The translations under genes were made by a program, and so were the position numbers. From Pseudomonadota bacterium (lineage in GTDB: Bacteria > Pseudomonadota > Gammaproteobacteria > Burkholderiales > Burkholderiaceae_C), in NCBI GenBank assembly GCA_018241185.1, contig JAFEEH010000205.1:1-56714 (forward strand): 56,714 bases of DNA. Reading direction: 5' to 3'. The first letter of the stretch is position 1; every line of letters begins with the position of its first letter. Of this stretch, positions 1-56,714 are shown piece after piece. The notes beneath the pieces were generated by a model that saw only the letters and a list, made by a program, of their open reading frames with translations, was not told the origin of the DNA and searched no databases.

Positions 1-368
1 GGCGAGCCCTCGATCGGCGAGACGATCTTGACCAGGCCGTCCTCCTGCGAGATCTCGATGCCCACGCCCACGAATCGGCCCGAGGTGCCCTCGCGGAATT
101 CCTTGAAGGACTTCTTGTCGAAGTACTGCGAGTGCGGATCGAGCCCGGACACCATGCCGGAGATGGCGTCGGAGATCAGCTTCTTCTCGTCGACCGGCTC
201 GACGTAGTCGCTCTTGACCATGCCGAACACGGCAGCGAGCTGCTGCAGTTCTTCCAGCGGCAGGGGCGCCATCGCCCCTCGCGCCACCGTCTGCAGCGAG
301 ACGGTCGTCAGCACGCCGGCGACGACGCCTGCGCTCACCCAACCGGTGATCTTGAGTTTCTGGCCCAT
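1..368 (-). CDS. S41 family C-terminal processing peptidase, N-terminal part (runs off the window start)
   Basis: This is the first 122 codons of a periplasmic serine protease of the carboxyl-terminal processing (CtpA/Prc) family, which trims or degrades envelope proteins. The minus-strand frame starts at the ATG at 366-368 with MGQKLKITGWVSAGVVAG, a short basic stretch followed by a hydrophobic signal anchor. It then shows the family's helical N-terminal region (LAAVFGMVKSDYVEPVD, SGLDPHSQYFD) and the beginning of the PDZ domain (GRFVGVGIEI). The catalytic Ser-Lys region lies outside the window. It sits 87 bases downstream of gpmA on the same strand, an arrangement common in Burkholderiales, so co-transcription is likely. 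Family assignment is strong; the substrate is unknown. Confidence 0.85.
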   Translation of the reverse strand, partial: MGQKLKITGWVSAGVVAGVLTTVSLQTVARGAMAPLPLEELQQLAAVFGMVKSDYVEPVDEKKLISDAISGMVSGLDPHSQYFDKKSFKEFREGTSGRFVGVGIEISQEDGLVKIVSPIEGS

Positions 369-455
369 GGAGTTCCCTTCGGCGAACCGGATCGATTCAA
401 TATACACAGCTTGGAAGCAATTTCCCCGCCGCGGTTCCGTGACCGTTGAGTCCCG

Positions 456-1199
456 TCAGGCTTTGCCCTGCGAGGCGACGGCGGCTGCCGCCTTGGCCGC
501 GGCCTCGGCATCGCCCAGGTAATAGTGGCGCAGCGGCTTGAGGTCGTCGTCGAGTTCGTAGACCAGCGGGATGCCGTTCGGGATGTTCAGGCCGACGATG
601 TCGCTGTCGGAGATGCCGTCGAGGTACTTGACCAGTGCCCGGATCGAATTGCCGTGCGCCGCCACCACGATCCGGCGGCCGGCGCGTATGGCCGGAGCCA
701 TCGACTCGTTCCAGAACGGGAGCACGCGCGCCACGGTGTCCTTCAGGCACTCCGTCAGCGGGACCTGTTCGGGTGACAGCTTGGCATAGCGCACATCGCT
801 GCGCTCCGAGCGCGGGTCGGTCGGCTCCAGCGCCGGCGGCGGGGTGTCGTAGCTGCGGCGCCAGACCAGCACCTGCTCGTCGCCGTACTGCTTGGCCATG
901 TCGGCCTTGTTCAAGCCCTGCAGCGCGCCGTAGTGGCGTTCGTTGAGGCGCCAGGAATGCACCACAGGCAGCCAGGTGCGGTCCAGCTCGTCGAGCGTGT
1001 GCCACAGGGTGCGCGTGGCGCGCTTGAGCACGCTGGTGTAGGCGACGTCGAAATCGTAGCCCTCGGCCTTGAGCAAGCGCCCGGCCTGCTTGGCCTGCTC
1101 GACGCCGGTTTCGGTCAGGTCGACGTCAGTCCAGCCGGTGAAGCGGTTCTCGAGATTCCAGGTCGATTCGCCGTGGCGGATCAGCACCAGTTTGTGCAT
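456..1199 (-). CDS. gpmA: 2,3-bisphosphoglycerate-dependent phosphoglycerate mutase
   Basis: Interconverts 3- and 2-phosphoglycerate in glycolysis and gluconeogenesis in the cytoplasm, using a phosphohistidine intermediate. The 247-residue protein opens with the histidine phosphatase signature [10 protein letters not shown] (His9 is the phosphorylated residue), has the NERHYG segment with the acid Glu87, and the second catalytic histidine in [12 protein letters not shown] (about residue 182). Length and motifs match the dPGM family closely. It is the first gene of a minus-strand pair with the S41 peptidase and diverges from the rhodanese gene across a 70-base gap. That gap carries an AT-rich element (TCTAAAAT, about 1235-1242) that may serve as a -10 box. 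Confidence 0.97.
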
Positions 1200-1269
1200 G
1201 GAAGCCTTTTGGATGTTCGGTGGGAAAGCGCCATTCTAAAATCCCGGGTTTGCCCACCCGGAACGCCCC

Positions 1270-1677
1270 GTGAAATTCTTCGTCGACAACTGGCTCCTGA
1301 TTCTCATCGCCCTGAGCTCCGGCGGCATGCTCGCCTGGCCCAAACTGCGCGGTGCCGGCCAGGGCTCACTGACGGTGCAGGGTGCGGTGCACATCATCAA
1401 CCGCGAGCGCGGTGTGCTGGTCGACGTCCGTGAGCCGGACGAGTTCGCCGCCGGCCACCCGGTGGGCGCACGCAACGTGCCGCTGGACCAGTTGGAGGCC
1501 AAGCTGCCCGGTACGGTGAAGAACAAGACCGTGCCGCTGCTCCTGATCTGCGCCAGCGGCAGCCGCGCCCAGCGTGCCGTGGCCACGGCCAAGAAACTCG
1601 GCTATGAGCAGGCCCAAGCGGTGGGCGGCGGGCTGAAAGCGTGGAAAGACGCTAATCTGCCCGTCGAGAAGGCCTGA
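1270..1677 (+). CDS. Membrane-anchored rhodanese-like sulfurtransferase
   Basis: A single rhodanese domain behind one N-terminal membrane segment (NWLLILIALSSGGMLAW, residues 7-23), 135 residues in all, starting at GTG. The active-site loop reads CASGSRAQ with the catalytic cysteine at Cys94, and the VDVREPDEF and GHPVGARNVP motifs are typical of single-domain rhodaneses. These carry sulfur as a persulfide, but the acceptor is not identifiable here. It heads a plus-strand run with grxC and secB, the YibN-grxC-secB-gpsA order also seen in E. coli, so the group probably links redox or sulfur handling with protein export. The function call rests on family and context. Confidence 0.9.
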   Translation: MKFFVDNWLLILIALSSGGMLAWPKLRGAGQGSLTVQGAVHIINRERGVLVDVREPDEFAAGHPVGARNVPLDQLEAKLPGTVKNKTVPLLLICASGSRAQRAVATAKKLGYEQAQAVGGGLKAWKDANLPVEKA

Positions 1678-1710
1678 CGCGCCCCGGCGTCGCGGCCTGC
1701 AAGGAGTCCC

Positions 1711-1971
1711 ATGCAACCCGTCAAGATGTACACCACCGCGGTCTGTCCCTACTGCGTCCGCGCCAAGCAGATCCTCAAGTCCAAGGGCGTCGAGCAGATC
1801 GAGGAGATCCGCATCGACACCAACCCCGAGGAGCGCGCCCGCATGATGGAGATCACCCAGCGCCGCACCGTGCCGCAGATCTTCGTAGGCGACACCCACG
1901 TCGGCGGATGTGACGACCTGATCGCGCTCGACGGCCGCGGCGGCCTGGTGCCGCTGCTGCAGGGCGCCTGA
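1711..1971 (+). CDS. grxC: Glutaredoxin 3
   Basis: A small cytoplasmic dithiol glutaredoxin (86 residues) that reduces disulfides and glutathione mixed disulfides at the expense of glutathione. The CPYC active site is at residues 12-15, followed by the TVPQIF cis-proline segment and the GGCDDL glutathione-binding segment. A ribosome-binding site (AAGGAG) precedes the ATG. It is 33 bases after the rhodanese gene and about 125 bases before secB. A GC-rich hairpin-capable stretch (about 1981-2019) and a GATAAT element (2020-2025) in that gap suggest secB can also be transcribed separately. Confidence 0.96.
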   Translation: MQPVKMYTTAVCPYCVRAKQILKSKGVEQIEEIRIDTNPEERARMMEITQRRTVPQIFVGDTHVGGCDDLIALDGRGGLVPLLQGA

Positions 1972-2095
1972 ATCCGCGCTGCCTCCTCGGCCTGCGCCCG
2001 GATCGGGCGACGGGGAGGCGATAATCCCCGACCTCTCGCACGCCCGCCGTGGGAATCCTCCCTCGCGGGCGTTGTTTTGACCTGAAAGCAAAGCC

Positions 2096-2560
2096 ATGGC
2101 CGACCAACAAGCCGCAGAACCCGTCTTCCAGATCCAGCGCGTCTACCTCAAGGACCTGTCGCTGGAGCAGCCCAATTCGCCGGCCATCCTGCTGGAGCAG
2201 CAGCAGCCCACGGTCGACATCCAACTCGGCGTCGAAGCGCAGAACGTGACTGAAGGCATCTTCGAGATCACCGTGTCGGCCACGGTGCAGACCAAGATCG
2301 ACGACCGCACGGTGTTCCTGGTCGAGGCCAAGCAGGCCGGGATCTTCGAGATCCGCAACCTGCCCGAAGACCAGATGGGCCCGATCCTGGGCATCGCCTG
2401 CCCGCAGATCGTGTACCCCTACCTGCGCGGCAACGTGGCCGACGTGATTCAGCGCGGCGGCTTCCCGCCCGTGCACCTGGCCGAGATCAATTTCCAGGCC
2501 ATGTACGAGCAGCAGCAGGCCCAGGCCGCCGGCGAAGGCGTGCCGGCCAACGCCCAGTAA
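2096..2560 (+). CDS. secB: Protein-export chaperone SecB
   Basis: Tetrameric cytoplasmic chaperone that holds precursor proteins unfolded and hands them to SecA. The 154-residue protein carries the family hallmarks: [19 protein letters not shown] near the start, the acidic beta-sheet core, and the conserved QAGIFEI and [16 protein letters not shown] segments followed by [13 protein letters not shown]. The C-terminal tail is variable and polar, as usual. It is followed after 17 bases by gpsA, the conserved secB-gpsA pair of proteobacteria. No anomalies are seen. Confidence 0.98.
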
Positions 2561-2577
2561 TCCGCGGCGCGTCGCCG

Positions 2578-3585
2578 ATGCGCATCTGCGTGCTCGGCGC
2601 CGGGGCCTGGGGCACGGCCCTGGCCATCAGCGCCGCCGGCCACACCGCGGGCGGCCGGAGCGTCACTTTGTGGGCGCGCGATCCGGGGCAGGTGACCGAG
2701 ATGGTTCGAGCGCGCAGCAACGCGCGCTACCTGCCCGGCATTCCCTTTCCGTCATCGCTCGTGCTGCAGGCCGGCGAAGCGCAGCATGCCTGCGCAAATG
2801 CCGACCTCGTCGTCGTCGCCACCCCCATGGCGGCGCTGCGCGAGCAGTTGGGCCTGCTGCAATCCTCTTTGGCGCCCGTTGCCTGGCTGTGCAAGGGCGT
2901 CGAACAGGCCGCCGGCAGCGCGCCCGGCCTTCTGGCCCACGAAATCCAGATGCAGGTCGCACCCAGCCTGCGCGCAGGGGTCCTCAGCGGTCCCAGCTTC
3001 GCCCAGGAAGTGGCGAGGGGCCAGCCCACGGCGCTGGTCGCAGCCAGCACCGACGCCGGCGTGCGCGATGCGCTGGTCGCGGCCTTCCATGGGCCCACGC
3101 TGCGCGTCTATGCCAATGACGATCTGGTCGGCGTCGAAGTCGGCGGGGCGGTGAAGAACGTGCTGGCCATCGCCACCGGCCTGGCCGACGGCCTGGCACT
3201 GGGCCTGAACGCGCGTGCGGCGCTCATCACGCGCGGACTGGCCGAGATGACGCGCTTCGGCGTCGCCCTCGGCGCGCGGCCTGACACCTTCATGGGCCTC
3301 TCGGGGCTGGGCGACCTGGTGCTCACCGCCACCGGCGACCTGTCGCGCAACCGGCGCGTGGGCCTGCTGCTGGCCGAGGGCCGCACGCTCACGCAGGCGG
3401 TCGAGTCGCTGGGTCACGTGGCCGAAGGCGTGTACTGCGCCCGAACCGTGGTGCAGCGCGCGCGGCACCTGGGCGTCGACATGCCGATTGCCCAGGGTGT
3501 GGTCGCGCTGCTGGATGGCCGCCTGCGTCCCGCCGATGTCGTGGCGGAGTTGATGGGGCGCGAGCCGGGCACCGAATCCCCTTGA
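2578..3585 (+). CDS. gpsA: NAD(P)H-dependent glycerol-3-phosphate dehydrogenase
   Basis: Reduces dihydroxyacetone phosphate to sn-glycerol 3-phosphate for phospholipid synthesis; cytoplasmic. The 335-residue protein begins with the nucleotide-binding motif [10 protein letters not shown] (residues 8-17), then has [17 protein letters not shown] and the catalytic-lysine segment [15 protein letters not shown]. The C-terminal domain includes [16 protein letters not shown] and SRNRRVG, all diagnostic for GpsA. The ATG lies 17 bases after the secB stop, so the two are probably co-transcribed. Length is normal. Confidence 0.97.
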
Positions 3586-3666
3586 GCGCCTGAGAGTCTT
3601 CGCCCCTCCCTGCCATCACGCCAAAAAGCGCACGGGCGCCGAGCCCACCGCGCCCAAGACCTTTCG

Positions 3667-4542
3667 ATGACTTCCCGTTTCTTCGATTTTTCCTCCTCCG
3701 CCGTGGCCGAGTTGGCGCGCGCGGATGCCGAGCGTGCACTGCGCGAGGACGTCGGTGACGGCGACCTGACGGCAGCCCTGGTGCCCGCACGCCCGGCCAC
3801 CGCCCGCGTGCTGTTGCGCGAAGACGCTGTCCTGTGCGGCGCGCCATGGGCCGAAGCCGTGGTGCGCCTGCTCGACCCGCAGGCCCGCATCACCTGGCAT
3901 GCCGCCGAGGGCGCGCGTGTCGCTGCAGGCCAGACCGTGCTGGAGATCGTCGGCGACGCGCGCGCGCTGCTCACCGCCGAACGTACCGCGCTGAACTACC
4001 TGCAGCTTCTCAGTGCCGTGGCCACCCGCACCGCCACTTACGTCGAGACGGTGCGTGGCACGCGCGCACAGGTCGTCGACACCCGCAAGACCCTGCCCGG
4101 CCTGCGTTTGGCGCAGAAGTACGCTGTGCGCACCGGCGGCGGCACCAACCACCGCATCGGCCTGTACGACGCCATCCTGATCAAGGAAAACCACATCGCT
4201 GCTGCCGGTGGCGTGGCCGCCGCGCTGGCGGCCGCAGGCCGGCTGGGCGGTCAGGCCCGGTTCACCGAGATCGAAGTCGAGACCCTGGTCCAGCTCGACG
4301 AGGCGCTGGCCCACGGTGCGCGCATGGTGCTGCTCGACAACATGGACCTGTCCACCCTGCGCGAAGCGGTGCTACGCAACGAGGCCGCCGGAGCCGCCCG
4401 CGCGGTACTGGAGATTTCCGGCGGCGTCACGCTCGAGGGCCTGCGCGCGCTGGCCGAGACCGGCGTCGACCGAATCTCGGTCGGCGCGCTGACCAAGGAC
4501 ATCAAGGCCACCGACTTCTCCATGCGCTTTGCCGGACACTGA
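3667..4542 (+). CDS. nadC: Nicotinate-nucleotide diphosphorylase (quinolinate phosphoribosyltransferase)
   Basis: Third step of de novo NAD synthesis: condenses quinolinate with PRPP to nicotinate mononucleotide, releasing CO2. The 291-residue protein shows the [11 protein letters not shown]-terminal motif, the [16 protein letters not shown] helix, the substrate-binding segment [10 protein letters not shown] followed by [13 protein letters not shown], and the phosphate-binding C-terminal strands ([20 protein letters not shown]). The stop codon is one base before the ATG of nadA, so translation is likely coupled. The partner nadB lies in the window on the opposite strand. Confidence 0.97.
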
Positions 4543-4543
4543 C

Positions 4544-5659
4544 ATGGCCGCCCTCATCGACATCGAATACGAACAGCCGGACGGCGCAACCTGCGACACC
4601 CGCGTCGCCTGGGCCCGCGTGCCGCCGGAGCCCGCGCCGGCCGAGCGCGAGGCGCTGAAGGCCCGCATCCGCGAACTGCTGCGCGAGCGCAACGCGGTGA
4701 TGGTCTCGCACTACTACGTGCACCCCGACCTGCAGGACCTGGCCGAGGAAACGGGCGGCATCGTGAGCGACTCGCTCGAGATGGCCCGCTTCGGCCGCGA
4801 CCACGCGGCCCGGACGCTGATCGTCTCCGGCGTGCGCTTCATGGGCGAAACGGCCAAGATCCTCTCGCCCGAGAAGCGGGTGCTGATGCCCGACCTGGAC
4901 GCCACCTGTTCGCTCGACCTGGGTTGCCCGGCCGACGAGTTCGCGGCCTTCTGCGATGCGCACCCCGACCGCACCGTGGTGGTCTATGCCAACACCAGCG
5001 CGGCGGTGAAGGCACGGGCCGATTGGCTGGTCACCTCCAGCTGTGCGCTCGACGTGGTGCGCGCGCTCGACGCCCAGGGCCGCAAGATCCTGTGGGCCCC
5101 CGATCGCCACCTGGGTGACTACATCCGCCGCGAGACCGGTGCCGACATGCTGAACTGGAACGGCGCCTGCATCGTGCACGACGAGTTCAAGGCGCTCGAG
5201 CTGGAACTGCTCAAGCAGGCGCACCCGATGGCCAAGGTGCTGGTGCACCCCGAATCCTCCGCCGCGGTGGTCGCGCTGGCCGATGCGGTGGGCTCCACCT
5301 CCGGCATCCTGGCTGCTGCCGCGCGCATGGACGCGCCCGAATTCATCGTTGCGACCGACAACGGCCTGCTGCACAAGCTTCGCACGCTCAACCCTGGCAA
5401 GACCTTCATCGAGGCGCCCACCGCCGGCAACAGTGCCACTTGCAAGAGCTGCGCGCACTGTCCGTGGATGGCCATGAACGGCCTGGCCGACCTGGCGCGC
5501 ATGCTGGAGAGCGGCCACGGCGAAATTCACGAGGTGCATGTCGACCCGACGCTGGGCCTGCGTGCCCGCGTGCCGATCGACCGCATGCTGGCCTTCACCG
5601 CGGGCCTCAAGCAGGGCCAGGCGCCCGGCGCGCTGGTCGCCGGCATCGGCGCGGCCTGA
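4544..5659 (+). CDS. nadA: Quinolinate synthase (4Fe-4S)
   Basis: Second step of de novo NAD synthesis: condenses iminoaspartate from NadB with dihydroxyacetone phosphate to quinolinate. The 371-residue protein has the [20 protein letters not shown] region, and the three cluster cysteines are expected in [20 protein letters not shown] and [10 protein letters not shown] chose the ATG at 4544 over an in-frame TTG at 4529, because the latter lies inside nadC. The stop overlaps the ATG of the pabB-pabC gene by one base (TGATG), indicating translational coupling in a nadC-nadA-pabBC operon. Confidence 0.96.
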
Positions 5660-7422
5660 TGGCCCACGCCGTCTCGGCGCGCATCGACTTCGCTTCGCCC
5701 CATGACCCTGCCGCACCGCGCCTGCGGCACGCCTTCGGCATGCCGCGCGAGTGCCTGGTCGCACACGCCGTGGCCGAAGTCCGGCCGGTGCTCGACGCGG
5801 TGCAGGCGCATGCGCGGCAGGGCCGTTGGTGCGTGGGTTACCTGCGCTACGAGGCAGCGCCAGCCTTCGATGTAGCGCTGGCGGTACGCCCCGCCGACGG
5901 CCCACTGGCCTGGTTCGGCATCCACGACGAGGCGCTGGCCTGGCGCGACGATGACGTCCCCGAAGGCCCGCCTGCGCAGGTGGCGTGGCAGGCCTCGCTC
6001 ACGCGCGGCGAATTCGACGGCGCGCTGGCGCGATTGCACGCCGCCATCGCCGCCGGTGCCCTCTACCAGGCCAACTACACCGCGCCGCTTCACGGCACCT
6101 TGGCCGCGGCGGCAGACACCCGCCAGCGTGCGTGGGCGCTCTTCGACGCGCTGCGGCTGGCGCAGCCCGGTGGTTATGCCGCCTTCATCGACGCCGGCAC
6201 GGAACAGGTGCTGTCGGTATCGCCCGAGCTGTTCTTCGACTGGCGCGAGCGGCGCCTGCTGACCCGGCCGATGAAGGGCACCGCCGCGCGCGGCCCCGAC
6301 GCGCAGGCCGATGCACTGGCAGCCCGCCAACTGGTCGGGTCGCCCAAGGAGCGCGCCGAGAACGTGATGGTGGTCGACCTGCTGCGCAACGACCTGTCTC
6401 GCATCGCCGAAGCCCATTCGGTGCGCGTGCCCCGGCTCTTCCACGCCGAGGCCTTGCCCACCGTGTGGCAGATGACCTCCGACGTCGAGGCGCGCACCCG
6501 CGCCGGCTGCACGCTGGCTGACGTGTTCACCGCGCTCTTTCCCTGTGGTTCGGTGACCGGCGCGCCCAAGGTGGCGGCGATGCAGGCCATCCGCGCACTC
6601 GAACCGGCGCCGCGCGGCGTGTACTGCGGCGCCGTCGGCGTGGTGCAGCCCGGCGGCGCGGCGATCTTCAATGTGCCCATCCGCACGGTGGTGCTGCGCG
6701 GCAATCGGGCCGTGTGCGGCATCGGCAGCGGCATCACGGCCGGCGCGGATGCCGAGGGCGAGTGGCGGGAATGGCAGCACAAGCGGGCCTTCGTCGATCG
6801 CGCCGGCCAGCCCTTCTCGTTGCTCGAAACGCTGTTGCTGGCAGACGGCCAGGTGCGCGACGCCGGCGCCCACCTGGCGCGCATGGCAGCTGCGGCCGTG
6901 CATTTCGGCCGCTGTTGGCCGGCCGAGGCGGCGGCCCAGGCCCTTGTGGATTTGGCGCAGGCGCACCCGCGCGGTGCTTGGCGCGTGCGCCTGCTGCTCG
7001 ATGCCGACGGGCGCCTGGAAGCCCAGGCCTACGGGCAGGATGCGACCCCCGTGCGCGTGCGCCTGCAGCTTGCCGATCGACCCTTCGAAGAAGCGCACGG
7101 CGAATTCGTGCGCTTCAAGACCACCCGCCGCGCGCACTACGACGCGTTCGCGCCCACCCGGCCCGGTTGCTTCGACACTCTGCTCTGGAACACCGCGGGC
7201 GAGTTGACCGAATGCACGCGCGGCAACATCGCCTTCAGGATCGGCGGCCGCTGGGTCACGCCGCCCCTGGCGTGCGGGCTGCTGGGCGGCGTCGGCCGTG
7301 CACGCGCGCTGCGCGAAGGACGGCTAGCCGAGGCCGTGGTGCGGAAGGGCGAGCTCCCGCGCGTGGAGGCACTGGCCTTCCTCAACAGCCTGCGCGGCTG
7401 GATCGAGGCCGAACTCGACTGA
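5659..7422 (+). CDS. pabB: Aminodeoxychorismate synthase component I fused to 4-amino-4-deoxychorismate lyase (PabB-PabC)
   Basis: Two successive steps of p-aminobenzoate (folate) synthesis in one 587-residue chain. The chorismate-binding domain (about residues 100-380) has RPMKGTAARG; the PxKGT lysine at about residue 206 separates PabB from anthranilate synthases. It also has ENVMVVDLLRNDLSR and FPCGSVTGAPKVAAMQAI. The C-terminal third is a class IV aminotransferase fold like PabC, with the PLP lysine in FVRFKTTRR (about residue 487) and the LTECTRGNIAF and CGLLGGVGRARAL segments. The start is the ATG at 5659, overlapping the nadA stop. Such PabBC fusions are known in Betaproteobacteria. 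The glutaminase subunit PabA is not in the window. Confidence 0.94.
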   Translation: MAHAVSARIDFASPHDPAAPRLRHAFGMPRECLVAHAVAEVRPVLDAVQAHARQGRWCVGYLRYEAAPAFDVALAVRPADGPLAWFGIHDEALAWRDDDVPEGPPAQVAWQASLTRGEFDGALARLHAAIAAGALYQANYTAPLHGTLAAAADTRQRAWALFDALRLAQPGGYAAFIDAGTEQVLSVSPELFFDWRERRLLTRPMKGTAARGPDAQADALAARQLVGSPKERAENVMVVDLLRNDLSRIAEAHSVRVPRLFHAEALPTVWQMTSDVEARTRAGCTLADVFTALFPCGSVTGAPKVAAMQAIRALEPAPRGVYCGAVGVVQPGGAAIFNVPIRTVVLRGNRAVCGIGSGITAGADAEGEWREWQHKRAFVDRAGQPFSLLETLLLADGQVRDAGAHLARMAAAAVHFGRCWPAEAAAQALVDLAQAHPRGAWRVRLLLDADGRLEAQAYGQDATPVRVRLQLADRPFEEAHGEFVRFKTTRRAHYDAFAPTRPGCFDTLLWNTAGELTECTRGNIAFRIGGRWVTPPLACGLLGGVGRARALREGRLAEAVVRKGELPRVEALAFLNSLRGWIEAELD

Positions 7423-7438
7423 CGGCCTGCGGCGCGGC

Positions 7439-8272
<834 letters not shown>

Positions 8273-9145
8273 CTACCAGGCGTGAAGTCGATCGTCGGGG
8301 AAGCTGCCGTCCTTGACGGCGCGCACATAGGCGGCCATGGCCTGCGCGATGCCGGGCGCGTCGGCCATGAAGTTGCGCACGAACTTCGGCATCTTTCCGA
8401 GGTTCATGCCCAGCATGTCGTGCAGCACCAGCACCTGGCCCGCGGTGCCGCGGCCGGCACCGATGCCGATGGTGGCGCAGCGCGGCAATGCGGCACTCAG
8501 CTCGGCCGCCAGCAGGGCCGGCACCATCTCCAGCACCAGCATCGCGGCGCCGGCTTCCTGCAGCGCGTGGGCCTCCTGCTTCAGGCGCTGCGCCGCAGCG
8601 TCGTCGCGGCCCTGCACGCGATACCCGCCCAGTGCGTGCACGGTCTGCGGCGTGAGTCCGAGGTGGGCGCACACCGGAATGCCACGCTCGACCAGGAAGC
8701 GCACCGTCTCGGTGGTCCATCCGCCGCCTTCCAGCTTGACCATGTGCGCGCCGGCCTGCATCAGCACGGTGGCGCTGCGCAGGGCCTGCTCGCGCGATTC
8801 CTGGTAGCTGCCGAAGGGCAGGTCGGCGATCAGCCAGGCCGTGCCCTGCACGCGGTGCAGGCCGCGGAACACGCATTCGGTGTGGTAGCGCATCGTCTCC
8901 AGGCTCACGCCGACGGTGCTGTGCAGGCCCTGGCAGACCATGCCGACCGAGTCGCCGACCAGGATGCACTCGACGCCGGCGGCGTCGGCCATGGCGGCGA
9001 AGGTGGCGTCGTACGCAGTGAGCATGGTGATCTTCTCGCCGCGCGCGTGCATGTCGGCCAGGCGCGGCAGGCTCAAGGGCTTGCGCTGCGCCGGCTCGAC
9101 GGCGGGCGGCAGCGTGCCATAGGGGGAGGCAGGGGCGACGGACAT
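8273..9145 (-). CDS. panB: 3-methyl-2-oxobutanoate hydroxymethyltransferase
   Basis: First committed step of pantothenate synthesis: transfers a hydroxymethyl group from methylenetetrahydrofolate to ketoisovalerate. The TIM-barrel protein (290 residues from the ATG at 9143-9145) shows [26 protein letters not shown] with the metal-binding aspartate, [29 protein letters not shown] and [10 protein letters not shown]. An in-frame ATG 15 bases upstream (9160) would add MESPA and cannot be excluded. It is followed directly by panC and preceded, after 74 bases, by panD on the same strand. Confidence 0.96.
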
Positions 9146-9219
9146 GGCCGGGCTCTCCATGGGAAAGGGCGGCCGTGCGCGGCCGCGTTGGAAGGAAAGG
9201 AAGGCGAGTCGCGCGGGGA

Positions 9220-9621
9220 TCAGGCGATCACCGGCTCGGCCGACGCGGCCTGCACGGGAACGTGCGCGCGCAGCTCGCGGATGCGATTCGCCTCGTCGAC
9301 GAACACCAGCTTCGGCTGATGACCGCGTACCTTCTCGTCGGGCACGAGGCCGAAGGCCGCGATGATGACGAGGTCGCCTACCGAGGCGCGCCGCGCCGCC
9401 GAGCCGTTGAGCGAGATGATCCCGCTGCCGCGTTCGCCACGGATCGCGTACGTGACGAAGCGTTCGCCGTTGTCGATGTTCCAGATGTGAACCTGCTCGT
9501 TCTCTGCCATCCCGGCAGCGTCGAGCAGGTCTTCGTCGATGGCACAGGAGCCTTCGTAGTGCAGTTCGCAGTCGGTGACGACGGCGCGGTGGATCTTCGA
9601 CGTGAGCAGGGTGCGGAACAT
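9220..9621 (-). CDS. panD: Aspartate 1-decarboxylase proenzyme
   Basis: Makes beta-alanine for pantothenate by decarboxylating aspartate; a pyruvoyl enzyme that cleaves itself. The 133-residue protein (ATG at 9619-9621) has the self-cleavage site Gly24-Ser25 in [13 protein letters not shown], exactly where the family has it, preceded by LTSKIHRA and followed by [18 protein letters not shown]. Cleavage leaves the pyruvoyl group on Ser25. A longer in-frame start at 9642 would add MQRQEAA, which does not fit the family. It lies between nadB and panB on the minus strand, giving a complete panBCD set in about 2.2 kb. Confidence 0.97.
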
Positions 9622-9678
9622 GGCGGCTTCTTGCCTCTGCAAAGGATGGTGGATGAAGATCGGCGCCCCCCGCCGGGC

Positions 9679-11256
9679 TCAGCGCGCGGGGGGCACCAGG
9701 ATGGTGGGCGCCGCTGGTGCGGCCAGCGTTGGGTAGTCGCGGCTGAAGTGCAGCCCGCGGCTCTCGTGCCGGGCCTGGGCCGAACGCACGATCAGGTCGG
9801 CGACCTGGACCAGGTTGCGCAACTCCAGCAGGTCGCGGCACACATGGAAGTTGGCATAGAACTCGTGGATCTCGGCGTGCAGCAGCGCGATGCGGTGTGC
9901 CGCGCGCTCCAGCCGCTTGTCGGTGCGCACGATGCCCACGTAGTCCCACATGAAGCGGCGCAACTCGTCCCAGTTGTGCGAGATGACCACCGCCTCGTCG
10001 GCATCAGTGACGCGGCTGTCGTCCCAGGCCGGCAGCGGGAGCGTGTCGCGCACGGGCGCCTGCGCGATGGCCTCGGTCGCGGCGCGCGCGAACACCATGC
10101 ATTCCACCAGCGAGTTGCTGGCCAGCCGGTTGGCGCCGTGCAGCCCGGTGCAGGCGGTCTCGCCGATGGCGAGCAGGCCGGGCACGTCGGTGCGCCCAGC
10201 CAGGTCGGTCAGTACCCCGCCGCAGGTGTAGTGCGCGGCCGGGACCACGGGAATGGGTTCGCGCGTGATGTCGATGCCCAGTGCGGCGCAGCGCGCCAGG
10301 ATGTTGGGGAAGTGGGCCTGCAGGAACTCCGGTGGCTGGTGCGAGATGTCGAGGTGCACGCAATCCAGGCCGTGCCGCTTCATCTCGTCGTCGATGGCGC
10401 GCGCCACCACGTCGCGCGGGGCCAGTTCGGCGCGTTCGTCGTGCGACGGCATGAAGCGCGTGCCGTCCGGCAGCTTCAACTGCCCGCCTTCGCCGCGCAC
10501 CGCCTCGCTGATGAGGAAGGACTTGGCATGCGGGTGGTACAGGCAGGTCGGGTGGAACTGGATGAACTCCATGTTCGACACCCGGCAGCCCGCCCGCCAC
10601 GCGGCGGCGATGCCGTCGCCGGTGGCGGTGTCGGGGTTGGTGGTGTAGAGGTAGACCTTGCCGGCGCCTCCGGTGGCCAGGATCGTGTGCGGGGCGCGGA
10701 AGGTATGCACCGTGTCGGCGGCACCGTCGTGTGCGTACAAGCCAAGACAGGCCCGGTCCTTCATCCCGAGCTTGTGGCCGGTGATGAGGTCGACCAGCGT
10801 GTGGTCTTCGAACAGCCGGATGCCCGGCGTGGCGCGTACCCGCTCGATCAGCGCCTGCTGCACCGCCGCGCCCGTGGCGTCGGTGGCGTGCACGATGCGG
10901 CGCTGGCTGTGGCCGCCCTCGCGCGTCAGGTGCAGCGCGTCGTCCTCCATCGAGAAGGGCACGCCCAGTTCCTGCAGCCACTGCACAGCCTGCGGCGCAT
11001 GCTCGACCACGAAGCGGGTGGCGGCCAGGTCGCACAGGCCGGCGCCGGCCACCAGGGTGTCGTCGACATGCGATTCGAAGGTGTCGCCGTCGCCCAGCAC
11101 CGCCGCGATCCCGCCTTGCGCCCAGCCGCTGGCACCGTCGGCCAGTGCGCGCTTGGTCAGCACCGCCACGCGATGCGTCGGCGCCAGGTGCAGGGCGGCG
11201 CTCAGGCCGGCCAGTCCGCTGCCGACGATCAGCACGTCGAAGTCGTGGGTCGCCAT
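9679..11256 (-). CDS. nadB: L-aspartate oxidase
   Basis: First step of de novo NAD synthesis: FAD-dependent oxidation of L-aspartate to iminoaspartate, passed to NadA. The 525-residue protein begins with the dinucleotide-binding motif [16 protein letters not shown], then has [13 protein letters not shown], the substrate-binding segment [31 protein letters not shown] and [20 protein letters not shown], all typical of NadB rather than succinate dehydrogenase. It follows scpA by 16 bases and precedes panD by 57 bases, so it is probably part of one transcript with both. Confidence 0.97.
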
Positions 11257-11272
11257 CGACGGAAACCGGCGC

Positions 11273-12136
11273 TCAGGCGGCGCTGTAGGCCAGGCGCACG
11301 TAGATGGGCGCGAAGGCCTCGGCCTGCGTGATCTCGACCAGGGTCTCCTTGGCGAGCTCGAGCATGGCGATGAAGGTGACCACCATGACCGGTACGCCGC
11401 GCGAGGCGTCGAACAGCTCCTCGAACTCGACGAAGCGCCGGCCCTGGAGCGTGCGCAGCACGATGCTCATGTGCTCGCGCACCGACAGTTCCTCGCGCGA
11501 GATCTTGTGGTGCTGCACGAGCTTGGCCCGCTTGAGGATGTCGGCCCAGGCCTCGCGCAGGTCGACCACGGTGACCTCGGGAAAGCGCGGCTTGAGCGAT
11601 TGCTCGATGTAGACCTGCGCCTTCCAGAAGTCGCGGCCGTAGGTGGGCATGGCCGCGAGCGCGGCGGCCTGCATCTTGGCCTGCTCGTACTCCAGCAGGC
11701 GGCGCACCAGTTCGGCCCGCGGGTCTTCCGCCTCTTCGCCCTCGGCCGTCTTCTTGGGCGGCAACAGCATGCGCGACTTGATCTCGATGAGCATGGCCGC
11801 CATCAGCAGGTACTCGGCTGCCAGCTCGAGGTTGCGCGTGCGGATCTCCTCGACGTAGGCCAGGTACTGGCGCGTCAGGCCGGCCATCGGGATATCGAGG
11901 ATGTTGAAGTTCTGCTTGCGGATCAGGTAGAGCAGCAGGTCCAGCGGCCCCTCGAAGGCCTCGAGGAAGACCTCCAGCGCATCGGGCGGGATGTAGAGGT
12001 CGTTCGGCAGCGAAAACAGCGGCTCGCCGTACAACCGGGCCAGCGCCACCTGGTCGACGACCTCGGGCATCGGCGTCACCACGGTGGCGCCGTCCTCGTC
12101 ATCGTCGTGCGCAGGATGCGCCTCGGGGCCGTTCAT
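11273..12136 (-). CDS. scpA: Segregation and condensation protein A (ScpA family)
   Basis: Kleisin subunit that bridges SMC heads in the chromosome condensin complex. The 287-residue acidic protein has the [24 protein letters not shown]-terminal helix typical of ScpA (read as [15 protein letters not shown] then NFNILDIP), followed by [20 protein letters not shown] and an [11 protein letters not shown] stretch. The C-terminal winged-helix region holds [13 protein letters not shown] and [12 protein letters not shown]. The first ~40 residues are polar and variable. It stands 82 bases downstream of the DUF3460 gene and 16 bases upstream of nadB on the minus strand. A partner scpB is not in the window. 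Confidence 0.93.
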
Positions 12137-12145
12137 GGGCGATAG

Positions 12146-12210
12146 ATGCTATGAAAAAAATAGCGCCCCGCGCAGGCGGGGCGGGCGTTCCAGGCCGATT
12201 TGGCTTGAAA
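12146..12210. repeat. Dispersed intergenic repeat, family A, copy 1
   Basis: A copy of a roughly 60-70-base element made of an ATAGC-type terminus, a GC-rich central hairpin (here GCCCCGC/GCGGGGC) and a segment reading CCGATTTGGCTTGA. Other copies, in either orientation, are at about 20757-20822, 26240-26300, 27110-27171 and 29965-30020. It fills the gap between the DUF3460 gene and scpA and may act as a processing or attenuation hairpin. Confidence 0.75.
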
Positions 12211-12218
12211 AGGCCGGT

Positions 12219-12422
12219 TCAGCCCTTGGTCTGGTAGACGTAGGGCTGCTGCGACACCGTGCCGGCGTCGATCTCGGCCTGCGCGTCGCGGTCGATCGCC
12301 TTGTCCCACAGCAGGGCGCGGCCGGCACGCTGCTCGGCTTCCAGGTCGGGCTTCTGGCGTCGCATCTGCTCGATGAACTGGGTGGCGTCGGAGGTGTAGT
12401 GGGGGCGGGCAAAGATCGACAT
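12219..12422 (-). CDS. DUF3460 family small protein
   Basis: A 67-residue soluble protein of a Burkholderiales family of unknown function. The sequence starts MSIFARPHYTSDATQFIEQM and contains KPDLEAEQRAGRALLWDK, the conserved core of DUF3460 as I recognise it; it ends in a polar YQTKG tail. No signal peptide or membrane segment is seen. It is the first gene of the minus-strand run that continues with scpA, nadB, panD, panB and panC, and diverges from a lipoprotein gene across about 50 bases. No function can be inferred. Confidence 0.88.
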   Translation of the reverse strand: MSIFARPHYTSDATQFIEQMRRQKPDLEAEQRAGRALLWDKAIDRDAQAEIDAGTVSQQPYVYQTKG

Positions 12423-12473
12423 AGACTGGAACCTGAAGTGGCGCGGATTTTAACGACCGGGGAGTGATTGGAA

Positions 12474-12980
12474 ATGAGGGCACGACGCAGCATGGGGCGC
12501 CCGCTGGGCCTGTTGGCGGGCCTGGCGCTGGTCCTTGGACTCGCCGCCTGCGATCCGCAGCGCATCGACAAGCTGGAAGAGGGCGTCTCCACCGAAGCCG
12601 ACGTGCGCGCCCAGTTCGGCGAGCCCGAGAACGTGTGGGACACCCCCGGCGGCCGCGTGCTCGAGTACAACCGCCAGCCCCAGGGCCAGAAGAACTACAT
12701 GATCACCATCGGCGCCGACGGCAAGATGAGCGCCCTGCGTCAGGTGCTCACGCCCGAGAACTTCGCCAGGGTTCGGCCCGGCATGCCGATGGAAGATTTG
12801 CGCAAGCTGCTGGGCAAGCCGGCCAAGGTCACGCCCTATGCGCTCAAGCGCGAGACCGAATGGGAGTGGCGCTGGGTGCAGCCGCCCAACTCGCCCATGG
12901 TTTTCACTGCGGTGCTCGACGACCACCAGTACGTCGTGCGCAGCGGATCCTCACCCGACCGCGGCACCGAAGCCAACTGA
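12474..12980 (+). CDS. Outer-membrane-assembly-type lipoprotein (SmpA/OmlA/BamE-like domain)
   Basis: A predicted lipoprotein of 168 residues. The signal peptide ends in the lipobox LAAC, with Cys26 as the lipidated residue. After that come two tandem copies of the short SmpA/OmlA pattern: VSTEADVRAQFGEPENVW (about residues 36-53), then VRPGMPMEDLRKLLGKPAKV (about 100-119). The fold is that of BamE, but this protein is not clearly the BamE of the outer-membrane assembly machine, as it has a duplicated motif and no bamE context. The ATG at 12474 is preferred over an in-frame TTG six bases upstream because of its GGGGAG ribosome site. It diverges from the DUF3460 gene. Confidence 0.85.
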   Translation: MRARRSMGRPLGLLAGLALVLGLAACDPQRIDKLEEGVSTEADVRAQFGEPENVWDTPGGRVLEYNRQPQGQKNYMITIGADGKMSALRQVLTPENFARVRPGMPMEDLRKLLGKPAKVTPYALKRETEWEWRWVQPPNSPMVFTAVLDDHQYVVRSGSSPDRGTEAN

Positions 12981-13014
12981 TTGCGAAGCGACCGCACACG
13001 GCTGCTTCATTTGC

Positions 13015-13040
13015 GCGGCACGCGGCACGCGGCACGCGGC
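13015..13040. repeat. Short tandem repeat, 7-base unit GCGGCAC, three copies plus a partial
   Basis: Three perfect head-to-tail copies of GCGGCAC followed by GCGGC, in the 180-base gap between the lipoprotein gene and the formate dehydrogenase operon. It lies about 50-75 bases upstream of the predicted promoter. It could be a slippage-prone tract or a set of regulator sites; nothing further can be told. Confidence 0.7.
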
Positions 13041-13091
13041 GCGCGCCGCGTCTCCACGAAAGCCCCACGCCCGCTCTCAGGCATAACCGCC

Positions 13092-13119
13092 TTGCGCTCG
13101 TGCGCTTGCTCCCTAGAAT
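13092..13119 (+). promoter_or_regulatory. Candidate sigma70 promoter for the formate dehydrogenase operon
   Basis: TTGCGC (13092-13097) and TAGAAT (13114-13119) are separated by 16 bases and end 41 bases before the ATG of the catalytic subunit gene. The CCCTAGAAT context also occurs at the end of selB (23872-23880), ahead of selC. This is a pattern match only; no start site is known. Confidence 0.4.
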
Positions 13120-13160
13120 GGCTTTGCTTCAGGAACGAAACAAAGAGTAAGGGCACCACG

Positions 13161-16100
13161 ATGCAACTCTCCCGCCGCCAGTTCATGAAAGTGACTGGCT
13201 CCACCCTGGCGGGCTCGAGTCTGGCACTGATGGGCTTCTCGCCGGCGACCGCGCTGGCCGAGGTGCGTCAGTACAAGCTCGCAGCCACCACGGTCACACG
13301 CCAGACCTGCACCTACTGTTCGGTGGGTTGCGGCATCCTCATGTACTCACTGGGCGACGGCGCGAAGAACGCCAAGTCCGCGGTGATCCACGTCGAGGGC
13401 GATCCCGACCACCCGGTCAATCGCGGCACGCTGTGTCCCAAGGGTGCGAGCCTGCTCGACATCATCAACAGCCCGAACCGGCTGCTGTACCCCGAGTACC
13501 GCGCGCCCGGCTCGAACGAGTGGAAGCGCATGTCCTGGGGCGAGGCCCTGGACCGCATCGCCAAGCTGCTCAAGGCCGACCGCGACGCGAACTTCATCGA
13601 GACCACGGCCGACGGCAAGCGCGTCAACCGCTGGACCTCCACCGGCATGCTGGCCGCCTCGGCCTCCAGCAACGAAGCCGGCTACATCACCCACAAGGTC
13701 GCCCGCAGCTGGGGCCTTCTTCCTTTCGACAATCAAGCGCGTGTCTGACACGGCCCGACGGTGGCAGGTCTTGCCCCGACGTTTGGCCGTGGAGCGATGA
13801 CGAACCATTGGGTCGACATCAAGAACGCGGATGTGATTCTGATCATGGGCGGCAATGCCGCCGAGGCGCACCCCTGCGGATTCAAGTGGGTGACGGAGGC
13901 GAAGGCGCACAACAAGGCGCACTTCATGGTGGTCGACCCCCGCTTCAACCGCTCGGCGTCGGTGGCCGACTTCTATGCGCCGATCCGTTCCGGGAGCGAC
14001 ATCGCCTTCCTCGGCGGGATCATCAATTACCTCATCAGCAACGACAAGATCCATCACGAGTATGTGAAGGCGTACACCGACTTCACCTTCCTCGTGCGTG
14101 AGGACTTCAACTTCGACGAGGGCTACTTCTCCGGCTACAACGAGGAAAAGCGTCTCTACGACAAGACCAGCTGGGACTACCAGATCGGCGACGACGGCTT
14201 CGTCAAGACCGACCCCACACTGCAGGACCCGCGCTGCGTCTTCCAGCTGCTCAAGAAGCACTACGCCATCTACACGCCCGAGAAGGTCGAGAGCGTCTGC
14301 GGCACGCCCAAGGCCAAGTTCCTGCACGTGTGCGAGCAGTTCGCGTCCACGGCCGTCGCCGGCCGCGCCGCGACCATCATGTACGCCCTGGGCTGGACGC
14401 AGCACTCGACCGGAGCGCAGACCCTGCGCTGCGCGGCGATGGTGCAACTGCTGTGCGGCAACATCGGCGTGGCGGGCGGCGGCATGAACGCGCTGCGTGG
14501 CCACTCGAACATCCAGGGCCTGACCGACCTGGGCCTGCTGTCGGCCAGCCTGCCGGGCTACCTCACGCTGCCGCGCGAGGCCGAGCAGGACTACCAGGCC
14601 TACGTGGGCGCCCGCACGCAGAAGCCGCTGCGCAAGGGCCAGATGAGCTACTGGCAGAACTACCCCAAGTTCCACGTCAGTCTCATGAAGGCGTGGTACG
14701 GCCCGGCCGCCACGGCCGAGAACAACTGGGCCTACGACTGGCTGCCCAAGCTCGACAAGGAGTACGACATGCTCCAGATCTTCGAGCTCATGCATGAAGG
14801 CAAGGTCAACGGCTACCTGGCGCAGGGCTTCAACCCGCTCGCCTCGCTGTCGGACAAGAACCGCAACCGCGACGCGCTGGCCAAGCTCAAGTTCCTGGTC
14901 GTCATGGACCCGCTGGCCACCGAAACCTCGGAGTTCTGGAAGAACCACGGCGAATACAACGACGTGGATGCCTCCAAGATCCAGACCGAGGTGTTCCGCC
15001 TGCCGACCACCTGCTTTGCCGAGGAAGAGGGTTCCATCGTCAGCTCCTCGCGCGTGCTGCAGTGGCACTGGAAGGCGGCCGAGCCGCCCGGCGAGGCACG
15101 CACCGACATCGCGATCATGTCGGGCCTGCACCTGCGCATGAAGGAGCTGTACGCCAAACAGGGCGGCAAGTTCGGCGACCCCATCCTCAACCTCTGGTGG
15201 CCGTACAACCATGCGGCCGAGCCGAGCCCGGCCGAAGTCGCGAAGGAGTACAACGGCCGCGCGCTGGTCGACCTGAAGGATCCGGCCGACCCGACCAAGG
15301 TCACGCGCAAGGCGGGCGAGCAACTCGCCGGCTTCGCCGAGTTGAAGGACGACGGCAGCACCGTCGGCGGCTGCTGGATCTTCTCCGGTTGCTGGACGCA
15401 GGCGGGCAACCAGATGGCGCGGCGCGACAACGCCGACCCCACCGGCATCGGCAACACGCTGGGCTGGGCCTGGGCCTGGCCGGCGAACCGCCGCGTGCTC
15501 TACAACCGCGCCTCTTGCGACGAGAGCGGCAAACCCTTCAACCCGCGCCGCAAGCTGGTGAACTGGAACGGCAGTGCCTGGGTGGGGGCCGACGTGCCCG
15601 ACTACGGCGCCACCCTCGCGCCCGACGTCGGCGCCGGCCCGTTCATCATGAACCCCGAGGGTGTTGCGCGCTTCTTCTCCCGCAAGGGGCTGAACGAAGG
15701 GCCATTCCCGACGCACTACGAGCCCTTCGACACGCCCGTGGGCTACAACCCCATGTACCCCAAGAACGCCAAGGCGACCAGCTCGCCTGCGGCGCGCGTG
15801 TTCAAGTCCGTGTGGGACACCTTCGGCAAGGCGGACGAGTTCCCGCACGTGGGCATCACCTACCGCCTGACGGAGCACTTCCACTACTGGACCAAGCACG
15901 CCCTGCTCAATGCGATCACGCAGCCCGAGCAGTTCGTGGAGATCGGCGAGGCGCTGGCGCAGAGCCTGGGCATTGCCAACGGCCAGATGGTGAAGGTCAG
16001 CTCCAAGCGCGGCTTCATCAAGGCTGCGGCGGTGGTCACCAAGCGCATGAAGCCGATGACCATCGAGGGCAAGACGGTGCACCACGTCGGCATTCCCATC

Positions 16101-16226
16101 CACTGGGGCTTCAAGGGCGTGACCAAGCCAGGCTTCCTGGCCAACACGCTGACGCCTTTCGTGGGCGACGCCAACACCAACACGCCCGAGTTCAAGACCT
16201 TCCTGGTCAAGGTGGAAAAGGTCTAG
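13161..16226 (+). CDS. fdnG: Formate dehydrogenase, selenocysteine-containing catalytic (alpha) subunit, FdnG/FdoG type
   Basis: Oxidises formate to CO2 at a periplasmic molybdopterin site and feeds electrons into the quinone pool. The frame is 1,021 residues when the TGA at 13746-13748 is read as selenocysteine; this is residue 196, the same number as in E. coli FdnG, in the context NQARV-U-HGPTV. A twin-arginine signal (SRRQFMK, residues 4-10) predicts Tat export of the folded enzyme. A [4Fe-4S] site is formed by Cys50, Cys53, Cys57 and Cys92, also at E. coli numbering. The frame is continuous on both sides of the TGA, and a SECIS hairpin follows it. The fdnH-like and fdnI-like genes follow. 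An annotation stopping at TGA would wrongly give two ORFs (13161-13748 and 13761-16226). Confidence 0.96.
13746..13790 (+). promoter_or_regulatory. Bacterial SECIS element and selenocysteine UGA codon
   Basis: The UGA (13746-13748) is followed by a hairpin in the coding region. Bases 13750-13755 (ACGGCC) pair with 13785-13790 (GGCCGT), 13758-13760 pair with 13780-13782, and 13763-13766 (GGCA) pair with 13772-13775 (TGCC). The apical loop is GGTCT (13767-13771). Both the GGUCU loop and its distance of 18 bases from the UGA match the E. coli fdhF/fdnG elements bound by SelB. The cognate selA, selB, selC and selD genes are all in this window. Confidence 0.93.
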
Positions 16227-16230
16227 CGCC

Positions 16231-17196
16231 ATGTCCATGCAATCCCTCGACATCAAGCGCCGCTCCGCCACCACCACGCCCGCGCCCAGCCAGCGCGAGG
16301 CCTACGCGGGCGAGGTCGCCAAGCTCATCGACGTGTCCAAGTGCATCGGCTGCAAGGCCTGCCAGACCGCGTGCATGGAGTGGAACGACCTGCGCGACGA
16401 AGTGGGCGTCACCACCGGCGTCTACGACAACCCGACCGACCTCACCGAGAACTCCTGGACCGTCATGCGGTTCACCGAGTACGAGAACGACGAGTCGGGC
16501 AACCTCGAATGGCTGATCCGCAAGGACGGCTGCATGCACTGTGAGGACCCCGGCTGCCTCAAGGCCTGCCCCTCGCCGGGCGCCATCGTCCAGTACGCCA
16601 ACGGCATCGTCGACTTCCACGAAGAGGCGTGCATCGGCTGCGGCTACTGCGTCACCGGTTGCCCGTTCAACGTGCCGCGCATCTCCAAGAAGGACAAGAA
16701 GGCCTACAAGTGCACGCTGTGCTCCGACCGCGTCGCGGTCGGCCAGGAGCCGGCCTGCGTCAAGACCTGTCCCACCGGGGCCATCGTCTTCGGCACCAAG
16801 AAGGCGATGAAGGACCACGCCGACGAGCGCATCGAAGACCTGAAGGAGCGCGGCTACAAGAACGCCGGCCTGTACGACCCGGCCGGCGTCGGCGGCACGC
16901 ACGTCATGTACGTGCTGCACCATGCCGACAAGCCGGGCCTGTACCACGGCCTGCCCGCGGAGCCGACCATCAGTCCGATGGTCAGCCTCTGGAAGGGCGT
17001 CACCAAGCCGCTGGCGCTGGCGGGCATCGCGCTCACCGCGCTGGCCGGCTTCTTCCACTACACGCGCACCGGTCCCAACGAGGTGACGGACGAGGAAGAC
17101 ATCGACGCCGAGGCCCATGCGCTCGCGCGCCGCGACGATGCCGGCGTGGACGCCACGGGCCATCAGAAGGAGGTGCGCCATGAGCAGCAAGGCTGA
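16231..17196 (+). CDS. fdnH: Formate dehydrogenase iron-sulfur (beta) subunit
   Basis: Electron-transfer subunit of the membrane formate dehydrogenase, 321 residues. It carries four ferredoxin-type cysteine clusters: [11 protein letters not shown] (Cys38-Cys48), [24 protein letters not shown] and the CTLCSD/CVKTC pair. Near the C-terminus is one membrane-spanning anchor ([16 protein letters not shown]), as in E. coli FdnH, placing the Fe-S domain on the periplasmic side with the alpha subunit. It has no signal peptide and should be co-exported with the Tat-bearing alpha subunit. It starts 4 bases after that gene and its last 17 bases overlap the start of the gamma subunit gene. Confidence 0.95.
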
Positions 17197-17917
17197 ACGC
17201 CCCACCCGGGACGACTTCGTCGTCGACAACCAGGGCCGCCCGGCCATCGAGCGCTACACGCCCAACGACCGCAGCAACCACTGGCTCACCGCCATCTGCT
17301 TCGTGCTGCTGGCGCTGTCGGGCCTGGCGCTCTTCCACCCGTCGATGTTCTGGCTGACGGCGCTGCTCGGCGGTGGGCCGTGGACGCGCATCCTCCATCC
17401 CTTCATCGGGGTGGTGATGTTCCTGTCCTTCATGGTCCTGGTGATCCGCTTCTGGCACCACAACTTCCTCCATGCCAACGACCGGCAGTGGATGAAGCAG
17501 ATGGGCGACGTGCTCAACAACCGCGAGGAGCGCCTGCCCAAGGTGGGCCGCTACAACGCGGGCCAGAAGGTGCTGTTCTGGGTGCTGCTGGTCAGCATGG
17601 TGTGCCTGCTGCTCACGGGGTTGGTGATGTGGCGCGCGTACTTCAGCCACCTGTTCCCCATCGGCATCGTCCGGCTGGCCTCGCTGCTGCATGCCTTCTT
17701 CGGCTTCGTGATCATCTGTTCCATCATCGTCCACATCTACGCGGCGATCTGGGTCAAGGGCTCGATCAAGGCCATGACGCAGGGCACCGTGAGCTACGCC
17801 TGGGCGCGCAAGCACCATGCGGCGTGGTACGACGAGGTGATCGACCGCGAGCAGGGCCTGGCGCGCCAGGCTGGCGAGCGGCGCGACCGTCGCGGCCCCG
17901 ACGCTCCCGCGGCCTGA
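17180..17917 (+). CDS. fdnI: Formate dehydrogenase cytochrome b556 (gamma) subunit
   Basis: Membrane diheme cytochrome b that passes electrons from the Fe-S subunit to quinone. The 245-residue protein has four hydrophobic spans (about residues 31-50, 70-87, 126-145 and 165-188), with histidines in SNHWLT, LHPFIG and LLHAFFGF that fit heme ligands. I chose the ATG at 17180, which has an excellent AAGGAGG ribosome site, over upstream in-frame starts lying inside fdnH. It closes the fdn operon, since a strong terminator follows 64 bases after its stop. Confidence 0.93.
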
Positions 17918-17981
17918 TGGTCCACCCCATGCCGACGGACGAAGGGCTCGCATAGACTCGTCGCAGCCCCAACGAACCGCG

Positions 17982-18013
17982 AAGCGCCGGGCCTGCCCGG
18001 CGCTTCTTTTTTT
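17982..18013 (+). terminator. Rho-independent terminator of the formate dehydrogenase operon
   Basis: A perfect 11-base stem (AAGCGCCGGGC, 17982-17992, with GCCCGGCGCTT, 17995-18005), a two-base loop, and a run of seven T after one C. It lies just downstream of fdnI, which separates the structural genes from fdhE-selA-selB. Confidence 0.92.
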
Positions 18014-18046
18014 GTGATTCCACAGGTCGGTGCCTTGCCCGCCCAT

Positions 18047-18104
18047 CGTTCGGGCTGGGCCTGTCGAAGCCTCGTGCAGCGCTTCGACAGGCTCAGCGTG
18101 AACG
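18047..18104. repeat. REP-like palindrome (TTCGGGCTGAGC... family), copy 1
   Basis: A near-perfect inverted repeat: GGGCCTGTCGAAGC and GCTTCGACAGGCTC arms around a short GC-rich loop, with outer CGTTCGG/GAACG ends. It lies between the fdn terminator and fdhE. Other copies are at 20897-20980, 31017-31076 and 49519-49578, with a half copy inside selB (23626-23650). Confidence 0.9.
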
Positions 18105-18148
18105 GTCTGGCGCGGCGGCCCCGGCCCCATCACCACAGCGAACCACCC

Positions 18149-19111
18149 GTGCAACGCATCCTCCAACCCGGTGAAATCGAAGCCCTCGACAAGGTGAGCT
18201 TTCCGCGCGTGCGCCTGCCGCAGCCGGCCACACTCTTCCAGGAACGCGCCGCGCGCCTTCGCCAGCTGGCCGAAGGCAACCCGATCGCCGATTACCTGCG
18301 CTTTGCCGCGCGCCTCGTCGACGCGCAGCAGCGCCTGGCCGCGCAGGCCTGCGCACCCGACGCCGTGCCCGCCGACATCGTCGAACGCGCCAACGCCAAC
18401 GGCATGCCGCTGCTGCCCGCATCCGACGCGCTCACGCCGGCCTGGCGCGACGCGCTGCGCGCGCTGGTCGCCGACGCGCGGGCCGACACCGCCACGCCCG
18501 CGCCGCTGCAGCCCGTGCTCGACCGGCTCGCTGCCAGCGACGACGATGCGCTCGACGCGCTGGCCCGCCAGGCGCTGGCCGACAACATCGGCCGCGAAGA
18601 CATCGCCGCCGCACCCTTCGTCATGGCCGCGCTGCAGGTCGCCTTCTCGGCCCGTGCCGCGGTGCTCGACGAGCGCATCGTGCCCTATGCCGAGCCCGCC
18701 ACCATCTGCCCCGTGTGCGGCAGCGCGCCTGTGGCCAGCGTGCTGCGCATCGGCGGCGAGGCGGGCGGCCACCGCTACCTGCACTGCGGCGTGTGCGAAA
18801 CCGAATGGCACATGGTGCGCGTGAAGTGCAGCCACTGCGAGTCGACCAAGGGCGTGCGCTACCAGGGCGTCGAAGGCGAGGGCGCCGACGCCAGGAGCGG
18901 TGCCAAGGCCAAGGACCAGGTCGTGCTGGCCGAGACCTGCAGCGAATGCCACACCTACCGCAAGATCGCGAACCAGGAGAAGGACCCCTACGCCGAACCC
19001 CTGGCCGACGACCTGGCCAGCCTCACGCTCGACCTGCTGATGGGCGAGACCGAGTTCTCGCGCGCGAGCAGCAATCCGCTGCTGGCGATCGAGCGGCCGT
19101 TGGCGGTTTGA
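18149..19111 (+). CDS. fdhE: Formate dehydrogenase accessory protein FdhE
   Basis: Cytoplasmic maturation factor (320 residues) needed to obtain active respiratory formate dehydrogenases; it binds iron through rubredoxin-like CxxC pairs. These are CPVCG, CGVCE, CSHCE and CSEC between about residues 189 and 280. I chose the GTG at 18149 (VQRILQPGEIEALDK), because the frame extended upstream to 18014 runs through the REP palindrome and gives no FdhE-like sequence. It lies after the fdn terminator, so it likely has its own promoter. It is followed by a repeat-filled gap and selA, so it may belong to the selenium transcription unit. Confidence 0.92.
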   Translation: MQRILQPGEIEALDKVSFPRVRLPQPATLFQERAARLRQLAEGNPIADYLRFAARLVDAQQRLAAQACAPDAVPADIVERANANGMPLLPASDALTPAWRDALRALVADARADTATPAPLQPVLDRLAASDDDALDALARQALADNIGREDIAAAPFVMAALQVAFSARAAVLDERIVPYAEPATICPVCGSAPVASVLRIGGEAGGHRYLHCGVCETEWHMVRVKCSHCESTKGVRYQGVEGEGADARSGAKAKDQVVLAETCSECHTYRKIANQEKDPYAEPLADDLASLTLDLLMGETEFSRASSNPLLAIERPLAV

Positions 19112-19122
19112 ATACGGACTGC

Positions 19123-19230
19123 CGGACGCAGAGGACGCAAAGGTTTCGCAGAAGTCGCAAAAGAAGAAATCCTTCGAATGACTTCTGTCTCTTTCGCGTC
19201 CTCTGCGTAACTTCTGCGTCCTCTGCGTCC
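19123..19230. repeat. Long inverted/tandem repeat with GGACGCAGAGGACGCA arms
   Basis: A perfect 16-base inverted repeat: GGACGCAGAGGACGCA at 19123-19138 and its reverse complement at 19215-19230. Inside it are further partial copies (TCGCAGAAGTCGCAAAAGA and TCTTTCGCGTCCTCTGCGT). It almost fills the fdhE-selA gap (19112-19252) and could fold into a long stem. It resembles a mobile intergenic repeat rather than a gene. Confidence 0.85.
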
Positions 19231-19252
19231 AGAAGTCCGATCCCGATCCCGA

Positions 19253-20680
19253 ATGACCGACCCCCTCCGACTCCCCTCCGTCGACCGCGCCCTCGCCACA
19301 CAAGCGATGCAGGCGCTGGCCGCGACCTACGGCCACAGCGCCGTGGCCACCGCCTTGCGCGCCGAGTTCGATGCGTTGCGCCCGCAGGCGCTGGCCGGGC
19401 AGCTCGCGCCCGACGCCATCGCCGACGACGCGCTCGCCACCGCCTGCGAACGGCGCCTCGCCGCACGCTTCGCGCCGCGCCTGAAGGCCGTGTTCAACCT
19501 CACGGGCACGGTGCTGCACACCAACCTGGGCCGCGCGCTACTGCCCGACGAAGCCGTGCAGTCGGTCATGCGCGCGCTCACCGCGCCGGCCAACCTGGAG
19601 TTCGACCTGGCGACCGGCGGCCGCGGCGACCGCGACGACCTGGTCGACGAGGTGCTGTGCGAACTCACCGGCGCCGAAGCGGCCACGGTGGTCAACAACA
19701 ACGCCGCGGCCGTGCTGCTCACGCTGAGCGCGCTGGCCTCGCGCAAGGACGTCATCGTCTCGCGCGGCGAGCTGGTCGAGATCGGCGGCGCCTTCCGCAT
19801 CCCCGACATCATGTCGCGCGCCGGCGCGCGGCTGGTCGAGGTGGGCACCACCAACCGCACCCACGCCAAGGACTACGCCGAGGCCATCACCGAGCGCACG
19901 GCGCTGCTGATGAAGGTGCACACCAGCAACTACGCCGTCACCGGCTTCACCAAGAGCGTGAGCGAAGCGGAAGTGGCCGCCATCGCCCATGCGCGCGGCC
20001 TGCCGCTGGCCGTCGACCTGGGCAGCGGCACGCTGGTCGACATGGCGCAGTGGGGCCTGCCCAAGGAGCCCACCGTGCGCGACACCATCGCCGCCGGGGC
20101 CGACCTCGTCACCTTCAGCGGCGACAAGCTGCTGGGCGGCCCGCAGGCCGGCCTCATCGTCGGCCGCAAGGACCTGATCGCCAAGATCAAGAAGAACCCG
20201 CTCAAGCGCGCGCTGCGCGTGGGCAAGCTCACCCTGGCGGCGCTGGAGCCCGTGCTGCGCCTGTACCTCGCGCCCGAGCATCTGGCCGAGCGGCTGACCA
20301 CGCTGCGCCTGTTCACCCGCACGCGCGCGCAGATGCAGGCCCAGGCCGAGCGCCTGCTGCCCGCCGTGCAGCAGGCCGCGGCGCCCGACTTCGACGTCGC
20401 CGTGGCGCCCATGGCCAGCCAGATCGGCAGCGGCGCGCTGCCCGTCGACACCCTGCCCAGCGCCGGCCTGCGGCTCACGCCGCGCGAAGCCAAGCGCGCC
20501 GGCCGCCAGCTCGCCCGGCTCGAAGCCGCGCTGCGCGGCCTGCCGCGCCCGGTGATCGGCCGCATCGCCGAGCAGTCGCTGTGGCTGGACCTGCGCTGCC
20601 TCGAGGCGGGCGACGAGGCCGCGTTCGGCGATCAGCTGCCGGCGTTGCACGGCTCCTTGGCCGCCGACGGCAAGCGCTGA
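19253..20680 (+). CDS. selA: L-seryl-tRNA(Sec) selenium transferase
   Basis: PLP enzyme that converts seryl-tRNA(Sec) to selenocysteyl-tRNA(Sec) using selenophosphate; a cytoplasmic decamer in E. coli. The 475-residue protein has the N-terminal helical tRNA-binding region, the [18 protein letters not shown] motif, [14 protein letters not shown], and the PLP lysine in [14 protein letters not shown] (Lys292, close to Lys295 of E. coli). The C-terminal [13 protein letters not shown] segment is also typical. It lies between fdhE and selB. Its products act with selB, selC and selD to decode the UGA in fdnG. Confidence 0.97.
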
Positions 20681-20756
20681 GGGCGCGGCCTCTGATCGGT
20701 CCTTCGGGGTCGGCGGGCCTCTGCGGCCTCGGCTGTCGAACCCTCGCGCTGCCTTT

Positions 20757-20822
20757 CGATTTCAAGCCAAATCGGCCTGCAACGCCCGTACAGCGGGCGC
20801 GAGCAGCTATTAAATCAATAGC
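20757..20822. repeat. Dispersed intergenic repeat, family A, copy 2
   Basis: The most complete copy: TTCAAGCCAAATCGGCCT, then CGCCCGTACAGCGGGCG (central hairpin), then AGCAGCTATTAAATCAATAGC ending in a small palindrome (read as AGCAGCTATT and AAATCAATAGC). It lies in the 329-base gene-free stretch after selA (20681-21009), which otherwise holds only this copy and a REP palindrome. Confidence 0.85.
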
Positions 20823-20896
20823 GTCCGAGCCGAGCCGCCGAGCCGCCGACACGCGCTTGAAGGCGCCAGCCGCAACTCTGCGCCATCCACTCGAAT

Positions 20897-20980
20897 CCGT
20901 TCACGCTGAGCTTGTCGAAGCGCAGCGCGAGGCTTCGACCCCCCGACAAGCTCAGGACAGGCCAAGCTCAGCCCGAACGG
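20897..20980. repeat. REP-like palindrome, copy 2
   Basis: Starts CCGTTCACGCTGAGCTTGTCGAAGC and ends CTCAGCCCGAACGG (each read in parts under 20 bases: CCGTTCACGCTGAGC, TTGTCGAAGC). It is the same element as at 18047 but in opposite orientation, and its middle is enlarged by about 25 bases that contain another CGACAAGCTCAGGACAGG segment. It may be two nested copies. Confidence 0.85.
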
Positions 20981-21009
20981 ATGTTTCGAGTTCAAGAGTG
21001 GCGGCTCAA

Positions 21010-21291
21010 CTATTTGCCCGCCTCGCCACTCGCGGCCGGCGTGGCCGCCGCCGCCTGCTGCTGCGCCTTCTCCTTCTTCGCCGCCTCGTGGTGCCCGATC
21101 GCGCAGCCGGCCGCTGCCCCCAGCACGCCGTGCTTGCCGGCCACGTGGCCGGCCACGCCGCCCACGGCAGCGCCCTTGATGCAGCCCTTGGCCTGCGCCG
21201 CCGGCGCGAAGGCCAGCAGGCCGCCCAGCGCCATGCCGGCTGCGGCCAGCTTCCAACCCATCGATGCTGCGGAACGTGTGACGAATGCCAT
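21010..21291 (-). CDS. Small exported glycine-rich (glycine-zipper-like) protein
   Basis: A 93-residue protein with a clear Sec signal peptide (GWKLAAAGMALGGLLAF, cleavage after AQA at about residue 34), then KGCIKGAAVGGVAGHVAGKH and GVLGAAAGCAIGHHEA. This is a glycine-zipper pattern that often inserts in or spans a membrane. The tail is Ala/Gln-rich. Start ATG at 21289-21291. It lies on the minus strand between selA and selB, both on plus, so it interrupts the sel unit. The family resembles small zipper-TM or 17-kDa-antigen-like proteins of unknown function. It may be unrelated to selenium. Confidence 0.75.
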   Translation of the reverse strand: MAFVTRSAASMGWKLAAAGMALGGLLAFAPAAQAKGCIKGAAVGGVAGHVAGKHGVLGAAAGCAIGHHEAAKKEKAQQQAAAATPAASGEAGK

Positions 21292-21534
21292 GGGTGTGAC
21301 TCCTTGAATGGAATGCCGGCCGCCCGGTGCGGCCGTGTGCTGCCAAGGTAGGCGTCCCCACCTTCGGCGAAGCTGACCGCGTGCTGGCGTCGACAGCCCT
21401 TCGCGGCGCCTGCCTACAGGCCCGGGCTGCATCGGCCATCCCCACCGCCCCACGCACAATCCCGCCATGCGCCGCGCCCCTTCGACCCCGCCCGTTTCCA
21501 CACCCGTCCCCATCAATCGCCCGCGGAGCGCCGC

Positions 21535-23877
21535 ATGATCCTCGGCACCGCCGGCCACATCGACCATGGCAAGACCACGCTGGTGCGCGCCCTCACCGGC
21601 GTCGACACCGACCGGCTGAAGGAAGAGAAAGCGCGCGGCATCTCCATCGAACTGGGCTACGCCTACACGCCGGTGCCGCCTGCGCCCGGCGATGCATCCG
21701 GCGAGGCGGCGGCCCCAACGTCCGGCGCCTCGCCCGCCGACGACCCGGCCCAGGTGCTCGGCGTCATCGACGTGCCCGGCCACGAGCGCTTCGTCCACAC
21801 CATGGCGGCCGGCGCGTCGGGCATCGACCACGCGCTGCTCGTCATCGCCGCCGACGACGGCGTGATGCCGCAGACGCGCGAGCACCTCGCCATCGTCGAG
21901 TTGTTCGGCATCGGCGAAGGCACCGTGGCGCTGACCAAATGCGACCGCGTCGATGCCGCCCGCATCGCCGCCGTCAAGGCCGACATCGCCGCGCTGCTGG
22001 CCGGCACGCCCCTGGCCGGCGCGCCGATCTTCGAGACCGCCGTGCCTCCGGGCGTGACGCCCTCGCCCCTCCGGGGAGTGGGTGGGGGTGAGGGGCAGCC
22101 CGCCACGGCCGACCCCACCGGCATCACTGCACTGCGCACCCACCTCTTCGCCATCGCCCGCCGCCAGCACGCCCGCCGGCAGGACGGCCTGTTCCGCCTC
22201 GCCGTCGACCGCGTCTTCACCCTCGCAGGCCACGGCACCGTCGTCACCGGCACCGTCTTCGGCGGCGCCGTGCTGGCCGGCGACACGGTTGCGCACTTCG
22301 GCGCGGGCTCGGGCGACGGCCGGGCGCCCCCACGTGCCGTGCGCGTGCGCAGCCTGCATGCGCAGAACCGTGCGGCCGAGCAGGGCGCGGCCGGCCAGCG
22401 CGTGGCGCTCAACCTGGCCGGTGTCGACAAGAGCGACATCGCCCGAGGCGACTGGATCGCCGACGCGCGCGTGCTGCAGGCCACCCAGCGCATCGACGTG
22501 CGCGTGCGCCTGCTGGGCGGTGCGCCACCCATCGCCGCCTGGACGCCGCTGCACGTGCACCTGGGCGCCACCCACCGCCTGGCCCATGCCGTGCCGCTGG
22601 AAGGCGACACCGTGGCGGCGGCCCAGGACGGCACCGGTGCCGCGGCCGCCCATGCCGGCGCGCGGGTGCAACTCGTCTTCGACCAGCCCGTCTTCGTCGT
22701 GCCCGGCGACCGCTTCATCCTGCGCAACGCCCAGGGCACGCGCACCGTAGGCGGCGGCGTCGTGCTCGACCCGCAGGCGCCCGAGCGCCGCCGCCGCAGC
22801 GCAGAGCGCATGCAGTGGCTCGACGCGATGGAAGCGCTCGTCGGCGCGGGCGACCGCGCAGGAGGCGACGCCCGCCCGCTGCTCGCCGTGGCGCCCGCCG
22901 GCCTCACGCGCAGCCTGTTGACGCGGCTGCTCGGCCGCTTGCCCACACCCGGCTGGGCCGGTGCCGACGCGCCCGCCTTCGCCCTCGGCCAGGCCGGGCC
23001 GCTCTCGGGCGCGGCGCTGGGCGCCCCGGGCATGGGCGGCAACGCCGACGTGCTGTGGCTGTCGCCCGCCGTGTGGGCGCAGGTGCAGGCCCGCATCGTC
23101 GGCGCGCTGGAGCGCCACCACGCCCGCGCGCCCGACGAGCCGGGCCTCAACAGCGCACGCCTGCAGCGCATGGCCTTCCCGGCCCAGTCGGCCTTCGGTG
23201 CCGCACTGCCCGGCTGGACGTCATGGCTCGAGAGGCTGGTGGCCGAAGGCACCGTCACCCGCAGCGGCCAGTGGCTGCACCTGCCCGGCCACAGCGTCCG
23301 CCTGAGCGACGACGAAAGCGCCATGGCCGCGCAGCTCATGCCCCTGCTGCTCGCGGGCGGCAACGACCCGCCCTGGGTGCGCGACCTCGCCAAGGCCATC
23401 GGCGCGCGCGAAGACACCGTGCGCGAGCTGCTGCGCAAGCAGGCGCGGCTGGGCGCGCTGTACCAGGTGGTGAAGGACCTGTTCTACCCCGCAGAGCGCA
23501 TCGCCGAGCTGGCCAGCACCTTCGCGGGGCTGAGCGCCGCGTCGCTCACCGCGCCTCAGGCCCAGGGCGAACCGTCCGAGCTCACTCCCACTTCCACTCC
23601 CGCTTCAGCCCCCGATCACCCCCCACCGTTCGGGCTGAGCCTGTCGAAGCCGCCCCCCCAAGCCGCGCCGCGCACCGGCCGCCTCCCCCCGGGCGCCGTC
23701 GAAGCCCGCGACTTCCGCGACGCCGTGCAACTCGGCCGCAAGCGCGCCATCCAGATCCTGGAATTCTTCGACCGCGTGGGCTACACCCGCCGCGTCGGCG
23801 ATTCGCACCTGCCGCGCCCGAATACCCGCTGGGGCGCGGAGGGACCCGAGAACGAGGACATCAGCCCCGCCCCCTAG
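21535..23877 (+). CDS. selB: Selenocysteine-specific elongation factor SelB
   Basis: GTPase that brings selenocysteyl-tRNA(Sec) to the ribosome at UGA codons preceding a SECIS hairpin. The 780-residue protein has G1 GHIDHGKT (residues 7-14), G3 DVPGHERF and G4 TKCD, then EF-Tu-like beta-barrels ([16 protein letters not shown]) and C-terminal winged helices that bind SECIS (for example [18 protein letters not shown] and [28 protein letters not shown], read in parts). It is longer than E. coli SelB (614 residues). Part of the excess comes from low-complexity inserts that coincide with genomic repeats at 22060-22096 ([15 protein letters not shown]) and 23626-23650 (PFGLSLSKP). The start ATG at 21535 is the only sensible one. 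selC follows 148 bases downstream. Confidence 0.96.
22060..22096 (+). repeat. Palindromic GC-rich repeat inserted in frame within selB
   Basis: The stretch CCCTCGCCCCTCCGGGG followed by GTGGGGGTGAGGGGC is a hairpin-forming element of the kind CCCTC-CCC...GGG-GAGGG found between genes in many bacteria. Here it encodes [12 protein letters not shown] in the G domain region of SelB (about residues 176-188), between the G4 motif and the next beta-barrel. A second element of the same type is at 50645-50679. Confidence 0.75.
23626..23650 (+). repeat. Half copy of the REP-like palindrome within selB
   Basis: CCGTTCGGGCTGAGC followed by CTGTCGAAGC is identical to one arm of the copies at 31017 and 49519. 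It encodes PFGLSLSKP in a proline-rich linker of SelB between its C-terminal winged helices (about residues 698-706). The other arm is absent. Confidence 0.85.
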
Positions 23878-23918
23878 AATCGCGCCGCCTTGCGGCAATC
23901 GCATGGCGTGGCCCCATG

Positions 23919-24013
23919 TCAGGGCACCCGCGGAACTGGCTCTGCCAGGCCGCTGGGTGCGCCCCCTTCCCGCGTGCGGAAGAAGGGGGAGCCGCGAAGC
24001 GGCATGGGGGTTG
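23919..24013. repeat. 95-base repeat, family C, copy 1
   Basis: Begins TCAGGGCACCCGCGGAACTG and ends GAGCCGCGAAGCGGCATGGG. A close second copy (about nine-tenths identical by eye, with small gaps) is at 40526-40621 between chvE and the ytfQ-like gene. It ends 12 bases before selC and so lies in the selC leader. Internal CCGCGAAGCGG-type and TGGCTCTGCCA dyads suggest RNA structure. Confidence 0.88.
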
Positions 24014-24025
24014 AGTTCTCTATTC

Positions 24026-24118
24026 GGAAGGCAAACGCACCCGGTGGTGCGCCCGGGCTTCAAACCCGGTAGGGGGCGCCAGCCGCTTCCTGGTCGGTTC
24101 GACTCCGGCTGCTTTCCG
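24026..24118 (+). tRNA. selC: Selenocysteine tRNA (anticodon TCA)
   Basis: Aligns along its length with E. coli selC: an 8-base-pair acceptor stem (GGAAGGCA with TGCTTTCC), the anticodon TCA at 24060-24062 in the loop CTTCAAA flanked by CCCGGG/CCCGG, a long variable arm, and the T loop GGTTCGACTCC. Discriminator G is at 24118. The next bases are CCCA rather than CCA, so the 3' CCA may not be encoded exactly. It follows selB on the same strand and supplies the tRNA for the fdnG UGA. Confidence 0.95.
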
Positions 24119-24185
24119 CCCAATACGTTTCGAGACTTCCCTGCTGCTCGTATGCCACGGCCGCTGCATTGAAGCCAACGTCGTC

Positions 24186-25943
24186 TCAGATCTCCATAAA
24201 TTCATCGGACGTGTCAACAATGCGCGTGCTGACGACAAGAGCGTCTAGTTCCTCCTTTATTTGTCGCACAAAGCCGGTGAGAAATTCGTCGAGCTCCTTC
24301 AATTTCCCGCAGTGTTCTGCGAGTTGGGTGAAAGTTCTCGATTGCGGCGCCGAAGACTCGTTGAATGCTGCCGGCCACCTCGCCACTGCGATCCCATTTA
24401 TGCCAAAGAAAAATTGAAAGATGCTGGCGTTAAATTTATCCCAGTGGGGCGTGTCAACAGGGTAATTCCTATAAGCGATAAACTTGAATCGCGCCTCACC
24501 GTCTTTTTTGTTCTCGATTTTCTGGACTCCGCCCAAATCGGACATCAACTCCCGAAGCCGCGGTGGTGCCGCTGTGGTGCCGTCTGACTGTACCGATTTT
24601 AAAAAACGATGACTCGAGGGTATAAAATAAAATTGACTAATTCTGTACTTGTCGAGTTGAGAAAGAAAATTGGCAACTTGGTCCCATTTTCTCCAATTTC
24701 CGTTCTCGCTCAGTTGGGCGTAAAACTTTTGAGCTACGGTTTCGGACCTGCTTGCTACATATTATGCAGCATAAAATTCTCTGACACTTTGATGGAGAAA
24801 CTCGATGTTGGCTCCTTCTTCTTGGACAAGGCAGGTGACGCGGATCACATCGTCCAAGAAATCGTCTTCATGGCAGGTCAGTTCTCGAGCGGCGATTGCG
24901 CTTTTTGAGAATTCAAGAGCTTTAACTTTTGGGATGACGGTTTTGCCACTAGTGTGGACTTTATAGCAGAAGGCCTCAAATGCTTGTTGCATTTCCCTGT
25001 CGCCGAGCTTTGTCTTTCTCCTGCGGGAATATGCTTTTGATCGATCGTGACGGACAAGAAGAATCTGAAAGAGTTGGTCGTAGAATTCTGAGAAGTCGTT
25101 GGGGATGCGCTGTGTGCTCCTATATACAATAGTCAGGAGGGTCGCAAGCAGCGGCGTCGAAGCAACGGCGCGAACGGAATTCGATTGAAGAAGGGCGGCA
25201 GTGATCATTTCCGCCAGTTGACGATCTCTCGATAGTATTTTGCTAAAGAATCCGGCGAAATCACTTTCCACAAGCTGTGCAATGTGCACGACGTCAAACA
25301 TCGGTGATGTCTCAATGCCCGATGACGGCCTCGATGTAACTACTATTCTTGTGTGCGGGAATCTCGTGGCCAAGTGCTCGATGGCGGTCATTAAATCGGG
25401 CGCACGATCGGGGTCGATTTCATCAAATCCATCGAGTAGAAATGAAACCTTTCCGGATGCGGCGAAGAGTTCGAAAATCTCCGGATGATTATTGATCTCA
25501 AGCAGTTCGTTAAACATCTGCCGCAGGTATGAGTCGAGACCCGCCAACGGCACCTTTCTTAACTCAATGAAGAGCGGAATTCGTGTTCCACTTCTCATTT
25601 CTTTTCCCAGCAAATATCGCAGTAATATTGATTTGCCTTGCCCAACTGTGCCTGATAAAACCACTGCGTTGTTGGGCAATTCGTCGAGCGATGCAAGCTG
25701 TTGACGAGTCCCGTTTTTCGTTCTTATTTTCGCCGGATAATAAAAGGAACTTAATGACCTTGCGCGGTCAACGTCCCAGATTGTTTTGATTTTCTGGGTG
25801 GCGTTGAGTTTTTGATAGATCGTTTTTAGATGGCTTTCTGCTTTGAGGCGCGCGATCTCGTCCTTGGCTTTGCCGGTTGCAAGCGTAAAAATCGACTCCA
25901 GAGGCTTTTTGAGCAAGCCAATAGCGATAGAGATATCTGGCAT
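24186..25943 (-). pseudogene. NACHT-domain STAND NTPase gene with an in-frame TAA (probably disabled)
   Basis: The minus-strand frame begins MPDISIAIGLLKKPLESIF and stays open for 586 codons except for one TAA at 24762-24764 (codon 394). The N-terminal ~90 residues are helical without a recognised effector domain. The NACHT core has Walker A GTVGQGKS (residues 98-105) and the NACHT-type Walker B FLLDGFDEID (about 168-177). The TAA falls in a conserved-looking helix, VREFYAA-stop-YVASRSETV, and is followed by some 190 sense codons ending DTSDEFMEI. Bacterial NACHT proteins of this size are related to NLRs and many defend against phage. The region is much richer in AT than its surroundings and abuts selC, suggesting horizontal arrival. 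A 393-residue truncated protein could still be made. The alternatives are a sequencing error or readthrough. Confidence 0.85.
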
Positions 25944-26112
25944 TTTTAGTTGGAGGGGTTAGCGATGGATGGTGCGGCGCGCAGTTGCTTATTCGATTCG
26001 CTTCACATTAAAGAACCTTGGGTCGGGCGCGTATTTCAAAGGTGCGCTTAGTGATGCAACGAGGGGGTCCTTCTTGTCCGGCTAAAGCGCGTCAGCGGCA
26101 GGATGCGTCGGA

Positions 26113-26134
26113 AATGTAAATCATCGGTTACATT
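26113..26134. promoter_or_regulatory. Perfect inverted repeat AATGTAA-N8-TTACATT
   Basis: Two 7-base arms (26113-26119 and 26128-26134) separated by 8 bases, in the gap between the NACHT gene and the DUF2383 gene. It looks like a dimeric regulator's operator, but no regulator gene is adjacent and the position is about 170 bases from the NACHT start. Confidence 0.35.
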
Positions 26135-26239
26135 CTGGGTAGGGATGGCTTGTCGCAACTCCTCAGAACGTCGAGGCGAGGCAGTGCCGGCGCTGTGCGG
26201 TCACGGGCCTCCGCGTGAATAGGCGTGCCGGGTCTCCAA

Positions 26240-26300
26240 GGACAAAATGCCCGCAGCGCCCGTCCAGCCTGCGTGAGCTGCTACTGATTCAATAGCAAGC
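26240..26300. repeat. Dispersed intergenic repeat, family A, copy 5
   Basis: Contains the CGCCCGTCCAGCCTGCG-like centre and ends GAGCTGCTACTGATTCAATAGC, read as GAGCTGCTACTG and ATTCAATAGC. The left part is more diverged than in copy 2. Confidence 0.7.
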
Positions 26301-26549
26301 CGTCCGCACGTGACTTGCAGGCGCCGCATGGCGCCACGGCGCACACGCTGCTCGCGCCGCGCTGCGCCGCACCGGCACCCACGCGTGCAAGCCGGGTCGT
26401 CGCGCACCTACACCCGCGTGCCGCCACCGACGACGCGGCGCGCACAAGGCGTCGTCCATCGTTGCTCTCAACTTCTTCGGAAGTGATGTTTCTCAAACCC
26501 ATCCACCCGGCGCCGACACGGTGCCGATCAACCTAGGAAGGAAATCGAC

Positions 26550-27005
26550 ATGATGGACAACAAGGACGTGGTGAGCGTGCTCAACGACCTGCTGGAAAAC
26601 GCCCGCGACGGCGAGTACGGCTTTCGTACCTGCGCCGAAGAGGTCGAGGCCTCGAACCTGAAGACGGTGTTCGCCGACCGCGCTGCAGGCTGCGCGCAGG
26701 CCGCTTCGGAACTCGAAGCGCTGATCGTGCAGTACGGCGGCAAGCCGGCCGAAGGCGGCACGGCCGCCGGTGCGCTGCACCGCGGCTGGGTGAAGGTGAA
26801 GGGCGCCGTGGGTGCAGACAGCGAGGCCTCGATCCTCGAGTCGTGCGAGCGCGGCGAGGACTCGGGCATCGCCCGCTACCGCAAGGCGCTGAAGGAAGAG
26901 CTGCCGCCCGACGTGCGCGCGGTGGTGGAGCGCCAGGCCCAGGGCGCGCAGAAGAACCACGACCAGATCCGCGACCTGCGCGACGCGGCCAAGGCACGCG
27001 CCTGA
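26550..27005 (+). CDS. DUF2383 / PA2169-type four-helix-bundle protein
   Basis: A 151-residue soluble, helical, ferritin-like-fold protein of unknown function, related to the PA2169 family often induced by stress. Typical stretches are VVSVLNDLLENARDGEYGFR, FADRAAGCAQAASELEALI, and near the end LPPDVRAVVERQAQGAQKNH with DQIRDLRD. No signal peptide. Two adjacent ATG codons start it (26550 and 26553), and AGGAAGGA lies 7 bases upstream of the first. It is a single-gene unit closed by a strong terminator at 27057. Confidence 0.88.
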   Translation: MMDNKDVVSVLNDLLENARDGEYGFRTCAEEVEASNLKTVFADRAAGCAQAASELEALIVQYGGKPAEGGTAAGALHRGWVKVKGAVGADSEASILESCERGEDSGIARYRKALKEELPPDVRAVVERQAQGAQKNHDQIRDLRDAAKARA

Positions 27006-27056
27006 CCGGTTTGCATCGGCCGAGCCGGGTGACCGGCGCGGCCGACGCATCCAGAG

Positions 27057-27090
27057 AAAGAGGCCCCTCGGGGCCTCTTTCCTTTTTCTG
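27057..27090 (+). terminator. Rho-independent terminator after the DUF2383 gene
   Basis: An 11-base perfect stem (AAAGAGGCCCC with GGGGCCTCTTT, 2-base loop) followed by CCTTTTTCTG. It can also act in the other direction because the stem begins with A residues. Confidence 0.92.
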
Positions 27091-27109
27091 CCCATGGTTC
27101 GCCGGATTC

Positions 27110-27171
27110 ATGAGCCAAATCGGCCGCCGGCCCAGGCGGGATGGGCGCGAGCAGCTACGAAATCGATAGCA
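27110..27171. repeat. Dispersed intergenic repeat, family A, copy 3
   Basis: Reads GAGCCAAATCGGCC, a GGCCCAGGCGGGATGGGCG centre, then GAGCAGCTACGAAATCGATAGC (in two parts: GAGCAGCTACG, AAATCGATAGC). It lies between the terminator at 27057 and the stop of the AI-2E-type gene. Confidence 0.8.
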
Positions 27172-27209
27172 GTTCGCTGCATGGGCGGGCGGCGCTGCGC
27201 CCGGGCTGC

Positions 27210-29678
27210 TCAGGTGCCGGCGGGCAGCACCTGGCCCACGGTGGCCGAGGCCTTGGGCTCCGGCGCCGGCGGCGCAGCGCCCGGGGCCACTTCGGGTCGA
27301 TCGGCGCGTTCGGCCACCTCGTGCATGAGGTCGTCGGCCATGGCCTGCAGCAGCTTGGCGTCGCGTTCGCTGAACTCGCGCGGCTGCGTGTCCAGCAGGC
27401 ACAGCGAGCCGATGGCGCCGCCCTTCTTCGGCCGCAGCGGCGCACCGGCATAGAAGCGCAGCCCCTTGGCGGCAAGCATGGGGTTGGTGGCAAAGCGCGG
27501 GTCGCGCGCCACGTCGGGCACGACCAGCGGCCGGTTGTCGGCCACGACATGGCCGCAGATCGAATGGCTGCGCGGCATGTCGAGCTGGTCGGCGTAGCGC
27601 ACGGGCGCGTCGGCGCTGCCTTCGGGCGCGGGCAGTTCGCCATGAAAGCCGCGCACCTGCTGCACCTGCTCGTCGATGAAGCTGACCATGGCGGCCGGCA
27701 CGTCGAAGATGGCGGCGGCGCGCTTGGCGGTCTGTTCGAAGAGCTGCTGCAGCTGCGGGTCGGTGAGCACGCCGCTGGCGCGCAGCAGGGCCACGCGGGC
27801 GGCATCGTCCTCGGGCACCGGGGCGGGCTGCCATTCGTGCGACACGGTCTGCAGCAGCTTCTGCACATGCGTGACGGCCTCGACCACCGACGGCGCGACG
27901 GCGTCGGCGCCCAGCGCTTCGGCGGTGGCGGCATCGGCGCCGGCGGCCGCGTCGACGTTCCACAGGCCGAGCACGATGCGCACCTCGGGCCAGTGACGGC
28001 GCAGGCGCCGGCACAGCCGCTTGGCAGCAACCTGCGGCTCGGGCGAGAACCAGCCGACGAAGACGGCCTCGACGCCGCGCAGGTCGAGCCGGGCCAGGGC
28101 CTGCGGGTCGGCGGCCAGCGCGGCGTCGTGGGCGGCGGGCGTTCCGGCCAGGCCGAGCGCGTGCGCCACCATCTGGGCGGTGATGGCGTCCAGCTCCCAC
28201 TTGCCGCCCAGGCACAGCACGGCGGGGCGGGCGGCGGTGGCCATCGGCGTCACGGGGTGCTGGTCGCGCATCTCGTCGAGCAGCGATTCCATGCCGGTCA
28301 CGATGCGCAGGCGGTGCTGCGAGGTGGACGCGGTCTGGTAGTCGCTCACGGCCATGCGCAGCGCGGGCAGCGCGACCTCGTCGTAGAACTGCGGCACCGA
28401 GCCGGCCTCTTCGGTCAGCTGGTGGCTCAGTTCCACGGCCTCGTCCACGTCGCCGCCGAGCAGGCGCTGGTACACGCGCGTGGGCGCATCCAGCGCGGGC
28501 TGGCTGCCCAGCAGCACGTCGAGGAACTGCAGCGCCGGCAGGTTGCGCCCGAGCACCAGCAGGCACACGGTGAGCGGGGTCGACATGATCAGGCCCACCG
28601 GGCCCCACATCAGCGTCCAGAACGTGGCCGCGACGATGAGCGAGATGGCCGACAGCCCGGTGCTGGAGCCATACAGCCAGGGCTCGACGACGTTGTTGCT
28701 CACGAGCTCGAGCACGGCGATGAGGCCCAGCGTCCACAGCACCAGGCTCCAGCCGGGGTCGACCGCGAAGGCCAGGGTGAGCGGGAAGATCGCCGAGATC
28801 ATCGGCCCCACGTAGGGCACGTAGCGCATCACCGCGGCCAGCATGCCCCACAGGAAGGCGCCGGGCACGCCGATGAGCCACAGGCCCAGCGCCATCGGGA
28901 TGCCGTAGCTGAGGTTGACCCACAGCTGCATGATCAGGTAGCGCGAGATGCGGTCGCCGGCCTCGTCCATGGCGTCGGTGGTGCGCTGCAGGCTGCCGCC
29001 CATCAGGCGCACCAGGCGGTCGCGCAGGTCGAGCCGGTCCAGCAGCACCAGGATGACGAAGACCAGCACGATGCCCGCATCGACCAGCGGCCCGGCGATG
29101 CGGCCGATGACGTCCAGCGCCTGCTGCACCGGCGAGGCGGCGCGCTCCTTCACTTCCACCAGCTGCGCGGGCCGCTCGCCGCTGGCGGCAGGCGCGGGGG
29201 TGGCGAGCTTCTCGGTTTCGCGCTGGACGATGTCGACCGTCTTGGTCAGGCCGTCGAACATGCCGGGCGCGCGAATGGTTTCGCGCAGGCTGGCGAGCTT
29301 GCCGCGAATGGTGCTCTGGTAGGTCGGCAGTTCGGCGCTGAGGGCGCGCACCTCCCAGGTCATGAAGGCCGCCGAGCCGCCGATGACGCCCAGCGCCACC
29401 AGCACCACGCCCACGACGGCCAGCACCCGCGGCACGCCCCAGCGGCGCAGGCGCGAGACGGCGGGGTCGAGCACGAAGCCCAGCAGCACCGCCAGCGCCA
29501 GGGGCACGAGGATGTCGCGGCCCAGGTAGAGGCCGGCGATGACGAGCGCGGCGATGAGCATGCCGGCGGCGATGCGCACCACGCTCGCCCCGCGCTCGGG
29601 CGGCAGGGGGCGGAGATCGGCGAGGGGGCCGCTGGCCTCCGGAGCGGGGCGCGCGGCAGGCAGGGCGGGAATCGGCAT
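27210..29678 (-). CDS. AI-2E family transporter-like membrane protein with C-terminal Rossmann-like and GAF domains
   Basis: An 822-residue three-part protein. Residues ~30-400 form the AI-2E/PerM family membrane domain: hydrophobic spans in VVRIAAGMLIAALVIAGLYL, VLAVVGVVLVALGVIGG, IVLVFVILVLLDRLDLRDR, the YVPYVGPMISAIFP motif, and VVEPWLYGSSTGLSAISLI. Residues ~480-630 look like a nucleotide- or B12-binding-type Rossmann fold (PAVLCLGGKWELDAITAQMV, KRLCRRLRRHWPEVRIVLGL). Residues ~655-800 are a GAF domain (AAAIFDVPAAMVSFIDE, HSICGHVVADNRPLVVPDV, YAGAPLRPKKGGAIGSLCLL). The family exports or moves diverse solutes; here the cytosolic GAF part suggests a ligand- or redox-sensed transporter. Substrate unknown. 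Confidence 0.85.
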   Translation of the reverse strand: MPIPALPAARPAPEASGPLADLRPLPPERGASVVRIAAGMLIAALVIAGLYLGRDILVPLALAVLLGFVLDPAVSRLRRWGVPRVLAVVGVVLVALGVIGGSAAFMTWEVRALSAELPTYQSTIRGKLASLRETIRAPGMFDGLTKTVDIVQRETEKLATPAPAASGERPAQLVEVKERAASPVQQALDVIGRIAGPLVDAGIVLVFVILVLLDRLDLRDRLVRLMGGSLQRTTDAMDEAGDRISRYLIMQLWVNLSYGIPMALGLWLIGVPGAFLWGMLAAVMRYVPYVGPMISAIFPLTLAFAVDPGWSLVLWTLGLIAVLELVSNNVVEPWLYGSSTGLSAISLIVAATFWTLMWGPVGLIMSTPLTVCLLVLGRNLPALQFLDVLLGSQPALDAPTRVYQRLLGGDVDEAVELSHQLTEEAGSVPQFYDEVALPALRMAVSDYQTASTSQHRLRIVTGMESLLDEMRDQHPVTPMATAARPAVLCLGGKWELDAITAQMVAHALGLAGTPAAHDAALAADPQALARLDLRGVEAVFVGWFSPEPQVAAKRLCRRLRRHWPEVRIVLGLWNVDAAAGADAATAEALGADAVAPSVVEAVTHVQKLLQTVSHEWQPAPVPEDDAARVALLRASGVLTDPQLQQLFEQTAKRAAAIFDVPAAMVSFIDEQVQQVRGFHGELPAPEGSADAPVRYADQLDMPRSHSICGHVVADNRPLVVPDVARDPRFATNPMLAAKGLRFYAGAPLRPKKGGAIGSLCLLDTQPREFSERDAKLLQAMADDLMHEVAERADRPEVAPGAAPPAPEPKASATVGQVLPAGT

Positions 29679-30042
29679 CGACGGCCTCTTGTGCGTGTGA
29701 CAGCGAACTTTTCTTTCGATCGCTTATAGGCCAAAGCACAGGCGCGCCGTGTCGGCACCGGGCGCGATGCGTTGTGCATCGGCGACGGCGGCTGGGTGTG
29801 CGGGGCCACGGGGGCGGGCGCCGTGGCGTGGCGGCAGTGGCGTGGGATGCCAGGCGCCGTGCGCGCCGGTCGGCCAACGGATGCCTGCCGAGGGCGCGCG
29901 CGTCTCGACCCAAGACGTACGGCCGTGAAATTGCTAAGACAGTGCTTAGCAAAAATCAATAGAAAAAAAGGCTCAAGCGCCTGTCTGTCGGGCGCGAGCA
30001 GCTACTGAATTGATAGTAAGGTGAACCGCCGCGGTGCGCGGC
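29679..30042. other. Gene-free gap of about 360 bases
   Basis: Lies upstream of the AI-2E-type gene. It contains a TTTTCTTTCGATCGCTTATAGG stretch (29709-29730; possible promoter on the minus strand) and a family-A repeat at 29965-30020. Small ORFs here show no recognisable protein. Confidence 0.5.
29965..30020. repeat. Dispersed intergenic repeat, family A, copy 4
   Basis: Reads AAAGGCTCAAGCGCCTGTCT, then CGGGCGCGAGCAGCTACTG and AATTGATAGTAA. Ends 22 bases from the stop of the keto-deoxy-arabonate dehydratase gene. Confidence 0.75.
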
Positions 30043-30969
30043 TCAGCGCCCCCAGCGCAAGGCCAGCGCGCCCAGCCGCTGCGCCGTTTCGATCAGCAGT
30101 GCGCGGCTGTGCGGGTTGATCGGCGGCCAGGGCGCACGCGGCGCCTCGCAGTCGATGAAGCCGCCTTCCTTCATCAGCGCCTTCGCCGCCAGGAAGCCGC
30201 ACTGCCGGTTCTCGATGTTGATGAGCGGCAGCCAGCGCTCGTAGCCGGCAATGGCCTCGTCGCGCCGGCCGTCGCGGTAGGCATCGAGGATGGGGCGCAG
30301 CCCGTCGGGAAAGCCGCCACCGGTCATGGCGCCGGTCGCGCCGGCGTCCAGGTCGGGCAGCAGGGTGATGGCCTCTTCGCCGTCCCACGGGCCTTCGACG
30401 GCGTCGCCGCCCAGGCGGATCAGCTCGCGCAGCTTGGCGGCGGCACCCGCGGTCTCGATCTTGAAGTACGACACCTGCTCGATCTCGGTCGCCATGCGCG
30501 CGAGGAACGCGGCCGACAGCGGTGTGCCGGCGGCCGGTGCGTCCTGGACCATGATGGGGATGTTCACCGCGTCCGACAGCCGCGCATAGAAGTCGAAGAT
30601 CTGCGGCTCGGGCACGCGGAAGGTGGCGCCGTGGTAGGGCGGCATCACCATCAGCATGGCGGCGCCCATGTCCTGCGCGCGGCGGCTGCGCTCGGCGCAC
30701 ACCGCGGTGCTGAAGTGCGTGGTGGTCACGATCACCGGCACGCGGCCGGCCACGTGGTCGAGGATCGTGCGGGTGAGCACCTCGCGTTCCTCGTCCGACA
30801 GCAAAAACTGCTCGGAGAAGTTGGCCAGGATGCACAGGCCGTCGGAGCCGGCGTCGATCATGAAATCGACCGCGCGCTTCTGGCTGGGCAGGTCGAGCGC
30901 GCCGTCCTCGGTGAAGGTGGTCGGCACGACGGGGAACAGGCCGCGGTAGCGGGGGATGGAGAGTGACAT
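30043..30969 (-). CDS. araD: 2-keto-3-deoxy-L-arabonate dehydratase (DHDPS/NAL superfamily)
   Basis: Dehydrates L-2-keto-3-deoxyarabonate to alpha-ketoglutarate semialdehyde in the non-phosphorylating L-arabinose pathway; cytoplasmic TIM barrel of 308 residues. The Schiff-base lysine is Lys170 in SYFKIETAGAA. Segments such as GLFPVVPTTFTEDG, AGSDGLCILANFSEQF, MVQDAPAAGTPLS and GATGAMTGGGFPDGLRPI strongly match the Azospirillum enzyme from memory. The symbol follows the Azospirillum naming and is not the E. coli epimerase AraD. It lies at the 3' end of the minus-strand sugar cluster, behind the acid dehydratase and two ABC importers. 213 bases containing a REP palindrome separate it from the acid dehydratase. 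Confidence 0.88.
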   Translation of the reverse strand: MSLSIPRYRGLFPVVPTTFTEDGALDLPSQKRAVDFMIDAGSDGLCILANFSEQFLLSDEEREVLTRTILDHVAGRVPVIVTTTHFSTAVCAERSRRAQDMGAAMLMVMPPYHGATFRVPEPQIFDFYARLSDAVNIPIMVQDAPAAGTPLSAAFLARMATEIEQVSYFKIETAGAAAKLRELIRLGGDAVEGPWDGEEAITLLPDLDAGATGAMTGGGFPDGLRPILDAYRDGRRDEAIAGYERWLPLINIENRQCGFLAAKALMKEGGFIDCEAPRAPWPPINPHSRALLIETAQRLGALALRWGR

Positions 30970-31016
30970 AGGGTTGGGAATGGGTTGAACTCGGACCGTT
31001 TAGGCTGAAACCAGCA

Positions 31017-31076
31017 CCGTTCGGGCTGAGCTTGTCGAAGCCTCGCGCGGCGCTTCGACAGGCTCAGCGTGAACGG
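31017..31076. repeat. REP-like palindrome, copy 3
   Basis: CCGTTCGGGCTGAGC and TTGTCGAAGC on the left, GCTTCGACAGGCTCAGCG and TGAACGG on the right, around CTCGCGCGGC. It can form a long, near-perfect hairpin between the two dehydratase genes. A degraded GGACCGTTTAGGCTGAAACC piece precedes it (about 30992-31011). Confidence 0.92.
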
Positions 31077-31182
31077 GTTGGGGTGTGTTCGGGGGTGGGT
31101 TCAGCATGAACGGGTGGGGCTGGGTTCAGGTTGTGCGGCAAGTTGCGTCGGGTTGCTGGCGTAGCTCGTGCGCGCACCCACC

Positions 31183-32928
31183 TCAATGCGAATGGCGCGG
31201 CACCTCGGCCCCGCGGCAGCCGACGAGGAAGTCGAAGTCACAGCCCTCGTCGGCCTGCAGCACGTGCTGCACGTACAGGCCCGCATAACCGCCGCGCGGC
31301 TGGGTGTCGGCGGGCGCGGCGCGGTCAGCCAGGCGGCGCTCCAGTTCCTCGTCGGGGATGTCCAGGTGCAGCCGGCCGCCATCGCAGTCCAGCTCGATCC
31401 AGTCGCCGTCGCGCACCGCGGCCAGCGGGCCGCCGGCGGCGGCTTCGGGCGACACGTGCAGCACCACGGTGCCATACGCAGTGCCGCTCATGCGCGCGTC
31501 GGAGATGCGCACCATGTCCTTCACGCCTTGGCGCAGCAGCTTGGGCGGCAGGCCCATGTTGCCCACCTCGGCCATGCCGGGATAGCCGCGCGGGCCGCAG
31601 TTCTTCATCACCAGCACCGAGTCGGCATCGACGTCGAGCGACTCGTCGACGATGCGCGCCTTGTAATGCTCGAAGTCCTCGAACACCACGGCCCGGCCGC
31701 GGTGCTGCAGCAGCGCGGGTGTGGCGGCCGAGGGCTTGAGCACGGCGCCGCGCGGCGCCAGGTTGCCGCGCAGGATGCGCATGCCGCCATCGGCCACCAG
31801 GGGCTTGTCGAGCGGGCGGATGACCTCCTCGTCGTAGTTGGGTGCGTCCTTCACGTTGTCCCACAGCGTGCGGCCGTTGACGGTGAGCGCCTGCGGGTGC
31901 GGCAGCAGGCCGTGCTCGCCCAGGCGGCGCAGCACGGCGGGCAGGCCCCCGGCGTAGTAGAACTCCTCCATCAGGAAGCGGCCCGAGGGCATGAGGTCGA
32001 CCAGCGTGGGCGTGCCGGCGCCGATGCGCGTCCAGTCCTCCAGTTCCAGCGGCACGCCGATGCGCCCGGCGATGGCCTTGAGGTGGATCACCGCGTTGGT
32101 CGACCCGCCGATGGCCGCGTTGACACGGATCGCGTTCTCGAAGGCCTCGCGCGTGAGCACCTTCGACAGCGTGAGCCCTTCGAGTGCCATCTCCACCGCC
32201 CGCGCGCCCGACAGCTGCGCCAGCACGTAGCGCCGCGAATCGACGGCCGGGATCGCCGCGTTGTGCGGCAGCGAGGTGCCCAGCGCTTCGGCCATGCAGG
32301 CCATGGTCGACGCGGTGCCCATGGTGTTGCAGGTGCCGGCCGAGCGGCTCATGCCCGCCTCGGCGGCCAGGAACTGGTGCAGCTGGATCTCGCCGGCCTT
32401 GAGCGATTCGTGCAGCTGCCACACGGCCGTGCCCGAGCCGATGTTGCGGCCCTCGAGCTTGCCGTTGAGCATCGGCCCACCGGTGACGACGATGGCGGGG
32501 ATGTCGCAGCTGGCCGCGCCCATCAGCAGGGCGGGCGTGGTCTTGTCGCAGCCGGTGAGCAGCACCACGGCGTCGATGGGGTTGCCGCGGATGGCCTCTT
32601 CCACGTCCATGCTGGCCAGGTTGCGCGTGAGCATGGCGGTGGGCCGCAGGTTCGACTCGCCGTTGCTGAACACCGGGAACTCCACCGGGAAGCCGCCCGC
32701 CTCGGAGATGCCGCGCTTGACGTGCTCGGCGATCTTGCGGAAATGCGCGTTGCAGGGCGTCAGCTCCGACCAGGTGTTGCAGATGCCGATGATCGGCCGG
32801 CCGTCGAACTCGTGGTCGGGAATGCCCTGGTTCTTCATCCAGCTGCGGTACATGAAGCCGTTCTTGTCGGCCGTGCCGAACCATTCGGCAGAACGCAGCT
32901 TTTTCTTCGGGGTGGGGGTGTCGGGCAT
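31183..32928 (-). CDS. Sugar-acid dehydratase, IlvD/Edd family (L-arabinonate dehydratase type)
   Basis: Dehydrates an aldonic acid, most likely L-arabonate, to the 2-keto-3-deoxy acid using a [2Fe-2S] cluster and Mg2+. The 581-residue protein has cluster cysteines at Cys59 (NTWSELTPCN), Cys127 (LLTGCDKT) and Cys200 (AGTCNTMGTAS), the same numbering I recall for the Rhizobium L-arabinonate dehydratase. The C-terminal KNCGPRGYPGMAEVGNMGLP and ISDARMSGTAYGTVVLH segments are typical of the sugar-acid branch rather than IlvD. It precedes the keto-deoxy-acid dehydratase and follows the transporter genes on the same strand. D-xylonate or D-galactonate cannot be excluded as substrates. Confidence 0.9.
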   Translation of the reverse strand: MPDTPTPKKKLRSAEWFGTADKNGFMYRSWMKNQGIPDHEFDGRPIIGICNTWSELTPCNAHFRKIAEHVKRGISEAGGFPVEFPVFSNGESNLRPTAMLTRNLASMDVEEAIRGNPIDAVVLLTGCDKTTPALLMGAASCDIPAIVVTGGPMLNGKLEGRNIGSGTAVWQLHESLKAGEIQLHQFLAAEAGMSRSAGTCNTMGTASTMACMAEALGTSLPHNAAIPAVDSRRYVLAQLSGARAVEMALEGLTLSKVLTREAFENAIRVNAAIGGSTNAVIHLKAIAGRIGVPLELEDWTRIGAGTPTLVDLMPSGRFLMEEFYYAGGLPAVLRRLGEHGLLPHPQALTVNGRTLWDNVKDAPNYDEEVIRPLDKPLVADGGMRILRGNLAPRGAVLKPSAATPALLQHRGRAVVFEDFEHYKARIVDESLDVDADSVLVMKNCGPRGYPGMAEVGNMGLPPKLLRQGVKDMVRISDARMSGTAYGTVVLHVSPEAAAGGPLAAVRDGDWIELDCDGGRLHLDIPDEELERRLADRAAPADTQPRGGYAGLYVQHVLQADEGCDFDFLVGCRGAEVPRHSH

Positions 32929-32967
32929 GGCAGTGGCCTTCGGAGGCGGGGAGAAAGGACGGTGGCG

Positions 32968-34008
32968 TCAGCGCCGCGGCACGCGCGTGGCGATGAAGCG
33001 CTGCAGCAGGCAGAAGATGAAGAGCAGCACGCCCACCACGATGCGCGTCCACCAGGAGCTGAGCGTGCCGTCGAAGGCGATGAGGGTCTGGATGATCCCG
33101 AGCATGAGCACGCCGAACAGCGTGCCCGCCACGTAGCCCACGCCGCCCGAGAGCAGCGTGCCGCCGATCACCACGGCGGCGATGGCGTCGAGCTCCATGC
33201 CCACGGCGTGCAGGCCGTAGCCCGAGAGCATGTAGAAGGTGAAGATCACGCCCGCCAGGCTGGCGCAGAAGCCCGACAGCGCGTAGGCGCCCACCACGGT
33301 GCGGCGCACCGGCAGGCCCATGAGCCGCGCCGCCGCCTCGTTGCCGCCGATGGCGTACACCGTGCGGCCGAAGGGCGTGTAGTGGGCGACGAAGATGCCC
33401 GCGAGCAGCACCACGATCGCGATCACCGCGCCCACCGACAGCGACGCGCTCTCGCCCAGCGGCAGCCGCCACTGCGCGAGTTCGGTGTAGCCCTCCTGCG
33501 TGATGGCGATGGAGTCGATGCTGATGAGGTAGCACAGCCCGCGCGCCAGGAACATGCCGGCCAGCGTGACGATGAAGGGCTGCAGCCGGAAGCGTTCGAT
33601 CAGCCAGCCCATCACGGTGCCGAAGCCGGTGCCCATGACGAGCACCAGCGCGATGGCCGCGGCCGGGGGCCAGCCGCGGTGCTCGACCAGCGCCGCGACC
33701 ACCATGGTCGACAGCGCGATCACCGAGCCAACGGACAGGTCGATGCCGCCGGTGAGGATCACGAAGGTCATGCCCACCGCGACCACGATGAGGAAGGCGT
33801 TGTCGATCAGCAGGTTGAGGAACACCTGCGCCGAGAAGAAACCGTCGTAGCGCAGCGACCCGGCGGTGGCCACGCAAACGAAGAGCGCGATGGTGGCGGC
33901 CAGCGGCAGGTACTTGGGGTCGAGCCCGCGGCGGCGCGGGGCGCTTGCGGATGCCTTGGCGGCCACGGGCGCGGCGGCCGCGGGCAGGTGGGTGGTGGGC
34001 GTGTTCAT
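32968..34008 (-). CDS. yjfF: Sugar ABC transporter permease, YjfF type
   Basis: One of two permeases of a YtfQ-YtfR-YtfT-YjfF (galactofuranose-type) importer, 346 residues from the ATG at 34006-34008. It is hydrophobic throughout, with about ten spans; the BPD_transp_2 family motifs [39 protein letters not shown] and IAAVVIGGTLLSGGVGYVAG are clear. Its start overlaps the stop of the ytfT-like gene by 4 bases (ATGA). Confidence 0.9.
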   Translation of the reverse strand: MNTPTTHLPAAAAPVAAKASASAPRRRGLDPKYLPLAATIALFVCVATAGSLRYDGFFSAQVFLNLLIDNAFLIVVAVGMTFVILTGGIDLSVGSVIALSTMVVAALVEHRGWPPAAAIALVLVMGTGFGTVMGWLIERFRLQPFIVTLAGMFLARGLCYLISIDSIAITQEGYTELAQWRLPLGESASLSVGAVIAIVVLLAGIFVAHYTPFGRTVYAIGGNEAAARLMGLPVRRTVVGAYALSGFCASLAGVIFTFYMLSGYGLHAVGMELDAIAAVVIGGTLLSGGVGYVAGTLFGVLMLGIIQTLIAFDGTLSSWWTRIVVGVLLFIFCLLQRFIATRVPRR

Positions 34009-35060
34009 CGCAGCGCCCCCGGCGCGGGCCGCACGGCGATGGCGCGCACGGTGGCGCGGAACTCGGCCGACTGCAGCAGCATCACCGCGAACACCACGGC
34101 GGCTTTCACCACCAGATTGATCTCGGGCGGCACGCCCAGCGAGTAGATGGCGTAGGTCAGCGTCTGGATGATCAGTGCGCCGATCACGCTGCCCACCAGG
34201 CTGAAGCGTCCGCCGGTGAGCAGCGTGCCGCCCAGCGTCACGGCGAGGATGGCGTCGAGCTCCAGCAGCTGGCCGGCGTTGTTGCCGTCGGCGCTCTTCA
34301 CGTTCGAGCTGATGAGCAGGCCCGCCAGCCCCGCGCACAGCCCGCACACGGCGTACACCGCGAGCGTGAGCCGACGGGCGCGCACGCCCGCCACCCGCGC
34401 CGCCACCGGGTTGATGCCGATCGCCTGGATGAACAGGCCCAGCGCGGTGCGGGTGCACAGCACGAAGAGCAGCGCGAACACGGCACCGGCCACGAAGAGC
34501 GAGAAGGGCAGCCCCAGCAGGTAGCCGCCGCCGATGAAGAAGAAGGGCTTGTGGTAGATCGTGAGGATCTGCCCGTCGGTGACGAGCTGCGCCACGCCGC
34601 GGCCGGCCACCATGAGGATCAGCGTGGCGATGATGGGCTGCATGCCCGCGCCGGCCACCAGCACGCCGTTCCACACGCCGCACAGCAGCGCCACCGCCAG
34701 TGCCGCGGCCACCGCGGCCGCGAGGCCGAAGCGGGCGCCGCCGTCCACCGCGCCGCCGATCATCCAGGCCGCGACGGCGGCGCTGATGGCGACCACGGCG
34801 CCCACCGAGATGTCGATGCCGCGCGTGGCGATCACCAGCGTCATGCCCAGCGCCACCACCATCAGCGGCGCCGCGCGGTTGAGGATGTCGACCAGGCTGC
34901 CGTACAGGTGCCCGTCGCGCCACTCCAGGTGCAGGAAGCCGGGGTTGAAGGCCGCATTGACGGCCAGCAGCAGCGCCAGCGTGACCAGCGGCCAGGTCAG
35001 TCGGTGCTGCATCGCCCGCGCGAGCAGGCCGGGGCCGGAGGAGGGCGTGGTGTCAGGCAT
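34005..35060 (-). CDS. ytfT: Sugar ABC transporter permease, YtfT type
   Basis: Second permease of the YtfQRT-YjfF-type importer, 351 residues. It has the VIATRGIDISVGAVVAIS, FIQAIGINPVAARVAGV and ILAVTLGGTLLTGGRFSLVG motifs of the BPD_transp_2 family, and about ten hydrophobic segments. Its start overlaps the 3' end of the ATP-binding subunit gene by 8 bases and its stop overlaps yjfF by 4, so the three are translationally coupled. Confidence 0.9.
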   Translation of the reverse strand: MPDTTPSSGPGLLARAMQHRLTWPLVTLALLLAVNAAFNPGFLHLEWRDGHLYGSLVDILNRAAPLMVVALGMTLVIATRGIDISVGAVVAISAAVAAWMIGGAVDGGARFGLAAAVAAALAVALLCGVWNGVLVAGAGMQPIIATLILMVAGRGVAQLVTDGQILTIYHKPFFFIGGGYLLGLPFSLFVAGAVFALLFVLCTRTALGLFIQAIGINPVAARVAGVRARRLTLAVYAVCGLCAGLAGLLISSNVKSADGNNAGQLLELDAILAVTLGGTLLTGGRFSLVGSVIGALIIQTLTYAIYSLGVPPEINLVVKAAVVFAVMLLQSAEFRATVRAIAVRPAPGALR

Positions 35061-36594
35061 GTTGTGCCGCGATGAGTTCGTAGACCTCGTCTTCGGTGCT
35101 GCCGCCGGGCAGTTCGCCGACCTTGCGGCGGTCGTGCAGCACCACGATGCGATGCGCCACGCGCACGACTTCGGAGATCTCCGACGAGATGAAGAGCACC
35201 GCCATGCCGGCGTCGGCCAGGCGCAGGATCTGCGCCATGATTTCCTGCTTGGCCGCGACGTCGATGCCTCGCGTGGGCTCGTCGAGGATCAACAGGCGCG
35301 GCTCGATGGCCAGCCAGCGCGCGATGACGGCCTTCTGCTGGTTGCCGCCCGACAGCAGCGCGATGGGGGTGTCGGCGCTGTCGGTGCGGATGCCCAGCGC
35401 GGTGATGAAGCGCTCGGCCAGCCGGTCCTGCTCGGCGCGCGGCAGGAAGCGCCCGATGCCCATGCGCGCCTGAAGCGCCAGCACGATGTTCTCGCGCACC
35501 GACAGTTCGCCCACGATGCCGTCGGTCTTGCGCTCCTCGGGGCACAGCGCCAGGCCGTGCGCGATGGCGTCGGCCGGGTCGGCAAAACGCACGGTGCGGC
35601 CGTCGATCGCCAGGGTGCCGCGTTCGGCCGGCTCCAGGCCGAAGAGCAGGCGCGCCAGCTCGGTGCGGCCGGCGCCCAGCAGGCCGGCCAGGCCGACCAC
35701 CTCGCCGGGGCGGATCTGCAGGTCCAGCGGCTCGAGCAGGCCGCTCTGGCCGAAGCCCTGGGCCGACACCAGCGGCGGCGTGCCGCCGGCGGCCTGCGTC
35801 GGCGGCGGCCGGCGCGCGGCATCGGCGGCCAGTTCGCGCCCGAGCATGGCCGCGATCAGTGCGGGTGCCGGCAGTTGCGCCACCGGCCATTCGCCGACCC
35901 AGCCGCCGTTGCGCAGCACCGTGATGCGGTCCGACACCGCATACACCTGGTTCATGAAGTGGGTGACGAACAGGATCGCCAGGCCCTGCGCACGCAGCCG
36001 GCGCAGCACCTCGAACAGGCGCTGCACCTCGTCCTCGTCGAGGCTGGAGGTCGGCTCGTCGAGGATCAGCACGCGCGCATCCACCCCCAGCGCGCGGGCG
36101 ATGGCGACCATCTGCTGGACGGCCACCGGGTAGCTCGACAGCAGCCGGGTGACGTCAATGTCCAGCCCGATGCGCGCCAGCAGCGCGCGGGCGCCCTCGT
36201 TCACCGCCGCCCAGTCGATGCGGCCGGCGGCCAGCAGGCCCTTGCGCGGCTCGCGGCCGGCGAAGATGTTCTCGGCCACCGAGAGGTTGGGGCAGAGGTT
36301 CACTTCCTGGTAGACGGTGCTGATGCCCAGGCGCTGCGCGGCCAGCGGCGAGTCGGGCCGCACGGCGCGGCCGTTCAGCCTGATTTCGCCCGTGTCGGCG
36401 CCGAACACGCCGGTCACGATCTTGATGAGCGTGGACTTGCCGGCGCCGTTCTGCCCCATCAGCGCATGGATCTCGCCGGGGCGCAACGTGAGCCGCACGT
36501 CGTGCAGCACCTGCACCGTGCCGAAACGCTTGCCCAGGCCTTCCACCTCGAGCACTGGCGTGCTGGCGACCGGGGATGCGGCAGGCTCGGCCAT
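35053..36594 (-). CDS. ytfR: Sugar ABC transporter ATP-binding protein, YtfR type
   Basis: Double-ATPase subunit of the YtfQRT-YjfF-type importer, 513 residues from the ATG at 36592-36594. First half: Walker A GQNGAGKST, the signature replaced by YPVAVQQMVAIARAL, Walker [17 protein letters not shown]. Second half: degenerate Walker A GLLGAGRTE, signature [15 protein letters not shown], Walker [18 protein letters not shown]. This is the usual pattern of carbohydrate-uptake (CUT2) ATPases. It starts 5 bases downstream of the gguB-like gene, so the two transport systems share one transcript. Confidence 0.92.
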   Translation of the reverse strand: MAEPAASPVASTPVLEVEGLGKRFGTVQVLHDVRLTLRPGEIHALMGQNGAGKSTLIKIVTGVFGADTGEIRLNGRAVRPDSPLAAQRLGISTVYQEVNLCPNLSVAENIFAGREPRKGLLAAGRIDWAAVNEGARALLARIGLDIDVTRLLSSYPVAVQQMVAIARALGVDARVLILDEPTSSLDEDEVQRLFEVLRRLRAQGLAILFVTHFMNQVYAVSDRITVLRNGGWVGEWPVAQLPAPALIAAMLGRELAADAARRPPPTQAAGGTPPLVSAQGFGQSGLLEPLDLQIRPGEVVGLAGLLGAGRTELARLLFGLEPAERGTLAIDGRTVRFADPADAIAHGLALCPEERKTDGIVGELSVRENIVLALQARMGIGRFLPRAEQDRLAERFITALGIRTDSADTPIALLSGGNQQKAVIARWLAIEPRLLILDEPTRGIDVAAKQEIMAQILRLADAGMAVLFISSEISEVVRVAHRIVVLHDRRKVGELPGGSTEDEVYELIAAQHA

Positions 36595-36599
36595 CGTGC

Positions 36600-37817
36600 T
36601 CAGCGATTCTTGTGATAAACGTCGATGAACACCGCGGCCAGCAGCACCAGGCCCTTGATCACCTGCTGGTAGTCGATGCCGATGCCCATGATCGACATGC
36701 CGTTGTTCATCACCCCCATGACGAAGGCGCCGATGACGGCTCCCGTCACCTTGCCCACGCCGCCCGAGGCCGAGGCACCGCCGATGAAGCAGGCGGCGAT
36801 CACGTCCAGCTCGAAGCCCAGACCGGCCTTGGGTGTGGCGGTGTTCAGGCGCGCGGCGAACACCAGCCCGGCCAGGCCGGCCAGCGCGCCCATGTTCATG
36901 AAGGCGTAGAAGCTCAGCCGCCGGGTGTCGATGCCCGACAGGCGCGCCGCCTTTTCGTTCCCGCCCAGCGCGTAGATGCGGCGGCCCAGCGTGGTGCGGC
37001 GCGTGACGAAGTCGAACAGCAGGATCAGCACCGCCATGACGACCAGCACGTTGGGCAGGCCGCGGTACGAGGCCATCAGCCAGGCGAAGCCCACCATCAG
37101 CAGCGCGAAGATCGCATTGCGGCCGACAAACACCAGCAGCGGCTCGGCGCCGATGCCGTGCGCGAGCTGTCGCTGGCGCGTGCGCCAGCCGGCGATGGCG
37201 AAGGCCGCGCCCGCCGCGACGCCCAGCAGCAGCGAGGTGACGCGCAGGCCGCCCGCACTGGCGATCGCCTCGGGGATGAAGCCACTGCTCAGGCGCTGGA
37301 ACACGTCGGGGAACGGCCCGACCGACTGCCCCTGCAGCACGGCCAGCGCCAGGCCCTTGAAGACCAGCATGCCCGCCAGCGTGACGATGAAGGACGGGAT
37401 GCGCGCATAGGCGACGAACCAGCCCTGCACGGCCCCCACCAGTGCGCCGACCGCGATGCACAGCACCACGGCGGGCAGCACGGGCCAGTCGTGCTCGACC
37501 ATCAGCACCGCCGCGATGGCACCGACGAAGCCGCAGACCGAGCCCACCGACAGGTCGATGTGGCCTGCCACGATGACCAGCAGCATGCCCAGCGCCATGA
37601 TGACGATGTAGCTATTCTGCAGCACCAGGTTGGTGAGGTTGAGCGGCTGCATCAGCGTGCCGTCGGTCACGACCTGGAAGAAGACCATGATCGCGATCAG
37701 GCAGATCAGCATGCCGTACTCGCGCAGGTGGTGCTTCAGGAAGGACGCGGCGGAGCTCTCCGTGCCGGCGCGAGCCGGGGCGGTGGGCAGCGCGGCGCTG
37801 GCCGTCTTCTCGTTCAT
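36600..37817 (-). CDS. gguB: Multiple-sugar ABC transporter permease, GguB/MmsB type
   Basis: Membrane subunit of a ChvE-GguA-GguB-type importer for aldoses such as glucose, galactose, arabinose and xylose. 405 residues from the ATG at 37815-37817. Longer than ordinary CUT2 permeases, with the [19 protein letters not shown]-terminal span, [40 protein letters not shown] and [20 protein letters not shown]. The start overlaps the stop of the ATP-binding subunit gene by 4 bases. Confidence 0.92.
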
Positions 37818-39403
37818 GCGGGGACTCCCTCGGTATGGTGCGCGCCGCGCGCCTGCGCGCGCAGGATGGCGGCCATGATGCGTTCCTGCGTCGCCTCGGC
37901 CGTGGGCATCTCGGCCACGAAGCGGCCTTCGTTCATGACGTAGAGCCGGTCGGTGATGCCCAGCAGCTCGGGCATCTCGGAGGAGATGACGACCACGCAG
38001 CGGCCCTGCGCGGCCAGCTCGGCGATCAGGGTGTAGATCTCGTACTTCGCACCCACGTCGATGCCGCGTGTGGGCTCGTCGAGGATCAGCACCTGCGGGT
38101 CGGTGAACAGCCACTTGGCGATCACGACCTTCTGCTGGTTGCCGCCCGAAAGATTCACCGTCTTCTGCTCCACGCCCGAGCAGCGGATGCGCAGGGCCTG
38201 GCGGTAGCGTTCGGCCACCGCGTGTTCGCGGCCGCGGTCGATCACGCCGGTGCGCGACGAGACGCCGGCCATGTGGGCCAGCGGCGTATTGAAGCGGATG
38301 CTTTCTTCCAGCACCAGGCCGGCGCCCTTGCGGTCCTCGGTCACGTAGGCCAAGCCGGCGGCGATGGCGCGGTCGACGGTGGTGACATGGAGCGGCCGGC
38401 CGTCGAGCAGCACCTCGCCGCGGATGGCGCAGCCCCAGCTGCGGCCGAACACGCTCATGGCGAACTCGGTGCGGCCGGCGCCCATGAGGCCCGCGATGCC
38501 CACCACCTCGCCGCGGCGCACGTTCAGGTTCAGTCCGTCGAGGAAAGCGCGACCGGGCCGTTCGGGATGTTCGGCCGACCAGCCGCGCACCTCGAAGCCC
38601 AGCTCGCCGATGGCCGGCGTGCGGGGTGGGTAGCGGTCGGTCAGCGCGCGGCCGACCATGCCGCGGATGATGCGGTCTTCGTCCACCGGCGCCGCGCGGC
38701 AGTCGATGGTCTCGACCGTGCGGCCGTCGCGCAGCACGGTGACGGCGTCGGCCACGCGCGCGATCTCATTGAGCTTGTGCGAGATGAGGATGCAGGTGAT
38801 GCCCTGCGCGCGCAGTTCCAGCAGCAGGTCGAGCAGGGCCTGACTGTCGTTCTCGTTGAGGCTGGCGGTGGGCTCGTCGAGGATCAGCAGCCGCACGCGC
38901 TTGGACAGCGCCTTGGCGATCTCGATGAGCTGCTGCTTGCCCACGCCCAGCGGGCCGACCAGCGCGTCGGGCCGCTCGGCCAGGCCCACCTTGGCCAGCA
39001 GCTCCTGCGTCTGGCGGTAGGTGGCGATCCAGTCGATCACGCCGGCCGCGGCCTGCTCGTTGCCCAGGAAGATGTTCTCGGCGATCGAGAGCATCGGGAC
39101 CAGCGCCAGCTCCTGGTGGATGATGATGATGCCGGCGCGCTCGCTGTCGTGGATGCCGCCGAAGTGCTGTACCTGGCCGTCGAAGACGATGTCACCTTCG
39201 TAGTCGCCGTGTGGGTACACGCCGCTGAGCACCTTCATCAGCGTGGACTTGCCGGCGCCGTTCTCGCCCACCAGGGCATGGATCGAGCCGGCGCGCACGC
39301 GCAGGTCGACGCGGTCGAGCGCGACCACGCCCGAGAAGGGCTTGCGGATGCCCCGCATCTCCAGCAGCGTGTCGTCGGTGCGCGCGTCGTCTCCTGCCAG
39401 CAT
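37814..39403 (-). CDS. gguA: Multiple-sugar ABC transporter ATP-binding protein, GguA/MmsA type
   Basis: Double-ATPase subunit partnered with the GguB-like permease and ChvE-like binding protein; 529 residues. N-terminal half: [61 protein letters not shown]-terminal half: [52 protein letters not shown]. All are typical of the CUT2 family. It starts 30 bases downstream of the chvE-like stop and overlaps gguB by 4 bases. Confidence 0.93.
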
Positions 39404-39433
39404 CGTGGTCCTGCCCTGTACCGCCGCGCGGCC

Positions 39434-40504
39434 TTACTTGATCTGCGAGGCCTTGTAGTAGCCGCTGTCGACCAGCACCTTCTCGTAGTTGCTCTTGTCC
39501 ACCAGCACCGGCTTGAGCAGGTACGAGGGCACGACCTTCACGCCGTTGTTGTAGGTCTTGGTGTCGTTGACCTCGGGCGTCTTGCCGCTGAGCACGGCGT
39601 CGACCATGTCGGCCGACACGCGGGCGAGTTCGCGCGTGTCCTTGAACACGGTGGAGTACTGCTCGCCGCGCAGGATCGACTTGACCGAGGGCACTTCCGC
39701 GTCCTGGCCCGACACGACCGGGCAGGGCTGCTGCGCGGTGCAGTAGCCCACGCCCTTGAGCGAGGACAGGATGCCGATCGACAGCCCGTCGTAGGGCGAG
39801 AGCACCGCGTCGACGCGCGCCTTTCCGTAGAAGGCCGAGAGCAGGTTGTCCATGCGGGCCTGCGCCACGGCGCCGTCCCAGCGCAGGGTGCCGACCTTGT
39901 CCATGCCCATCTGCTTGCTGCGCACCACGAGCTTGCCGCTGTCGATGTAGGGCTTGAGCACCGACATCGCGCCGTCGTAGAAGAAGAAGGCGTTGTTGTC
40001 GTCGGGCGAGCCGCCGAAGAGCTCGATGTTGAACGGGCCCTTTCCATTCTTCAGGCCGAGCTTGTCGACGATGGAGGTGGCCTGCAGCACGCCGACCTGG
40101 AAGTTGTCGAAGGTGGCGTAGTAGTCGACGTTCTTCGAGCCCTTGATGAGCCGGTCGTAGGCAATGATCTTCACGCCCTTGTCGGCCGCGTTCTGCAGGG
40201 CCTTGGTGAGCGTGGTGCCGTCGATCGACGCGATCACCAGCACCTTGGCGCCCTTGGTGACCATGTTCTCGATCTGCGCGAGCTGGTTGGGGATGTCGTC
40301 GTCGGCGTACTGCAGGTCGGTCTGGTAGCCGCGGCCCTTGAGCACCTTGACCATGTTGTCGCCGTCGGCGATCCAGCGGGCCGAGGACTTGGTGGGCATG
40401 GCGATGCCGACCAGGGCCTTGCCCTGGGCCAGCACCGCGGTCGGGGCCATGACGGCCAGCGCCGCGGCGGTAGCCAAAAGGTGTCGAAGGAAATTGCGTC
40501 GCAT
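39434..40504 (-). CDS. chvE: Periplasmic multiple-sugar-binding protein, ChvE type
   Basis: Receptor of the GguAB importer; in Agrobacterium, ChvE binds many aldoses and also signals to virulence and chemotaxis systems. The 356-residue precursor has a signal peptide ending AVLAQ (about residue 26), then [20 protein letters not shown], a motif characteristic of ChvE, and [39 protein letters not shown]. Between its start and the upstream ytfQ-like gene lies a 96-base repeat (40526-40621). Confidence 0.94.
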
Positions 40505-40525
40505 GTAGGGTCTCCGTGTGGAATC

Positions 40526-40621
40526 TCAGGGCACCCGCGGAACTGGCTTTGCCAGGCCACTGGGTGCGCCCCTTCCCGCGCAGTGAGAGAAGGGGGGAGC
40601 CGCGAAGCGGCGTGGGGGTTG
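40526..40621. repeat. 95-base repeat, family C, copy 2
   Basis: Begins TCAGGGCACCCGCGGAACTG, continues TGGCTTTGCCAGGCCACTGG and ends AGCCGCGAAGCGGCGTGGGG. It closely matches 23919-24013 and occupies nearly the whole gap between the ytfQ-like and chvE-like genes, ending at the ytfQ stop. Confidence 0.88.
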
Positions 40622-40622
40622 C

Positions 40623-41591
40623 TCAATACTTCCGCTTCGGGAATTCGGCGGCGGCGGTTTCCATGGGGAAGATGCCTTCCTCCGTCACGATGCGCTTGGG
40701 CACCGGCTTGCCGGCCAGGATGTCCTTGACGGCCGTCATGAGCTGCGGGCCGAGCAGCGGGCTGCATTCGATCGACACGTTGAGCTTGCCGGCCATCATC
40801 GCTTCGAAGGCGCCCTTGACGCCGTCGATGGAGATGATGGTGATGTCCTTGGCGGGCTTGAGGCCCGCTTCCTCGATGGCCTGGATGGCGCCGATGGCCA
40901 TGTCGTCGTTGTGCGCATACAGCACGTTGATGCCGTTCTTGCCCTCGGCCTTGAGGAAGGCTTCCATCACCTCCTTGCCCTTGGCGCGGGTGAAGTCGCC
41001 GGTCTGGCTGCGCACGATCTTGAACTTCGGGTCGGCCTTGATGATTTCCTCGAAGCCCTTCTTGCGGTCGATGGCGGGCGCCGAGCCCACGGTGCCCTGC
41101 AGTTCGACGATGCGGACCTCGCCCTTGTGGTCCTTCATCTTGTCGACCAGCCAGCGGCCGGCCTTGCGGCCTTCCTCGACGAAGTCCGAACCCATGAAGG
41201 TGACGTAGAGCGAGGTGTCCTTGGAGTTGACCGAGCGGTCGGTCAGCACCACCGGGATCTTGGCGGCCTTGGCCTCGCGCAGCACGTTGTCCCAACCCGA
41301 CTCGACCACCGGCGAGAAGGCGATCACGTCGACCTTCTGCGCGATGAAGGCGCGGATCGCCTTGATCTGGTTCTCCTGCTTCTGCTGGGCGTCGGAGAAC
41401 TTGAGCTCGATGCCGGCGTCCTTGGCCGCCGACTTGATCGATTCGGTGTTGGCGGTGCGCCATTCGCTCTCGGCGCCGACCTGGCTGAAGCCCAGCACGA
41501 TCTTCTTCTGCGCGAAGGCGGAGAGCGGGATCAGGGTGGAGGCCGACAGTGCGACGGCGGTGGCGATGACGTGTCTGCGGTTCGTTGGCAT
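40623..41591 (-). CDS. ytfQ: Periplasmic sugar-binding protein, YtfQ (galactofuranose) type
   Basis: Receptor of the YtfR-YtfT-YjfF-type importer; E. coli YtfQ binds galactofuranose, and homologues may take other furanoses such as arabinofuranose. The 322-residue precursor has a signal peptide ending SAFAQ, then IVLGFSQVGAESEWRTANTE, DVIAFSPVVESGWDNVLREA, VLYAHNDDMAIGAIQAIEEA and TIISIDGVKGAFEAMMAGK, all very like YtfQ. It is the promoter-proximal gene of the long minus-strand operon and is separated from its own ABC subunits by the ChvE-GguAB genes. It diverges from the LysR gene. Confidence 0.93.
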   Translation of the reverse strand: MPTNRRHVIATAVALSASTLIPLSAFAQKKIVLGFSQVGAESEWRTANTESIKSAAKDAGIELKFSDAQQKQENQIKAIRAFIAQKVDVIAFSPVVESGWDNVLREAKAAKIPVVLTDRSVNSKDTSLYVTFMGSDFVEEGRKAGRWLVDKMKDHKGEVRIVELQGTVGSAPAIDRKKGFEEIIKADPKFKIVRSQTGDFTRAKGKEVMEAFLKAEGKNGINVLYAHNDDMAIGAIQAIEEAGLKPAKDITIISIDGVKGAFEAMMAGKLNVSIECSPLLGPQLMTAVKDILAGKPVPKRIVTEEGIFPMETAAAEFPKRKY

Positions 41592-41665
41592 CGGTTGTCT
41601 CCTTGTGCCGTTTGTGTCCGCCGCCGGGCGATACCGTTGCCCAGGGCTGGCGGCAGTGTAGAAAC

Positions 41666-41690
41666 GAAATTGCTATCAATCCAATAGATT
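41666..41690. promoter_or_regulatory. Candidate operator in the ytfQ-LysR divergent gap
   Basis: GAAATTGCTATCAAT (41666-41680) differs by one base from GAAATTGCAATCAAT at 43512-43526, in the other divergent gap of this sugar cluster. It continues CCAATAGATTTTT. It could be the site of the GbpR-like LysR regulator. The GCTATCAATCCAATAG part also resembles the end of the family-A repeat, so chance or repeat origin remains possible. Confidence 0.45.
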
Positions 41691-41734
41691 TTTGGCCAGA
41701 ATCGATATCGTTCCGAGCATTCGCGCAAACCCTC

Positions 41735-42697
41735 ATGACCGCCTTCTCCGACTACACCCACTGGTTCCTGCGCGCCCGTCTGAAGACGCGCCAGTTGCTG
41801 TTGCTCACTGCGCTGGAGGAGGAAGGCAACATCCACGCCGCGGCCCGCGCGCTCAACATGACGCAGCCGGCGGCCTCGAAGCTGCTGAAGGACCTGGAGG
41901 ACATGCTGGAGGTGCCGCTGTTCGAGCGCCTGCCGCGCGGCATGCGGCCGACCTGGTATGGCGAGACCATGATCCGCCACGCGCGCCAGGCGCTGGCCAG
42001 CCTGAGCCAGGCGCACGAGGAACTCACGGCGCTGAAGGCCGGCCGCTACGGACAGGTGGGCGTGGGCGCGATCACCTCGCCAGCACTGGCGCTGCTGCCG
42101 CCGGCCATCGCGATGGTCAAGCGGGAGCAGCCCAGCCTGCGGGTGGTGCTGGAGATCGAGACCAGCCCGGTGTTGCTCGAGCATCTGCGCCAGGGGCGGC
42201 TGGACATCCTGCTGGCGCGCTTCTTCGCCGGCGAGGACCAGAGCGACCTGCGTTACGAGGCCATCACCAGCGAGCCGGTGTGCACGGTGGCGCGCCCCGG
42301 CCATCCGCTGGCCGGCAAGCACGACCTGCAACTGGCCGACGTGAAGGACGCGGCCTGGATCGTGCCGCCGGCCGGCAGCGTGCTGCGGCACCGCTTCGAG
42401 CTCATGTTCCAGGAGGCGGGGCTCAAGCCGCCCTTCGACATCATCGAGACGGCGGCCCTGCTGTTCATCACCCGCATGCTGCAGCAGAGCGACATGCTGT
42501 GCGTGATGGGCACCGAGGTCGCGCGCTACTACGCGTCGCACGGCATCCTCACCGTGCTGCCGCTGGAGATGGCCTGCCATATGGACGACTTCGGCCTCAT
42601 CACACGCGGCGACCGGGCGCTCTCGCCCGGCGCGCAGCTGCTGGTGAAGGCGCTGAAGACGGCGTGTTTCCCGACTTACGGGCGCAAGCTGGATTGA
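41735..42697 (+). CDS. LysR-family transcriptional regulator, GbpR-like
   Basis: 320 residues with an N-terminal winged helix-turn-helix (LLLTALEEEGNIHAAARALN then MTQPAASKLLKDLEDMLEV, residues ~20-60) and a periplasmic-binding-like effector domain (VGVGAITSPALALLP to the C-terminus). Its closest recognised type is GbpR, the LysR protein that controls chvE in Agrobacterium in response to sugars. I chose the ATG at 41735; upstream in-frame starts run into the divergent promoter. It lies between the transporter operon and the sugar dehydrogenase/lactonase genes and probably controls both. Confidence 0.88.
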   Translation: MTAFSDYTHWFLRARLKTRQLLLLTALEEEGNIHAAARALNMTQPAASKLLKDLEDMLEVPLFERLPRGMRPTWYGETMIRHARQALASLSQAHEELTALKAGRYGQVGVGAITSPALALLPPAIAMVKREQPSLRVVLEIETSPVLLEHLRQGRLDILLARFFAGEDQSDLRYEAITSEPVCTVARPGHPLAGKHDLQLADVKDAAWIVPPAGSVLRHRFELMFQEAGLKPPFDIIETAALLFITRMLQQSDMLCVMGTEVARYYASHGILTVLPLEMACHMDDFGLITRGDRALSPGAQLLVKALKTACFPTYGRKLD

Positions 42698-42716
42698 ATG
42701 CGGGCGATGGCGGGGC

Positions 42717-43487
42717 TCAGACCCAGCCGGCGTCGACCTTGAACTCCTGCGCCGTGCACATGGCCGCAGCGTCGGAGGCGAGGAAGAGCACCATGTGCGC
42801 GATGTCGTGCGGCTTGAGCTTGTCGGGCAGGCACTGGTTGCGCGCGAGCTCCTTTTCGCCCTCCTCGTCGAGCCACAGCGCGATCTGCCGCTCGGTCATC
42901 ACCCAGCCGGGCGAGACGGTGTTGATGCGGATGCGGTCCTGGCCCAGCGGCTTGGCCAGGCCGCGCGTGAGGCCGTTGACCGAGGACTTGGCGATCGCGT
43001 AGCAGGGGTAGCCGCCGCCCTTGCCCTGCCAGCCGGTGGAGCCGAGGTTGACGATCGAGCCGCCGCCCAGGCGCCGCATGCCGGGCACGACGGACTGGAT
43101 GGCGAACAGGGCCGGGCGCTCGTTGATCGCCATGCGCTCCTCGTAGTAGGCCGGCGTGACCGACTCCAGCGTGTGGCGGTCGTCGCTCGCCACGTTGTTG
43201 ACCAGCACCGCGAAGGGACCGAGCTCGGCCTCCGCCTGCGCGATGGCGCCCTGCAATGCGGCGATGTCGCGCACGTCGCAGCGCCGCCACCAGGGTGTCG
43301 GCAGGCCGGCGTCGGCGATCTGCCGGGCCAGCGCCTCGCTTGGCGCCTCGGCGATGTCGATGAAGGCAACGCGCGCGCCCTGTTCGGCGAAGGCCTGCAC
43401 GATGCCGGCGCCGATACCGCTGCCACCGCCGGTGACGAAGACGTTCCTGTCGCGCAGGTCGGGGTAGGAGGCGAGGGGGGAGGTCAT
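42717..43487 (-). CDS. Short-chain dehydrogenase, probable aldose 1-dehydrogenase
   Basis: NAD(P)-dependent oxidation of a sugar (likely L-arabinose, D-galactose or a related aldose) to its lactone is inferred from context. The 256-residue SDR has the cofactor motif TGGGSGIG (residues 19-26), NNVA, catalytic Ser150 (NLGST) and Tyr163/Lys167 (YAIAK), and SPGWVMT. The ATG at 43485-43487 is chosen because the 23 codons upstream read through an AT-rich operator region. It is convergent with the LysR gene and divergent from the lactonase gene; lactonase and epimerase follow on the other strand. Confidence 0.85.
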   Translation of the reverse strand: MTSPLASYPDLRDRNVFVTGGGSGIGAGIVQAFAEQGARVAFIDIAEAPSEALARQIADAGLPTPWWRRCDVRDIAALQGAIAQAEAELGPFAVLVNNVASDDRHTLESVTPAYYEERMAINERPALFAIQSVVPGMRRLGGGSIVNLGSTGWQGKGGGYPCYAIAKSSVNGLTRGLAKPLGQDRIRINTVSPGWVMTERQIALWLDEEGEKELARNQCLPDKLKPHDIAHMVLFLASDAAAMCTAQEFKVDAGWV

Positions 43488-43511
43488 TGGGGTGTCTTTG
43501 ATTGATATATT

Positions 43512-43535
43512 GAAATTGCAATCAATGAATTGCAA
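43512..43535. promoter_or_regulatory. Candidate operator in the dehydrogenase-lactonase divergent gap
   Basis: A perfect inverted repeat TTGCAAT-CAATGA-ATTGCAA (43516-43535), overlapping GAAATTGCAATCAAT (43512-43526), which recurs with one change at 41666-41680. The surrounding ~70 bases are strikingly AT-rich (for example ATTGATATATTG and GATATTTTTAAG). Its form suits a LysR-type dimeric regulator. Confidence 0.5.
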
Positions 43536-43614
43536 AAAGATATTTTTAAGCATCAATATGCCTTGATAGCATTTGCGCCGTCAAGCGCGTTCGACGCTTC
43601 AGGAGACAACGAGG

Positions 43615-44541
43615 ATGAGCGCAACCGCAGCCCTGGCGCCGCGGCCCGTATCGGGTTCGTGGCGATGCCTTTGGGAGGCCGGTGCCGAATTGGGCGAGGG
43701 CGCGCTGTGGTCGCCCCGGCTGCAGGCGCTGTGGTGGGTCGACATCCTGGGCCGGCGCCTGCACCAGTGCGATGCGCAGGGCCAGTCGCGACGCAGCTGG
43801 CAGTTCGACGAGGAGGTGTCGGCCGTGGCCGAGGGCCGCGGCGAGCGCCTGCTGCTGGCCCTGCGGCGTGGCTTCGCGCGCTTCGCCCCCTTCGAGGCCG
43901 ATGCCATCCCGCGCTACCTGCACTGCCCGCGCCAGGAACTGCCGGGCAACCGCTTCAACGACGGCAAGTGCGACCCGCAGGGGCGCTTCTGGGCCGGCAG
44001 CATGGACTTCGACGCCGTGGCGCCCACGGGCACCCTGTACCGCTTCGACGCCGACGCGCGCTGTACGCCGCAGGACAGCGGCTTTCCCGTCTGCAACGGC
44101 CCGGCCTGGTCGCTGGACGGGCGCACGCTCTACTTCAACGACACCGTCGGCGCGCGGACCCTGGCCTACGACTTCGACCCGGTGTCGGGGGGCGTTTCCG
44201 GCCGCCGCGTGTGGCGCGAATGGGATCGAGACGCCGAGGGCCTGCCCGACGGCATGACGACCGATGCCGAGGGCGGCCTGTGGATCGCGCACTGGGGTGG
44301 CAGCAGCGTGACGCGACACCATCCCGTCAGCGGCGACTTGCTCGCGCGCATCGAGCTGCCGGTGACGCAGGTGACGAGTTGCGCTTTCGGTGGGCCCAAG
44401 CTGCGCACGCTGTTCATCACCAGTGCGGCGGTCGGCCTCGACGCCGCGCAGCGTGCGGCGCAACCGCTGGCCGGCGGGCTGTTCGCGGTCGACGTCGACG
44501 TGGCCGGCCTGCCGGCCGCGGTGTACGGCGGGGCGCCATGA
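43615..44541 (+). CDS. SMP-30/gluconolactonase family sugar lactonase
   Basis: Hydrolyses the aldonolactone produced by the dehydrogenase to the aldonic acid; a cytoplasmic six-bladed propeller of 308 residues needing a divalent metal. Typical SMP-30 segments are ELGEGALWSPRLQALWWVDI (with the metal-binding Glu), RFNDGKCDPQGRFWAGSM, FPVCNGPAWSLDGRTLYFND and GLPDGMTTDAEGGLWIAHWG. The ATG at 43615 is preceded by AGGAGA at 8 bases. It overlaps the aldose epimerase gene by 4 bases. L-arabinolactone is the likely substrate given the arabonate-type dehydratases, but this is inference. Confidence 0.92.
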   Translation: MSATAALAPRPVSGSWRCLWEAGAELGEGALWSPRLQALWWVDILGRRLHQCDAQGQSRRSWQFDEEVSAVAEGRGERLLLALRRGFARFAPFEADAIPRYLHCPRQELPGNRFNDGKCDPQGRFWAGSMDFDAVAPTGTLYRFDADARCTPQDSGFPVCNGPAWSLDGRTLYFNDTVGARTLAYDFDPVSGGVSGRRVWREWDRDAEGLPDGMTTDAEGGLWIAHWGGSSVTRHHPVSGDLLARIELPVTQVTSCAFGGPKLRTLFITSAAVGLDAAQRAAQPLAGGLFAVDVDVAGLPAAVYGGAP

Positions 44542-45473
44542 GCGCGCGTCACACGCTGTCCGACGTCCAGTGGTTGGCGCATGCGGGCCAGCGGCTCGGC
44601 TTGCTGCCCTCGCTCGGCGGTGGCGTGGCCGCGTGGCAGGTGGCACTTCCCGAGGGCGGGTGGCTGGACCTCTGGCGGCCCTGGGACGGGCACACGACGG
44701 ACATGTACCGCCTCGCATCCTTCGCGATGGTGCCGTGGTCCAACCGCATCAGCGGCGGGGGCTTTACGCACGGCCAGCGCCAGCATGCGATGCAGCCCAA
44801 CCGCGAGGGCGAGCCCTACCCCATCCATGGCGACGGCTGGCTGCAGCCGTGGCAGGGCGCGGCGGTCGAACCCGGTGTCTTCGAGATGCACCTGCGCTCG
44901 GACAGCCATGGCGGCAACCCCTACCGCTATCGCGCCACGCAGCGCTTCGCCCTCGTCGAAGGCGGGCTGGATCAGTCGGTGGAAGTGACCAACACCGGCG
45001 ACGAGGCGCTGCCCTTCGGCCTCGGCCTGCATCCGTGGTTCCCGCGCACCCCGCGCGCGCGGGTGCAGGCGTCGGTGGGCGGGGTGTGGCTCTCGGGCGC
45101 CGACCCGCTGCCAGTGGGCCACAGCACCGAACTCGCACCCGATTGGGACCTGCGCCGAGGCGTCGGCGCCGAGGGCAGCTTCGTCGACAACGGCTTCACT
45201 GGCTGGAACGGCGAAGCGGCCGTCGAGTGGCCGGAGCATGGGTTGCGTGTGACGCTGTCGGCGCGCGACGGCGCGCCCGGGGCCGAGTCGCCAACGGCCT
45301 TCTGCCTGGTGTACCGCCCGCCGGTGGGCAACGCCTTCTGCTTCGAGCCGATCACACACCCGATCGACGCCTTCCACCTCGACGGGCAGCCCGGTCTGCG
45401 CGTGCTGGCGCCGGGCGAATCGATGGTGTTGCACGCCGCCTGGCGCGTGCAGGCGATGACGTCGCCGGCCTGA
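44538..45473 (+). CDS. Aldose 1-epimerase family protein (GalM-like)
   Basis: Interconverts alpha and beta anomers of sugars, here likely to supply the anomer used by the dehydrogenase. The 311-residue beta-sandwich protein has PWSNRISGGGFTHG, PYPIHGDGWLQPW (first catalytic-type histidine) and FGLGLHPWFPRT (second), with the acid in CFEPITHPIDAFH. It begins within the lactonase stop (ATGA overlap), showing coupling. It converges on the thioredoxin-like gene with only 6 bases between stops. Confidence 0.9.
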   Translation: MSARHTLSDVQWLAHAGQRLGLLPSLGGGVAAWQVALPEGGWLDLWRPWDGHTTDMYRLASFAMVPWSNRISGGGFTHGQRQHAMQPNREGEPYPIHGDGWLQPWQGAAVEPGVFEMHLRSDSHGGNPYRYRATQRFALVEGGLDQSVEVTNTGDEALPFGLGLHPWFPRTPRARVQASVGGVWLSGADPLPVGHSTELAPDWDLRRGVGAEGSFVDNGFTGWNGEAAVEWPEHGLRVTLSARDGAPGAESPTAFCLVYRPPVGNAFCFEPITHPIDAFHLDGQPGLRVLAPGESMVLHAAWRVQAMTSPA

Positions 45474-45479
45474 GCCTGC

Positions 45480-46025
45480 TCAGACCGGCCGAGCGCTCGG
45501 CAGGGTGCGCAGGGCCTCGACCATCGCAGGCGCGGCCCAGTCGCGTTCGCCCTCGGCCCATGCGAGCGGGCGGCCGGCACCGTCGAACACGAAGGTTGCG
45601 GGCAGCGCCCGGCCACCCCAGGCCTTGAACACCGACTGGCTGCGGTCGAGCAGCACGGTGCCGTGGATCGGCACCTCGGCGAGGAAGCGGCGCACGCGCT
45701 CCGGCATCTCGCCATGGTTGAGCGCCACGAACTGCCAGCCCTGGGGTGCGAGTTGCTGCGCGAGCGTGTTGAGCGAGGGCATCTCGATGCGGCACGGGCC
45801 GCACCAGGTGGCCCACACGTTCACGAGCAATGGCCGGCCGGCGAAATCGGCCAGCGTGCGCGCCTCTTCACTCCGCAGCTCAGTGGCCTCGAGGCGCGGC
45901 GGTCGGGCGGGCCGCCAGCGGTCGAGGCCCGTGGCGGTCTCGGGCTGTGCATGCAGGAGCGGCCACGCCGCGCCCGCGAGCCCGGCGGCCGCGCCCGCGA
46001 GCAACCGCCGCCGCCCGTGCTGCAA
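45480..46025 (-). CDS. TlpA-like exported thioredoxin-fold protein
   Basis: A 181-residue predicted periplasmic thiol-disulfide oxidoreductase. The N-terminus (HGRRRLLAGAAAGLAGAAW, ending LHAQ) looks like a signal peptide with a twin-arginine flavour. The active site is WATWCGPCRIEMPSL, and the GRALPATFVFDGAGR cis-proline region is present. It may reduce cysteines for cytochrome c maturation or another envelope protein. It begins 2 bases after the transglutaminase-like gene's stop on the same strand, so these two are an operon. Confidence 0.9.
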   Translation of the reverse strand: MQHGRRRLLAGAAAGLAGAAWPLLHAQPETATGLDRWRPARPPRLEATELRSEEARTLADFAGRPLLVNVWATWCGPCRIEMPSLNTLAQQLAPQGWQFVALNHGEMPERVRRFLAEVPIHGTVLLDRSQSVFKAWGGRALPATFVFDGAGRPLAWAEGERDWAAPAMVEALRTLPSARPV

Positions 46026-46027
46026 GG

Positions 46028-47158
46028 TCAGGCGCTCACCCGCTTGGACTGGATCACGTACTTGAAGCTGGCCGGGTCCAGGCTGTCCAGGCGGCCCTTG
46101 GCGGTCTCGCCGTTGGGGTACATCAGGAAGGCGATCGGCGTGCCCTGGCGGCTGCCCGGCAGGCGCACGTCCTCGGCGTTGTTGTAGCCGATCCAGTTCG
46201 ATTCCCAGGCGCCGAAGAGCATCGCGTTGGCGGCGCGGACGCGGGCGTCAGTGGCCGCCAGGCCGCCCTTTTCTTCTTCGAGCATGACCTTGCGGACGTC
46301 GGCCGGATCGACCGGCACCCAGCCGTAGCCCTGGGCGTAGAACTCGGCGCGGCAGTGCTGGGCGCGGCTGATGTCGCCGCTCTTGCCCATGCTCTTGTAG
46401 CCGCGGGCCGAGTCGTCGACACGCACGCCGTACACGTCGCGGGCCGGCACGCCGCTGGCGCGGGACAGGGCGACGAACAGGCCGTTGAGGTCGGCGCACT
46501 TGCCGCCCAGGTTGCCGCTGGTCAGCACGTACTTGACGTCGCCGGTGCCGCAGCCGCGCACGCCGCCTTCGCGGTGGCAGTTGGCCACGATCCAGTCGTA
46601 GACGGCCTTGGCCTTCTCGATGTCGGTGCGGGCGCCGGCGTCGGCCACGATCTTGCGGGCCGTCTCGCCGACGATGCCGTCGGTGGGCTTGAACTCGCTG
46701 GGGCGCAGCCAGGCGCGCAGCTGCTCGGGCGTGGCGTTCCCGCCGCGCGGTGCGGCGCCCAGATCGGTCGCGCGGTCGCGCAGCGCGACGCGGTTGACCA
46801 GGGTCAGCTGCTGCGGGGCGTTGGCGTCGGACCACTCGACCATCAGCATGCGGGCGCCGCCGGTGCCTTCGACGATGCGGGCCTGCTTGGCGCCGGGCGC
46901 GTCGAAGCGCGTATCCACCAGGCGCTGGTAGACGCCGTCGCTGCCGGCCAGTTGCTGCGCCGGCAGCGGCACCCACACGCGGCCCAGGCCGGTGCGTTCG
47001 GCCAGGTCGACTTGGGTGGTGATGTCGTAGCCGCGCCAGCCTTCGGCGGCTGGCGTGGCGGGTGCAGTGCGGGCACTGGCGAGCGCAGGCAGGGCGGCGG
47101 CCCCTGCACCCAGCAGGGGCGCTGCGGCAGAAAGGCTGAGGAAATGGCGGCGTTGCAT
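46028..47158 (-). CDS. Exported transglutaminase-like domain protein
   Basis: A 376-residue protein with a Tat-like signal peptide (QRRHFLSLSAAAPLLGAGAA). The transglutaminase/cysteine-protease-like core has the nucleophile in GGKCADLNGLFVALSRASGV, the histidine in AQHCRAEFYAQGYGWVPVDP and the following aspartate. Domains of this kind cleave or cross-link peptides. The role is unknown, and the adjacent TlpA-like protein could keep its active cysteine reduced. No close functional relative is recognised. Confidence 0.85.
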   Translation of the reverse strand: MQRRHFLSLSAAAPLLGAGAAALPALASARTAPATPAAEGWRGYDITTQVDLAERTGLGRVWVPLPAQQLAGSDGVYQRLVDTRFDAPGAKQARIVEGTGGARMLMVEWSDANAPQQLTLVNRVALRDRATDLGAAPRGGNATPEQLRAWLRPSEFKPTDGIVGETARKIVADAGARTDIEKAKAVYDWIVANCHREGGVRGCGTGDVKYVLTSGNLGGKCADLNGLFVALSRASGVPARDVYGVRVDDSARGYKSMGKSGDISRAQHCRAEFYAQGYGWVPVDPADVRKVMLEEEKGGLAATDARVRAANAMLFGAWESNWIGYNNAEDVRLPGSRQGTPIAFLMYPNGETAKGRLDSLDPASFKYVIQSKRVSA

Positions 47159-47273
47159 GGGAGGCGGCTCCTTGGGACAGGGTGGTCATGGTCGCCGGAG
47201 AACGGCGGGTGGCCGATTATTCACGGTGCCCCGCCGATCGGGAGCGCACCGACCCTAAGTCCCGGCGGGACGC

Positions 47274-48026
47274 TCAGGCCGACGCCGTGCCACTGGCCTG
47301 CGTTGCAGCCGCCACGGCCGCCTGCGCGCGCGCGTAGGCCGGCGCGGGCCCGATGCCGAGGCGGGCGCGGGCGGCGTCCAGCGGCTCGTGCAGCAGCATT
47401 TCGTAGTCTTCGCTCAACAGCCAGGCGGCGGCGCGGCCGCGGCGGTAGCCCTCGAGGATGGCGCGGGCAACGACCAGGCTGTGCATTTCCTTCAGCCCCT
47501 TGAGGGCGGATGCGGCGCCCAGCACGGCCCAGCCCTTGCCACGGGTCTGGGCAAAGCTGAATCCGACCAGGCACGCTTCGCCGAGCGGCTCGTTGGCCTG
47601 GTAGCCGGTCAGCACATGCCAGAGGTCGTGAACGTCGCGGATGCGGCGCCCGAGCCAGGCATGCGGATGCTCGACGAGCGCGCGGCCCTGCGGGTTCGAG
47701 GCCTCGGCCAGGCCGGCAGCCGAATAGCCCGTGCGTTCCAGAAAGGCTCGGTAGGCGGCGCCCACTGTGTCGGGTGCGAAGCTCGCGATGAAGGCCGGGT
47801 CGGACAGGCGCTCAACCAGTTCGGTGCGGCGGTACACCTGCCGCGCGCCCGCCTCGGTGCCGATGAGGCGCGCCAGGTTGACCGGCAGCACCGGTCCGTT
47901 GAGCGACTGCATGATGATGAAGACTTGCTCGGTGGCGTTGGCGTCGCGCATGAGCGCGCGCACGGCGCGCAGCGCGGCGGGGACATCCCGCTTGTAAGAA
48001 CCCGATGCGGTGGTGCTGTACTTCAT
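47274..48026 (-). CDS. Coq4-family protein
   Basis: A 250-residue protein of the Coq4 family; in eukaryotes Coq4 is needed for ubiquinone synthesis, and bacterial members are associated with quinone or related pathways. The hallmark HDxxH metal motif is present in RDVHDLWHVLTGYQ. Other family-type segments are FIIMQSLNGPVLPVNLARLI and GEACLVGFSFAQTRGKGW. The start is the ATG at 48024-48026, with GGAGATCC just upstream. It is a single gene on the minus strand, divergent from the acyl-CoA dehydrogenase-like gene. The actual reaction here is not known. Confidence 0.88.
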   Translation of the reverse strand: MKYSTTASGSYKRDVPAALRAVRALMRDANATEQVFIIMQSLNGPVLPVNLARLIGTEAGARQVYRRTELVERLSDPAFIASFAPDTVGAAYRAFLERTGYSAAGLAEASNPQGRALVEHPHAWLGRRIRDVHDLWHVLTGYQANEPLGEACLVGFSFAQTRGKGWAVLGAASALKGLKEMHSLVVARAILEGYRRGRAAAWLLSEDYEMLLHEPLDAARARLGIGPAPAYARAQAAVAAATQASGTASA

Positions 48027-48373
48027 CCCTGGATCTCCTGTGGCTGGGTGGCGGTGCTCGATCTGCCAGTGCAGCCGCGTCTCCCGCGCAGCCGCCATCA
48101 TCCCAGAGTCGACGCGTTCGCGGGACCGTGGCAAAGCCCCGGCCGGCGGGCGAGCAACGGGCAGCCGAAGCAATGCGTTGCCATAATGGTCCTGGCCATT
48201 CCCCCATGGGGCGGCCGATGTTTCGCCGTTCGTGAGTCGCTGTTGCAGGTCTGCACCGATGTCGCGCCGGAGCGGGACCGCGTGCACCGGATGCATCGCG
48301 CCCGAACGGCCGCCGGACGTGCACCTGCAGCGCGCGTCGCGGATGCCCCACCGCGTTGCTGCAGGAGCCTTGC
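48027..48373. other. Divergent gap of about 350 bases between the Coq4-like and acyl-CoA-dehydrogenase-like genes
   Basis: No gene is seen. It holds a CATAAT element (48182-48187) that may be a -10 box for the plus-strand genes. The sequence is otherwise ordinary high-GC DNA with no repeat copy that I recognise. Confidence 0.45.
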
Positions 48374-49498
48374 ATGTCCTTCCTCCATGTCCTCGAACCC
48401 ATCGTGCGCGACACCATCGCGCCCGCCGCCGCCGACACCGACCGCGAGGCGCGCTTTCCGCGCCGGGCCCTCGACGCACTGGGCGCCGCGGGCCTGCTGG
48501 GGCTGTTGAGCAGCCGGGAGGTGGGCGGCCTCGGCCTGGGACTCGGCGAGGCGGCGCAGGTGGTGCAGCGCATCGCGCAGGACTGCCCCTCGACCGCCAT
48601 GGTGCTGACCATGCACTACGCAGGCACCGCGCTGGTCGACAAATACGGACCGCCCGAGGTGCGCCGGGCCATCGCGGCCGGCAGGCACATCACGACGCTG
48701 GCCTGGTCCGAGATGGGCTCTCGCAGCCACTTCTGGGCGCCCGTGGGCACGGCCTGCCGCGAGGGCGACGAGGTGGTGCTCGACGGCTTCAAGAGCATGG
48801 TCACGTCGGCGTCGGAGGCGGACTCGTACGTGTGGTCGTCGCGCCCCACTGAAGGCGAGGGACCGTCCAGCATCTGGCTGGTCGATACCAAGAAGCCGGG
48901 CCTCACGCGCACCGCCGTGTTCGACGGCATGGGACTGCGCGGAAACGCTTCGGCCCCGGTCAAGGCCGAGGGCGTGCGCATCCCGGGCGGCGCACTGCTG
49001 GGCGAGGACGGCAAGGGCGACGTGCTGATGAACAACGACGAACTGCCGGTGTTCGTGACGCTGATCGCGTCGTGCTCGGTGGGCATGATGGACGGCGTGC
49101 TCGCGCGGGCCACGGCCCACATCACGAAGAACCGCTTCGCCGAGAGCGGCAGCAGCATTTCCGACCTGCCGACGGTGCGTGCCTACCTCGCGCGTGCGCA
49201 GATCCGCGCCGACCAGGCCCGCGTGCTGCGCGACGATGCCCTGGCGGCCATGGCCGCCGGCCGCGCCGACACCATGCTGCGCGTATTGGAGGTGAAGGCG
49301 AGCGCCGCCGAAGCCGCGCTCGAAGTGACCGACACCGCCATGCGCATCTGCGGCGGCGCTGCCTTCCGCAAGGACGTGGGCATCGAGCGGCTGTTCCGCG
49401 ATGCACGCGCGGCGTCGATCATGGCGCCCACCTCGGACGTGCTGTACGACTTCATCGGCACCGCGCTCTGTGACGCAGTGGCCAAGGCCGCCGCATGA
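48374..49498 (+). CDS. Acyl-CoA dehydrogenase-family flavoprotein
   Basis: A 374-residue FAD enzyme of the acyl-CoA dehydrogenase fold. Family features: the N-terminal helical domain with LGAAGLLGLLSSREVGGLGL, the LAWSEMGSRSHFWAP segment that contacts flavin and substrate, TAVFDGMGLRGNASAPVKAE, and the C-terminal helices with RICGGAAFRKDVGIERLFRD. Members with this SExGSRSHFW pattern include enzymes on unusual substrates, so fatty-acyl-CoA should not be assumed. The ATG at 48374 has AGGAG six bases upstream. It leads a plus-strand set (binding-protein-like, ferritin-like, selD) separated from the next gene by 112 bases that hold a REP palindrome. Confidence 0.85.
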   Translation: MSFLHVLEPIVRDTIAPAAADTDREARFPRRALDALGAAGLLGLLSSREVGGLGLGLGEAAQVVQRIAQDCPSTAMVLTMHYAGTALVDKYGPPEVRRAIAAGRHITTLAWSEMGSRSHFWAPVGTACREGDEVVLDGFKSMVTSASEADSYVWSSRPTEGEGPSSIWLVDTKKPGLTRTAVFDGMGLRGNASAPVKAEGVRIPGGALLGEDGKGDVLMNNDELPVFVTLIASCSVGMMDGVLARATAHITKNRFAESGSSISDLPTVRAYLARAQIRADQARVLRDDALAAMAAGRADTMLRVLEVKASAAEAALEVTDTAMRICGGAAFRKDVGIERLFRDARAASIMAPTSDVLYDFIGTALCDAVAKAAA

Positions 49499-49518
49499 CG
49501 ATGGAAACTGTGCTCCGG

Positions 49519-49578
49519 CCGTTCGGGCTGAGCCTGTCGAAGCCCCGCGCCGGGCTTCGACAGGCTCAGGCTGAACGG
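49519..49578. repeat. REP-like palindrome, copy 4
   Basis: CCGTTCGGGCTGAGCCTG, TCGAAGCCCCGCGCCGGG and CTTCGACAGGCTCAGG, ending CTGAACGG: a near-perfect hairpin between the acyl-CoA-dehydrogenase-like gene and the binding-protein-like gene. As in other systems it could stabilise upstream mRNA or partly terminate transcription. Confidence 0.92.
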
Positions 49579-49610
49579 TGGAAGATTCGCTGACCGAACA
49601 ACCGCTTCCC

Positions 49611-50483
49611 ATGCCCCAACTCCAACCCCCACCCTTCATGCTCGGCGCCGTCGCCTACGCGCCCAAGGTCGTCACCATCTGGGAAGGCTTCAAGACCTAC
49701 CTGGCAGAGCGCGGCTTCGCGATGGACTACATCCTCTACTCGAACTACGAAACGCAGGTGGAGGCGCAGTTCGCCGGCGACATCGCCTTCGCCTGGAACT
49801 CGCCCCTGGCCTGGGTGCGCGCCGACCGCATGGCGCGTGCGCGCGGCCAGGCCGTGCAATCTCTGGTGATGCGCGACACCGACCAGGACCTGCAGTCCGT
49901 GCTGGTGGTCAAGGCCGACAGCCCGGTGCAGTCGCTGGCCGACCTCGAGGGCAAGACGGTCGGCTTCGGCGCCATCGATTCGCCCCAGGCCACGCTGATC
50001 CCGCTGGACCACCTGCAGCACGAGGGCGACCTCGCGCCCGGCAAGGACTACGAGGTGCGCCGCTTCGACGTGCTGGGCGGCAAGCACGGCGACCACATCG
50101 GCGGCGAGCGAGATGCGGCCGTCGCGATGCTGGCGGGCGAGGTGGCCGCGAGCTGGATGATCGCGGGCAACCACCGTGCCTTCGCCAAGGAAGGCACCTT
50201 GCCCGCCGGCGCCACGCGCGTGCTGGCCACCACCGGCTTGTATGACCACTGCACGATGACCGTGAGCCCCGGCGTGGATGCGGCAGCATCGCAGCGTTTT
50301 GCCGAGCTGCTGCTGGCGATGGACTGGAACGACGCCAAGGTGCGCCCGCTGCTGGAACTGGAAGGCCTGAAGCAGTGGCGCGAGGGCCGGGCCAGCGGCT
50401 TCCACCTGCTGGAGCGCGCCGCGACCGAACAGGGCTTCTATGACGCGCGTGGAAACATCGTCGCTGCCGACTATCGATATTGA
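49611..50483 (+). CDS. Substrate-binding-protein-like (PhnD/SsuA/Thi5-fold) protein without a signal peptide
   Basis: A 290-residue protein with the two-lobed periplasmic-binding-protein pattern of the PhnD-like families: LGAVAYAPKVVTIWEGFKTY, an IAFAWNSPLAWV segment, VQSLADLEGKTVGFGAIDSP and a second-lobe DYEVRRFDVLGGKHGDHIGG. No signal peptide or lipobox precedes the mature-type start, and no ABC permease or ATPase gene is adjacent, so a cytoplasmic binding protein or an enzyme on this fold (as with Thi5 or MqnA) is possible. I prefer the ATG at 49611; the GTG at 49578 lies in the REP palindrome. Its last 44 bases overlap the ferritin-like gene. Confidence 0.8.
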   Translation: MPQLQPPPFMLGAVAYAPKVVTIWEGFKTYLAERGFAMDYILYSNYETQVEAQFAGDIAFAWNSPLAWVRADRMARARGQAVQSLVMRDTDQDLQSVLVVKADSPVQSLADLEGKTVGFGAIDSPQATLIPLDHLQHEGDLAPGKDYEVRRFDVLGGKHGDHIGGERDAAVAMLAGEVAASWMIAGNHRAFAKEGTLPAGATRVLATTGLYDHCTMTVSPGVDAAASQRFAELLLAMDWNDAKVRPLLELEGLKQWREGRASGFHLLERAATEQGFYDARGNIVAADYRY

Positions 50484-51714
50484 GGCGCTGGGCTTCGACG
50501 CCGGCGCGCACCTGCTGGTGCGGCACGCGCTGGCGGCCTTGCCCGAGGGCGAGTCGCTGCGCGTGACCGGGCGTGCGCCCGGCTGGCAGGCGCAACTGGC
50601 CGACTGGTGCCGCGTGCAAGGCCACACCTTGTCCTGGCCGTCACTCCCTCTCCCTCTGGGAGAGGGCGGGGGAGAGGGCACCCAGGCGGTCGATGAGGCG
50701 CCGACGCCCATCGCCCTCATCGCCCCCGGCACCGCCGAGTCCGGCCGATGGCGCGACGCCGCGCACACCGGCCATGCCGACCTGCGCGCCGAGGGCGGGG
50801 TGCTGCCGCATGCGCCCGCGCATTGGGGCCTGGCGGCCCGCGGCGCCCGCGTGGAGGCCGGCTCGCCCGACATCGCCTTCCGCCTCGACCGCAAGGAGGA
50901 GCTCTGGGCCGAGAACGCCGCCGAGCTGTACGCGCAGGCCGTGGGCGCGCAATGGGACCCGGAGGCCGCGCTGGACTGGGACGTGACCTTCACGCATCCG
51001 CCCGAAGTGGAGGCCGCGATTCGCCAGGTCATGACCTACATGGTCGAGAACGAGAACGCCGCGCTGCTGGTGCCCGCTCGCTTCCTCGGCCAGATCCATC
51101 CTCACTACCGCGAACTCCAGGCCGCGCTGGCGATCCAGGTGGCCGACGAGGCGCGACACATCGAGGTGTTCACCCGGCGCATTCGCCTGGGCGGCGGCGA
51201 GCCGGCCCTCTCGACCGCGGGCGGCCAGGCTTCGCTCAAGAGCCTGCTCGACGAACCGGACTTCTCCGTCGCCGGCTTCCTGCTGTCGGTGCTGGGTGAA
51301 GGCACCTTCGTCAACCTGCTGCAGTTCCTGGCCGCGCATGCGCCCGACCCGCTCACGCGGCAGATCGCGAAGCTGGCCGCCCGCGACGAGGCGCGCCATG
51401 TGGCGCTGGGCATGTCGCACCTGCTGTACCGCCTGCAGCAGGATCCCGCCCTGCGCGGACGGCTGGCTCGGGCCGTGGAGGCGCGGCACGACAGCCTGGC
51501 CGGCACCGCGGGCCTCAACGAAGAGGTGTTCGACGCCCTGGTGCTCATCGGCGCCGGCGAGTTGACGCCGCAAGCCGTCGCCTCTGGCTTTGCCAAGGTG
51601 CAGCAGCTCATGCGCGAGATGGCCGACGGCCGCTTCACCCGTTTGCTGCGCCTGGGCTTCGACCGCACCGAGGCCGAGCGCCTCTCCGCGCTGCATACGC
51701 GAAACTTCATGTGA
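50440..51714 (+). CDS. Cys-less TusA-like domain fused to a ferritin-like diiron domain
   Basis: A 424-residue protein of unknown function. Residues ~10-65 have the beta-alpha-beta pattern of TusA/SirA sulfur-transfer proteins (IDIEALGFDAGAHLLVRHAL, then GRAPGWQAQLADWCRVQGHT), but the Cys-Pro active site is absent. After a low-complexity linker that coincides with a repeat (50645-50679), residues ~170-400 form a ferritin-like helical domain. Its probable diiron ligands are in MVENENAALLVP, DEARHIEVFTRR, LGEGTFVNLLQF and RDEARHVALG. The ATG at 50440 lies inside the previous gene and the stop reaches the selD leader, so the genes are tightly linked. An oxygenase or oxidase role is inferred from the fold only. 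Confidence 0.75.
   Translation: MTRVETSSLPTIDIEALGFDAGAHLLVRHALAALPEGESLRVTGRAPGWQAQLADWCRVQGHTLSWPSLPLPLGEGGGEGTQAVDEAPTPIALIAPGTAESGRWRDAAHTGHADLRAEGGVLPHAPAHWGLAARGARVEAGSPDIAFRLDRKEELWAENAAELYAQAVGAQWDPEAALDWDVTFTHPPEVEAAIRQVMTYMVENENAALLVPARFLGQIHPHYRELQAALAIQVADEARHIEVFTRRIRLGGGEPALSTAGGQASLKSLLDEPDFSVAGFLLSVLGEGTFVNLLQFLAAHAPDPLTRQIAKLAARDEARHVALGMSHLLYRLQQDPALRGRLARAVEARHDSLAGTAGLNEEVFDALVLIGAGELTPQAVASGFAKVQQLMREMADGRFTRLLRLGFDRTEAERLSALHTRNFM
50645..50679 (+). repeat. Palindromic GC-rich repeat inserted in frame in the ferritin-like gene
   Basis: TCCCTCTCCCTCTGGGAGAG followed by GGCGGGGGAGAGGG is a hairpin-forming element of the same type as that at 22060-22096 in selB. Here it encodes the low-complexity linker SLPLPLGEGGGEG between the TusA-like and ferritin-like domains. 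Confidence 0.8.
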
Positions 51715-51770
51715 GCGGCGTGCCCGGTGAGGGCATTGCCTTTTTGAATCCCTTCCTTGACCCGACGCCC

Positions 51771-52832
51771 ATGACTGCAGCCACCGATTCCACCCCGCGC
51801 CTCACTTCCCTGTCCCACGGCGGAGGCTGCGGCTGCAAGATCGCGCCCGGCGTGCTCTCCGAATTGCTCGCCAAGAGCAGCCTGCCGCCCATGGTCTTCC
51901 CCGACCTGCTGGTCGGCACCGAGACGGCCGACGATGCGGCCGTCTACCGCATCAACGACCGCCAGGCCATCGTCGCGACCACCGACTTCTTCATGCCCAT
52001 CGTGGACGACCCGCGCGACTTCGGCCGCATCGCGGCGACCAATGCGCTGTCGGACCTGTACGCCATGGGCGCGCAGCCGCTGATGGCCCTGGCCATCGTG
52101 GGCATGCCGATCAACGTGCTGCCGCACGAGGTCATCGCGAAGATCCTCGAAGGCGGCGAATCGGTGTGTCGCGAGGCGGGCATTCCGCTCGCGGGCGGGC
52201 ACTCCATCGATTCGGTCGAGCCGATCTACGGCCTGGTGGGCATCGGCATCGTCGAGATCGAGCACCTCAAGCGCAACGCCACCGCGCAGCCCGGCGACGT
52301 GCTGATCCTCGGCAAGCCGCTGGGCGTGGGCATCCTGTCGGCGGCGTTGAAGAAGGGCGAGCTCGATGCCGATGGCTACGCCGCCATGATCGAGGCGACT
52401 ACCAAGCTGAATCGCCCAGGTACCGAGTTGGCGCGTCTGCCCGGCGTGCACGCGATGACCGACGTGACCGGCTTCGGCCTGCTGGGCCACACGCTCGAGC
52501 TGGCGCGGGGCGCCGGGCTGACAGCGCACATCGACGCCAAGGCCTTGCCGTGGTTGCCCGGGGTACGGGCGCTGGCCGAGCGCGGGGTCGTGACGGGTGC
52601 TTCAGGACGCAATTGGGCGTCGTATGGGGCGGATGTGCGGGGATTGGAGAGCGATGCGGTGCTGCGCGCGCTGTTGACGGATCCGCAGACGTCGGGGGGG
52701 CTGTTGGTGGCTTGCGGAGCAGAGGCCGTCAGCGAAGTGCTCGCCGTGTTTGGGCGGGAAGGCTTCGGCGAAGCTTCTGTCATAGGGCACGTGGCTGCTG
52801 AGGCGCCGGGTGTGGCCGTTGTGGATCTGTAG
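51771..52832 (+). CDS. selD: Selenide, water dikinase (selenophosphate synthase)
   Basis: Makes selenophosphate, the selenium donor for SelA (and for other selenium pathways), from selenide and ATP. The 353-residue protein has the glycine-rich N-terminal loop SHGGGCGCKIAP with the catalytic cysteine (Cys20 by this start) and its partner Lys23, then TADDAAVYRINDRQAIVATT, the GRIAATNALSDLYAMGAQPL core, GGHSIDSVEPIYGLVGIG and TGFGLLGHTLELARGAG. This is the Cys form, not itself a selenoprotein. The ATG at 51771 is preferred over the GTG at 51711 that overlaps the previous stop (it would add about 20 residues). Its neighbours are the flavoprotein, binding-protein-like and ferritin-like genes, not selA-selB. 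No selU or yedF follows. Confidence 0.95.
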   Translation: MTAATDSTPRLTSLSHGGGCGCKIAPGVLSELLAKSSLPPMVFPDLLVGTETADDAAVYRINDRQAIVATTDFFMPIVDDPRDFGRIAATNALSDLYAMGAQPLMALAIVGMPINVLPHEVIAKILEGGESVCREAGIPLAGGHSIDSVEPIYGLVGIGIVEIEHLKRNATAQPGDVLILGKPLGVGILSAALKKGELDADGYAAMIEATTKLNRPGTELARLPGVHAMTDVTGFGLLGHTLELARGAGLTAHIDAKALPWLPGVRALAERGVVTGASGRNWASYGADVRGLESDAVLRALLTDPQTSGGLLVACGAEAVSEVLAVFGREGFGEASVIGHVAAEAPGVAVVDL

Positions 52833-52970
52833 CACTGACTGTTCGGCTCTTGTGTACAGCGGCGTTTTGATCTGCGCGGCCGCTCTATCGATCAAGCGAT
52901 CGTTGTTGCGTGTTTCGGCTCGCTCTAATTCTTGAAAACGTGGCATATCCGATCTGCTCGTTTGCAGACC

Positions 52971-53040
52971 GGGGTGTCGGCGCGCAGGTAGATGTACGCT
53001 GCCAAACACACTGTCGGCGCGGCCGTCGGAAGTGAGGGTG
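52971..53040 (-). pseudogene. 70-base relic of the effector gene
   Basis: The segment from GGGGTGTCGGCGCGCAGGTA to CGGAAGTGAGGGTGA matches 55065-55137, an internal part of the effector gene, with about six mismatches and a two-base deletion that breaks the frame. It lies in the 213-base gap between selD and the immunity-type gene, just past the latter's stop. This is the expected footprint of an older or displaced effector copy. Confidence 0.8.
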
Positions 53041-53045
53041 ACGAC

Positions 53046-53516
53046 TCATCTCTCGTCAAACTCGGTGGCGTCACACCTCCTCCAAGGCTTGCCCGCGGTG
53101 CGCGTTTGGCAGGCTGTAAGTTCGTACGCGCGTGGACCTAGCGCATAGCTGAAAGTACGCCGAAATTTGGATGGACCGGACTTTGAGTCGACCACGATGT
53201 TGCGCAATGAGCGTGCTGCGCGTGCATTGCCAACATGAAAATCCGTTGCCGTGCCGAGCGTGCCGGCCAAGCAGTAACGAGTGCCTTCACGAAGATAGAC
53301 CTCGGCTTGCAGATTACCTGCACCTAAGTACTCGGTAGCGATATAGGCATAGACATCAGGCGATCCCACCGCGATCTTAGTGATTTTTGTATTTTCAGGA
53401 TCATCGATGCGCGCCTGCGTATCGCCGGGCAACTGGTCGAAACAAGGCCGCGCCTCACCGCCAATCGATTGGGTCACTGCGAGCAAAAGGGCGATGGCAA
53501 GAAGGAGGACTCTCAT
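53046..53516 (-). CDS. Candidate periplasmic immunity protein
   Basis: A 156-residue protein with a clear Sec signal peptide (MRVLLLAIALLLAVTQSIGG) and a mature part containing several cysteines (RPCFDQLPG, YCLAGTLG, TACQTR, WRRCDAT). No family is recognised. Its start overlaps the stop of the effector gene by 4 bases, the usual arrangement of a T6SS effector with its immunity gene. A periplasmic location fits protection against a cell-wall-degrading toxin. The GC content seems lower than in the housekeeping genes of the window. The immunity role is inferred from position and export signal. Confidence 0.65.
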   Translation of the reverse strand: MRVLLLAIALLLAVTQSIGGEARPCFDQLPGDTQARIDDPENTKITKIAVGSPDVYAYIATEYLGAGNLQAEVYLREGTRYCLAGTLGTATDFHVGNARAARSLRNIVVDSKSGPSKFRRTFSYALGPRAYELTACQTRTAGKPWRRCDATEFDER

Positions 53517-55810
53517 CGCTGGGGTGTGTGATCCACATCAAGATTCATATTGGTGGTGCCGCGCCGGACGCCCACTATTCGTCGCCGGCCGGTGTTAGGG
53601 TCTGCGGCGCGCACGAAGTCTATTTTCGTAAAGGAGATGGACTCAATGACCGGTTGCGCCGGATACACCACGTCGTCTAATACGCGGCGGATGTAGATTA
53701 CATGGATGTGTCGGTGGTCGTAATGATTGCCGCCGCCGTTTATCCATAGGCACAATTTGCCGATGCTGTCGTAGTCCATCCCGCTATCCGCGATGCGTGA
53801 AAGGTTGCTAAGGGACAGTGTTGCGGTTTCGCTGTAGTTTTTGGATACCCAATAGAAGCCCGATGAGTTGGCAGCATGGTAAGGATCGTTGGCAATCAAA
53901 TCTAGTTGGAAATTGGCGTTGCCCGTTGGAGTGACGCGTGCGAACTTGTCGTAGCTTTCGTACTTGTCCTGCCAAGTGATTTGGATTAGACCGCGTCCGA
54001 TGTATGGCGCATAGCGCGCGTTGTCAGCACCGGCTTCACGAGTCAATCGCAAATAACCAGTTTCCGCCCAGACCTGCGCCAACAGATGGGTGAGCCTCGC
54101 CGTATCATCTAGCGAGAATTTGCGCGCCATTTGATTGATCGAGCCCACCCACTGAGTGCTACGCGCCTTCGCCGTATTTCTTGAGACGAGCCCCGCTGGC
54201 GAATTCCTGGGAATGCATTGCATCATTTCGTCGCGACTCAACCACCCACACTTCCTCATATGTGCGATGAACTGCGCCGGATGCACGTGCCAGACTGCGT
54301 CCTTGTAGCCTTGGGGTAGACCGTCAAAGGTGATCGTCTTCAAGTGGTTAACGAAGCGCTGCCAGTTTTCCTCGATGTCGAGCTTGAAAGATAGGTTGGG
54401 ATCACGCTGCCACTGGTAGCGTATTTGTATGTTCCCACTGTCCCATTCCGTAGGGAAATGGCAGATCGCGCGCCGCATCGACCGGCGCACTGCTTCGTCG
54501 CCGAGGCGTTGCTTGAGCAGCGCGTCACCCGGCGGGACCATGTTCGCGGGATTGGCGTCGATGGCCTCGCGGATACGCGCCTTGAGCTTGTCAGAGTCGC
54601 AGCGCTGGTCACTGGCATTGCTGTCGTCGTCGTAGCAGTTCCAACCCATGATGGGCAGAAAGTCGGCGTCGCTGAACTTGCAGCTGCCCTGGGCATTCAA
54701 GTCCACCCACATCGGCCGGCCACTTGGGCCGGGTATCTGGCGCCAGTGCGCAGCCTGCGCGGGCAGCGGATCAGAGCCCAGGTTGCGCCCGAAGCGCAGC
54801 AATTCGTACCAGCCGCTGGGGCTGCTGTTGGCCTGATCGGCGGCGCTCAGGCTGTTGTGGCGCTTGTTGGCCTCGGTATACAGGTTGTACTCGTAATCGG
54901 CCTGCGCCTCGGCCACCGGATCGGGCGTGGTGGGCTGGCCCTGGGCATTGAAGCTTTGATAGCGGCACTGGCCCTTGTCATAGTCGATGCGTAGCCACAG
55001 AGGCTGGCCGATGCTGCTCTGGCTCGGCTGTCGCGTGTGCGCGGTGGGCGCTTGGGTGCTGGCGGGGGTGTTGGCGCGCAGGTAGATATACACGCTGCCG
55101 AACACGCTGTCGGTGCGGCCGTCGGAAGTGGGGGTGTCTGCCGGGTTGTCACGCTGCCAGGCGGGGGGCTTGTTCCAGGTCTTGCCGAGCAAGGTGGCCA
55201 GCGCATCCTTACCCAGTGCGATCTCGAAGTGCAGACAGTTGTCGAGGCCGTACACCTTGCCCGCGCGGCCCAACTCGTCCTTGCGGTAGAGCCGGTCGCC
55301 CTTCTTCAGATCGCGATCGCTGGCCGCCTTCGTCACCCGGCCCTTGCGGTCTTTCTCCTCGGGTTCGTGCACCTGCTTGATTTCTTTCAGGTGCATATAG
55401 AGGCTGTAGTAGGTGAAGCTTGTGGTGTCGGTGCCATCGGCCCCGATTTCACCCGTGTGCTCCAGGATGATGCAGCCGTTGTCGGTCCAGGCCTGCTGGG
55501 TTTTGTCGGGCAGGTAGTTCTGGCCGTGGTTCGGGTCCTGGTTCTCGGTGTTGGCCGACGTGACGAGCCTGACGAAGACGACCGTTCCATCGGCAACGGC
55601 GCGTACGGGCAGTGCGTTGCCGTTGGCGCCCTGGGGCGCCTCGATGTGCAGGCCGTTGTGCCACTGGAGTTCGGCGCTGACGGGGAAGGAGCCTTCTTGG
55701 GCATTGGACCCCGACATACGACCGGGCGGTTGCTTCATTGCGCGCTCGATCCAGGTGGCGTCGCTTTCGCTGGCGTTGCGCTCGGGAAGGAAGGGAGGAC
55801 TGATGAGCAT
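53513..55810 (-). CDS. T6SS-associated peptidoglycan hydrolase effector (M23-like plus GH19-like domains)
   Basis: A 765-residue protein without a signal peptide. Residues ~45-200 resemble an M23/LytM peptidase: LQWHNGLHIEAPQGANG, VRAVADGTVVFVR, YYSLYMHLKEI and NCLHFEIAL. His51, His140 and His194 are in place, but the usual Asp ligand position is His55 and one catalytic His position is Cys192, so peptidase activity is uncertain. Residues ~550-715 resemble glycoside hydrolase family 19 (chitinase/lysozyme): LLAQVWAETGYLRLTRE with the acid Glu583, YIGRGLIQITWQDKYESY, and LWINGGGNHYDHR. It starts 21 bases after the vgrG stop and is followed by the immunity candidate, so it is probably loaded on VgrG and delivered to a rival's periplasm. 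Confidence 0.82.
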   Translation of the reverse strand: MLISPPFLPERNASESDATWIERAMKQPPGRMSGSNAQEGSFPVSAELQWHNGLHIEAPQGANGNALPVRAVADGTVVFVRLVTSANTENQDPNHGQNYLPDKTQQAWTDNGCIILEHTGEIGADGTDTTSFTYYSLYMHLKEIKQVHEPEEKDRKGRVTKAASDRDLKKGDRLYRKDELGRAGKVYGLDNCLHFEIALGKDALATLLGKTWNKPPAWQRDNPADTPTSDGRTDSVFGSVYIYLRANTPASTQAPTAHTRQPSQSSIGQPLWLRIDYDKGQCRYQSFNAQGQPTTPDPVAEAQADYEYNLYTEANKRHNSLSAADQANSSPSGWYELLRFGRNLGSDPLPAQAAHWRQIPGPSGRPMWVDLNAQGSCKFSDADFLPIMGWNCYDDDSNASDQRCDSDKLKARIREAIDANPANMVPPGDALLKQRLGDEAVRRSMRRAICHFPTEWDSGNIQIRYQWQRDPNLSFKLDIEENWQRFVNHLKTITFDGLPQGYKDAVWHVHPAQFIAHMRKCGWLSRDEMMQCIPRNSPAGLVSRNTAKARSTQWVGSINQMARKFSLDDTARLTHLLAQVWAETGYLRLTREAGADNARYAPYIGRGLIQITWQDKYESYDKFARVTPTGNANFQLDLIANDPYHAANSSGFYWVSKNYSETATLSLSNLSRIADSGMDYDSIGKLCLWINGGGNHYDHRHIHVIYIRRVLDDVVYPAQPVIESISFTKIDFVRAADPNTGRRRIVGVRRGTTNMNLDVDHTPQR

Positions 55811-55831
55811 GACGGTCGAACGCAGGGAGGG

Positions 55832-56714
55832 TCAGAGGGAATGGAAAGATCCGCCATCTGGCTTGAAGGCCTTGAGGTGGGCGTCGGGGAACGGGGTCAG
55901 CTTGACCGGAAGGCTCGCCGGCCCCACCAGACTGTGGGTAGCCGCATGCTCTCTCCAGATGCCGTTGGTGCCGCTGACGATGCCCTGTGCATTCCATCGC
56001 GTGTAGCTCGTGCCCCCATTGATCAGCACCTCCTCCTTGGCCGTGATCGTGATCCGGTTGGCCTCCTGCCTGATCTCCAGCTTGGCCAGGATGTTGATGC
56101 TGTCCTTCAGCGCCTGGATGTCGATGTCCGAGTTGGCTGCGATCAGGCGCAGCCCTTCCTCCATCGCCGCGATGCGCACCGCCTCCTTCGCACTGACCAG
56201 CAAGCTCTTGCCCGCCGCGATGCTGGTGTGCCCCCCACTGGTGATGGCGTTGTGCTCGTTGCTCGCGATGTGCGTGGAGCCCGCCGTCGTCGCCTCGATC
56301 CCCGCCGGGCTGGCGATCGTCAGATGCGGGGTCTCGAACTCCGGGAACTGCCCCTGCTCTCGGTTGCCTTGGCCTGCACCCTTGACCTCCTCGTTCTGCT
56401 TCTTCAGCTCTTTCGTGACCTGATCCGAATCCCCACCCTCATGCGCCCGGGCCTGCATCGCCGCCTCGCTCAGCCCCTCGTGCAGGTCCCGGGCCGCCGT
56501 CAGCCGGGCGAGCGTCTCCCCCATGTCCGTGATGTGGGCCTGGGCGTTGGGACGTGCTTCTGTCGTGATCAACAGCCCCTTCTGCGCCCTGAGGGCCCCA
56601 TGCCCGTCCGTCCTCAGCTCTGCCCCCTGGCCCCGCATGTCCTTGCGCCCCTGGGTGTCCTCCACCCGGGCGATGTGCCCCAGGCTCAGGCTGCTGCTGT
56701 CGTGGTCGCTCTTG
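55832..56714 (-). CDS. vgrG: Type VI secretion tip protein VgrG, C-terminal part (runs off the window end)
   Basis: The last ~293 codons of a VgrG spike protein. Visible are the DUF2345 region (QGAELRTDGHGALRAQKGLL, LTIASPAGIEATTAGSTHI, HTSIAAGKSLLVSAKEAVRI) with the beta-helical EALINGGTSY-type repeat end (KEEVLINGGTSYTRWNAQGI) and a tail rich in Pro and His (GPASLPVKLTPFP). The frame is open to the window edge (KSDHDSSSLSLGHIARVEDT), so the GTG at 56665 is not a start. The gp27/gp5-like N-terminal part lies beyond the window. It is the probable carrier of the effector encoded next. Confidence 0.93.
   Translation of the reverse strand, partial: KSDHDSSSLSLGHIARVEDTQGRKDMRGQGAELRTDGHGALRAQKGLLITTEARPNAQAHITDMGETLARLTAARDLHEGLSEAAMQARAHEGGDSDQVTKELKKQNEEVKGAGQGNREQGQFPEFETPHLTIASPAGIEATTAGSTHIASNEHNAITSGGHTSIAAGKSLLVSAKEAVRIAAMEEGLRLIAANSDIDIQALKDSINILAKLEIRQEANRITITAKEEVLINGGTSYTRWNAQGIVSGTNGIWREHAATHSLVGPASLPVKLTPFPDAHLKAFKPDGGSFHSL

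Follow-up and report, generated by a model that had tools for sequence, protein, structure and literature searches.

Three consecutive genes upstream of selD in a member of the Burkholderiaceae_C (ORF1, ORF2, and ORF3, hereafter the trio) recur in close linkage with selA, selB, or selD, and the trio also co-occurs with SelD in 45 out of 49 genomes in which it is not linked to these genes, whatever the downstream use of selenophosphate. As the trio sits beside selenium genes, or in some bacteria inside them, and its hosts nearly always make activated selenium, it probably contributes to selenium acquisition or delivery in these bacteria. The window analyzed here is the whole stretch of 56,714 nucleotides (contig JAFEEH010000205.1), in which the locus is laid out as follows:

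48374..49498, plus strand: ORF1, predicted acyl-CoA-dehydrogenase-fold flavoprotein with an ATG start and alanine at the catalytic glutamate position
49528..49569, strand not given: REP-like palindromic repeat in the ORF1-ORF2 gap, outside the system
49611..50483, plus strand: ORF2, predicted PhnD-type substrate-binding-protein fold without a signal peptide, with an invariant D-H-C
50440..51714, plus strand: ORF3, predicted TusA-like domain (no CPxP cysteine) joined to an AurF/VlmB-like ferritin-like domain with a diiron motif
51774..52832, plus strand: selD, selenide water dikinase (TIGR00476, 432 bits against a cut-off of 125)

An earlier note on this DNA had placed selD at the end of a plus-strand set of three genes, apart from selA, selB, and selC, and this layout is confirmed: all four genes are on the plus strand, and selA (TIGR00474, 605 bits), selB (TIGR00475, 368 bits), both over the cut-off, and selC (tRNA-Sec at 24026-24120) lie more than 24 kb from the selD set within the window. 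The 44-base overlap of ORF2 and ORF3 (50440-50483) that it reported is also present. Its description of ORF3 as abutting selD applies to the alternative GTG at 51711, which overlaps the ORF3 stop, but the ATG at 51774 that matches related sequences starts 59 bases downstream of ORF3; the gap measures 31 and 45 bases in two Xenophilus relatives. The start of ORF2 is the conserved ATG at 49611, and a GTG at 49578 is likewise open. No promoter-like and two terminator-like sites were found at the locus, and shuffled sequences give no fewer. The pN/pS values of 0.16-0.25 for the genes (nine comparisons with three relatives) indicate that they evolve as proteins.

ORF1 has the three-domain fold of the acyl-CoA dehydrogenases (ACADs) and matches the Pfam Acyl-CoA_dh N, M, and 1 domains over the cut-off, in agreement with an acyl-CoA-dehydrogenase-like flavoprotein. 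The glutamate of the YEGT motif is the catalytic residue of these dehydrogenases. In the alignment, ORF1 has MAPTS where solved ACADs have YEGTS, and position 351 is alanine in 31 and glycine in 3 of the 34 aligned family members. As judged from this alignment, ORF1 is an acyl-CoA dehydrogenase fold that lacks the catalytic glutamate. Seven trio loci with both flanks sequenced (L164, L172-175, L177, and L184) have no ORF1 in the fetched stretch, and thus ORF1 is not always needed nearby.

ORF2 is a PhnD-fold protein (Pfam Phosphonate-bd, 9e-32) whose invariant core (G12, A13, V14, and Y16) starts roughly 12 residues into the protein, leaving no room for a signal peptide; hydropathy alone is not decisive. 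The residues D212-H213-C214 are invariant (38/38). No ABC partner genes occur in the operon among ORF1, ORF3, and selD, and the ABC set at one related locus (L016) belongs to a separate binding protein.

ORF3 of the window scores below the Pfam cut-offs for both AurF (21.9 bits against 29.6) and TusA (16.2 bits against 28.6). Among the 41 aligned family members, AurF matches at E ≤ 0.01 in 39 and TusA in 22 (best 5e-6), and the E...ExxH...E...ExxH ligand set is complete, with E203, E205, E237, H240, E287, E317, and H320 each conserved in 41/41. The CPxP motif holds the catalytic cysteine of TusA and YedF. No member has a cysteine in residues 15-30, where this motif would lie (0/41); C57 is conserved in 38. 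A remote profile match was obtained to a VlmB homologue (PDB 6d9f, E = 2e-4), and a weaker one to a MiaE-like chain (E = 0.023). Taken from these alignments and profiles, ORF3 is probably a fusion, as proposed earlier, of a putative TusA-like domain without its catalytic cysteine and a ferritin-like domain with a complete predicted diiron motif.

Linkage was examined in the best 80 of at least 375 relatives from one genome scan, found via two peptide patterns in the diiron domain, a sample that leans to beta-proteobacteria. The fetched stretch contained selA, selB, or selD at 28 of these loci and none of the three at 52, compared to about 0.9 linked loci expected by chance when a 5 Mb genome with three sel loci is assumed. 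The selenium link is thereby borne out beyond the window. Linkage spans 15 genera, as named in the records, and seven gene-order patterns; on the ORF3 tree, the linked or unlinked state needs 7 changes and the arrangements need 15. Ten of the 28 linked loci, from five genera with Variovorax the most frequent, have the trio flanked by selA and selB; in the nine measured, the gaps span 13-91 and 2-16 bases. SelU is also encoded within the stretch at ten selD-linked loci (over the cut-off in all nine scanned). Nine neighbor-cluster representatives comprised a rhodanese (SelU), FdhD, an ABC permease, an ABC ATPase, a short-chain dehydrogenase, an rRNA methylase, TrhO, and two without a family. Another conserved neighbor that would account for the unlinked loci was rejected, as 20 neighbors from 14 such loci belong to mixed families; CoA-transferase III is near the trio at three unlinked loci (L172, L173, and L177). 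A mobile origin was also rejected, as ORF3 matches none of 72,556 plasmid records at E ≤ 1e-20 and none of 50,697 phage records at E ≤ 1e-10.

Co-occurrence was assessed in 49 searched genomes in which the trio is not linked to selA, selB, or selD, with absence of SelD taken as no match at E ≤ 1e-30. SelD is present in 45 of these genomes, compared to 285/399 in the window's order (binomial p = 0.0005) and to 38.3% of bacteria in PMC5322559 (p ~ 6e-15), with p-values that are only indicative because related genomes are not independent. Conservation of the trio in many genomes without selD, which would have spoken against the selenium link, was not observed: the four genomes without a SelD match are all MAGs by record title, and three of them have SelA or SelU. 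The 45 SelD-positive genomes comprise 18 with SelU but no SelA, 7 with SelA but no SelU, 18 with both, and 2 with neither; the trio thus tracks selenophosphate rather than one of its uses. The 18 SelU-only genomes led us to reject a role restricted to selenocysteine or formate dehydrogenase, and the seven SelA-only genomes one restricted to selenouridine.

The order panel taken by itself shows a weak association (SelD in 8/8 trio genomes vs. 277/391 others, p = 0.066), with a ninth, weak ORF3 match (G037) left out of the count; outside the window's genus, SelD is present in 7/7 genomes of this panel with the trio or a remnant. In a Caulobacterales control, the trio occurs in 1/229 genomes and SelD in 86/229, and of the six Caulobacterales among the 49, five have SelD (p = 0.03 vs. 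86/229) and the sixth has SelA. In a phylum panel of 398, ORF3 is full-length in just the window's genome and one other (G168); six other matches are weak and cover only part of the diiron domain. In the window's genus, genomes mostly have either the trio or a selenate-type ABC binding protein encoded beside selD: among 15 genomes, 7 have the trio, 6 the binding protein, 1 both, and 3 neither, and the five copies of the binding protein without the trio are 98-99% identical to the one copy that passes TIGR04553. However, both occur together at six of the best 80 loci, and thus they are not strict alternatives.

We give an even chance to the trio being a selenium accessory operon that acts upstream of, or at, SelD by an oxygen-dependent supply, with the chemistry inferred. 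ORF2 would bind a selenium compound in the cytosol of aerobic bacteria, and the trio-bearing lineages are, we presume, mostly aerobic. ORF1, as a flavin enzyme devoid of the dehydrogenase base, and ORF3, as a protein of the diiron oxygenase type bearing a TusA-like platform, may then oxidatively free or convert the compound held by ORF2, after which selenide, or a protein-bound equivalent, would reach SelD. The trio would thus be an oxygen-dependent counterpart of supply by selenocysteine lyase, or of the methyl-selenium (mlp) clusters of anaerobes. A tentative and somewhat doubtful extension makes the trio the first system to donate selenium to SelD by an oxygen-dependent route, with flavin and diiron enzymes handing over selenium held by a cytosolic binding protein; if true, aerobic bacteria could produce selenoproteins and selenouridine with no need to depend on free selenide.

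The earlier note envisaged a selenium-related pathway that oxidizes or installs selenium in a small molecule. Its selenium-related part agrees with the linkage to sel genes, whereas supply to SelD fits the distribution better than a new use of selenophosphate, since the trio occurs in SelA-only and SelU-only genomes and neither protein is matched in just 2/45. If the trio spent selenophosphate on a small molecule or cofactor that contains selenium, and so added to the SelD-dependent traits selenocysteine, selenouridine, molybdenum-cofactor selenium, and selenoneine, the same co-occurrence with SelD would be seen, the oxidative enzymes would suit small-molecule tailoring, and the two genomes with SelD and the trio but no SelA or SelU match (G831 and G837) would be accounted for. 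This is rather unlikely, as an independent use should often retain SelD alone and the only two such genomes are both bins by title; moreover, an unrelated pathway would not usually be placed within a selA-selB operon, and no biosynthetic partner set stood out among the 29 neighbors annotated with Pfam, which are part of the neighbor clusters. It is unlikely that the trio handles selenium or protects against it, by binding or oxidizing surplus selenide or a selenium by-product or by relaying protein-bound selenium through C57 of ORF3 and C214 of ORF2, with no freeing of selenium from organic compounds. The conserved cysteines, the TusA-like domain, and the tracking of SelD regardless of use would fit such a role, whereas the CPxP cysteine is absent in all 41 members and a relay alone needs neither a full diiron site nor a flavoprotein.

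The unlinked majority (52/80), the commonness of selD in the order, and low-score matches of ORF1 to SfnB and sulfinopropanoyl-CoA desulfinase models would be consistent with an unrelated function, such as sulfur acquisition, for a trio that lies near sel genes by chance or through a formate-dehydrogenase lifestyle. However, the excess of linked loci over the one expected and the seven arrangements make coincidence very improbable, and the 18 SelU-only genomes cannot be explained by a selenocysteine formate-dehydrogenase lifestyle. The suggestion that selD could simply be a hitchhiker likewise fails on the 15 genera, the seven gene orders, and the SelD count in unlinked genomes. Least probable of all, and only barely credible, is a role directed at tRNA, on which both SelA and SelU act. 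ORF3 weakly resembles ferritin-like tRNA hydroxylases through its MiaE-like match, and a tRNA uridine-34 hydroxylase (TrhO-type) gene directly precedes ORF2 at L174, with a member of the same cluster at L173; however, the VlmB homologue is the better profile match, the TrhO-type cluster occurs at only 4/80 loci, and ORF1 and ORF2 have no tRNA link.

No description, name, or role of the trio was found in the accessible portions of the open-access CC-licensed PMC literature, including PMC2432076 and PMC5029168. A 2026 review describes both the form of selenium that SelD uses in vivo and the system donating it as incompletely elucidated (PMC13188914), and a 2022 review states that a high-affinity system for selenium transport had yet to be identified (PMC9312934). 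An operon that is conserved, follows SelD through several phyla, and in some genera is placed between selA and selB makes the donor question directly testable in culturable bacteria such as Variovorax and Hydrogenophaga.

Among known systems, the best matches of ORF1 and ORF2 are the models NF049984 (Rv1679, FadE16) and NF049985 (Rv1680), at 345 and 216 bits, far under the cut-offs of 600 and 400; these genes are likewise neighbors, as inferred from their gene numbers, but no corresponding model exists for ORF3. Mycobacterium tuberculosis has, to our knowledge, no selD, and relatives of ORF1 and ORF2 named from this species count against a selenium supply. The putative selenate ABC transporter binding protein (TIGR04553) shares the PhnD-type fold of ORF2, to which it is 28% identical over 249 residues, and is encoded beside selD in relatives, but the copy at L016 has PhnC- and PhnE-like partner genes and an N-terminus resembling a signal peptide, neither of which ORF2 has. 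The VlmB homologue and the AurF diiron oxygenases share the ferritin-like ExxH diiron architecture of ORF3, although the match is remote, and we know of no TusA-like domain in either. According to PMC5322559, YedE, YedF, and DUF3343 are SelD-linked accessory genes, like the trio, and YedF has a TusA/SirA-like domain; however, YedF combines SirA with DsrE and a CGXC motif, whereas ORF3 combines a putative TusA-like domain lacking CPxP with a diiron domain. The selenoneine genes senABC, a selenium set from Variovorax paradoxus, include the Se-glycosyltransferase SenB, of which the trio has no equivalent (PMC10702425 and PMC10891094). The type 1 mlp clusters of anaerobes, proposed to act in methyl-selenium metabolism and strongly co-occurring with selenocysteine genes (PMC10418091), rely on corrinoid methyltransferases, whereas the trio is a predicted flavoprotein and diiron set.

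The source of the window is a comamonad close to Xenophilus, and in the ORF3 tree the nearest relative of the window ORF3 is that of Xenophilus aerolatus E41. The earlier note had described selD as closing a plus-strand set of three genes, apart from selA-selB-selC and with a 44-base overlap between the second and third genes. All of this holds in the window, where ORF1 (an acyl-CoA-dehydrogenase-fold flavoprotein), ORF2 (a PhnD-type binding-protein fold), and ORF3 (a TusA-like/diiron fusion), hereafter the trio, are followed by selD, and selA, selB, and selC lie >24 kb upstream. Together with the latter lies the gene for the alpha subunit of a formate dehydrogenase-N (1164 bits), a selenoprotein by its in-frame UGA.

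48374–49498, plus strand: ORF1, first of the trio
49611–50483, plus strand: ORF2, after ORF1
50440–51714, plus strand: ORF3, after ORF2
ending at 52832, plus strand: selD, after ORF3
13161–16226: formate dehydrogenase alpha subunit gene, in-frame UGA at 13746, context RVUHGPT

Of 75 loci in which it was measured, 49 have an ORF2/ORF3 overlap of 35–44 bases at the chosen starts. The pN/pS values are 0.16–0.25 for ORF1, ORF2, and ORF3, and protein-level constraint acts on all three. The gap between ORF1 and ORF2 is 112 bases in the window, and two relatives from Xenophilus have gaps of 20 and 21. A palindromic REP-like repeat, GGGCTTCGACAGGCTCAG, is located between these genes at 49528–49569, with six other matches in the window; eight matches were counted at ≤2 mismatches, and none in shuffles.

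When 84,980 species genomes were scanned, at least 375 relatives were found, the best 80 of which were analyzed. By record title these 80 belong to beta-, gamma-, and alphaproteobacteria, with a few acidobacteria, actinobacteria, myxobacteria/deltaproteobacteria, and one rokubacterium. All three genes occur in the stretch in 68 of the 80, in the same order as in the window in 66. Within up to 10 kb on each side of the trio, selA, selB, or selD was found at 28 of these best 80 loci, compared with a chance expectation of ∼0.9 (three sel loci, 5 Mb genome), and the weakest matches score 483, 281, and 422 bits, respectively. The earlier note had proposed scoring how often the trio stays near selD elsewhere, and this is the case at 19 of the best 80 loci; the remaining nine linked loci have selA and/or selB only.

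Arrangements of the trio and linked sel genes
Trio then selD: 10 rows (window included)
selA-trio-selB: 6 rows, including Azoarcus with selB ∼9 kb away
selA-trio-selB with facing selD: 5 rows
selA-selB-trio: 3 rows
selA-selB-trio then selD: 1 row
Trio facing selD-selB-selA: 3 rows
Trio divergent from selD-selA: 1 row

In the nine of the 10 tight selA-trio-selB loci that were measured, 13–91 bases precede ORF1 and 2–16 precede selB, gap sizes as would be expected in one operon. Ten loci, all selD-linked, encode SelU (MnmH) within the stretch; nine of these were scanned, and all nine exceed the SelU cut-off. Seven changes are needed on the ORF3 tree (quick method, 79 rows) to account for the linked or unlinked state and 15 for the arrangements, and the linkage is therefore not a single inherited accident.

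Among the 60 genomes nearest to the window, ORF3 is present in seven of the 15 belonging to its genus, all seven with selD within ∼4 kb, and an eighth, weak match (G037) is confined to the diiron domain. In the order, eight of 399 genomes carry the trio or a remnant, including a remnant with stops (G119) and an ORF3 cut by a contig end (G350). No selD was found in the fetched 6–18 kb stretches of the seven order-panel trio genomes besides the window's, and all seven encode SelD elsewhere. Damaged copies were also observed, with ORF1 matching over only 120 bases in locus L113, ORF2/ORF3 broken in L093 (the G119 locus), and stops inside the matched range of ORF3 in L153 and of ORF2 in L181. At L164, L172–L175, L177, and L184, the fetched stretch contains ORF2-ORF3 and no ORF1.

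For the 52 loci without linked selA, selB, or selD, 49 genomes were searched, and SelD was above the cut-off in 45, SelU in 37, and SelA in 27. The four genomes lacking SelD are all titled MAG; SelA is present in G832 and G833, SelU in G841, and none of SelD, SelA, or SelU in G805. A second Delftia, G807, has SelD, SelU, and SelA. Background rates of SelD are 285/399 in the window's order, 86/229 in Caulobacterales, and 38.3% of bacteria in PMC5322559. The 45/49 is above the order's rate (p = 0.0005), the 49 being a non-random sample not all from the order; in the order panel alone, the association is only suggestive (8/8 with the trio versus 277/391 without, p = 0.066). Single in-frame TGA codons occur in the SelD matches of trio-bearing G834, G840, G844, G845, and G846, where SelD may itself be a selenoprotein.

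The 45 SelD-positive genomes comprise seven with SelA but no SelU, 18 with both, two with neither, and 18 with SelU but no SelA. Because it is present with SelU only, SelA only, or both, the trio tracks selenophosphate itself. If the trio were a separate downstream use of selenophosphate, it should often keep SelD without other uses, but this was seen in two of the 45, both bins by title. The best reading is instead a role in supplying selenium to SelD, to which we give about an even chance.

A selenate-type ABC binding protein takes the place beside selD in six of 15 genomes of the genus panel and the trio in seven, with both in G001 and neither in three. The G001 protein scores 369 bits against a TIGR04553 cut-off of 250, and the other five are 98–99% identical to it. 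In 17 of 60 genomes, the coordinates place such a protein no more than ∼10 kb from selD (the G001 copy and 16 others, 52–99% identical to it), and the selD neighborhood thus typically houses selenium-acquisition genes. The two are not strict alternatives, since six of 80 loci hold both (L156, L158, L159, L161, L176, and L178).

ORF1 retains all three acyl-CoA dehydrogenase domains; however, the usual catalytic glutamate is replaced by Ala (31/34 aligned members) or Gly (3/34), and thus it should not act as an ordinary acyl-CoA dehydrogenase. ORF2 has the fold of a phosphonate/phosphite-type binding protein with Asp-Ser-Pro-Gln (123–126) and Asp-His-Cys (212–214) invariant in 38/38, and the ∼12 residues ahead of its invariant core are too few to accommodate a signal peptide. 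In two Caulobacterales loci (L173:4651–5727 and L174:8147–9130), the gene immediately 5′ of ORF2 encodes a rhodanese domain, and the L174 copy is above the NCBIfam cut-off for TrhO, an oxygen-dependent tRNA uridine-34 hydroxylase. ORF3 has the full diiron ligand pattern (41/41) and a TusA-like N-terminus in which the CPxP cysteine is missing (41/41) but a W-C-R motif is kept (Cys in 38/41). Among solved structures, a VlmB homologue comes closest to ORF3 by profile (E = 2e-4). As the window ORF3 reaches no Pfam or NCBIfam model cut-off and the best NCBIfam match across 41 members is R2-like oxidase at 8.6e-8, ORF3 seems to represent a family that has no name. At 50650–50665, ORF3 contains an in-frame CTCCCTCTGGGAGAGG repeat; the extra stretch containing it is shared by the window, L002, and L003 and missing from L005, L006, and L016, and the motif also occurs at other places in relatives.

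In the supply role, a selenium compound would be held in the cytosol by ORF2 and converted by ORF1 and ORF3 using reduced flavin and the diiron center, and the selenium would then reach SelD. The genetic association with sel genes is the one part of this scheme directly observed; we infer the substrate, the oxygen requirement, and the hand-over to SelD. No description of the trio was found in the mainly open-access literature searched, which is no proof of novelty. ORF1 and ORF2 are near the Rv1679/Rv1680 families (NCBI models), yet fall below those cut-offs. The trio is not among the YedE, YedF, LysR-like, or DUF3343 proteins in the available portion of PMC5322559, nor among the orphan-SelD neighbors in that of PMC5029168. 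A methyl-selenium route encoded by mlp clusters has been proposed for anaerobes (PMC10418091), and the trio would be its oxygen-dependent counterpart, with a different chemistry.
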